This document shows positions 1-35,124 of a stretch of 35,124 nucleotides of DNA, piece by piece. A model generated the notes under the pieces. That model was given only the letters and a program-made list of their open reading frames with translations, was not told the origin of the DNA and made no database searches. Source of the stretch: Alkalibacterium thalassium (GTDB lineage Bacteria; Bacillota; Bacilli; Lactobacillales; Carnobacteriaceae_A). Made by a program: the position numbers and the translations under genes. The DNA lies in assembly GCF_900101165.1 (NCBI RefSeq), contig NZ_FNFK01000019.1, positions 1 through 35,124 on the forward strand, written 5' to 3'. Numbering within the stretch: the first letter of the stretch is position 1; each line of letters begins with the position of its first letter.

Positions 1-205
1 CATTCAAGAACAGATGAACATGGTCTTCATCCGTCTCCAAAGCAAGGAGGTGGAAGCCTTGTTCATCACAAATGTCTTGAACTAATTTCTTGAACCGTTC
101 TTCGAGAGAGGGATTCAAGAAAATCTTTCGTCTGTACCGAGGACAAAACACAAAATGATAGTTGATGAGGCTGACGGTTGTTTTAGTTCTACGGTAATTT
201 TCCAT
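1..205 (-). CDS. tnpA: IS200/IS605-family transposase TnpA, 5' part (runs off the window)
   Basis: The minus strand from the ATG at 205 encodes a protein starting MENYRRTKTTVSLINYHFVF and continuing through a CPRYRRK stretch to ETDEDHVHLFLN at the window edge. This is the N-terminal half of a Y1 HUH single-strand transposase; HVHLF is the metal-binding HUH motif. The catalytic tyrosine would lie outside the window. Such enzymes move the element as single-stranded DNA, recognising subterminal hairpins at its ends. About 68 codons are visible without stop or frameshift, so the copy may be intact. Family assignment is firm from motif and spacing; the exact IS name is unknown. Confidence 0.9.
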   Translation of the reverse strand, partial: MENYRRTKTTVSLINYHFVFCPRYRRKIFLNPSLEERFKKLVQDICDEQGFHLLALETDEDHVHLFLN

Positions 206-360
206 GTATCCATTATACTCTATACGTGTATGAAAACATACCGAACATACTCAAAAAATATTCGAATATATCACAGGGCTTTCGAGTTCGCCAAAGCGAA
301 CCCTCATCCCTGCCGAGCTATCATCCCATGATTGAAACCGTGGGTTTTCTCGCTCGGAAA
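206..360. mobile_element. Probable left end of the IS200/IS605 element with subterminal hairpins
   Basis: Immediately upstream of the tnpA start are two short hairpins: GTTCGC/GCGAAC with a CAAA loop near 277-292, and CCCATG/CGTGGG near 325-344. They are followed by a GCTCGG stretch that can pair with the CCGAGC at about 318. IS200/IS605 TnpA proteins bind imperfect subterminal palindromes of this type. The exact cleavage point is not identifiable from a single copy, so the boundary is approximate. Confidence 0.5.
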
Positions 361-379
361 ACTGATAAGCTGTTTTGTT

Positions 380-1222
380 TTATAGCGTAAACTTAGGATA
401 CTTTTTCATAACGTCATCGAGCAATGGATCGCCTTCTTTAAGAACTGTGCGAAGCATCTCCAGAGCCTGGAAATAGGAAAAGAACATCAGACAGGAGAAT
501 AGGGTTGGTATTTTTTGAGAAAAGGTGTGCTGGAGCGAGCGTTTCTTTAAAATGTTCCAGGTCTGGTAATCATCGGACTCATCCTGGTATAAGGCCTGCC
601 ACCCTTTGACCATAGCCTCCTGAGCCTGGTAAATAATGTGACCATTATTTACCATCTTATCCGTCTTTTTTATATCTAGATCAATCAATAGCTCGTGTTC
701 ATTTTTTATACTAAGTAAGGTCTGTTTGTCATGGCTATGGATATCCCGAACATTATGGATTCCGATCCAGCTGGCGTGATTGTGCTTCGTTCCTTTGTCC
801 GGAGCGAAACACATGGGACCTAAGACATAGGGACATTTCTGATTAATGCCAAAAGCTTTGCCTAAATGTTTAATCATTTCATAGTTTATGTTCATGGCAT
901 TGAACGACCGGTTTATTATCTGAGTTGTCGTTTCAACGGACTTGAGAGGTGACCCATAGAGATTAAAGACAATCGTGTTATAGGGTGTTCGTTCTTCATT
1001 GGACAAATCACAGATATAAAAGCATGTCCGGTCTATAGAAATATACTTCTGTTCAAGTGAAACATCCAGATAATTCATGATTTGAGAAGCGTCTATTTTG
1101 AGATGATCAAAATAAGTTCTACCTCTGTCTATTTTATTACCCGTGAAGAGGTACTGACTTGCTCGTTCTTTTAAAACATAATCTTCCAGCTGCGTGACGT
1201 ACTCGTTATAAAGTTTATCCAT
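380..1222 (-). CDS. ComK-like competence transcription factor (long form)
   Basis: A 280-aa cytoplasmic protein. Its middle matches the ComK layout: a DRTCFYICDLSNEERTPYNT segment (ComK: Cys-Arg-Phe-Phe near a Gly/Lys-rich turn), then CPYVLGPMCFAPDKGTKHNH followed by ASWIGIHNV, corresponding to the ComK segment that ends in C-G-W-I and His-Val-His. ComK activates late competence (DNA-uptake) genes by binding AT-rich boxes. Bacillus ComK is about 190 aa; this one has about 40 extra N-terminal and 50 extra C-terminal residues, so function may differ. ATG at 1222 has AAGGGA about 8 nt upstream. It is transcribed away from the sigma-factor gene, sharing the 1223-1601 intergenic region. Assigned by motif order only. 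Confidence 0.6.
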   Translation of the reverse strand: MDKLYNEYVTQLEDYVLKERASQYLFTGNKIDRGRTYFDHLKIDASQIMNYLDVSLEQKYISIDRTCFYICDLSNEERTPYNTIVFNLYGSPLKSVETTTQIINRSFNAMNINYEMIKHLGKAFGINQKCPYVLGPMCFAPDKGTKHNHASWIGIHNVRDIHSHDKQTLLSIKNEHELLIDLDIKKTDKMVNNGHIIYQAQEAMVKGWQALYQDESDDYQTWNILKKRSLQHTFSQKIPTLFSCLMFFSYFQALEMLRTVLKEGDPLLDDVMKKYPKFTL

Positions 1223-1601
1223 GAACCGTTCCCTTCGGCACTAATTAAAGCGCTATCATTATTTTTGTTAAAGTTCATAAATTCACATTGATTATAGCAT
1301 AAGCTGGTTATATTCGGTAGATATTAATTATATTTTTTCCATTAGATTAATTTAATCCTGCCTGTCTATCTTCTTTTATGTCAGTCGAAATCAGTATATC
1401 TAGTTAAGAATATGATGAGGATTTAAACTGATTCACCTCGATTATGAAAGTCTTTAGACTGGAATAGCAATAATTTTATTAATCGGGTGTCAGACTACAG
1501 GTTTCAGTCCTTTGAATGAGAATAGATTTACCTATAAAGTAGGTACTGTACAAGGCCTGGTACAAATGAAAATAGAGAATTCTCGTAGTAAAGGAAAATC
1601 G
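1223..1601. other. Divergent intergenic region between comK-like and sigma-factor genes
   Basis: This AT-rich, non-coding 379-bp region must contain the outward promoters of both competence-type regulators. I see several A/T runs but no convincing pair of ComK boxes (AAAA-N5-TTTT) and no exact ComX cin-box (TACGAATA). A small AGTCT-tt-AGACT hairpin lies near 1449-1460. The longer TTG-initiated reading (from 1512) has no ribosome binding site. Confidence 0.4.
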
Positions 1602-2141
1602 ATGAGGACATTAACAGAAGAAATGGCAGATGACTTTTTCTTTGTTCATACCAGTCTGGTTCATGGAGCATTGAAAAAGTGTGGAGTTTTAAGATCAAAT
1701 CAGAATTATGATGATCTAGTTCAGATAGGTTTACTGACACTCGTAAAAGTGTACGAGCAATTTCCAGAGGATTTATGTGAAGAAGAATATTTTTATCAGT
1801 TCACAGGTTTTGCCTTTCAAAAAATCAAATGGGCGGTAATAGATGAGTTGAGAAAATATCAGCTGAAAAAAGAGCGGGAGGAGACTGTTTCAGAATTTTT
1901 TGACGATGAAGCAGAGTCGTCCAGGGACAAAAATGAAGACTGGATCGTCTGGCAGCTCTTTCCGTCTATGCTGGATTGTCTGGCACCGAATGAACAGATC
2001 TATTTGAAAGAGACTGTCCTGAACCAGCTCTCCGTGACTGATATAGCGAGAAAGCATAAGGTCAGCCGCAAAACGGTCTACCAGTGGAAAAATCGAACGG
2101 CACTAAAACTGAGTCACTTTAAAGCAGTACTGACAAACTAA
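1602..2141 (+). CDS. Alternative sigma-70-type factor (ComX/SigH-like)
   Basis: A 179-aa protein from the ATG at 1602, chosen because AAAGGA sits 6 nt upstream; the longer TTG start at 1512 (209 aa) has no ribosome binding site. Region 2 is seen in YDDLVQIGLLTLVKVYEQF (the DLxQxG core) and the aromatic-rich stretch up to AVIDELRKYQLKKERE. Region 4 is a C-terminal helix-turn-helix, LSVTDIARKHKVSRKTVYQW. The small two-domain layout without regions 1.1 and 3 is that of ComX/SigH-like factors, which direct RNA polymerase to competence or stationary-phase genes. It ends 18 bp before the amidase gene and probably shares its transcript. Name and target genes are inference; a phage-type late sigma is the alternative. 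Confidence 0.75.
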   Translation: MRTLTEEMADDFFFVHTSLVHGALKKCGVLRSNQNYDDLVQIGLLTLVKVYEQFPEDLCEEEYFYQFTGFAFQKIKWAVIDELRKYQLKKEREETVSEFFDDEAESSRDKNEDWIVWQLFPSMLDCLAPNEQIYLKETVLNQLSVTDIARKHKVSRKTVYQWKNRTALKLSHFKAVLTN

Positions 2142-2159
2142 TAGAGAGAAGGAAGAGAC

Positions 2160-3011
2160 ATGAGTAAAACAGTAATCATTGATGCAGGACATGGGGGAAC
2201 CGATCCGGGGGCCAAGGGATTTGGAGTAAATGAAAAAGACTGGACACTTTCCATCAGTCTGTATCAGTATCGACGCTTGAAGGAGTGCGGGGTAGACGTC
2301 GCCCTGACCCGTCAGTCAGATGTATCCCTGAATCCGACGCAGCGTATAGCTAGGATCAGGAATCAGTATGATTTATGTGTATCTAATCACTGGAACGCCT
2401 TCAATGGTCAGGCACGAGGCGTCGAGACGATTCATTCGATTCATGCCAAAGCCGATTTTGCCAGAGCATTGGCTGAAAAGTTGGCTCATACCACTGGTCT
2501 GCCATTGAGGCGGGTATTCACTAGAGAAATTCGAAAAGGTGTCGATTACTATTATATGCACCGGTTGACTGGCAATACGGAAACAGTTATTGTAGAATAC
2601 GGATTCATCGATAACCAGATCGATCATCAATACTATTTGGATCAGGCTAAGTTTATATCGTCTGCAGAAGCAGTTGTCGAATGCATCTGTATCAAAGTGG
2701 GCGTGTCATATCAGCCTCCTATAAAAAAGACTGAGCTGCATATCCCAGAGCAACCAGCTAATGTCATAACTGAATCGCTCGAGCGTTTTAAAGGGTTTCG
2801 TCTGGAGAGTATTCACAACGGTGAACTTCGTTTCTACAACAAGCCCAGCTGGTCTGACGATGATGTATTTGGATTCATGAAAAAAGGACAGATGTTTACT
2901 GAAATCCTGGACAAGCTGAAAGTCGGATCAGGTGAGCAGTATAAAGTGAAAAATGCCAGAGGACAGGTGTTTTATGTAACTGCCAGCCCGAAATTTGTCC
3001 GAATAGTGTGA
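2160..3011 (+). CDS. N-acetylmuramoyl-L-alanine amidase (Amidase_3) with SH3-like tail, no signal peptide
   Basis: A zinc amidase that cuts the bond between N-acetylmuramic acid and the stem peptide of peptidoglycan. Residues 1-180 carry the Amidase_3 signatures: IIDAGHGGTDPGAKG (first zinc His), NEKDW (zinc Glu), VSNHWNAF (second His), and TVIVEYGFIDN (catalytic Glu). A linker with IKKTELHIPEQP leads to a C-terminal SH3-like wall-binding region (about 205-283, ending FYVTASPKFVRIV). There is no N-terminal signal peptide, as in CwlC-type sporulation amidases and phage endolysins, so release would need lysis or another route. Ribosome site GGAAG lies just upstream of the ATG. Co-transcription with the sigma factor suggests lysis or DNA release linked to a regulated state; that role is inferred. 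Confidence 0.88.
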   Translation: MSKTVIIDAGHGGTDPGAKGFGVNEKDWTLSISLYQYRRLKECGVDVALTRQSDVSLNPTQRIARIRNQYDLCVSNHWNAFNGQARGVETIHSIHAKADFARALAEKLAHTTGLPLRRVFTREIRKGVDYYYMHRLTGNTETVIVEYGFIDNQIDHQYYLDQAKFISSAEAVVECICIKVGVSYQPPIKKTELHIPEQPANVITESLERFKGFRLESIHNGELRFYNKPSWSDDDVFGFMKKGQMFTEILDKLKVGSGEQYKVKNARGQVFYVTASPKFVRIV

Positions 3012-3157
3012 GCATTAAGGCTAACGTAGAGAAGATAATTATTATCAAGCCAAGAAGAGGCGGTTTCCATGAATAAGGATTATTATAAAAGCACTAAAAT
3101 GAAGTGCAGAAGGCTCGTTGTGCGTTAAACGACACTGAGAGTGTTTCAATGATGTAA

Positions 3158-3424
3158 AATCTGGCTAGGCCAGATTGTCATTCTGAATTTGAGAAACTGG
3201 CTCTTCAGGCAGTCAAAGCTATACCAGGACTTAACTATGCAGCCGTTGATATGATACTGGAAGACATTACTGAAGCCCCTACTCCTGAAAACCATGTAGT
3301 GACAGAAGTTGAATTCAGCCCAAGACCGGTCAGTATGTTCCATTGGAGTGGTGAAGTTAGAGACATGCCTGGTCCAATCCTCGATTTCTACGAAAGTAAC
3401 TTGGATAGACTCAAGCATAAATAG
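3158..3424 (+). pseudogene. C-terminal remnant of an ATP-grasp ligase
   Basis: An open stretch after the TAA at 3155-3157, with no start codon, reads EKLALQAVKAIPGLNYAAVD, then MILEDITEAPTPENH, then VEFSPRPVSMFHWSGEVRDM and PGPILDFY, ending at TAG 3422. The pattern (I-P-G-L-N-Y-A-x-V-D, then E-V-E-F-S-P, W-S-G, R-D-M-x-G-P-I-L) is the C-terminal lobe of ATP-grasp enzymes of the D-Ala-D-Ala ligase/cyanophycin synthetase type. Everything upstream of this lobe is missing, so it is non-functional. The exact parent enzyme cannot be named from 80 residues. Confidence 0.6.
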
Positions 3425-3628
3425 AAACAAAAAGCGGTGCCAGTTAACATTGTCTTTGGATAATTACCAAACGGAGAAATCATATAGAATGTCGAAGAAC
3501 TCTATGAAGAAGGAATACTTGAGGTCGATTCGGACAAGGGTTCCGGAAAAGATGCCTTTCTAAGTAGGGGCGAAAGCGATCAGGAAGTGACCGAATTCTG
3601 TCCTGAGAATTTAAAGTACAAAGGATAA
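3425..3628 (+). pseudogene. Decayed coding remnant of unknown origin
   Basis: In the same frame directly after the ATP-grasp stop, the sequence reads VPVNIVFG, stop, LPNGEII, stop, NVEELYEEGILEVDSDKGSG, KDAFLSRGESDQEVTEF, then CPENLKYKG and TAA at 3626. Long protein-like stretches broken by only two stops suggest a recently inactivated gene. I do not recognise the family. A strong terminator follows at 3643. Confidence 0.4.
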
Positions 3629-3642
3629 TAAAAGCTGAACAG

Positions 3643-3670
3643 AAAAGACACCGTTGCGGTGTCTTTTTTA
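3643..3670 (+). terminator. Rho-independent terminator
   Basis: Perfect stem AAAAGACACC / GGTGTCTTTT with loop GTTGC and a T run. It ends the amidase/pseudogene unit. Confidence 0.88.
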
Positions 3671-3732
3671 TATAAGGAGTGATTAGTAAAAAAAAGTCTA
3701 ATCTGTATGTCTTAGTTTCTTAAAAAAAGTCT

Positions 3733-3868
3733 GAATGCCTCATAAGTTTACGTTATGAAGCATTCGTCAGTTTATAGTATCACCAATGCTTCATATATCC
3801 ATTTTATGAGGTGTTCGTCACCGGAATTAGAAGATGAATGCCTCATAAAACCTAGTTATGAGGCATTC
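3733..3868. repeat. Array A: three 33-bp palindromes, 51-52 bp period
   Basis: Units at 3733-3765, 3784-3816 and 3836-3868, each with 13-nt arms and a 7-nt loop. Left arms are GAATGCCTCATAA, CAATGCTTCATAT and GAATGCCTCATAA; right arms are TTATGAAGCATTC, TTATGAGGTGTTC and TTATGAGGCATTC. Unit 3 is a perfect 13-bp inverted repeat and unit 1 has one mismatch. Loops differ (GTTTACG, ATCCATT, AACCTAG), as do the 18-19 bp between units. It is not CRISPR: repeats are palindromic and diverged. The array sits 62 bp after a terminator and 140 bp before the metallophosphoesterase gene. Array B at 21749 is the same family. Confidence 0.9.
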
Positions 3869-4007
3869 ACGGAATAATCACAATAGTGTAAGATTATGAC
3901 TCTATTTTTTTGTTGAGAATTGGAGTATAGTATAAATCATAACTACTACTTTTCCCGTTCATCGAATCAAACAAGCCACTATACTCATATTCTAAGGAGC
4001 ACAAGCA

Positions 4008-4883
4008 TTGAATTCTAAAAAAATCGTAAGCTACAGTACCATTCTATTATTTATCATTTTGACAGCAGGTTACTTGTATTATCAGAATAATGCAATTGAA
4101 CTGTCTATATATGACTTTGAACACGAGAACATTCCTGGATCCTTTGAAGGATATAAGATTGCTCAAGTTTCAGATCTGCACAATAAAGAATTCAACGGGC
4201 GACTGACAGCTGAGCTCGAAGAACAGGAACCTGACATTATTGTAGTGACAGGGGATGTTATTGATAGAAATCGTACCGACATTCCAATAGCCGTTCAGGC
4301 GATGGAAGAGATGCTTGAAATAGCACCTGTCTACTTTGTTACCGGTAATCATGAGATGGCTTCAGGGGTGTATCCTGAGCTTCAGAGAGAAATCGATCGC
4401 ATTGGTGTTATTGACTTAGATAACTCTTATGAAAGATTGGAAATCGAAGGACAGGAAATCGGGCTTATTGGAATCGAAGACCCACTTTTCCTGTTTCTGG
4501 ATGATATTATAGAAGCCGGCTCTGAAGATTTGCTGATACAAGAGAGGATTGAAGACCTGATTGAAGAAGCTGGGACTGAGTTCAATCTGCTCCTTTCACA
4601 TCGAGCTGAATTAATGTCGGTTTATGCGGCTGCAGATGTGGATCTGGCTCTGACCGGACATGCGCATGGGGGGCAGATTCGTCTGCCATTCATCAATGGG
4701 CTCTTTGCGCCATCGCAAGGGTTTTTGCCTGAATACACCAGTGGGCAGTATAGTGAAGGCGATACCCAGATGATTGTCAGCAGGGGACTAGGAAACAGTA
4801 CTTTTCCACTGCGTATCAATAACCGGCCGGAACTTGTTATAGTTAATTTACGACCACAAAATTCTGAAGGAATAGTTGAATGA
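4008..4883 (+). CDS. Membrane-anchored metallophosphoesterase (YkuE-like)
   Basis: A 291-aa calcineurin-type phosphoesterase. An N-terminal hydrophobic segment (about residues 5-24) anchors it, with the catalytic part outside. The dimetal motifs are all present: QVSDLHNKEF (D-x-H), TGDVIDR (G-D-x-x-D-R), VTGNHEMASG (G-N-H-E), LLSHRAEL and TGHAHGGQIRLP (G-H-x-H-G-G-Q). This arrangement is that of the YkuE/LpxH-related group, which hydrolyses phosphodiester or pyrophosphate bonds in lipid-linked or nucleotide substrates; the true substrate is not deducible. TTG at 4008 is the start because AAGGAG lies 8 nt upstream. It stands alone, preceded by the palindrome array A. Confidence 0.9.
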   Translation: MNSKKIVSYSTILLFIILTAGYLYYQNNAIELSIYDFEHENIPGSFEGYKIAQVSDLHNKEFNGRLTAELEEQEPDIIVVTGDVIDRNRTDIPIAVQAMEEMLEIAPVYFVTGNHEMASGVYPELQREIDRIGVIDLDNSYERLEIEGQEIGLIGIEDPLFLFLDDIIEAGSEDLLIQERIEDLIEEAGTEFNLLLSHRAELMSVYAAADVDLALTGHAHGGQIRLPFINGLFAPSQGFLPEYTSGQYSEGDTQMIVSRGLGNSTFPLRINNRPELVIVNLRPQNSEGIVE

Positions 4884-4971
4884 TTAAGATACAGTCAGGG
4901 GTATAATAGATAAGGATAATTCAAGGGTGGTATTACCGACGTCATGTGACTTGTCTTATCTATATTGAAGT

Positions 4972-5488
4972 ATGCAGGACGTACCCTTAAATACTCATTA
5001 TTTTCAAGGAGGGGTTCCAGCGTCTGTAATAATTGGCTGGATCTGTCTTAATAGGGATCCTTCCTCCATTTACATTGCTGGGAATACAGCAGTCGATGTA
5101 CTGAGAAAAACGATTCGGTCGGACTACACACATCCTTATCTGGAGTGGGCGAATACATCGCGTCTGATCATTCTGATGAGTACCTGTCGTGATGAAATGA
5201 AATCCACGTTAAAGAATGTAGTTAGAGCAATTAAGCGAATTGTAAATGATGAACCTGAAGTAAAGGTTATTTTTCCTCTTCACACGGATACAGACGAATG
5301 AAGAAGATATTGTCAGACACTGCAAATGGCTCTTAAGTGAAGCGGCTTTGTACAATAAAATGAGCAAAGCCTTTAATCCGTATGGTGATGGCTATGCCAG
5401 TGACAGGATAGCCGATATCATTCTGACAGGGAGGCGCTGGGAGTGGAACGAACGGTCTTCCAGTCAACTGGATTTCAAGCGCAAGTAA
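4972..5488 (+). pseudogene. wecB: UDP-N-acetylglucosamine 2-epimerase remnant (internal deletion and frameshift)
   Basis: The first frame (to TGA 5301) holds DPSSIYIAGNTAVDVLRKTI, HPYLEWA and VKVIFPLH, which is the middle of WecB/MnaA. The second frame (+1, from about 5285) continues with EEDIVRHCKWLLSEAALYNK and MSKAFNPYGDGYASDRIADI, which is the family's C-terminus, to TAA 5486. About 100 residues between VIFPLH and the TDEEDI motif, including the substrate-binding region, are deleted. The N-terminal half is absent, and the usual HRREN motif reads as STCRDE. The enzyme would have interconverted UDP-GlcNAc and UDP-ManNAc for wall polymer synthesis; this copy cannot work. Confidence 0.85.
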
Positions 5489-5507
5489 TCAAACAAATAA
5501 CTAACGG

Positions 5508-5538
5508 GAATGCCTTCGAATAGAGGCATTCTTTTTTT
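5508..5538 (+). terminator. Rho-independent terminator after the wecB remnant
   Basis: Stem GAATGCCT / AGGCATTC followed by TTTTTTT. The arms are the same 8 bases as the outer part of the array A palindromes, possibly by chance. Confidence 0.8.
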
Positions 5539-5662
5539 GTAGATTGTCAATTCTTACTTTCCTGTATGTTAAATCGTTTACATGGTCGAGTCATCTGTTA
5601 TTCACCAAACAAAGGGCGTATACTAATTATTAAGAATAAATTTCTGATTAAGGAATGATAAT

Positions 5663-6910
5663 GTGAAAAACAAAAGTATGAAACACTGGCTCGTGGTCCT
5701 GACTTTATGTGGCATCACGATCAGTGCGATCGGTCTGCCAGTGATGTCAAACGGGGTATTTATTACACCGATAGCTGACAGTCTAGGCGTCTATAGAGGA
5801 TCGGTTGCGATGCACAACACCCTGACCCTTTTTACTAAAGCCATCATGTCATTGTATGCAGGTGTTTTAATTAGGAAGTACCCCTTCAAGCTAGTGATAT
5901 TGTTCGGCGTAGTGCTGGCGGGTGTCTCGAATATCCTTTTAGGCTTTTCCGAATCGATTCTGGTTTTCAATATTTTGGGAACTTTAAGAGGGATAGGCTC
6001 TGGGCTTCTGGCCTGGGTCCCCGTGACAATTGTCGTCAATGAATGGTTCGAACAGAAGCACGGACTGGTCATGAGTATTGTGTTAAGTTTCAGTAGTGTG
6101 GGAGGCGCGGTGTTCTCTCCGGTCTTTACCAGACTGATCGAATCGATCGGATGGGAACAGTCTTACCAGATTATGGGTCTGCTGATTATCGCCTTTACTT
6201 TGCCTGCATTACTTATTCCTTATACTCTGGATCCTAAAGAATCAGGTTACTTACCTTATGGGGCATTAGAACATACTGATCAGGCTTCTATGAAAGAGAA
6301 GAAGACGATCAAGCGTGAAGCACAAGGCGGAGTGAACGGAACCTTGTTTGCACTGATGTTTACGTTCACTTTACTGCAGACAATGCTCATCGGTGTGCCT
6401 CAGCACTTCCCAGGTTTTTCGGGAACACTCGGTATGACTAGCGAAGTGGGCGCAACGATGCTGTCATTCGCCATGATCAGCAGTATCGGATTCAAGCTGG
6501 GGATGGGTTACCTCAGTGACTTTGTCGGACCGATTAAAAGTACTCTGAGCATGGTGGCTATAGTAGGGGGAGCGAGCATTCTTCTCGTCATATTTGAGAG
6601 CGCCTGGTTGCTTTATGGGGCTGCATTTCTGTACGGCGCCATCTTCTCGATTCCGTCAGTCAGTGTGACCTTGCTGACCAAAGAATTTTTTGGGCGCTAT
6701 CATTTCGTCAGGCTTTATCCAATCCTGGCATTTGCTACAAGTCTAGGTGGAGCATTTTCGATCTCGCTGGTCGGATACATCTTCGATTTTACAGGGTCTT
6801 ATATCCCTGCGTTTATCTTTTCTCTGGGTATTAACCTGTTTAATTTTGTTGTTTTATGGATCATGGTGCGGATGCACACGCACAATAGCTTGAGGAAGAA
6901 AGCAGCCTAA
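5663..6910 (+). CDS. MFS transporter, 12 membrane segments
   Basis: A 415-aa major facilitator superfamily protein. Hydrophobic segments fill residues 8-190 and 215-405, split by a charged central loop (about 195-225, with KEKKTIKREAQGG), giving two six-helix halves. A short basic loop, ALEHTDQASMKEKK, precedes the second half. No substrate-diagnostic motif is visible; the overall look is of the oxalate/formate-antiporter-like or general MFS_1 group. GTG at 5663 follows AAGGA at suitable spacing. A TATACT box at 5619-5624 may be its -10, with only a poor -35. It appears to be a single-gene unit. Confidence 0.85.
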   Translation: MKNKSMKHWLVVLTLCGITISAIGLPVMSNGVFITPIADSLGVYRGSVAMHNTLTLFTKAIMSLYAGVLIRKYPFKLVILFGVVLAGVSNILLGFSESILVFNILGTLRGIGSGLLAWVPVTIVVNEWFEQKHGLVMSIVLSFSSVGGAVFSPVFTRLIESIGWEQSYQIMGLLIIAFTLPALLIPYTLDPKESGYLPYGALEHTDQASMKEKKTIKREAQGGVNGTLFALMFTFTLLQTMLIGVPQHFPGFSGTLGMTSEVGATMLSFAMISSIGFKLGMGYLSDFVGPIKSTLSMVAIVGGASILLVIFESAWLLYGAAFLYGAIFSIPSVSVTLLTKEFFGRYHFVRLYPILAFATSLGGAFSISLVGYIFDFTGSYIPAFIFSLGINLFNFVVLWIMVRMHTHNSLRKKAA

Positions 6911-7042
6911 TTATATGAGATAAAGACTTCATGGAGTATAACTGTATCAGGGTTGCGCTTTCGATGGATTTTTCAAGGTTTTTAAATCCTATATAATTGA
7001 TAGGAGATAGTTAAACTGTTCATCATGAGGAAGAGAGGTAAT

Positions 7043-7068
7043 GCCGATCATTGAGATCGGCTTTTTTC
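7043..7068 (+). terminator. Rho-independent terminator of the MFS gene
   Basis: Perfect stem GCCGATC / GATCGGC, loop ATTGA, then TTTTTT. It lies 130 bp beyond the MFS stop. Confidence 0.85.
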
Positions 7069-7143
7069 TTAGAATAGGAAAGTATAAAGTTTTACCCGCT
7101 AGAAAGCCTATCACCTCAAACGTTAATCAACTCCCGGTTCTAT

Positions 7144-7173
7144 TAGACTCTTGTCATGGAAATATGCTATAAT
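7144..7173 (+). promoter_or_regulatory. Probable extended -10 promoter for the GT2-GtrA gene
   Basis: TATAAT at 7168-7173 is preceded by TGC (extended -10). A partial -35, TAGACT, lies at 7144 with an 18-bp spacer. The start codon follows 70 bp later. Confidence 0.5.
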
Positions 7174-7242
7174 TAATAATGAACAGAATATGGATATTTT
7201 TTGATAAGGATCGACTATAGCGAGTGTAAATGAGGGTAGGGT

Positions 7243-8307
7243 ATGAAAAACTGTGTGATTTTGATTCCAGCATTAAATCCTAATGAAAAGCTTTGTGAAT
7301 ATGTCCGTTTATTGAGTGAGGAGCGTTTCCTTTCGATCCTCATCATTGATGACGGAAGCGAGCATACCTGTCAGCGAATTTTTGACCGGTGCAGCTCATA
7401 TTATAATGTAAAAGTTATACGCCACTCCGAAAACAAAGGAAAAGGAAGAGCACTAAAAAATGCGTTTGCGTACATATTGGATGACGAGCAGATGAGCAAA
7501 GCGAATGGAGTTATTACGGCTGATGCAGATGGTCAGCACAAACTGAACGATGTTATGACTATCTATCAGTCCTTATCTAAGGATCAGAGTAAACTGGTCC
7601 TCGGTGTGCGATCTTTTGACTCTGAAAATGTTCCTTTATCCAATAAAACAGGCAATACTATTACTCGACATGTGTTCAGACTGCTGTACGGCAAACGCAT
7701 ATCTGATACCCAGACAGGATTGCGCGGCATAGCTATGGACAGTTTACATCATTTTACAGACCTTGAAGGAGAGCGCTACAGTTATGAAACGAATATGCTG
7801 ATTGCTGCAGTCAGACAGAATCTGACGATAGAGGAATGTCCGATCGAAACGGTCTACATCAATGAGAATGAAAGCTCTCATTTCAACCCGTTCAAGGACT
7901 CCGCAGAAATTTACTGGGTGCTCTTCAAAAATTTTTTTAAGTTTATGGGCGTTTCCCTAACGTCCTTTCTACTTGATATTACGCTATTTCAACTGTTCAT
8001 GCTGATCCTTGGTTTTACCTTTGCGAGAAGGCGGATTCTAATTTCGACCATTCTGGCAAGAGCAGGATCGTCGCTATTTAATTACTGTATGAATCGCTCA
8101 GTGGTTTTCAAGAGCAAGCGTAAATGGAAAAAGACAATCATAGGATATTATTCATTAGCGCTAACAGAAGCAGTTATATCTGGCCTGTCCGTCTATTTAT
8201 TGTTTCAGCTGACTGGGTTTAGAGCGGTCTTTCTAAAAGCTGGGGTCGATCTGGTCTTTTTTCTGGTCAATTATCGCATCCAGAAATTTGTGGTGTTTAA
8301 AGATTAA
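7243..8307 (+). CDS. Fusion of a GT2 glycosyltransferase and a GtrA-like membrane domain
   Basis: 354 aa. Residues 1-225 are a family-2 glycosyltransferase of the dolichyl/undecaprenyl-phosphate hexose synthase type: ILIPALNPNEKL at the start, LIIDDGSEH, and TADADGQHK as the metal-binding acidic motif. Residues 232-354 form a GtrA domain: four hydrophobic helices starting FKNFFKFMGVSLTSFLLDI, with NYCMNRSVVFKSK and ending VNYRIQKFVVFKD. GT2 enzymes of this type charge the lipid carrier with a sugar, and GtrA proteins are thought to flip it, so both steps would be in one polypeptide. The job is probably sugar decoration of a wall polymer or glycan. ATG at 7243; terminator at 8353. Confidence 0.9.
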   Translation: MKNCVILIPALNPNEKLCEYVRLLSEERFLSILIIDDGSEHTCQRIFDRCSSYYNVKVIRHSENKGKGRALKNAFAYILDDEQMSKANGVITADADGQHKLNDVMTIYQSLSKDQSKLVLGVRSFDSENVPLSNKTGNTITRHVFRLLYGKRISDTQTGLRGIAMDSLHHFTDLEGERYSYETNMLIAAVRQNLTIEECPIETVYINENESSHFNPFKDSAEIYWVLFKNFFKFMGVSLTSFLLDITLFQLFMLILGFTFARRRILISTILARAGSSLFNYCMNRSVVFKSKRKWKKTIIGYYSLALTEAVISGLSVYLLFQLTGFRAVFLKAGVDLVFFLVNYRIQKFVVFKD

Positions 8308-8352
8308 TGAAATTGAGTTGGAATGAGTATGAAGAATTTGATTAACGGGAAG

Positions 8353-8382
8353 GCAGCTCAGAGTAATACGAGCTGCTTTTTA
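8353..8382 (+). terminator. Rho-independent terminator of the GT2-GtrA gene
   Basis: Stem GCAGCTC / GAGCTGC with a 10-nt loop and TTTTT. Confidence 0.8.
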
Positions 8383-8554
8383 CATGCATATGGATGTAAA
8401 GGATATCGATCAACTATAGGCAGAATTGCTTAAATCAGTGGGGGTTTTCAGATTAGAGATGCTGTAACGGCATTTCCTTTAATTCAGGAAGGGCCGAACT
8501 GCTGTTAGTGGATGATTTAACGAGACTTTATTAAAATAATTGACCAGTTTACTG
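8383..8554. other. Non-coding stretch upstream of array C
   Basis: I find no open frame with a ribosome site and no recognisable gene remnant here. Confidence 0.4.
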
Positions 8555-8729
8555 TAACTAAAGAAAATCTGGCAATAGATTGTTCCATTTATAAAAGACT
8601 GAACTGTAACTAGAGGTTCTCTAATGGCATTAACACCTTTAAGAAATAAATAAACTACATCTACAAGCCTCCTAATGACAAGTTCTCAAGCTCTTAGAGA
8701 ATAAAATGTAACTAGACAGCGTCTAGTTA
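8555..8729. repeat. Array C: degenerate 51-bp-period repeat with palindromes
   Basis: The motif TGTAACTA recurs at 8554, 8606 and 8708. In the second copy it opens a TAGAG-gtt-CTCTA hairpin (8611-8623); in the last, a perfect 9-bp hairpin TAACTAGAC-agc-GTCTAGTTA (8709-8729). Their centres are 8617 and 8719, exactly two 51-bp periods apart. The missing middle unit (about 8658-8680) lacks a good palindrome but shares CTAATGACA with CTAATGGCA of the previous unit at exactly 51 bp. Arm sequence differs from arrays A and B. The array lies 250 bp upstream of the DUF6933/pRiA4b gene. Confidence 0.6.
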
Positions 8730-8978
8730 TATCTTATTAAATAAAGAGATCAGTAAAGTAGAATTAGAAATACTTTATTTCAGATGACCGCCGAGTGACT
8801 GACTGAATTAGTTTAGATATAAGCTGCTGAACAAGTAATGGTATTTTCGATTAACTCATATTTTCATTGCAGTATAATTTGCTGTTTAACTCAGGTAAGG
8901 AAAACGGTATGATTAGACTATTAACCAAGAATACAAGCATGCATGAAGACATGTAAGCCACACTCAAGGAGGATCACC

Positions 8979-10115
8979 ATGCATCTTTACTTAACAAACA
9001 AGCTGTTAAAAGCCTTTAAAAAGGCAGAAAAAATTATGAATGAGTCTAATGACACCATGGATATCTCTCAAGAAGTGATAGCGGCAGACAAGCATGATCC
9101 TTTTTTCAGCTGGCATGGAAACTTGATGACGGTCAATCAGGATGACTGCCTTGTACTGACAAATGACGGCACTGGTCTGACCCTCATCTTTCTCTCACCT
9201 TATGAGGAGGATTATCTGGATTTTGGGGACTGGTTGAGCGAAGCAATGGATCGGATGATGCAACGGATGGGTTTCTCTGAGACCTCGATCAACGCTTACT
9301 TTAATCATTATTCCAAACCAACGGCCAGTAAAGCATCAGATGCGGCTTTAATTGGAAAAAACAGTGCAGCACTCAACGTTCTTCATAGGTATACTGAACA
9401 GGCAGACGATGAAGAATGCTTTCAGGAAACATGGTCGTACAAAGTCAGCATGAATAAGAAAGGGGAGGACGGTTCTCAAACTGCGATAGATGCGTTTTCC
9501 AAACAGTTTGAGCAGATCATTGGAACCGGATCGGTTTCGTATTCAGTGGATGTGGCTGAGCTTGAAGTTCGGCTTAAACTCGAAGGAGCGAAAGATGTCA
9601 TTCGGATCATTCAAGTGCCTATGCACTATTCTTTTGATGACCTGCACAGGGTCATCCAGAAAGTCTTCTTATGGAACAACTCCCATTTCCACCAGTTTAT
9701 ATTAGAAGACGGCTTCACATTAATGGGCTCCGAAGGCTACTATCATATGCAGCACTATAACCGACTGGCTGATGATCAAGTGGGTTCCGGCGCACATCAT
9801 ACCCTTTCCGACGTTATTTCCTACGATGAAAACTCGGTTATCCGCTATGTTTATGATCTGGGTGACAGCTGGGAGCATGTCATAAAGCTTAGAAAAATAT
9901 GGACTGAACATAAGCAGGTGCGCCCGCGATTGAAAATGATGATGGGAGATCCCGTTCCAGAAGATATCGGTGGATCAGGAGGATATGCCTATTATGTCGA
10001 AGTGATGAATGATCCAGAACATCCGGATCATGACGAGCTTAAAGAATGGGCCAGCCCGTTTGAATTGAAAAAAAGACAGTCGAATACTGTAGATAAGATA
10101 AACAAATCATTATAA
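8979..10115 (+). CDS. DUF6933 / pRiA4b ORF-3-like fusion protein
   Basis: The start is the ATG at 8979 (378 aa) because AAGGAGG lies 6 nt upstream; the in-frame ATG at 8943 has no such site. Residues 1-90 resemble DUF6933: MHLYLTNKLLKAFKK, then a WHGNLMTVNQDDCLVLTND strand pair. Residues about 160-370 are the plasmid pRiA4b ORF-3-like domain: RIIQVPMHYSFDDLHRVIQK, FLWNNSHFHQF, YVYDLGDSWEHVIKL and GGSGGYAYYVEVMNDPEHPD. Both domain families are uncharacterised and occur on chromosomes and mobile elements. The protein is soluble and acidic, with no catalytic motif I can name. A hairpin terminator follows. Domain calls are from memory of family patterns; the second is much surer than the first. 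Confidence 0.8.
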   Translation: MHLYLTNKLLKAFKKAEKIMNESNDTMDISQEVIAADKHDPFFSWHGNLMTVNQDDCLVLTNDGTGLTLIFLSPYEEDYLDFGDWLSEAMDRMMQRMGFSETSINAYFNHYSKPTASKASDAALIGKNSAALNVLHRYTEQADDEECFQETWSYKVSMNKKGEDGSQTAIDAFSKQFEQIIGTGSVSYSVDVAELEVRLKLEGAKDVIRIIQVPMHYSFDDLHRVIQKVFLWNNSHFHQFILEDGFTLMGSEGYYHMQHYNRLADDQVGSGAHHTLSDVISYDENSVIRYVYDLGDSWEHVIKLRKIWTEHKQVRPRLKMMMGDPVPEDIGGSGGYAYYVEVMNDPEHPDHDELKEWASPFELKKRQSNTVDKINKSL

Positions 10116-10127
10116 GACGGTCTACGA

Positions 10128-10166
10128 GCAGAGTGAAGTCAGTATTTTGACGCACTCTGCTTTTTT
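10128..10166 (+). terminator. Rho-independent terminator
   Basis: Stem GCAGAGTG / CACTCTGC with a 17-nt loop, then TTTTTT. Confidence 0.75.
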
Positions 10167-10945
10167 ATGTCGATAATTTTATTATTCAATAAGCAATTAG
10201 TAATATCAGTTATACCTACTATCTGTTGTCTAATGATGGATTGTAATTGTTGAATATAGAAGCTTTCATATTCATAAATAACAAGTATTATTGTGAAATA
10301 TCCAGTTGCTAATACTAAAGTAGATGTGCGGAGTGAACGGGAGGCGAGTAGGATGCTGTTAAAAAAAGTGATATAGTCCAAAAATTAGGATGTAACAGAA
10401 TTGTAAAAAAATCTATTTTATACGGTACATATAAACTGTTAAGGGGGTAAATCTGGTTATTATGTGAAATAACTGTGGAATGCATGAAACATTACTATTA
10501 ATCTGTAATAAATTGATTCAAAATTTAAGTGATATGAGTTGAAATTAAATTAGAGTAGAGTTAGAATAACTTTAAGATTTATCATTTTTTTTCCTCAGTT
10601 GCTCATCACATACTAACAGTAGTGGATATTAATAAATATAAGACAGTCGTGATTGTTTATTAGAAGTGAAAAGTACTCAACCTTCAGAGGCCACTTATTA
10701 TATCTGCTTACTTCCTCCGAAGTTCTTTTCATTTCCTACTTGTTTTCATGATTAATAGTTCGCTGAAAGCAGCTATTATTTCTTCGCCCCCCCTAAATTA
10801 CATGAAAGATATGCATGCCCTTGTTTACTGGTAGAACTCTTCTTCCATGCAAGGGCACACTTTCTTTCGAGTTTTAACGTTTAACTTGCTGTTCGGTCTA
10901 ACTTCTGCCGAGCTTATTTGTCTTTCATTTTCATTTGCCAGGTCT
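10167..10945. other. Long AT-rich gap without a supported gene
   Basis: About 800 bp without a credible gene. The only longer frame (minus strand, 10139-10381) overlaps the terminator and has no ribosome site. Structures present: GTTATT/AATAAC near 10456-10473, a nested hairpin AATAG..GCTG-aaag-CAGC..CTATT near 10754-10779, a C7 tract at about 10787-10793, and the inverted repeat at 10816-10857. The C tract and hairpins could belong to an unannotated small RNA, but I match no known class. Confidence 0.4.
10816..10857. repeat. Inverted repeat TGCCCTTG / CAAGGGCA
   Basis: Perfect 8-bp arms separated by 26 bp, followed by CACTTTCTTT on the plus strand. It is the most GC-rich structure in this gap, about 120 bp upstream of nanE; possibly a weak terminator or leader hairpin. 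Confidence 0.55.
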
Positions 10946-10989
10946 TATACTGAATAGGAGATGATTTGTAAAGGAGAATGAACAAGATT

Positions 10990-11667
10990 ATGCTGGATCG
11001 AATAAAAGGTAAACTGGTCGTATCATGTCAGGCTTTAGAGGATGAACCCCTTCATAGCTCTTTTATTATGAGTAAAATGGCAAAAGCAGTCGAAATGGGA
11101 GGGGCTTCGGGGTTAAGAGCTAACAGCAAAGAGGATATTTTAAGAATAAAAGACGAATCGGAATTACCGATCATAGGAATAGTAAAGCGGGACTATTCTG
11201 ATTCCAATGTATATATTACACCAACTATGAAAGAAGTCGACGAACTGATGGAGGCCGGGTGTGATATGATTGCCCTGGATGCTACTAGTCAAAAGAGGCC
11301 GAATGGTGAGATGCTTGAGGACTTTGTTCAGACTATAAGGAAAACCTATCCAAATATTCTGTTAATGGCAGATACCTCGACACTAAAGGAGGGGTTAGAA
11401 GCTGAAAGACTTGGATTTGATGTGGTATCTACCACTCTTGTCGGCTACACTGACTACACCAAAGATGCCGATATATATTCAAATGACTTTGAGCTGCTCA
11501 AACGATACCTCTCAGAGATTTCGGTGCCACTAATAGCAGAAGGAAAAGTCGATACGCCTGAAAAAGCTAAGGCCTGTCTTGAATTGGGCGCCTTTTCAGT
11601 AGTTGTAGGAAGTGCGATAACCCGTCCGCAGCTGATTACCGAGCGATTTGTAAAAGAGATGAGATAA
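10990..11667 (+). CDS. nanE: N-acetylmannosamine-6-phosphate 2-epimerase
   Basis: Converts ManNAc-6-P to GlcNAc-6-P in the cytoplasm, the step linking sialic acid or ManNAc use to amino-sugar metabolism. This is a TIM-barrel protein with LVVSCQALEDEPLHSS at the N-terminus, GASGLRANS, PIIGIVKRDYSDSNVYITPT, DMIALDATSQKRPNGE, LMADTSTLKEG, STTLVGYT and LIAEGKVDTPEKA. Family length is about 225-230 aa. Homologues start near MLDRIKGKLVVSCQ, so I prefer ATG 10990. AAGGAG (10971-10976) is 1 nt from the ATG at 10978 and 13 nt from 10990, so neither spacing is ideal. No other nan genes are nearby: it is a single-gene unit with TATACT at 10946-10951 as a likely -10. Confidence 0.95.
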   Translation: MLDRIKGKLVVSCQALEDEPLHSSFIMSKMAKAVEMGGASGLRANSKEDILRIKDESELPIIGIVKRDYSDSNVYITPTMKEVDELMEAGCDMIALDATSQKRPNGEMLEDFVQTIRKTYPNILLMADTSTLKEGLEAERLGFDVVSTTLVGYTDYTKDADIYSNDFELLKRYLSEISVPLIAEGKVDTPEKAKACLELGAFSVVVGSAITRPQLITERFVKEMR

Positions 11668-11670
11668 ATA

Positions 11671-11707
11671 AAAAACAGCACCTCCTATGAAAGGACGTGC
11701 TGTTTTT
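11671..11707. terminator. Bidirectional terminator between nanE and the reductase gene
   Basis: Perfect stem AAAAACAGCAC / GTGCTGTTTTT with a 15-nt loop. T runs on both strands serve the converging genes. Confidence 0.85.
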
Positions 11708-11723
11708 CTGTGCAGCAGTTCTA

Positions 11724-12425
11724 TCAATACCCAAAATAAGGATCAGTAATAATGCGCAATCGTTTTATGCCTTTATTTTTCAGCTCTCTTATAGTCCCTT
11801 TTAATATGTTCCGTTTGCCTGATACATAGTAGAAAGCCTCGTTCTGATACTTTTCAGCCAGGTCCACGTACCTGGCTATGGTCTCTTCTTTAGACGCAGT
11901 GTACACAGGTTGAAATGATCTGTTCTGTTTTGCGATGGCATCAAATTCTGATTTGAAGAGATGCTTGTCGGGTGAAGAATAGATCAGATGAATTGGACGG
12001 CTGGCGTCGTTTGACAAGTAATAAGCTAAAGCCCTCATTGGTGTAATTCCGATGCCGGTAGCAATCAATACTATGGGAGAGGTCTCATCTTTGACTTTGA
12101 ACCAGCCGAAGGGCCCTAATACCGTTACCCGATCTCCTTTTTTCATTGAAAACAGTTCTTTTTTGAAACTGCTGACAGGAGCATTGGCACGTGTGGCTAT
12201 GGTCATCGTTTTTTCGCTGGGTATCGAGGCAACTGAAAATGCTCGAAATGGTTTGCCGGATACTTTATTGTCGGGAAGTAAAAAAGCACCGTGTTCACCG
12301 GCTTCCCATGTAAGCTTGTCCGGGAAAGATAGTTGGATGACATAATAGTCATCGAATGGATTGTTTATCGATTCAATCGAAACGGTATTTTTCTTAAATA
12401 GTCCTGTAAAATCAGATGGTTTCAA
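11724..12425 (-). CDS. Ferredoxin-NADP reductase-like flavin oxidoreductase
   Basis: A roughly 233-aa protein with the two FNR-type domains. The FAD-binding beta barrel has RAFSVAS (the R-x-Y/F-S-x-x-S motif) preceded by GEHGAFLLPD; the NAD(P)-binding half has ATGIGITPMRALAYYL (G-x-G-x-x-P) and FYYVSGKRNILKG. It passes electrons between NAD(P)H and an unidentified acceptor; no iron-sulphur cysteines are visible. I take TTG at 12425 (MKPSDFTGLF) since AGAGG lies about 8 nt upstream; the GTG at 12434 is too close to that site. It is transcribed convergently with nanE and shares its terminator. Confidence 0.85.
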   Translation of the reverse strand: MKPSDFTGLFKKNTVSIESINNPFDDYYVIQLSFPDKLTWEAGEHGAFLLPDNKVSGKPFRAFSVASIPSEKTMTIATRANAPVSSFKKELFSMKKGDRVTVLGPFGWFKVKDETSPIVLIATGIGITPMRALAYYLSNDASRPIHLIYSSPDKHLFKSEFDAIAKQNRSFQPVYTASKEETIARYVDLAEKYQNEAFYYVSGKRNILKGTIRELKNKGIKRLRIITDPYFGY

Positions 12426-12552
12426 TAAAGGCACCTCTTTAAATTTAATGTATTATTTAAATAAGTATATCTCATAAGTTAAAAAAGTCCTAGAGAAAAG
12501 CAAGTATGGACTGTCAACTCAAGTATGATATGACTCAGAAAGGGTATGATGC

Positions 12553-12581
12553 AAAAAAACCGCCGACAATTCTGTCAGCGG
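12553..12581 (-). terminator. Rho-independent terminator of the aldo/keto reductase gene
   Basis: On the minus strand CCGCTGACA pairs with TGTCGGCGG (one G-T pair), followed by TTTTTTT. Confidence 0.85.
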
Positions 12582-12607
12582 CTAATTCAGATTAGTTGAA
12601 TTTGTGC

Positions 12608-13420
12608 TTAGCTTCTTACATCTTCCATCTTATCAAGAACAGCTAAGTCTTCTTCAGAGATAAAAAAATCCACCTGCTTGTTTTCAATGATGCGCTCTTC
12701 GTGCGTTGATTTTGGCAGTGGCAGTGTGTCTTTGTCCAGACAGTAGCGGATCGCCAGCTGTGCTGTTGTCACACCATATTTATCAGCCAGCTCCTTCAGT
12801 TCAGGTCTGTCCAGAAGTTGACCGGTAGCTAATGGTGAATAAGCTTCCACAACAATATCATGTTTTTTACAGAAAGAGACAAGATCTTTCTGGTCGCGCC
12901 CGATATAGTAAGGGATCTGGTTGGCCATAGGAACGATATCGCAGTTATCCAGAAGAGCCTGGATGTCACTGATTTCAAAGTTTGACACGCCAATTGCTCT
13001 GATTCGTCCATCGTTATAAAGCTTCTCCATCGCTTTCCAGGATTCAATGTTGCCCTCGGTATAATCTGCGCCTTTCTCACTCCAAGGCCATGGTGCATGA
13101 ATGAGGTAGAGATCCAAGTAGTCCAGCCCCAGATTGTTCATTGTTTCTTCAAACGCATCAAGTGTTTCCTGATATCCCTTACGTTCGGCGGGGAGTTTAC
13201 TCGTAACAAAGACATCTTCACGGGCAATGTCGTAATCTCTGATAGCCTTTCCGACATTTTCTTCGTTCTGATAAGCTAAAGCAGTATCGATGTGAGTATA
13301 CCCGTTCTTCAGTGCCATGGTGACTGCATCATATGCTTCTTCATTTGGGATCTGCCACGTACCGAATCCTATACTTGGGATGGTAACTCCATTATGAAAT
13401 GTGAATGTTTCTTTTGACAT
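12608..13420 (-). CDS. Aldo/keto reductase
   Basis: A 270-aa NADPH-dependent carbonyl reductase of the diketogluconate-reductase/AKR5 type. The TIM-barrel tetrad is visible: Asp and Tyr in HIDTALAYQNEENVG, Lys in VFVTSKLPAE, and His in YLIHAPWPW. The cofactor-binding end reads PLPKSTHEERIIENK. It starts SIGFGTWQIPNEEAY after a short beta hairpin, as is usual. The substrate is not predictable; such enzymes reduce methylglyoxal and other aldehydes. ATG at 13420 is preferred, with GGAGG 10 nt upstream; the ATG at 13429 is only 1 nt from it. Single gene with its own terminator. Confidence 0.93.
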   Translation of the reverse strand: MSKETFTFHNGVTIPSIGFGTWQIPNEEAYDAVTMALKNGYTHIDTALAYQNEENVGKAIRDYDIAREDVFVTSKLPAERKGYQETLDAFEETMNNLGLDYLDLYLIHAPWPWSEKGADYTEGNIESWKAMEKLYNDGRIRAIGVSNFEISDIQALLDNCDIVPMANQIPYYIGRDQKDLVSFCKKHDIVVEAYSPLATGQLLDRPELKELADKYGVTTAQLAIRYCLDKDTLPLPKSTHEERIIENKQVDFFISEEDLAVLDKMEDVRS

Positions 13421-13497
13421 GTTCTGCATTCCTCCAATTAATTTTACTAAATCCAGTTTACCTCAAACCGTATGAAAATGCTTCCTATTTGACTGGC

Positions 13498-15276
13498 TTA
13501 TTTGTAATCCAGGAGCACCGTAAAGTCACCACCGTAAAATGCATTTCTGTCAGTTTCAAATCTATTAACAATTAAAGTTATGACAACTTCCTCGTTTTCC
13601 TCAACAAACGTCAAGTCTTCTAGGGGTCGGGCCTGGCTCATTCCTTGTAAATCATAAATATCTTCCTGAAGGAAACTTAAATCAAATACCATGATTACTT
13701 CATCATTTTCTTCCAGCTCTAGGCTGAACACCTCATCATCGTGCTGAATGATCAGTTCTGTGTTCTCCTGATTCAGATCAATCCGTTTGTCTTCGTTAAA
13801 CCCTTCGGACTGGTAGACAGAAAAGTAGACCATGTCGTCCATGCCAGCTACTGAAAAAGTTACAGGCTGTTCATTGTCAAGCTCCACATAGGCATATTCA
13901 GTTTCTACCGGGAACCACTCACCATTCTCTGAGTTATGATTGGCAAAATAATATGGGTCAAAGCCAAATACTGTCTGAAAATTATTATAATAGTCAAAGC
14001 GCTCAGGCAGCCAGTCCAGACGTTCCAGTTCATTGATATTATTCAGGTAATTAAAACTGTAGCTCAACTGGTTTCTTTCTTCATGTGAAAATGATACTTC
14101 TGTTCTGATCCGTCCATTATCATCAAAATTATCCGCTTGAATAATGTCCTCAACCTGTCTGATCTGACTCGCTGTCCCAATAGATACCGAGTCGATAAAA
14201 GGAAGGATGGATACTGTACCTAATGCAATCAATATAAGAGGAATATATCGGGAAGCTGATTTAAAGAAACCGTATATTATCACGCCACTGATTGCAAACA
14301 AACCAAATAGAAGAACGAAATATCTGCCATGCGTCAGTCCAAACTGAAAGGATTTTATAGATGATGAGATACTCTGAAAAACAGCAATGACCAGCAGCAG
14401 ATATGGAAAGTATCGGTTGAACAGATGGACCCACTGCTTCGAGGACTGTTCAGTTAAAAAGAGCGTAATGAATCCGACAGCTACGTAACTGATCAGCATT
14501 GGTTCAATCAGACTGTCCAGCCAGAATTCTCCAGTAATGTTTGCGGCGATATATGCAACAAGCAATGCCGAGAAAATCAGAATCAGAGGGACAACAATAA
14601 AGTCTACCAGAACAGCTAAAATTTTGGGTCGACTGATGGCCTCTGTTACTGCCTGATCATTTTTGTCCCTGAAAAAGTCCGGAATACCGGACAGAAAATA
14701 CACAGGAGCAAAAAACAGAAAAATAAGGGCAGCCGAATGACTGTACCATTCAAAGCTCAGCTGAATGAAAAGTGTACTGAATGTTGCCAGAATTGCTGCT
14801 ACGCCAATGTAAAAGACAACAGCTAGAAGCAGACTACTGAAAAATGTCCGTATATAAGCAACCAGGGACTGTGAAAAGGTATAAGCTGTGCGACTTGTCG
14901 GGATCGTAATCAGCATAACACTGGCTATGAAAATGACTACGATCGTCCTGATCATCGCTGACTGATCAGATGCAAAGTTGATTTGTCTTAGATATATATA
15001 GTAAAGAAAGGCTGATACAGCAGAAACCAGTAGTATAAGCCAGGATGAACGGGTTTTCTGCCGCTGATTCTTTTCGTTCCATAACTGCCCGCATGCCAGA
15101 AAAAGAGCACCCAGTCCGGCAGAAAAGGCTTCTCTTGTCAAGGATGTCCGAGTAAGCTGGATATCAGCCATAACTATTAGAGTAGTCACAGCTAGAAAGA
15201 AAATTGATAGTGGAAATCGTCCGAATACTGCCATGCTCCTTTGTCTGAAACGTGCAAATAAACGGGTTCTATTCAT
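13498..15276 (-). CDS. DUF4153-type polytopic membrane protein
   Basis: 592 aa. Residues 15-370 contain roughly ten to eleven hydrophobic segments. The remaining 220 residues are hydrophilic and acidic and probably face outward, with a beta-rich look (FSVAGMDDMVYFSVYQSEGF, VYQSEG, VVITLIVNRFETDRN). The layout matches the DUF4153/DUF4173 group of Gram-positive membrane proteins, whose function is not established. ATG at 15276 has GGAGG 7 nt upstream, so the start is sure. It diverges from the PTS regulator gene across 213 bp, which invites a regulatory link that I cannot show. Confidence 0.8.
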   Translation of the reverse strand: MNRTRLFARFRQRSMAVFGRFPLSIFFLAVTTLIVMADIQLTRTSLTREAFSAGLGALFLACGQLWNEKNQRQKTRSSWLILLVSAVSAFLYYIYLRQINFASDQSAMIRTIVVIFIASVMLITIPTSRTAYTFSQSLVAYIRTFFSSLLLAVVFYIGVAAILATFSTLFIQLSFEWYSHSAALIFLFFAPVYFLSGIPDFFRDKNDQAVTEAISRPKILAVLVDFIVVPLILIFSALLVAYIAANITGEFWLDSLIEPMLISYVAVGFITLFLTEQSSKQWVHLFNRYFPYLLLVIAVFQSISSSIKSFQFGLTHGRYFVLLFGLFAISGVIIYGFFKSASRYIPLILIALGTVSILPFIDSVSIGTASQIRQVEDIIQADNFDDNGRIRTEVSFSHEERNQLSYSFNYLNNINELERLDWLPERFDYYNNFQTVFGFDPYYFANHNSENGEWFPVETEYAYVELDNEQPVTFSVAGMDDMVYFSVYQSEGFNEDKRIDLNQENTELIIQHDDEVFSLELEENDEVIMVFDLSFLQEDIYDLQGMSQARPLEDLTFVEENEEVVITLIVNRFETDRNAFYGGDFTVLLDYK

Positions 15277-15432
15277 GATAAGTCCTCCAGATCGACAGAC
15301 TTTACTCTGTCATATAATGTGTCTAAATCATACTCCTAGCGGTCATGTTTAGCAATCTAATTGTTAGAAAGTAAGTGCGGGATATAAAGAGGTGTATACT
15401 TTTTTCAACATTGCCTGATGAGAAAGAGTATA

Positions 15433-15461
15433 TGTTAAGGCTTACATTAAAGTGATATAAT
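15433..15461 (+). promoter_or_regulatory. Possible promoter and cre-like site of the PTS regulator
   Basis: TATAAT at 15456-15461 lies 28 bp before the GTG start. Just upstream, TGTTAAGGCTTACA (15433-15446) fits the CcpA cre consensus TGWAANCGNTNWCA with two mismatches and would cover the -35. Suggestive only. Confidence 0.35.
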
Positions 15462-15489
15462 TGACCTGTAGAGAGGAGGTGAGAGAATC

Positions 15490-17442
15490 GTGACGATCAA
15501 AAATAAACAGAAGCTTCTAGGTATGCTGATTGAGAATGAACAGTTCAGATCAGCTGCCTTTCTAGCTGATAGACTGGGTGTTTCTGCACGTACGATTCAT
15601 GCTTATCTTGATGAACTGGATGATTTAATACAGAGGACATCACTTGTACTGGAAAGACGTCCAGGCGCTGGTATCCGACTGATCGGCAGCCATTCAGACA
15701 AACTGTTCTGCTTAACAGCTATCAGCAGAGGAACAAGGATTGATCTGGACCCGGCTGATAGACAGTTTGAAATAATCAGAAACTTGCTTGAAGGAAACCG
15801 GGTGTCCTACCACGATCTGGCTGAGTATTATTTTGTCAGCAGAGCAACTATCGTAAAGGATATCAGACATATCAGGCATGACTTTCTACTAGGTGATGAT
15901 CTTCTCAGTTCAAACAACGACGGGACTATTTTAATGACAGACGAACGAACCCATCAGGCTCTGTGGGGCAGGTATCTTTCTCTGAAATACGAGAACCATT
16001 CTGGTCATCCCCCTATTTCTTTGAGAAGCTACGGTGATTTTATTGAAGATGAACTGAATGTGTTGTATGAATATATTGAAATTATTCAAAATGAAGTGGA
16101 ACAGATCGGTACCGCCTATCAGCTTGCAGATTACTACCGCGTTAAATTGTTCGAAAATCTGGTCGTATTAATGTATCGGATAATACTGGGTCACCATCAT
16201 AAAGAGTCTTCCGGTTATATCTTCGAGAGAGTGACCAGTCTGGACACCTACTATATTGCAAATGATCTAGCTGCGAGACTGGAGCAGCAGACCAAGGAGT
16301 ATCTGTCAACTGAAGATCGTCTTTATATTAATGACTGTCTTATAGCGAATGGACTTAAAAATATTCATTCAATTGATACACATTCCTACTACCAGAGGCT
16401 TGTGAGCGAACTTGTTTCCAAAGTAAGCGGGATGATCAATGAAGACTTGAGTGAAGACGAGCAGCTTTTAAATGGACTCCTGCATCATATTATCCCCATG
16501 TTCTTCAGGCTGAAAAACGGGATTGCCTTACAGAATCCTTACATTCGAGAAATCAAGAAACAGTATTCCATGATGTTTCACCTGACCTGGTATGGTGTTC
16601 TGGATCTGGAAAGAGAACTCGGCAGACGTATTCCGGAAGATGAAATTGCCTTCTTGATGATTCATTTCCAGTCTGCCCTGGAACGGAAACGAGATATCAG
16701 AAAGATATTGATTATCAGTCAGACCGGACTGCTGACGACCGAAATCCTTGAAAGACGAATCAAGCAGTTTCTCCCGAGTGTCCATATTTATGAAGTCATT
16801 GCAGAAAATCAGATTGGGCAGAAGGATCTGAAAAAAGTAGATCTGATCATTTCAACTGTTCCGCTGACGATCGACGATCCGCCAGTTATTCCTCTTTCAT
16901 CCATCCCGACTGATGCAGAGCTTAGAGATGTCATGAATAAAATGACTGAGCTTTTCTCAAGTTCCTATATATTGTCTGGTAGACATGAGGGACTAAGCCA
17001 GGAACACCCACTCGTCGATTCTCTCAGCAGGCGTTTAAGTATTACAAGGGGTTATGTGCTTTCTATGGAAGACGCGATTAGGACATTAACTGATCCATTG
17101 GTGGAAGCCGGGAAAGTCACTGATGCATATGTCAAATCGGTGTTCGATCGGGAAGAAATGTCCTCTACTGCTTTTGAGACAGGCATTGCGATACCACACG
17201 GAGATCCTTCATTTGTCAAAGAAACACAGCTTTCAGTGCTTATCAATGACAGAAAAATAAATTGGGGCGGTGATCGGGTTGACGTAATTGTACTGGTCAG
17301 TGTAACTAAGGAAGATATTCAGCATATCAGTCTGATTATCGAGCAGTTATATACAGTGATGGAATCCAGAACAGACATTGAAAAGCTGTTTCACAGTAAG
17401 TCTGATCAGGACATTTCCCGCTATTTAGCTCATCATTATTAA
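15490..17442 (+). CDS. PRD-domain transcriptional activator with EIIB-like and EIIA domains (MtlR/LicR type)
   Basis: A 650-aa regulator of the adjacent PTS. Order: DNA-binding helix-turn-helix (1-60, DRLGVSARTIHAYLDELDD), second Mga-like HTH (about 80-150, YHDLAEYYFVSRATIVKDI), PRD1 (about 185-290), PRD2 (about 295-395, HHIIPMFFRLKNG), EIIB-like (about 400-485) and EIIA-2 (about 510-650, His in GIAIPHGDPS). Phosphorylation of PRD and EII domains normally tells such activators whether the sugar is being taken up. The EIIB-like part starts KILIISQTGLLTTEIL: Ser-Gln stands where MtlR-like proteins carry the phospho-Cys, so this input looks absent. GTG start has GGAGG 10 nt upstream. It leads the PTS genes by 18 bp. 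Confidence 0.93.
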   Translation: MTIKNKQKLLGMLIENEQFRSAAFLADRLGVSARTIHAYLDELDDLIQRTSLVLERRPGAGIRLIGSHSDKLFCLTAISRGTRIDLDPADRQFEIIRNLLEGNRVSYHDLAEYYFVSRATIVKDIRHIRHDFLLGDDLLSSNNDGTILMTDERTHQALWGRYLSLKYENHSGHPPISLRSYGDFIEDELNVLYEYIEIIQNEVEQIGTAYQLADYYRVKLFENLVVLMYRIILGHHHKESSGYIFERVTSLDTYYIANDLAARLEQQTKEYLSTEDRLYINDCLIANGLKNIHSIDTHSYYQRLVSELVSKVSGMINEDLSEDEQLLNGLLHHIIPMFFRLKNGIALQNPYIREIKKQYSMMFHLTWYGVLDLERELGRRIPEDEIAFLMIHFQSALERKRDIRKILIISQTGLLTTEILERRIKQFLPSVHIYEVIAENQIGQKDLKKVDLIISTVPLTIDDPPVIPLSSIPTDAELRDVMNKMTELFSSSYILSGRHEGLSQEHPLVDSLSRRLSITRGYVLSMEDAIRTLTDPLVEAGKVTDAYVKSVFDREEMSSTAFETGIAIPHGDPSFVKETQLSVLINDRKINWGGDRVDVIVLVSVTKEDIQHISLIIEQLYTVMESRTDIEKLFHSKSDQDISRYLAHHY

Positions 17443-17460
17443 ATAAAGGAGTAGGGGTGC

Positions 17461-17895
17461 ATGTTAAAACAATATTTATCGGAAGATACGATGCAGCATA
17501 AGACATCTGTCGATAACTGGGAAGAGGCGATCACTGTAGCTGCCCGGCCGTTACTGAATAAAGGGGTGATTGATGATAGTTATGTAGAAGCGATGATCGA
17601 TAGTGTTGAAAAGAACGGACCCTATATTGTGCTAAAGGATTATTTTGCTCTTCCTCATGCTCAGGCTGGCACAGGCGTGAATGAAGTCGGCATGTCACTG
17701 CTGACTCTTGAGGAACCGGTAGATCTGAAAGGAAATGAAGTTAAAGTGTTTCTGGTCTTAGCCGCTGTTGATGCATCAGCGCATTTGGGCGCTCTGTCAG
17801 AAGTGTCCGAGCTTCTGATGGATGACGAGAAATTTGAAATCGTTCTACAAGGAGACTTAGAAAAAATCAGACAATTAATAGAAGAAGGGAATTAG
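17461..17895 (+). CDS. PTS EIIA component, ascorbate/fructose type (UlaC-like)
   Basis: A 144-aa EIIA-2 domain protein. The phosphoryl-accepting His66 lies in YFALPHAQAG, and VFLVLAAVDASAHLGALSEV is the conserved core with a second family His. It takes phosphate from HPr and passes it to the EIIB encoded next. The match is to the UlaC/SgaA branch, in line with the UlaA-like EIIC downstream. AAAGGAG lies 9 nt upstream. The stop codon overlaps the EIIB start by one base, indicating coupled translation. Confidence 0.92.
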   Translation: MLKQYLSEDTMQHKTSVDNWEEAITVAARPLLNKGVIDDSYVEAMIDSVEKNGPYIVLKDYFALPHAQAGTGVNEVGMSLLTLEEPVDLKGNEVKVFLVLAAVDASAHLGALSEVSELLMDDEKFEIVLQGDLEKIRQLIEEGN

Positions 17896-18182
17896 TGAAT
17901 ATGTACAAATTTTTAGCAGTATGCGGATTCGGTGTAGGCTCGTCAATGGTATTGAAAATGTCAATTGAAAAAGCGGCGAAAGAAAGAGGAATAGACTGTG
18001 AAGTGGAGAATACTGATCTAAGTTCGGCAAAAGGGACTGATGCGGATGCGGTATTTACTAGTCAGGAATTAGGAGACGAACTGAAGGGTTCTACCAAAGC
18101 ACCGGTCTATCCTATTCAGAGATATATGGATAAAGAAGAGGTAGGAAAAGCGCTTGATGATTTCCTGTCCACTAAAGAGTAA
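17895..18182 (+). CDS. PTS EIIB component, UlaB-like
   Basis: A 95-aa protein of the lactose/ascorbate EIIB fold with the P-loop FLAVCGFGVGSSMVLKM. Cys10 is the phosphorylated residue that hands phosphate to the incoming sugar. GTG at 17895 overlaps the EIIA stop; ATG at 17901 is the alternative start. Downstream, 92 bp separate it from EIIC and hold inverted repeats. Confidence 0.92.
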   Translation: MNMYKFLAVCGFGVGSSMVLKMSIEKAAKERGIDCEVENTDLSSAKGTDADAVFTSQELGDELKGSTKAPVYPIQRYMDKEEVGKALDDFLSTKE

Positions 18183-18186
18183 ACAT

Positions 18187-18250
18187 GATTAGGTAGGTAA
18201 GGGGGAAAGGATCACCTTATGTCGGATTATATCATTAAACGATCCTAATC
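18187..18250 (+). promoter_or_regulatory. Intercistronic inverted repeats between EIIB and EIIC genes
   Basis: GATTAGG (18187) can pair with CCTAATC (18244), and AGGATC (18208) with GATCCT (18241). The two share bases 18244-18246, so they are alternative folds. This may set relative EIIB/EIIC levels by mRNA processing; inferred only. Confidence 0.4.
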
Positions 18251-18274
18251 TTACAAAAAAAGGACTGACTTATC

Positions 18275-19546
18275 ATGCAAGGTACTTTAGATTTTATTAC
18301 TAACTATATACTCAGGAACCCACCTGTTCTCCTGGGGCTCATTGCTGCTATTGGTCTTATCATTCAGCGTAAAAATATAGCAGACATTGTTAAAGGAGCC
18401 TTATCGGCCGCTTTTGGCATGCTGATTCTTGATACAGGAGTCGGCCTCATCGTAGGAACGATCATTCCGATCAATGATGCTTTCCAGCAGACGATTGCTG
18501 AAGGGGTAGAAGTAGGCGAGGGACTCAGTGATGTCACATTCATCGCTGATTTCGGAGGGGAAATCGGTCTGGCGATGTTTCTTGGGCTGATCATTCATCT
18601 GCTGATTGCCCGCTTCACTCCGGTCAAGACTATATTTCTTACTGGTCACATGCTCTGGTGGTTCCCATTTATTTTTGTAGCTGCAGGTGTTGAAGGCGGT
18701 CTGACTGGACTTGCTCTCATTTTATTTGGGGCTATCCTGTCTGCCTCATACTGGTCATTCATGCCATGGATCATGAGACGCTATATCTGGGACGTTACCG
18801 GAGATGAATCATTTCTTATCGGCCACCCTACCGGCATCTTGAGTATCATTTCCGGTTTCGTTGCCAAGCGAGTCGGAAACAAGGAACGTTCAACAGAATC
18901 ACTCAACGTACCAAAGAGTCTGTCATTCTTCCGTGAGATTTCAGTTATGGGTGCTATCGTTATTTTCATCATGTATGTCATTATGTCAGTTGCTGCACCT
19001 GAGATTGTTGCTGAAGGAGATAATGCCTTCTTTACAGCAGTTACTCAGGGGATTACGTTTGGTGCCGGCCTGATCATTATGCTGCAAGGGGTTCGTATGC
19101 TGATCAACCAGATCGTTCCAGCTTTCCAGGGAATTTCCGACAAAGTCATTCCAGGAGCTGTCCCTGCTTTCGATGTGCCTATCCTGTTCAACTATAAACC
19201 CAATGCAGTCATCATCGGCTTCATCGTGGCCATGATCACTTCAACAATTATGATTCTGATTGCCAATACGACGAACTTGTTCGGGGTTATTCTTATTCCT
19301 CTGGTTGTTACTTCCTTCTTTGAAATGGGTGGAGCAGCAGTCGTGGGAGAAGGTCAAGGAGGCTTAAGAGGAGCCATCATAGGGACAGTTGTTGGTGCAG
19401 TCGTTATGGTAGGACTGATGGGTATTTCGGTAATCATCTATGAAACGACGATTAGAAACTGGATGCTGATTTTCGGAGGTAATGATTTCTCCTTATTCGG
19501 CCCACTTGCCAGCTGGCTTGCACAACTTCTGTCAGGAGTGTTTTAA
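18275..19546 (+). CDS. PTS EIIC permease, UlaA-like
   Basis: A 423-aa polytopic membrane protein of the ascorbate/UlaA EIIC family. It has about 10-11 hydrophobic segments, beginning FITNYILRNPPVLLGLIAAI, with the family stretches KGALSAAFGMLILDTGVGLI, FLTGHMLWWFPFIF and FEMGGAAVVGEGQGG. It forms the sugar channel and works with the EIIB upstream. In ula operons it carries L-ascorbate, but here no ulaG/D/E/F genes follow, so the substrate is uncertain. ATG has AAAGGA 11 nt upstream. The stop abuts the ATG of the SIS gene directly. Confidence 0.93.
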   Translation: MQGTLDFITNYILRNPPVLLGLIAAIGLIIQRKNIADIVKGALSAAFGMLILDTGVGLIVGTIIPINDAFQQTIAEGVEVGEGLSDVTFIADFGGEIGLAMFLGLIIHLLIARFTPVKTIFLTGHMLWWFPFIFVAAGVEGGLTGLALILFGAILSASYWSFMPWIMRRYIWDVTGDESFLIGHPTGILSIISGFVAKRVGNKERSTESLNVPKSLSFFREISVMGAIVIFIMYVIMSVAAPEIVAEGDNAFFTAVTQGITFGAGLIIMLQGVRMLINQIVPAFQGISDKVIPGAVPAFDVPILFNYKPNAVIIGFIVAMITSTIMILIANTTNLFGVILIPLVVTSFFEMGGAAVVGEGQGGLRGAIIGTVVGAVVMVGLMGISVIIYETTIRNWMLIFGGNDFSLFGPLASWLAQLLSGVF

Positions 19547-20287
19547 ATGGCTTTTGATTATTTTGAAGGGATTAAACAGCTGATCGATACAGTTGAAAAA
19601 AAAGAACAAGCGTCTATACTCAAAGCAGTGGACTGTCTGGTCAAGGCAGTTGAAAATAAGCAGTCGATCTTTGCGTTTGGTGCCAGTCATGCCGGTATAC
19701 TGACCCAGGAACTCTATTATAGAGCCGGAGGACTGATAACGATCAATCCTATTTTTGGAGAAAGTGTCCTCCTTGATGTCCAGCCTATTACCCATACAAG
19801 CAAAATGGAACGACTGGTGGGTTACGGGACTGCTCTCGCTAATAAGACACCATTTAAAGAAGGGGACGTCCTGATAGTTCATTCGGTATCAGGACGAAAC
19901 CCTGTGACGATTGAACTGGCAATGGAGGCTCAGAATAAAGGCGTGACGACTATCGGACTGACCAATCTCACTTATTCAAAATCAGTCGATTCACGCCATC
20001 CGTCCGGCAAGAATCTCTTTGAATATAGTGATATCGTTATAGATAATCACGGGCATAGAGGAGACGGGATGTGCGAAATAGACGGTCTTGATATGCGGGT
20101 AGGGCCATCTTCCACGGTTATCGGTGCACTTGTAGCCAATACGCTGATTGTTGAAACCGTTAAAAAACTGAAAGCAAACGGTATGGAAAAACCACCAATT
20201 TTTTACAGTGCAAATCTGGACGGTGGAGATGAACTTAATCAGAAGCTCATCAGCGAGTATAAAGAATCAATCCACTACAAGTTTTAA
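19547..20287 (+). CDS. SIS-domain sugar-phosphate-binding protein (UPF0309 type)
   Basis: A 246-aa single SIS domain. FAFGASHAGILTQELYYRAG and VLIVHSVSGRNPVTIELAM are the phosphosugar-binding Ser/Thr-rich turns; GHRGDGMCEIDGLDM and VGPSSTVIGALVANTL follow. SIS proteins isomerise or bind ketose/aldose phosphates, so it is a good candidate for the first intracellular step on the sugar phosphate made by the PTS. It starts at the base following the EIIC stop (translational coupling). An ACAGGAAGG/CCTTCCTGT hairpin follows. Confidence 0.88.
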   Translation: MAFDYFEGIKQLIDTVEKKEQASILKAVDCLVKAVENKQSIFAFGASHAGILTQELYYRAGGLITINPIFGESVLLDVQPITHTSKMERLVGYGTALANKTPFKEGDVLIVHSVSGRNPVTIELAMEAQNKGVTTIGLTNLTYSKSVDSRHPSGKNLFEYSDIVIDNHGHRGDGMCEIDGLDMRVGPSSTVIGALVANTLIVETVKKLKANGMEKPPIFYSANLDGGDELNQKLISEYKESIHYKF

Positions 20288-20293
20288 AATCAA

Positions 20294-20336
20294 ACAGGAA
20301 GGCAGGGTGTCGATAGACTATACCTTCCTGTATTCT
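20294..20336 (+). terminator. Hairpin after the PTS operon (weak terminator)
   Basis: Perfect 9-bp stem ACAGGAAGG / CCTTCCTGT, 20-nt loop, followed by ATTCTTTTA rather than a clean T run. Partial read-through into the dehydrogenase gene is possible. Confidence 0.65.
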
Positions 20337-20488
20337 TTTACAATAGTGCTCTATTAGAATGCATTCAACGCCTACACATTAATTGAAGTATTTAATTCTT
20401 TTGCATTTGTACAAGGGTTATTTTTTGTTTTCGGAACCTTGAATCTGTTAAAATGAAATTGAAAGCAAATAACGAAAGGAGCAAGTGT

Positions 20489-21580
20489 ATGCAGAAGTAT
20501 ATATTCAAGTCGCCAAGTCGTTACATTCAGGGAAATGGTGTCATCAAGGAACTCGGTAAAGAGGTTGAAAGTATCGGAAAACAGTCTCTACTGATTTCTG
20601 ATGAGGTCGTGTGGGATATTACTAAGGATATGCTCGAAGAAAGTTTCAGTGAATCCGATAGTAAGTATCATTTCGAACAGTTTAACGGAGAAGCATCGAC
20701 CAAAGAAATCGAGCGTCTAACTGAAGCTGGAAAAGAACAGAATGTGGATGCAGTCATCGGTGTCGGAGGCGGTAAAACTCTTGATACCGCTAAAGCCGTT
20801 TCCGATGGACTAGAAGTACCGGTCATCATTGTACCAACTACAGCTTCAACTGATGCCCCCACAAGTGCATTATCCGTTATTTATTCGGATGATGGTGTTT
20901 TTGAAGGGTACAAGTTCTACGATAAAAATCCTGATCTGGTTCTGATCGACACAGGAATTGTAGTCAAGGCTCCCCTGCATTTATTTGCATCAGGAATGTC
21001 GGACGCTATGGCGACGTTAGTGGAAGTCAAGGCTACGATGAAACGGAACGGTGATACAATGGCAGGCGGAAAGACGACATTTGCAGCTAAGGCAATAGCT
21101 GAAATGGCTGAAGAGGTACTATTTACTCATGGATTAGCGGCTTACAACGCTGTTAAAGAACAGCTCGTTACCCCACAGGTTGATGCCATTGTTGAAGCCA
21201 ATACACTTCTGTCAGGTCTTGGTTTTGAAAATGGCGGACTTGCAGGAGCTCACGCCATTCATAATGGGTTTACTGCAGTAGATGGGGATATCCACGACCT
21301 GACTCATGGTCAGAAAGTCGCATACGGTGTCCTGGTCCAACTTGTACTTGAAAGAAAGTCAGGGGAAGAGATCAAGAAATATATCGATTTCTTTAAAGCA
21401 ATAGACATGCCGACTACTCTTGAAGAGATGCATCTGGATGGCAAATCCTTTGATGAACTGCTTGAAATTGGAGAGCTGGCTACAGCTGATGGAGAAACGA
21501 TGGAGAACCTGGATCCGGAAATCACTCCGACAGAAATTGCTCATGCGATTCTTGCAGTTAATGAATTAAGCGTATCGTAA
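20489..21580 (+). CDS. gldA: Glycerol-dehydrogenase-like iron/zinc alcohol dehydrogenase
   Basis: A 363-aa NAD-dependent polyol dehydrogenase of the GldA family. It shows the NAD-binding VIGVGGGKTLDTAKAV, PTTASTDAPTSALSVIY, and the metal ligands Asp in FASGMSDAMAT, His in GLAGAHAIHNGF and His in LTHGQKVAYG. It oxidises glycerol or a similar diol/polyol; after a PTS plus SIS gene it may instead act on a product of that pathway. ATG at 20489 has GGAG 8 nt upstream and matches the family start (YIFKSPSRYIQG); the earlier ATG at 20453 lacks a site. TAAAAT at 20449-20454 may be a -10. Two hairpins follow. Confidence 0.92.
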   Translation: MQKYIFKSPSRYIQGNGVIKELGKEVESIGKQSLLISDEVVWDITKDMLEESFSESDSKYHFEQFNGEASTKEIERLTEAGKEQNVDAVIGVGGGKTLDTAKAVSDGLEVPVIIVPTTASTDAPTSALSVIYSDDGVFEGYKFYDKNPDLVLIDTGIVVKAPLHLFASGMSDAMATLVEVKATMKRNGDTMAGGKTTFAAKAIAEMAEEVLFTHGLAAYNAVKEQLVTPQVDAIVEANTLLSGLGFENGGLAGAHAIHNGFTAVDGDIHDLTHGQKVAYGVLVQLVLERKSGEEIKKYIDFFKAIDMPTTLEEMHLDGKSFDELLEIGELATADGETMENLDPEITPTEIAHAILAVNELSVS

Positions 21581-21605
21581 AGCAACAAATGAACGTAGTA
21601 ACTAA

Positions 21606-21640
21606 GAGCATGCCGAGTTTATATATTCAGCATGCTCTTT
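21606..21640 (+). terminator. Hairpin after gldA
   Basis: Stem GAGCATGC / GCATGCTC with a 16-nt loop and a short T3; first of two tandem hairpins. Confidence 0.6.
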
Positions 21641-21653
21641 GCATGTTCATCGG

Positions 21654-21682
21654 AAACCAGCTGATCACTCAGCTGGTTTTTC
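21654..21682 (+). terminator. Rho-independent terminator after gldA
   Basis: Stem AAACCAGCTGA / TCAGCTGGTTT with loop TCAC and TTTTT. Confidence 0.88.
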
Positions 21683-21748
21683 CTTATAAAGAACTGTAAA
21701 AGATATTAAAGGGACATGGCGTATCTACTTTCTACCAATTACTAAAGG

Positions 21749-21882
21749 GAATAGACCATAAAATGATATATGGTCTATTCGATTAAAAATACGAGTGGCG
21801 AATGGTGCATAAAATCTTTTATGGCATATACGAACACCAGAAATTTTATCCAATGGACCAAAAAACTGTATATGACCCATTC
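21749..21882. repeat. Array B: three 32-bp palindromes, exact 51-bp period
   Basis: Units at 21749-21780, 21800-21831 and 21851-21882, each 13-6-13. Left arms: GAATAGACCATAA, GAATGGTGCATAA, CAATGGACCAAAA. Right arms: ATATGGTCTATTC, TTATGGCATATAC, ATATGACCCATTC. Unit 1 has a perfect 12-bp stem; units 2 and 3 are imperfect. Symmetry centres fall at 21764.5, 21815.5 and 21866.5. The arms match array A (outer SAATR, inner CATAA), and in both arrays one unit begins with C instead of G. A weak AGATA/TATCT pair is centred at 21713.5, one further period upstream. The array lies 67 bp after a terminator and 198 bp before the next gene. Confidence 0.88.
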
Positions 21883-22079
21883 AGCAGCACACAAGGTTTT
21901 TCCAGCATCGAAAAGACAGGTTAAATCGAGAAAAATATTCAGCTCAGACTAGTCAAATGCATTTTGTTCAATAAAACACAATATTCATAAAAAAGACACA
22001 AATATAATTAGGAAAAAGCTTCCCTTTGTAAAATTAATTTGTTAAACTATTCACATAACGAAGAATAGGAGAGAATGTT

Positions 22080-22562
22080 ATGAAAAAAGTAATGAATGCT
22101 TTACGCTTTGTTTTCCGTAACGGTGAAACCTGGACAGTTCGCCGTGAACACATCGGGGACTTATGGATCAAGCAGGTTACCACAAGTTTTGGACGTATTG
22201 GTGATGAATTTCAGCAGATCCATCCTTGTGAATCATTAAAAATTGAGATTGCTCATGAAGCTGACAGTGTCAATTCAGATGATATCAACAAAGGTGGATT
22301 GGAAGCAGGCATGTTCGCCCGAGTCAGGCAGTTTCAGGATATCGAAATGATGGATATTTTATATCGTGACCGTTTAAATGGGGAAAAGAGAATGGCAGTC
22401 GAAAAAGACCGCATCTATTTCCCATATAAAGCAATGGACACTGATGGACACGATAATGCGTATCAGTCATCTAAAGAAGCGGATGATAAACTGTATATCG
22501 TCATTGACCCGGAAAGAACAGTAGAAGAGGTCTATCCTCAGCTCAGCGCTGCTCATTCTTAA
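22080..22562 (+). CDS. Hypothetical cytoplasmic protein, 160 aa
   Basis: I do not recognise this family. The protein is soluble and mixed alpha/beta, starting MKKVMNALRFVFRNGETWTV. A repeated basic/acidic alternation (RREHIGDLWIKQVTTSFGRI, FARVRQFQDIEMMDILYRDR) and a Tyr-rich middle (DRIYFPYKAM) precede a VIDPERTVEEVYPQL end. No signal peptide, membrane segment or catalytic motif is evident. AGGAGAGA lies just upstream, codon use is like the neighbours, and a strong terminator follows, so it is a real single-gene unit. It lies downstream of palindrome array B. Confidence 0.75.
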   Translation: MKKVMNALRFVFRNGETWTVRREHIGDLWIKQVTTSFGRIGDEFQQIHPCESLKIEIAHEADSVNSDDINKGGLEAGMFARVRQFQDIEMMDILYRDRLNGEKRMAVEKDRIYFPYKAMDTDGHDNAYQSSKEADDKLYIVIDPERTVEEVYPQLSAAHS

Positions 22563-22578
22563 TGTGTTCCCTTACCTC

Positions 22579-22613
22579 AGTCAGATGGATAACCCCCATC
22601 TGACTGTTTTTTT
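22579..22613 (+). terminator. Rho-independent terminator
   Basis: Perfect 10-bp stem AGTCAGATGG / CCATCTGACT, then GTTTTTTT. Confidence 0.9.
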
Positions 22614-22678
22614 GCATTAAAATTGTTTTTACTGTGCTAAATAGTTACAATAAGGAAGTAAAAGAGAGGATGAACAGA

Positions 22679-23788
22679 ATGCAGGAAAGAAAGTACAAAG
22701 AAACTTTGACATTAAATAATGGAGTAACTTTAAAAAATCGCTTTGTCATGGCTCCAATGACAACAAAAATGAGTTTTTTTGATGGCGTCATCACCGAAGA
22801 TGAGAAGCGGTATTATCATATGCGAAGCAAAGAAGCCGGCGCAGTTATCACTGCGGCAGCCAATGTCTCTGAAGGGGGAAAAGGCTGGGAAGGTGAACTG
22901 GGAATTCACGATGACAGACACATCGATGGCATGGCCTCACTTGCATCTGCGATTCAACATAACGGGACTAAAGCTATCGTCCAGTTATATCATGGTGGGC
23001 GAATGACCAGTTCATCTGTCCTCAGAGGCACACAGCCAGTTGCGCCTAGTGCAGTCAAAGCAGAAAGACCGACCGCCGAAGAGCCGAGAGCATTAGAAGA
23101 AGACGAGATCCTTCAGATTATCGAAGACTTTAAGTCAGGAGCCGTACGTGCCATCGATGCTGGCTTTGACGGAATCGAGCTTCACGGAGCAAACACCTAT
23201 CTGCTTCAGCAGTTCTTTTCACCTCATTCAAACAGAAGAGAAGATAAGTGGGGCGGAAGTAGGGAAGAGCGCTTCAGATTTATCGATCGTTTAGTGGATG
23301 AAGTTATCAGCACGGTGAATAAGCACACGGATAAGCCTTTCATCATAGGCTACCGTTTTTCTCCTGAGGAATATGAAACACCAGGCATTCGGTTTGAGGA
23401 TACACTGTATCTTGTGGATCAGCTGGCTTATAAAGCTATCGATTATCTGCACGTGTCTCTGGGAAGTTACTCTCAAGTTTCTCAATCTGAAGAGTATAAA
23501 GATAAACCAATGCTGGCTTATCTATATGAACAAATTGCAGGACGGACAGCGTTTATATCAGTTGGCGATGTTAGAAATGGAGCTCAGGCTGAAGAAGCGC
23601 TTGAACATAGTGATCTGGTTGCTCTTGGACGTGTCATTCTGGCAGATCCGCACTGGGTCGGGAAAGTCCTGAATGGTAAAGAGGATGCAATCAGATACAA
23701 TGTAGCAGACGAAGACCGTGCTGAACTGGGGCTGACTAATGGCGTCTGGCAGTTTATGCAGAACATGATGAAAGATCGTCTGAGCTGA
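22679..23788 (+). CDS. NADH-dependent flavin oxidoreductase (Old Yellow Enzyme family)
   Basis: A 369-aa FMN TIM-barrel enzyme. It carries NRFVMAPMTTKMSFFDG (FMN site), QLYHGGRMTSS, FDGIELHGANTYLLQQFFSP (HGAN where most relatives have HGAH), SNRREDKWGGS, FRFIDRLVDEV and VALGRVILADPHWVGK. Family members reduce activated C=C bonds or act as NADH oxidases, and length suits the short single-domain type without the C-terminal FAD/4Fe-4S part. ATG at 22679 is chosen (GAGAGG 9 nt upstream); upstream ATG and GTG codons lie on top of or before that site. It heads an operon with GtrA (19 bp later) and an isochorismatase-type gene. Confidence 0.92.
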   Translation: MQERKYKETLTLNNGVTLKNRFVMAPMTTKMSFFDGVITEDEKRYYHMRSKEAGAVITAAANVSEGGKGWEGELGIHDDRHIDGMASLASAIQHNGTKAIVQLYHGGRMTSSSVLRGTQPVAPSAVKAERPTAEEPRALEEDEILQIIEDFKSGAVRAIDAGFDGIELHGANTYLLQQFFSPHSNRREDKWGGSREERFRFIDRLVDEVISTVNKHTDKPFIIGYRFSPEEYETPGIRFEDTLYLVDQLAYKAIDYLHVSLGSYSQVSQSEEYKDKPMLAYLYEQIAGRTAFISVGDVRNGAQAEEALEHSDLVALGRVILADPHWVGKVLNGKEDAIRYNVADEDRAELGLTNGVWQFMQNMMKDRLS

Positions 23789-23807
23789 TTCAGAGAGGAA
23801 GATGATC

Positions 23808-24224
23808 ATGATGAAAAAAGTGTATGGTAAGTTCCATCAGTTTATCGATTATTTTCTTTTCGGAGTCATTACGGCTTCCTTGAACATCATTTTGTTCTAT
23901 ACTTTTAATCAGAAAATTGGGCTGCATTATCTATTGTCTAACGCCATTGCGATCACACTGGCGATTCTTTTTTCTTATATCGTCAACAAGAAGTTTGTTT
24001 TCCAAACAAAAATGACGACTAAAAGAGCTGTAGCCAGAGAGATGTTCCTGTTTATAACCATGAGAGCGACAGCTGCTGTAATGGATATGGCGGGGCTGTA
24101 TATACTCGTTCAGTTCATCCGGCTGGGTGCTACCCTTTCAAAAGTAATTATAGAAACTCTTATTGCCACAAGTAATTATTTTGTAAGTAAACGAATTATT
24201 TTCAAAAATGAAGGAAGAATGTAA
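23808..24224 (+). CDS. GtrA-family membrane protein
   Basis: About 138 aa with four hydrophobic helices in the GtrA pattern: FHQFIDYFLFGVITASLNII, LLSNAIAITLAILFSYIVNK, KFVFQTK after helix 2, and SNYFVSKRIIFKNEGRM at the end (compare RIQKFVVFKD in the GT2-GtrA fusion of this window). GtrA proteins are thought to move polyprenyl-phosphate sugars across the membrane. ATG 23808 has GAGAGG at 9 nt; 23802 is the alternative. It lies between two unrelated soluble enzymes in one operon. Confidence 0.88.
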   Translation: MMKKVYGKFHQFIDYFLFGVITASLNIILFYTFNQKIGLHYLLSNAIAITLAILFSYIVNKKFVFQTKMTTKRAVAREMFLFITMRATAAVMDMAGLYILVQFIRLGATLSKVIIETLIATSNYFVSKRIIFKNEGRM

Positions 24225-24241
24225 ATGAATGGAGGATAATG

Positions 24242-24790
24242 ATGAAGAAAGCACTGATCAATATTGATTACACGAACGATTTCGTAGCAGAAGATGGAGC
24301 ACTCACTTGCGGGGAGCCTGGTCAGGCAATTCACGACCGAGTTCTTGAACTGACTAAACAATTTTATGATGAAGGAGATTATGTGGCGTTCACAATTGAC
24401 TGTCACGAAGAGGGAGATGACTTTCACCCCGAAAGCAATCTCTTTCCGCCGCATAACATAAAAGGGACTGCCGGGAGACATTTATACGGCAAACTGGAAG
24501 AATACTATCAGTCTATCAAGGAAAAGGATACGGTCTATTATTCTGACAAAACCAGATATAGTGCATTTAAGGGGACTGACCTTGAACTGAAACTGAGAGA
24601 ACGTGGAATAACTGAGCTGCACTTAATTGGGGTATGCACCGATATTTGTGTGCTTCATACAGCAGTTGATGCATACAACAAGGGATTCGAAATTGTTGTG
24701 TACAAAGATGCTGTAGCAAGCTTCAATCAGGCTGGGCATGAATGGGCACTTTCCCATTTTGAGCAGACAATCGGAGCAAGAATTATATAA
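24242..24790 (+). CDS. Isochorismatase-family hydrolase (nicotinamidase-like)
   Basis: A 182-aa cysteine hydrolase with the family triad: Asp9 in INIDYTNDF, Lys in YYSDKTRYSAF and the nucleophile Cys in GVCTDICVLHTAVDAY. A FTIDCHEEGDDFHPES segment supplies the Asp-x-His and His that bind metal in nicotinamidases (PncA), which convert nicotinamide to nicotinate for NAD salvage. That is the likeliest role, though related enzymes act on other amides. ATG 24242 has GGAGG 6 nt upstream; 24239 is the alternative. It is the last gene of the OYE-GtrA operon and ends before a large inverted repeat. Confidence 0.9.
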   Translation: MKKALINIDYTNDFVAEDGALTCGEPGQAIHDRVLELTKQFYDEGDYVAFTIDCHEEGDDFHPESNLFPPHNIKGTAGRHLYGKLEEYYQSIKEKDTVYYSDKTRYSAFKGTDLELKLRERGITELHLIGVCTDICVLHTAVDAYNKGFEIVVYKDAVASFNQAGHEWALSHFEQTIGARII

Positions 24791-24813
24791 ACGCGCTTTT
24801 TTAAGCACGGACA

Positions 24814-24897
24814 AAAACCCGAACAGTCTAAAGTAACTCCTAAGCTGTAAATGATTGGTTTACAGCTTAGGGAATAGTTTAGATTCATTCGGGTTTT
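24814..24897. terminator. Large nested inverted repeat acting as bidirectional terminator
   Basis: Outer arms AAAACCCGAA (24814) / TTCGGGTTTT (24888), middle TCTAAA / TTTAGA, inner perfect arms CCTAAGCTGTAAA (24839) / TTTACAGCTTAGG (24859) with loop TGATTGG. It lies between convergent genes, with T runs on both strands. The inner 33-bp unit has the 13-7-13 geometry of array A. Confidence 0.8.
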
Positions 24898-24916
24898 ATT
24901 TTAATGCAGAGTTACT

Positions 24917-25444
24917 TTAACTGAATTGTATGAAAATAGTGAGATCATAGGGGTCAGAGTCGTGCATCATTTGACCACTTGAAGGGTCGCACTGGTTATA
25001 AGGACCACCTGTGACATAGGCAAAGGACATAAGAATGGTTGATTGAAGATAATGCAAGGCAGCTTGAGCATCTACATCAGGTAATTCTCCTAGATAAATG
25101 TCCTCTACAAAAAGTTCCAAGTTAGTATCCTGAGAAGGGACTAGTTTAACGTTATTTGTACGGTAACTTTCATACTGATATATTTTTTTATTGTAGGTAG
25201 AAAGTTCTTTTTCAGTCTTCCCACCGAAGGACCGTTTCGAATAGTCTTTTTTTATAATTTTGTTTACAATTGCATCGATCGTCTGCTGATTCCTGCTTAT
25301 ATCACTGGCTGCAAGTTGAAGTTTATGCTTGATTGTCAGCGGGTACTTGTGTTTCTGTTCTTTAAGCGATACAGATGGAATAAGCTGATCGGACTTGATC
25401 GAGTGATTTTTTATAAAGTTTTTCAAGCCTTCATAGAAACTCAA
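24917..25444 (-). CDS. Hypothetical protein, 175 aa
   Basis: I do not recognise it. The N-terminal two thirds are basic and helical (MSFYEGLKNFIKNHSIKSDQ, KQKHKYPLTIKHKLQLAAS by pattern, IIKKDYSKRSFGGKTEKELS). The C-terminal third is acidic and more hydrophobic (LELFVEDIYLGELPDVDAQA, LQSTILMSFAYVTGGPYNQC) and ends in DSDPYDLTIFIQFS. There is no signal peptide or clear membrane helix. TTG start has GGAGG 8 nt upstream. It is convergent with the isochorismatase-type gene. A single gene with a credible start but no functional hint. Confidence 0.7.
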   Translation of the reverse strand: MSFYEGLKNFIKNHSIKSDQLIPSVSLKEQKHKYPLTIKHKLQLAASDISRNQQTIDAIVNKIIKKDYSKRSFGGKTEKELSTYNKKIYQYESYRTNNVKLVPSQDTNLELFVEDIYLGELPDVDAQAALHYLQSTILMSFAYVTGGPYNQCDPSSGQMMHDSDPYDLTIFIQFS

Positions 25445-25865
25445 GGTTTTTCCTCCTCCTTAGATTCTATTATAAAGTTCTTTATTTCTATTTCGAGATG
25501 ATTAATGCCTACCTAAATGATACATAATGGAGTGCCATGGTTCAACTAAAATGCTTAATTTTAAACTATATTAAAATTAATGTAACGAGTTAAACTTTAA
25601 CCAGTTAATAGTTTATAAAAACTTTATATTAATTTTTATAAATAATACAGTTAAAGTAAATTCACTGTATTAAAAAACAACTCTTCTCATGCACCACTTA
25701 ATAATTTATCACTAGCCCTTTTTTATGTCAAATCATATAGCTGAACAGAGAAGAAACAGAGCTTAAAAGGACATGTCATTCGATTGCATGAGTGTGATAT
25801 AGTATGGGTGTACCGTTTCGAAATTTCTAATAGAAAAGATTACATAAAAACGATTGAGGGATAAT
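25445..25865. other. AT-rich intergenic region with several inverted repeats
   Basis: No gene visible. Perfect repeats are TTAATTTTAA/TTAAAATTAA (25555-25580), TTTATAAAAA/TTTTTATAAA (25612-25642) and AATACAGT/ACTGTATT (25644-25671), plus an imperfect AAACTTTAA/TTAATAGTTT between them. It should also hold the outward promoters of the 175-aa gene and of the histidine kinase; I see no strong -35/-10 pair. Confidence 0.5.
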
Positions 25866-26996
25866 ATGATTAGCTTTTGGACAACTACAGGTTTTCTTCT
25901 TGGATTATGGCTTGCAGCTGTTTTTCAGGCCGATGGAGTGAACGAATGGAAAGTGGCATTAAGCATTCCGTTTTTTCTGATTTACTTTCTTCTCCCTATT
26001 CTTAATAAAAAGGTCAGAATAGCGGCTTTTCTAATTCTGCCTGTTCTTGTACTCCTTCCTTTGTGGGGCATGGGGTCATCTCCACTGATCTGGTTTATTT
26101 TCAGTGTCCTTGGAATTGAATATGGTTTGAGAAGTGAGCTGGGAAAACCGGCTGTCTATCTGACGTATTTATTATTAGTAAGTCTCAGTCCAAATGTGGC
26201 AGCAGGAATATCTCTTAACCTCATAACTCATATCGCCAGTATGAGTTTTCTTTTATATCTCGTTTATATGTACGAGCAGACTGTTGGGCGGTTCAGTGAT
26301 TTGAGAGCAGAAAATGAACGGCTGTACTCAGACTACCGTTACTTGAAAAGACGTGTTTCAAGAGCAGAACAGCTGGCCAGACAGGAAGAACGGAGTGCTG
26401 TCGCCAGGGATATTCACGACTCAGTCGGACACAGATTAACTGCATTAGTCATGCAGCTCGAAGTGGCACGATATCAAAGTTCAAACGAGGCAATCAGCAA
26501 TCAGCTGGCTCAGTTTAAAGAACTGGCTAACGCCAGTCTGCAGGAAACGAGAGAAGCGGTCAGTGCCTTGAAAGCCGACGAGACAGCTGGTCTTCAGGCT
26601 GTTATTCAGTTAGTAAGAAAGCTTGAAGCAGAAAGCCATCTTCAGGTCCGCTTTCTATTCGACTCCGGAGTATTGAACGTCCCGCTGTCCAATGCCCAGT
26701 CTGTTGTTATCTATAGAGCGATTCAGGAATCACTGACTAACATGATGCGCCATAGCGGAACCAGGCAGGCTGATATTCAGTTCAAACTGATTGCTGGCCG
26801 TTATTTTCAATTTACGGTGAGTCACAAACTCATGGAAAAAGTGAGTTTTAGTGCAGGATTTGGTCTGACAAATATGAGAAAGCGGCTGGAGGAAATCGAA
26901 GGCGATCTCGACATTAAGCAGTCTAATCATCTGTTTGTAGTAAGAGGACGATTTCCGTTCTTATCAGAAGAAGGAGAGGGAAGTGAAAATGATTAG
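25866..26996 (+). CDS. Sensor histidine kinase, NarL/LiaS class (LnrJ-like)
   Basis: A 376-aa membrane kinase. Five to six hydrophobic segments occupy residues 5-140 with almost no extracellular loops, so it probably senses within the membrane. A coiled linker precedes HisKA_3 with EERSAVARDIHDSVGHRLTA (phospho-His) and the ATPase N box AIQESLTNMMRHSGTRQADI. The usual G1 Asp-x-Gly-x-Gly is missing: the strand FQFTVSHKLMEK passes straight to GFGLTNMRKRLEEIEG. ATG 25866 has GAGGG 5 nt upstream. It overlaps the response regulator gene and heads a drug-exporter locus of LnrJK-LMN type. Confidence 0.92.
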   Translation: MISFWTTTGFLLGLWLAAVFQADGVNEWKVALSIPFFLIYFLLPILNKKVRIAAFLILPVLVLLPLWGMGSSPLIWFIFSVLGIEYGLRSELGKPAVYLTYLLLVSLSPNVAAGISLNLITHIASMSFLLYLVYMYEQTVGRFSDLRAENERLYSDYRYLKRRVSRAEQLARQEERSAVARDIHDSVGHRLTALVMQLEVARYQSSNEAISNQLAQFKELANASLQETREAVSALKADETAGLQAVIQLVRKLEAESHLQVRFLFDSGVLNVPLSNAQSVVIYRAIQESLTNMMRHSGTRQADIQFKLIAGRYFQFTVSHKLMEKVSFSAGFGLTNMRKRLEEIEGDLDIKQSNHLFVVRGRFPFLSEEGEGSEND

Positions 26997-27633
26997 AATT
27001 ATGCTGGCAGAGGATCAGACACTTGTAAGACAGGGAATCAAGCTGATGATCGAAGCAGATGCGTCTTTAAAAGTGACAGGAGAAGCAGGAAATGGACAGG
27101 AAGCCGTTGATCTTTGCAGGCAGGAACAGTTTGACCTTGCTCTGCTTGATATTAGAATGCCGGTCATGAATGGGCTGGAAGCGAGCCGACTTATCAGAGA
27201 GAGCTGTCCGGACATCAAGATCCTCATTCTGACTACTTTCAATGATGAAGATTATGCAATGGAAGCATTAAAAAACCAGGTAAACGGTTATCTGCTAAAA
27301 AATGGTGACATCGAAGAACTTCACCGGGCCATCTATCATTGTATGGAGGGTGGACTGATTATCGAAGGGAAAGTTGCCGCAAAAGTCATGCCGTCGCTTA
27401 TTCATAGCAATAAAAGTCTACAAGAGGCTGATACAGGCCTGACAGAAAGAGAAGTGAGCATACTTTCGCTCATCGGGCAGGGACAGAACAATCAGGAAAT
27501 AGCTGAGCGACTGTTTCTTTCAGTGGGGACAGTCAAGAACAATATCAGCGGCATTCTCGATAAGCTGGAATTAAGGGACCGGACACAGCTTGCGATTTAT
27601 GCAGTCAGGCATGATCTCGATAGAAAAGAGTGA
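26989..27633 (+). CDS. NarL-family response regulator (LnrK-like)
   Basis: About 214 aa. The receiver domain has the acidic pocket LAEDQTLVRQG, phospho-Asp in LALLDIRMPVMNG, Thr in ILTTFNDED and Lys in YLLKNGD. The LuxR-type helix-turn-helix at about 145-210 reads LTEREVSILSLIGQGQNNQE, then GTVKNNISGILDKLELRDRT. Phosphorylated by the overlapping kinase, it should activate the downstream ABC genes. ATG 26989 and GTG 26983 both have usable ribosome sites in GGAGAGGG; both overlap the kinase 3' end. Confidence 0.94.
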   Translation: MIRIMLAEDQTLVRQGIKLMIEADASLKVTGEAGNGQEAVDLCRQEQFDLALLDIRMPVMNGLEASRLIRESCPDIKILILTTFNDEDYAMEALKNQVNGYLLKNGDIEELHRAIYHCMEGGLIIEGKVAAKVMPSLIHSNKSLQEADTGLTEREVSILSLIGQGQNNQEIAERLFLSVGTVKNNISGILDKLELRDRTQLAIYAVRHDLDRKE

Positions 27634-27636
27634 CTT

Positions 27637-27686
27637 TAGTCATTCCATAAAATGACTGGAGACAGTATCGATGCTGTCTTCTTTTT
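27637..27686 (+). terminator. Hairpins between regulator and ABC genes (terminator or attenuator)
   Basis: AGTCATT/AATGACT, then a near-palindrome GACAGTATC/GATGCTGTC (27661-27678) followed by TTCTTTTTT. It would partly uncouple the ABC genes from the two-component genes. Confidence 0.65.
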
Positions 27687-27729
27687 TATATACTTTAAGC
27701 AGGATAAATGTAAAAAAGGAGTGAGACAC

Positions 27730-28662
27730 ATGCTGGAAACTAAAGACTTGACGAAACGGTTCAAATCAAAAACAGCTGTCAATCAGTTGAATCTGTATCT
27801 GGAAAAAGGCGAGTCAGTCGGGCTTCTCGGTCCAAACGGCGCGGGGAAATCAACGACCATATCAATGATTGCTACGTTGCTGCCACCGTCTTCTGGAAAA
27901 GTCAGGTTCAACAATGAGGATGCCTGGAAAAACCCTCAAGGTCTCAGACAAGTGCTGGGCGTAGTTCCACAGGAGATTGCCTTATATGAAGAATTATCCG
28001 CATATGAAAATATGAAATTCTTCGGTAAAGTCTACGGGCTTAAAGGAAAGCAGCTGGAGAGTAGAATTGAAGAAGTACTCGAACTCATCGGTCTGACTGA
28101 AAGAAAGAAAGATGCTGTTAAGACGTATTCTGGCGGAATGAAGAGACGGATAAATATCGGTGTGACCCTGCTTCATGAACCGGAGATACTGATCATGGAT
28201 GAACCGACTGTAGGAATCGATCCACAGTCAAGAAACTATATTCTCGATATGATTAGAGAGCTCAACCGGTCAAGAGGAATAACCGTACTCTACACCAGTC
28301 ATTATATGGAAGAAGTAGAAAAATTATGTGACCGTGTATATATCATGGATCATGGAGAAATTATCGCCTCTGGTACCAATGATGAGCTGAAAAGTATTTT
28401 ATCTAATGAAGAAACCATCCATATAACTGTCCAGACTCATTCGCTATCGTTTGAAGAAAAGCTAAGTCAGCTGCCGGCTGTCACTCAAGCATCTGAAGAA
28501 GAGCAGGGCTATAAAGTCATTGCATCAAAAGGAGAAAACCTTCTTGAAGATATTTTTGAGCTGTCAAGACAGACACAAACTAAAATTACTGGAGTGTCCC
28601 TTCAAACCCCATCTCTGGAGGATGTATTCCTGCATTTGACTGGACGAACCTTAAGAGACTGA
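27730..28662 (+). CDS. ABC exporter ATPase (LnrL-like)
   Basis: A 310-aa ATP-binding subunit of an ABC-2 drug exporter. Walker A GPNGAGKSTTIS, Q-loop VVPQEIALYEELSA, signature TYSGGMKRRINIG, Walker B ILIMDEPTVGIDPQ and H-loop TSHYMEEVE are all intact. A roughly 80-residue C-terminal domain (NDELKSILSNEETIHITVQT to LEDVFLHLTGR) is typical of the DrrA/LnrL class. ATG 27730 has GGAG 8 nt upstream; the longer frame from 27652 lies over the hairpin region and is not coding. It is followed after 13 bp by the first permease. LnrLMN exports linearmycin-type polyenes; the substrate here is unknown. Confidence 0.93.
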   Translation: MLETKDLTKRFKSKTAVNQLNLYLEKGESVGLLGPNGAGKSTTISMIATLLPPSSGKVRFNNEDAWKNPQGLRQVLGVVPQEIALYEELSAYENMKFFGKVYGLKGKQLESRIEEVLELIGLTERKKDAVKTYSGGMKRRINIGVTLLHEPEILIMDEPTVGIDPQSRNYILDMIRELNRSRGITVLYTSHYMEEVEKLCDRVYIMDHGEIIASGTNDELKSILSNEETIHITVQTHSLSFEEKLSQLPAVTQASEEEQGYKVIASKGENLLEDIFELSRQTQTKITGVSLQTPSLEDVFLHLTGRTLRD

Positions 28663-28675
28663 AGGAGGATAAGGT

Positions 28676-29950
28676 ATGTTTTCACTTATAAAAAAGGATA
28701 CATTGATTCTGACCAGAAGTCGGTCAGATCTGACTGAACTGCTCCTCATGCCGTTCATTCTCATAGCTATTCTTGGGCTTGCATTAGGGAACCTCTCCTT
28801 ATCTGAGTTTAATATCAATGCTTTTCCGGTAGCACTTGTGCAGGGGCAGTCAATTGACAGAGAGCTGGAAGACTGGGAGGAAGTACTCGAGAACAGAGGT
28901 GTTCCAGAAGACATGATTCCCTTGCTTACAAGTCAGGCAGAAGCTATGGCGCCCGGAATTCAGCTCAGCACACTACTCAATGATGATGAAGTAGCTGAGT
29001 GGATCCAAGTCGTGGATTATGCCTCCCGTGAACAAGCTCTAGAAGCATTGGATGAAGGAGAGGTCTCCGGTGTCATCAGTATACCTGATGGTTTCAATGC
29101 ATCTGTCTGGGATGCTGTCATGTTCGAAGAGGATGAAACAGGAGTTATTTCACTGGAGGTTCTGAACTTCGATAACGTTACAACGGATATCATCAGAAGT
29201 GTGCTGTCCTCATATGCCAATCAGTTCAATTTAGAAGCGTCCATTGCAGTTGCCACTAATGGTGATGCGGACGCAGCAGAACCAGCAGAGGAGAGCTATG
29301 GAGAAATAACTACACTGAATGCTGCAGATCCAATTTCTTCATTTCAGTATTACACTATTGGAATGGGAGTCATGTTTGCCCTCCATACAGCCCCCGCTCT
29401 AGCCAGCAGAGCCTTCAAAGAGAAGAAGCAGCATGTCTTCGGAAGGCTGATGATTTCCAGAATGAATCCACTGACCTTTTTAGGCAGCAAAATGATCTCG
29501 GGCACGATCATCACGTTTCTTCAGTTAGGGATTCTTTTCGGTTTGAGCACCTTGATTTTTGGCACTTTGAGGGGGTATCCGCTTCGGTTCTGGATCGATC
29601 TGGGGATGCTTAGTCTGGCGTATTCACTTGTCGTGGGGGCGATCACCAGTCTCCTGACATCAATCACCTTGTACTCCAACAGCAATGCATCATCCGGCTT
29701 TTTTGGAGGCATACTGGTGACCTTGTTTGCTTTTGTTGGTGGAAGCTTTACTCCAGTTGAACAGTTCTCTGAAGCACTGAGAAGTATTGGAAACTGGACA
29801 CCGAACGGAGCGATGATGACGGCGTATCTTCAGCTGATGCAGGGATTTGAAATGAGCGAGATCATTCCGCTAGTGACACGAGTGGCCGGGATGACAGCTG
29901 TTCTGCTGGTCGTAAGTGTCGGACTCTTTCCGAAAAGGAGGTTGGATTAA
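28676..29950 (+). CDS. ABC-2 exporter permease (LnrM-like)
   Basis: 424 aa with the ABC-2 plan: one N-terminal helix (MPFILIAILGLALGNLSLSE), a large extracellular domain (about 45-215, acidic), then five to six helices from YYTIGMGVMFALHTAPALAS to the end, including FLGSKMISGTIITFLQLGIL and GGSFTPVEQFSEALRSIGNW. It forms the channel with the next gene product. Strong ribosome site AAGGAGG. It ends at the base before the next ATG. Confidence 0.92.
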   Translation: MFSLIKKDTLILTRSRSDLTELLLMPFILIAILGLALGNLSLSEFNINAFPVALVQGQSIDRELEDWEEVLENRGVPEDMIPLLTSQAEAMAPGIQLSTLLNDDEVAEWIQVVDYASREQALEALDEGEVSGVISIPDGFNASVWDAVMFEEDETGVISLEVLNFDNVTTDIIRSVLSSYANQFNLEASIAVATNGDADAAEPAEESYGEITTLNAADPISSFQYYTIGMGVMFALHTAPALASRAFKEKKQHVFGRLMISRMNPLTFLGSKMISGTIITFLQLGILFGLSTLIFGTLRGYPLRFWIDLGMLSLAYSLVVGAITSLLTSITLYSNSNASSGFFGGILVTLFAFVGGSFTPVEQFSEALRSIGNWTPNGAMMTAYLQLMQGFEMSEIIPLVTRVAGMTAVLLVVSVGLFPKRRLD

Positions 29951-31042
29951 ATGTGGACAGTCTTTAAATTACAGTGGATCAGGCTGTTCAAGCAGCCGAC
30001 TCTGCTGATTACTTTTCTAGGGATGACTTTAGTCTTCGTTTATTTTATGGCCGGAGCACAAGGGGAACAGACCATAACTGTTCCAACCTTCAGTGAGACT
30101 TTGAGTCAGGAAGAGCAGTCAGACTGGCTTGACCGATTAAATGAAGAAGAAACATTCGAATTCATTGAAAGTGATTATGAAACGGTATATGAAGACATCA
30201 GGATGAATGAGCGTGCCTTTGCATTAGGACTGGAAGAGGATCGTTATCAGTTTCTTATTGGACGGGAAGATATGGAAATCTCTACACTGATCCAATACGT
30301 TAATCAGATTTATTCTGAAGAGCAGCGTCTTGAACAGGTCAGACAGGACTTCGGGACTGAAAATATCGATGTAAGCAATTATATTCAAGTTGAAACGACA
30401 GGTCGGACAGAAGCTGCCTCTTCCAATGAAATATACAGAATGGCTGTCGTGGTCGGTATGAGCTTATATTTTTCAGTCTATTCAATTTTGTATCTGATGA
30501 CAAATTTAGTTGAAGAGAAACAGACAGGGACCTGGCAGAGACTGATCTTTTCTCCGCTGACGAAAACCAGGATATATACTGGACAGCTCCTGCACTATAT
30601 GCTGGCCGGTATTCTGCAGATATTCCTTGCTCTTCTGATTCTTCACTATCTGGTAGGTATTGAATTCGGAACAAACTATATGGAAATGAGTGTGCTCATC
30701 ATCTGTTTTGTATTTGCGATCGTATCTTTAGGAATGCTTCTAATGGGGCTTGTCGGTTCCCCTCAGCAGCTGCAGGTCGTTATACCGATTGTAGCGACAT
30801 CGATGGCTATGCTTGGTGGAGCATTCTGGCCGCTTGAAGTGGTCAGTAATCAGATACTTCTGTTTCTGGCAGAACTGATGCCGATCAAATATGGCATCCA
30901 AGGAATGATGGGAGCAGTGCTTCAGGACCGCTCCTTATCTCAGCTGCTGGAACCGATCGGTGCTTTAGTTCTAATGGGAATCATTTTCATGGGTATCGGA
31001 ATCAATCTGATGGAACGGGTGTCAGAAAATCAGAGCATATAA
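29951..31042 (+). CDS. ABC-2 exporter permease (LnrN-like)
   Basis: 363 aa, same plan as its partner: helix 1 (LLITFLGMTLVFVYFMAG), a shorter extracellular domain with many acidic residues (about 36-155), then helices from IYRMAVVVGMSLYFSVYSIL to the C-terminus, with NLVEEKQTGTWQRLIFSPLT as the typical cytoplasmic turn and AMLGGAFWPLEVVSNQ before the last helices. GGAGG lies 9 nt before the ATG, inside the end of the first permease gene, so translation is coupled. Confidence 0.92.
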   Translation: MWTVFKLQWIRLFKQPTLLITFLGMTLVFVYFMAGAQGEQTITVPTFSETLSQEEQSDWLDRLNEEETFEFIESDYETVYEDIRMNERAFALGLEEDRYQFLIGREDMEISTLIQYVNQIYSEEQRLEQVRQDFGTENIDVSNYIQVETTGRTEAASSNEIYRMAVVVGMSLYFSVYSILYLMTNLVEEKQTGTWQRLIFSPLTKTRIYTGQLLHYMLAGILQIFLALLILHYLVGIEFGTNYMEMSVLIICFVFAIVSLGMLLMGLVGSPQQLQVVIPIVATSMAMLGGAFWPLEVVSNQILLFLAELMPIKYGIQGMMGAVLQDRSLSQLLEPIGALVLMGIIFMGIGINLMERVSENQSI

Positions 31043-31068
31043 GCATCCTGTCAGTCTCAGGACCTATC

Positions 31069-31089
31069 GACCAGGGTGGTCAATTTTTT
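31069..31089 (+). terminator. Short terminator of the ABC operon
   Basis: GACCA-ggg-TGGTC followed by AATTTTTT; the stem is only 5 bp. Confidence 0.5.
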
Positions 31090-31098
31090 ACATACTGT

Positions 31099-31128
31099 TC
31101 GACCGACTAGGTCAGTCAGTCATATTTA
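31099..31128 (+). promoter_or_regulatory. Promoter with TetR-type operator
   Basis: GACCGAC-TAG-GTCAGTC (31101-31117) is a 17-bp near-palindrome with one mismatch. It lies between a possible -35 (TCGACC, 31099) and -10 (TATTTA, 31123). Position, size and placement over the promoter fit autoregulation by the TetR protein encoded 19 bp after the -10. Confidence 0.65.
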
Positions 31129-31146
31129 AGAGAAAGGAGGAGAGAA

Positions 31147-31782
31147 ATGGGAGAAGTTTTTAGGAGACTCCAAAAAGAAAAGCAGGACCGAATTTTGAAT
31201 GCCTGTTACAAGGAATTCACTGAGAAAGGATTTGATCAGGCATCCACCAACATTATGGCTAAAGAGGCGGGCATAGGGAAGGGGACACTGTTCTACTATT
31301 TCAATAATAAAGAGGCATTATTCTATAACTTGATCGAAGAAGCCTTTTCGATAGCGGAAGACCAGTTCTTAAATCAGATCGATTTTGATGAAACTGACTT
31401 TTTTGAACGGTTGAGACAGACGACTGAGCTCAAGTGGGCTGTGTATGAAAGACAACCACATGCACTAGGCTTTCTTGCGAGTGTATTCATCCATGCAGAT
31501 AAGTATGATCTGCCGGCTGAACTGGCTGGAAAACGGTCAGAAGCCGAACAGACCTGGGGAACCGTGCTGACAAAGAATATTGATTTTACAAAATTTAGAG
31601 ACGACATCCCTCAGGAGACATCGTTTAATTTTATTCGCTGGACTGTAGAAGGGTATCGAACAGAGATGGAGCAGCGAATAAAAAGTCAGAATCTCGATGA
31701 ATTTAGCAATGCAGACTTTTCACCTTATTATGATGAGTTTTACACGTATCTGGATACACTAAAGACCATATATTATAAATAA
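31147..31782 (+). CDS. TetR-family transcriptional repressor
   Basis: 211 aa. Residues 8-55 form the DNA-binding domain: RILNACYKEFTEKGFDQAST, IMAKEAGIGKGTLFYYFNNK, EALFYNL. The remaining 150 residues are the all-helical ligand-binding and dimer domain, with aromatic residues typical of drug sensors. GGAGG lies 6 nt upstream. It heads an operon with an ABC ATPase 27 bp downstream and a large permease, and probably represses it from the operator at 31101 until an exported compound binds. Confidence 0.93.
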   Translation: MGEVFRRLQKEKQDRILNACYKEFTEKGFDQASTNIMAKEAGIGKGTLFYYFNNKEALFYNLIEEAFSIAEDQFLNQIDFDETDFFERLRQTTELKWAVYERQPHALGFLASVFIHADKYDLPAELAGKRSEAEQTWGTVLTKNIDFTKFRDDIPQETSFNFIRWTVEGYRTEMEQRIKSQNLDEFSNADFSPYYDEFYTYLDTLKTIYYK

Positions 31783-31809
31783 ATTGAGAGGGAGAATGGA
31801 GGGGCAGTC

Positions 31810-32709
31810 ATGGAAAAATTAATAGAAGTGAACGCAGTTGAAAAATCTTTCGGTAAAACGAAGGCATTGGAAAAAGTCAGTTTCTCAGTCGACAAAGGGG
31901 AAATAGTCGGTTTCATCGGCCCAAATGGAGCAGGTAAATCTACCACGATCCGAATACTTCTGGGACTGATCAAAGCAGATGGGGGATCCGCTACTATCTT
32001 TGGCAAGGACGTCTGGAAAGAATCTGTTTCAATCCATAAACGTGTAGCTTATGTACCTGGGGATGTCAATCTCTGGCCCAATATGACTGGAGGAGAAGTC
32101 ATTGATCTATTCCTGAGCATGCGTGGAGTTGAAGTCGATAAAGAGCGTAAGGAAGAGCTGATCAGACGATTTGAATTCGATCCGACAAAAAAATGTCGGG
32201 CCTACTCAAAAGGAAACAGACAGAAAGTAGCTTTGATCGCTGCTTTTGCGGCCGATGCAGATGTCTACATCTTTGATGAGCCGACTTCTGGACTGGATCC
32301 GCTGCAGGAAAGAGTCTTTCAGGAATGTGCGAAGGAAGTGCTGGCCAAAGGGGCAAGTGTTCTGTTGTCCAGCCATATCCTATCAGAGGTCGAACGTCTC
32401 TGTGACCGTGTGGCTATCATACGTAAAGGTGTTATTGTAGAGTCAGGAACACTTGATGATCTGAGACATCTGACACGTACCCAGATAACACTAAAAACGG
32501 AAGAGGACATCTCATCAATCAGGGAGCAGTCCTTTGCCCATAATGTGTCGATTAACAGAGATCAGGTTGTTTTTCAGCTGGACAGTGATAAGTTCGATGC
32601 GTTTCTATCTTATGTACAACCGTTTAAAGTGCTGAAGCTTGAAAGTGCCCCTCCAAAACTCGAAGATCTGTTTATGCGTCATTATGAAACAGCTGAAGGA
32701 GTTGACTAA
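31810..32709 (+). CDS. ABC exporter ATPase
   Basis: 299 aa. Walker A GPNGAGKSTTIR, signature AYSKGNRQKVALIAAF (Lys-Gly-Asn variant of SGGQ), Walker B VYIFDEPTSGLDPLQER and H-loop LLSSHILSEVERL are present. The C-terminal domain ends PPKLEDLFMRHYE, as in antibiotic exporter ATPases. Its stop is followed at once by the ATG of the permease, so it pairs with that 12-helix protein. Confidence 0.93.
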   Translation: MEKLIEVNAVEKSFGKTKALEKVSFSVDKGEIVGFIGPNGAGKSTTIRILLGLIKADGGSATIFGKDVWKESVSIHKRVAYVPGDVNLWPNMTGGEVIDLFLSMRGVEVDKERKEELIRRFEFDPTKKCRAYSKGNRQKVALIAAFAADADVYIFDEPTSGLDPLQERVFQECAKEVLAKGASVLLSSHILSEVERLCDRVAIIRKGVIVESGTLDDLRHLTRTQITLKTEEDISSIREQSFAHNVSINRDQVVFQLDSDKFDAFLSYVQPFKVLKLESAPPKLEDLFMRHYETAEGVD

Positions 32710-32710
32710 C

Positions 32711-34309
32711 ATGATGCAGTCTCATGCACGAACCGGAAAAATCTTTGCTTTTACGATCAGAAAAGAATGGCTGAAACTGCTTCTCTGGCTGGCTGGCTGT
32801 GCTTTTTACGTGATCCTGGGTGCTGTGGCTTTTGTGGAGGTCTACGGGGATCCGCTTGAACGTCAGGCAATGGCTCAGGCGATGCAGAATCCGGCAATGG
32901 AAGCTTTATTTGGTCGCGCGATAGGAATAGATAATTATACGATTGGAGCCATGTACTCTCATACAATGACGATCATGGGATTTGTGCTTTTTGCGATCAT
33001 GTCTATACTTCTTGTCGTCCGTAACACGCGGTCAGAGGAAGAAGACGGTATTCTTGAACTGATTCAGGCTCTGCCGACTGGACGACTGGCATCTACTACG
33101 TCAGCGATCCTGCTTCTTGTTCTTACGAATACACTTCTAGCATTAATATCTACAGGTCTTCTGATAGGTCTGGGTGATTCAAGCATGACAACAGAGGGAG
33201 CTGTTCTGACCGGTGTATTATACGGACTGGTCGGACTGATATTTGGAGGAGTGACCTTAATTACGGCTCAGCTATCATCTAATGCCCGGGGAGCCATGAT
33301 GCTGTCATTTGGAGTCCTGGGCTTGTCCTATATCCTTCGTATAATAGGAGATTCTGGAGAGTTTGATGCCTTGAGCTGGATTTCACCTCTAGGTCTGCTT
33401 TACGGGGCTGAACCTTTCGTTGAGAATAACTGGTTTCCGGTATGGATCGGTCTGATAATAAGTCTAGTTCTGATCGTCACTGCTTTGGCTTTAAAACATA
33501 GACGAGATATTGGTGCCGGCCTGCTGAATGACAGGCCCGGGAAGAGACATGCTTCTTCTTTCCTGAAGACGCCTGTCGGATTTGTTCTAAAGCTCGTGAG
33601 AACTCCGCTGATTGTATGGGCTGTAGCTATGGTCCTGCTTGGGGTATCTTATGGGTCAGTAATTGGAGATATAGAAGATGTCCTTGCCGGAAATGAGATA
33701 ATTGAACAGATCATAGCAGGAGACGAAAGTGTCTCAATGACTGATCAGTTCATAGCCATGATCATGGGTGTGCTGGCGATGGCGGCTTCAATTCCGACAG
33801 TTCAGATTATTCTTAGAATAAGAGGAGAAGAAAAGAAAAACCGCATGGATAAATTAATCGCTGGAGCAAAGTCGCGGACGGCTGTATTAAGCACCTTTAT
33901 CCTGATAAGTTTAGCTGTTGCCATTATCTTTCAGCTCCTTCAGTCGCTCGCTTTCGGTGGATCAGCGGTAGCTATGGGTTATGACATATCATTGCTGGAT
34001 ATGGTCTCTGCCGGCCTTGCTTACCTGCCGGCTATGTTCGTTATGATCGGACTGACTGTCATGCTGGTCGGCTGGCTGCCGAAAGCTTCGTCATTCATCT
34101 GGCTGTATCTGGGCTTTGCTTTTATCTTATTGTACTTTGGGGGTCTATTCGATATCCCGGAAGCAGTCAGCTGGTTGTCTGCGTTTTATCATATTCCAGA
34201 AGTGCCTGTGGAAGACTGGAATGTATGGACGGCAATACTGCTGACCCTGATCGGTGCAGTTCTGACTATGCTCGGCGCAGCTGGATTCAAAAAAAGAGAT
34301 ATCGATTAA
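32711..34309 (+). CDS. 12-TM ABC exporter permease (polyketide-antibiotic exporter type)
   Basis: A 532-aa protein with about twelve hydrophobic helices in two six-helix halves, matching the fused permeases called putative exporters of polyketide antibiotics (COG3559-like). The first half begins FAFTIRKEWLKLLLWLAGCA; an amphipathic RHRRDIGAGLLNDRPGKRHA-like loop separates the halves at about 275-300. RSEEEDGILELIQALPTGRL and RGEEKKNRMDKLIAGAKSRT are equivalent cytoplasmic turns of the two halves, supporting internal duplication. ATG 32711 has GAAGGAG 9 nt upstream; the frame upstream to 32639 overlaps the ATPase gene and lacks a site. A terminator follows. Confidence 0.9.
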   Translation: MMQSHARTGKIFAFTIRKEWLKLLLWLAGCAFYVILGAVAFVEVYGDPLERQAMAQAMQNPAMEALFGRAIGIDNYTIGAMYSHTMTIMGFVLFAIMSILLVVRNTRSEEEDGILELIQALPTGRLASTTSAILLLVLTNTLLALISTGLLIGLGDSSMTTEGAVLTGVLYGLVGLIFGGVTLITAQLSSNARGAMMLSFGVLGLSYILRIIGDSGEFDALSWISPLGLLYGAEPFVENNWFPVWIGLIISLVLIVTALALKHRRDIGAGLLNDRPGKRHASSFLKTPVGFVLKLVRTPLIVWAVAMVLLGVSYGSVIGDIEDVLAGNEIIEQIIAGDESVSMTDQFIAMIMGVLAMAASIPTVQIILRIRGEEKKNRMDKLIAGAKSRTAVLSTFILISLAVAIIFQLLQSLAFGGSAVAMGYDISLLDMVSAGLAYLPAMFVMIGLTVMLVGWLPKASSFIWLYLGFAFILLYFGGLFDIPEAVSWLSAFYHIPEVPVEDWNVWTAILLTLIGAVLTMLGAAGFKKRDID

Positions 34310-34313
34310 TATT

Positions 34314-34360
34314 AATCAGACTTTAGAGGGGTATCCGTCTGAAGTCTGATTTTTATTTTT
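34314..34360 (+). terminator. Rho-independent terminator of the TetR-ABC operon
   Basis: Perfect 10-bp stem AATCAGACTT / AAGTCTGATT, 18-nt loop, then TTTTATTTTTT. Confidence 0.88.
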
Positions 34361-34379
34361 TACTACGATAAGTGTAGTA
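34361..34379. promoter_or_regulatory. Inverted repeat TACTAC-N7-GTAGTA, possible PadR operator
   Basis: Perfect 6-bp arms 95 bp before the PadR start codon. PadR-family regulators commonly bind inverted repeats in their own promoter; assignment by position only. Confidence 0.45.
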
Positions 34380-34473
34380 ATTAAAGGAAGCGTGTGCTAA
34401 ACTGATTACAACGACAGATGAAGTACTTTGTCTGTCCTTACATAATAGAAACAGTAGAAGGAGGTTTGGTCAA

Positions 34474-34815
34474 TTGATAAGCAGTGATGTGATAAGAGGG
34501 TACAATGATACATTTCTCCTGTCGCTTCTAATAGAAGGTGATTCATATGGCTATGCCTTGTCTAAAGAAATCAGAGACCGGACTGACGGGAACTATACGA
34601 TAAAAGAAACTACTATGTATTCTGCATTCAACCGGCTCAAGAAGAATGGTTATATCGAAGCGTACCCCGGAGATGTCACCCAGGGGAAGAAAAGGACTTA
34701 TTACCGGATAACAGAAGACGGACGTCGCTATCTGTCAGAGAAAAAAAGAGAATGGGCATTGACCAAGCAAGTAGTCGATCAAGTTGTTGGAGGGGAAAAG
34801 TTTGAAAATATGTAA
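34474..34815 (+). CDS. PadR-family transcriptional regulator
   Basis: 113 aa: a winged-helix domain with LLSLLIEGDSYGYALSKEIR, YTIKETTMYSAFNRLKKNGY and KKRTYYRITEDGRRYLSE (the wing), followed by a short dimerisation helix; the small PadR subfamily 2 size. Such genes usually precede a membrane protein or drug exporter they repress. TTG at 34474 has GGAGG 9 nt upstream. No partner gene follows: within 80 bp the sequence runs into an IS110-type transposase, so the regulated neighbour is probably displaced or lost. Confidence 0.92.
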   Translation: MISSDVIRGYNDTFLLSLLIEGDSYGYALSKEIRDRTDGNYTIKETTMYSAFNRLKKNGYIEAYPGDVTQGKKRTYYRITEDGRRYLSEKKREWALTKQVVDQVVGGEKFENM

Positions 34816-34895
34816 TTAAAGACTAATGAGGTGTAAAGGAGTAGGAGGCGCACTTAAAAAAGAGTTGGTTTTCATGAAAGTTTCAGAAAATGAAT

Positions 34896-35124
34896 TCAGC
34901 TAACTTTAATCGAGAACCCATGACTTTTTGCAAAGCTAATTGCTTGTTCGACAGTCATCTCTCTCCCTGGACGAAGCCCTTCGGTCTTATAGAGAGACGC
35001 ATTATAGGGTTCGTCACGAAGCAGCATATAATATATAGCTGTCAAAAGGCGACGTGCAATGGCAATAATCGCTTTTTTGTGGCCACGTCGTTTTTTTAAC
35101 TGTAAATATTTCTGGCGGTGTTCG
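34896..35124 (-). CDS. IS110-family transposase, C-terminal part (runs off the window)
   Basis: Read on the minus strand from the window edge to TGA at 34896-34898: EHRQKYLQLKKRRGHKKAII, AIARRLLTAIYYMLLRDEPY, NASLYKTEGLRPGREMTVEQ. The RRGHKKAIIAIARRLLTAIYYML block is the conserved C-terminal helix of IS110/IS116/IS902 transposases. About 76 residues are visible with no frameshift. These elements lack terminal inverted repeats, so the boundary with the PadR region cannot be placed exactly. Confidence 0.85.
   Translation of the reverse strand, partial: EHRQKYLQLKKRRGHKKAIIAIARRLLTAIYYMLLRDEPYNASLYKTEGLRPGREMTVEQAISFAKSHGFSIKVS

Follow-up and report, generated by a model that had tools for sequence, protein, structure and literature searches.

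Sequence-unrelated arrays of phased dyads share a 51/52-bp layout at gene 3' ends in Alkalibacterium and are candidate sites for dimeric DNA-binding proteins

A 35,124-nucleotide stretch of the Alkalibacterium thalassium genome (G000), referred to here as the window, carries two short arrays of palindromic units that raise the question of whether it is the sequence or the geometry of such elements that is kept, and what might read them. For the array at issue, array B, we confirmed the three dyads of the original prediction, with cores at 21749-21780, 21800-21831 and 21851-21882 and spacings of 51 and 51 bp. Including their outer C/G positions these units, of which unit 1 is a type F1-B dyad, are 34 bp long (21748..21781, 21799..21832 and 21850..21883, no strand), and they are separated by two strandless 17-bp spacers (21782..21798, which by inspection shows no homology to the spacers of other arrays, and 21833..21849). 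Searching the window for the dyad pattern with up to three mismatches returned six matches (three units on both strands) against 0.22 expected, a number reached by 0 of 100 shuffles. Array A (3732..3869, no strand) proved equally real, consisting of three F1-A dyads of 35 bp that start at 3732, 3783 and 3835 (spacing 51 then 52) and have a centre one base longer; the difference in middle bases that had been claimed between the two arrays was borne out.

Array B lies between a gene of the iron-containing alcohol dehydrogenase family (PF00465, 375 aa, 20453..21580, plus strand) and a gene of 160 aa (22080..22562, plus strand). It begins about 65 bp past a terminator-like hairpin (~21652..21683, plus strand) that is common to the sister genome, and ends 197 bp ahead of the 160-aa ORF at 22080; a plus-strand gene does follow each of the two window arrays, as had been stated. 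The 160-aa protein (22080-22562) has no Pfam or NCBIfam match, is 100% identical between the two sisters, and is found in all 12 genomes of the genus at a minimum of 75% identity. A breakpoint at 21646-21652 adjoins array B, such that ~3.5 kb lying in the sister genome between the match to the alcohol dehydrogenase end and the array are absent from G000. In several congeners (e.g. L142-L146, L148 and L149; DNA read by eye) the 160-aa gene is preceded by a short-chain-dehydrogenase-like gene end, which suggests that G000 may have lost this ~3.5-kb stretch right at the terminator before array B. Elsewhere in the window, Y1_Tnp (IS200/IS605-type) is matched in part at the contig edge (5-178, minus strand), with an equal score on contig C42; an insertion sequence probably interrupted the assembly here. 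What may be an array of a further family (F5, AACTGTAACTAGAG-like), with period 51 and three weak units at 8601..8736 (within 8499-8754, no strand), occupies a ~635-bp gap between two plus-strand genes, its score of 7 being a level also reached by shuffles.

Both window arrays belong to a family, F1, for which pattern and covariance model searches and a scan of selected stretches identified about 20 arrays in G000 and a similar number in its sister (G007, taken as Alkalibacterium pelagium DSM 19183). The genome-wide pattern search proposed with the original prediction returned, for G000 at up to three mismatches, 34 matches per strand against 13 in a reversed control, and matches with 0-2 mismatches fell mostly at 51-bp steps. 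Lone units at random spacing, the pattern named as contrary evidence, were not seen in G000: lone F1 units occur at two places (one more weak lone match, C118, L139, was left out of the counts), and these look like deletion remnants since the orthologous places in the sister genome hold triplets. Across 80 genomes searched under strict filters with a model built from B units, F1 matches at E <=5e-4 were confined to two of the 12 genomes of the genus, G000 and G007, and a second model search over those 12 genomes found nothing further. A 19-bp-gap F1 pattern sought in a genome contig collection matched 28 stretches, 8 of them from A. pelagium, while the remaining 20 had no full partner dyad (L100 reaching 9/10 on one side only). 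None of the six viral stretches matching the gap pattern had a full partner dyad, and array queries against plasmid records (two) and phage records (one) gave no match.

F1 arrays usually contain three units with a period of 51 bp, or 52 bp where the centre is 1 bp longer. Three subtypes were distinguished: B, with a 4-base centre and period 51; A, with a 5-base centre, a GCCT middle and period 52; and C, with a 5-base centre, a GGCT-like middle and period 52. The gap between the outer edges of adjacent dyads is nearly always 17 bp (16 in a few, such as window array A and L063), centre types are mixed within some arrays, and in one array of the sister genome (L060:4641) the third unit is out of register. 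Across 100 half-sites of G007 B units, the outer SAAT and inner CATAWA are conserved and the R-N-N-Y middle is free, and the units look as though each had been drawn independently from a single half-site profile; the centres of 26 spacers are A/T-rich. Arrays of differing types also stand side by side (L017, L021, L064, L066 and L068), and at two unrelated places (L060:3258-3599 and L017:3119-3462) adjacent arrays are 104 bp apart, counted from the last unit of one to the first unit of the next.

The original prediction had suggested that selection acts on the architecture of the arrays, and this claim was supported by a sequence-blind scan for three tandem dyads in which at least 8 of 15 half-site columns agree in 5 of 6 half-sites, over periods of 36-79 and centres of 2-12. 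Of the 47 strong matches (score >=8) that it gave in G007, G000 and nine congeners, 44 have a period of 51 or 52: all 13 in 340 kb of G007, 18 of 20 in 428 kb of G000 (the others at 46 and 49), and 13 of 14 in 354 kb of the congeners (the other at 65). The G007 and G000 stretches were chosen for their F1 arrays, which are counted among these matches, and the congener stretches were chosen because they hold, or adjoin stretches that hold, prsA or the 160-aa gene. When each set was shuffled locally, once or twice, no more than one match of score >=8 arose per set and none at 51 or 52; at score 7 these periods do occur in shuffles. After merging overlaps, 26 arrays at 51/52 remain, 8 in G007, 11 in G000 and 7 in four of the nine congeners (G002, G003, G005 and G010). 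The half-sites of the non-F1 families are unrelated, and the clean ones are again bipartite palindromes whose middle is loose (clean consensuses being available for F1, F2, F2b, F3, F7, F10 and F12). At the site orthologous to array B, G002 carries an unrelated array of 52-bp period upstream of the same 160-aa gene, and in G009 a period-51 array lies just downstream of that gene. It is the geometry that is conserved and not the sequence, which points to the layout as the feature that is maintained.

No scan match was found in 400 kb of G011 (380) and G003 (20), and the G011 stretches (C1:1-360000 and C16:80001-100000; L161-L179) hold no dyad arrays in 380 kb, unlike several relatives. Outside the genus, 20 stretches from ten genomes (400 kb) gave three matches of score >=8, at periods 47, 48 and 52. 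In G021, a member of another genus of the same family, a period-52 array of score 11 resembles a G000 family; this is the one 52-bp array in 140 kb, and five added stretches contributed two matches at period 42 and none at 51/52. Loci from the pattern search outside A. pelagium yielded nine matches of score >=8, none at 51 or 52, which gives an indication of what natural A/T-rich DNA yields by chance.

Among 36 F1 sites (18 per genome in G000 and G007, 13 orthologous pairs among them), 19 are tandem, 17 convergent and none divergent, as compared with 36 divergent among 139 gaps >100 bp in the same stretches; ORFs were called by a simple length rule, and two of the 36 sites have an array that overlaps an ORF of 101 or 155 aa. 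Most F1 arrays lie ~70-200 bp from stop codons, and at 35 chosen sites a terminator-like hairpin stands ahead of the array at 33 of 53 gene ends that face it, the figure for the opposite direction being 13 of 53. The 21 non-F1 sites comprise 10 tandem, 9 convergent and 2 unclassifiable ones, with an ORF of 91-140 aa overlapping the array at three.

Whether the dyads act as RNA stems or as sites in DNA bears directly on their interpretation. The perfect 12-bp stem claimed for unit 1 of array B is present and folds well, but units 2 and 3 fold no better than shuffles. Covariation of the arms at positions 5-8 gave p=0.13 for G007-B (50 units), 0.32 for G000-B (22 units) and 0.33 for G000-A (20 units), and over 22 F1 units the share of paired arm cells is 71.5%, as compared with 72.4% in shuffles. 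In G007-B the arms agree nominally at position 6 (p=0.013) and position 1 (p=0.024), both uncorrected. These tests cover units free of indels from sets other than the small G007-A, G007-C and G000-C ones, and have power only where F1 varies, the best conserved positions hardly varying. With no overall covariation between the arms and two of the three window units unfolded, F1 looks like a DNA site bound by a dimer rather than an RNA stem. Sequence constraint was assessed across 13 orthologous array pairs of G000 and G007, in which, leaving out gap cells, 492 of 543 motif positions are identical as compared with 251 of 357 in spacers, 191 of 278 in middle and centre and 2377 of 3019 in the outer flanks (partly coding). 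Over the array itself, alignment is poor for two of the 13 pairs (L064/L023, and L061/L019 near 12347), and the difference between motif and spacers is in part one of ascertainment, since the arrays were found by their motif.

Arrays were also compared within and between the sisters. In keeping with the earlier claim that the two window arrays do not derive from a recent duplication, 14 B arrays of G007 retain no residual homology in spacers or unit order: spacer identity is 12.53/34 against 12.70 under a column-shuffle null, units are no more alike in register (9.53) than out of register (9.49), and likeness within arrays does not exceed that between arrays. Recent copying is accordingly rejected for these 14 arrays. 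Plain tandem duplication acts as well, given the near-identical units of some F2-F4 arrays. In one F1-A array (L133:2969-3107) units 2 and 3 and both spacers are near duplicates, indicating a 52-bp tandem duplication at an early stage. B triplets are complete in 17 of 18 cases in G007 versus 5 of 11 in G000 (p=0.006), and nine of the ten A and C arrays of G000 are complete (p=0.06 vs G000 B); a G000 triplet with a 2-bp loss (L017) is here scored as complete, and the few, mostly decayed, G007 A arrays were left out. In the four of six shortened G000 arrays that align cleanly, 50, 51, 51 or 102 bp are gone and a dyad is left at the junction. The L063 array of G007 is absent from G000 and the L138 array of G000 is absent, or nearly so, from G007; when five G007 flanks were looked for in G000, three were matched, one at 71% only. 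As outgroups yielded no F1, such arrays may be either gains or losses. At the prsA gap, 8 of 10 other congeners inspected by eye have a single short gap that contains one shared terminator and lacks an array (the remaining two were displayed at the wrong ORF), and when all 25 prsA loci were scanned at periods 50-53, arrays were detected in G000 and G007 only.

Several alternative explanations were weighed against these observations. Arrays transcribed to act as RNA hairpins, whether CRISPR-like, TIGR-like or sRNA arrays, would account for tandem units at a constant period and for the folding of unit 1, but the covariation and folding results led us to hold an RNA stem unlikely; the arrays moreover tend to sit past terminators, and an Rfam scan of the window at the gathering threshold returned no family. 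TIGR arrays, as outlined in the available text of PMC12045711, resemble the present ones in being tandem with conserved and variable segments, yet are described there as two alternating 8-12-nt repeats with 9-nt spacers, giving 36-nt RNAs and lying beside tas genes, whereas the arrays reported here have a period of 51/52, are dispersed, and are tied to no one gene. By the same comparison of layout, F1 differs from CRISPR in that its units differ from each other, its spacers are 16-17 bp and its arrays are dispersed, and altogether we consider the RNA reading improbable. An upstream operator triplet regulating the next gene, as the original prediction proposed, agrees with the position of both window arrays and with the 19 tandem sites, which do lie upstream of a gene. 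This reading did not survive the placement data, in which the lack of any divergent F1 site and the 17 convergent ones, together with an almost even tandem and convergent split outside F1 and the tendency to lie past terminators, argue that the arrays are not upstream operators. The flanking genes could be listed by Pfam and NCBIfam as had been suggested, but have many functions and none in common, and the 160-aa gene, present throughout the genus, has an array upstream at score >=7 in only 3 of 12 loci (G000, G007, and G002 with another family), so that we regard an operator as very unlikely. Equally doubtful is the possibility that each dyad is a site-specific recombination site. With its 34 bp divided into 13-bp arms and an 8-bp centre, a unit is built much like a tyrosine-recombinase core, the grouping in threes is reminiscent of res sites, and the clean losses that leave a dyad at the junction could be recombination products; however, the centres differ between units, which strand exchange is not expected to tolerate, the losses also fit slippage between repeats, and there is no matching expansion of tyrosine recombinases. 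Among known systems, BOX (boxB) and MIRU-VNTR elements are likewise tandem, interspersed, short intergenic units, and copy number varies in F2 and F4 as well, but the present units are dyads and one period is common to unrelated families. Multi-dyad operators and partition-type binding arrays also combine several dyads at a fixed helical phasing, from which the arrays differ by being dispersed in many gaps at gene 3' ends and by having many sequence families per genome.

The main rival, less probable than the reading we favour but to be taken seriously, is that the arrays are selfish or commensal extragenic repeats of REP/BIME type, whose dyads are recognised by a transposase or recombinase that inserts them near gene ends, the period being the footprint of the enzyme. 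As far as the available portions of PMC3733652 and PMC2817692 describe them, REP/BIME elements share with the arrays palindromic units of 20-40 bp, clustering, an intergenic location in convergent and unidirectional gaps, several types per genome and restriction to particular lineages. The 34/35-bp F1 dyads, lying in gaps that are convergent or tandem at all 36 sites, fit this description in size and placement, and the same portion of PMC3733652 gives unidirectional and convergent gaps, several types per organism and species specificity as REP behaviour. The confinement of F1 to two sisters among 80 genomes, the arrays held by one sister only, and the adjoining of arrays of differing types also favour this reading. 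Against it, the GTAG/CGTC tag is absent, 44 outward flanks of 22 arrays showing no column above 0.25 bit and no conserved tetranucleotide, and Y1_Tnp matches number 0 in G007 (97% complete) and 7 in G000, with 5 of 12 genus genomes positive, although this is no test for the CGTC class since CGTC REPs are reported, in the available text of PMC3733652, to be without a dedicated transposase. Tyrosine recombinase counts do not track the arrays (6 in G007, 6 in G011 with no array in 380 kb, 3 in G005, 4 in G002, 2 in G001 and 12 in G004), no target duplication was seen at array sites, and the arrays are not copies of each other, as judged from the 14 G007 B arrays. Further differences are the single 51/52 period across sequence-unrelated families and the distance from stop codons, which for most convergent-gap REPs of two species is within 20 bp (PMC3733652, in the part available). 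REP copy number is usually >100; the count made here, which covers F1 alone among the families, is roughly 50-70 units per genome.

The explanation we favour, with a probability of about 0.5, is that the arrays are DNA sites for putative dimeric proteins of fast-changing specificity, which keep their layout and lie outside transcription units. Each of the three dyads would be the site for one dimer of a putative sequence-specific DNA-binding protein, and a 51-bp phasing, about five helical turns, would place the dimers on nearly the same face of the helix, where they could join, presumably cooperatively, in one higher-order complex. The array itself lies beyond the terminators, in the DNA that separates transcription units. 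Several families per Alkalibacterium genome would each have their own recognition sequence while retaining the bipartite half-site of ~15 bp, the short centre, the ~17-bp gap, the period of 51/52, the minimum of three units and the 3'-end location, the reader of each presumably being one of several diverged relatives within a protein family, or else a protein of quickly changing specificity. More speculatively, the complex may act as a boundary or topological element between adjacent transcription units; functions of any kind, be it boundary, topology or selfish spread, are ones that we infer. A reading as DNA sites fits the constant layout and place better than a reading as upstream operators, as RNA arrays or as mobile elements copied recently. 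Against it stand the arms, which change together across families, as a structured hairpin would also give, as well as the arrayless 380 kb of G011, the one array in G021, and the off-period matches of score >=8 in natural DNA.

A broader and more tentative possibility, to which we give less weight, is that the arrays represent a new class of chromosomal element in which the layout is inherited and several sequence dialects coexist in a genome, each with its own fast-evolving putative reader, the same 51/52-bp phasing and a position outside transcription units, and in which dialects are replaced at the same sites between species. A change of dialect may be in progress in the sister pair, where B is complete in G007 but decaying in G000, in which A and C are mostly complete. 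The titles and abstract openings of the literature matches listed, a set drawn without subscription papers or preprints, describe no such arrays.

Repeats in bacteria are usually recognised by their sequence, whereas here repeats unrelated in sequence have the same period and the same kind of location within one genome; repeat finding based on sequence would split such arrays into separate families and so miss the trait that unites them. If a protein family does read the arrays, they would provide a bacterial case of rapid co-evolution between sites and proteins under a fixed geometry, and could then bear on how cells separate adjacent transcription units.
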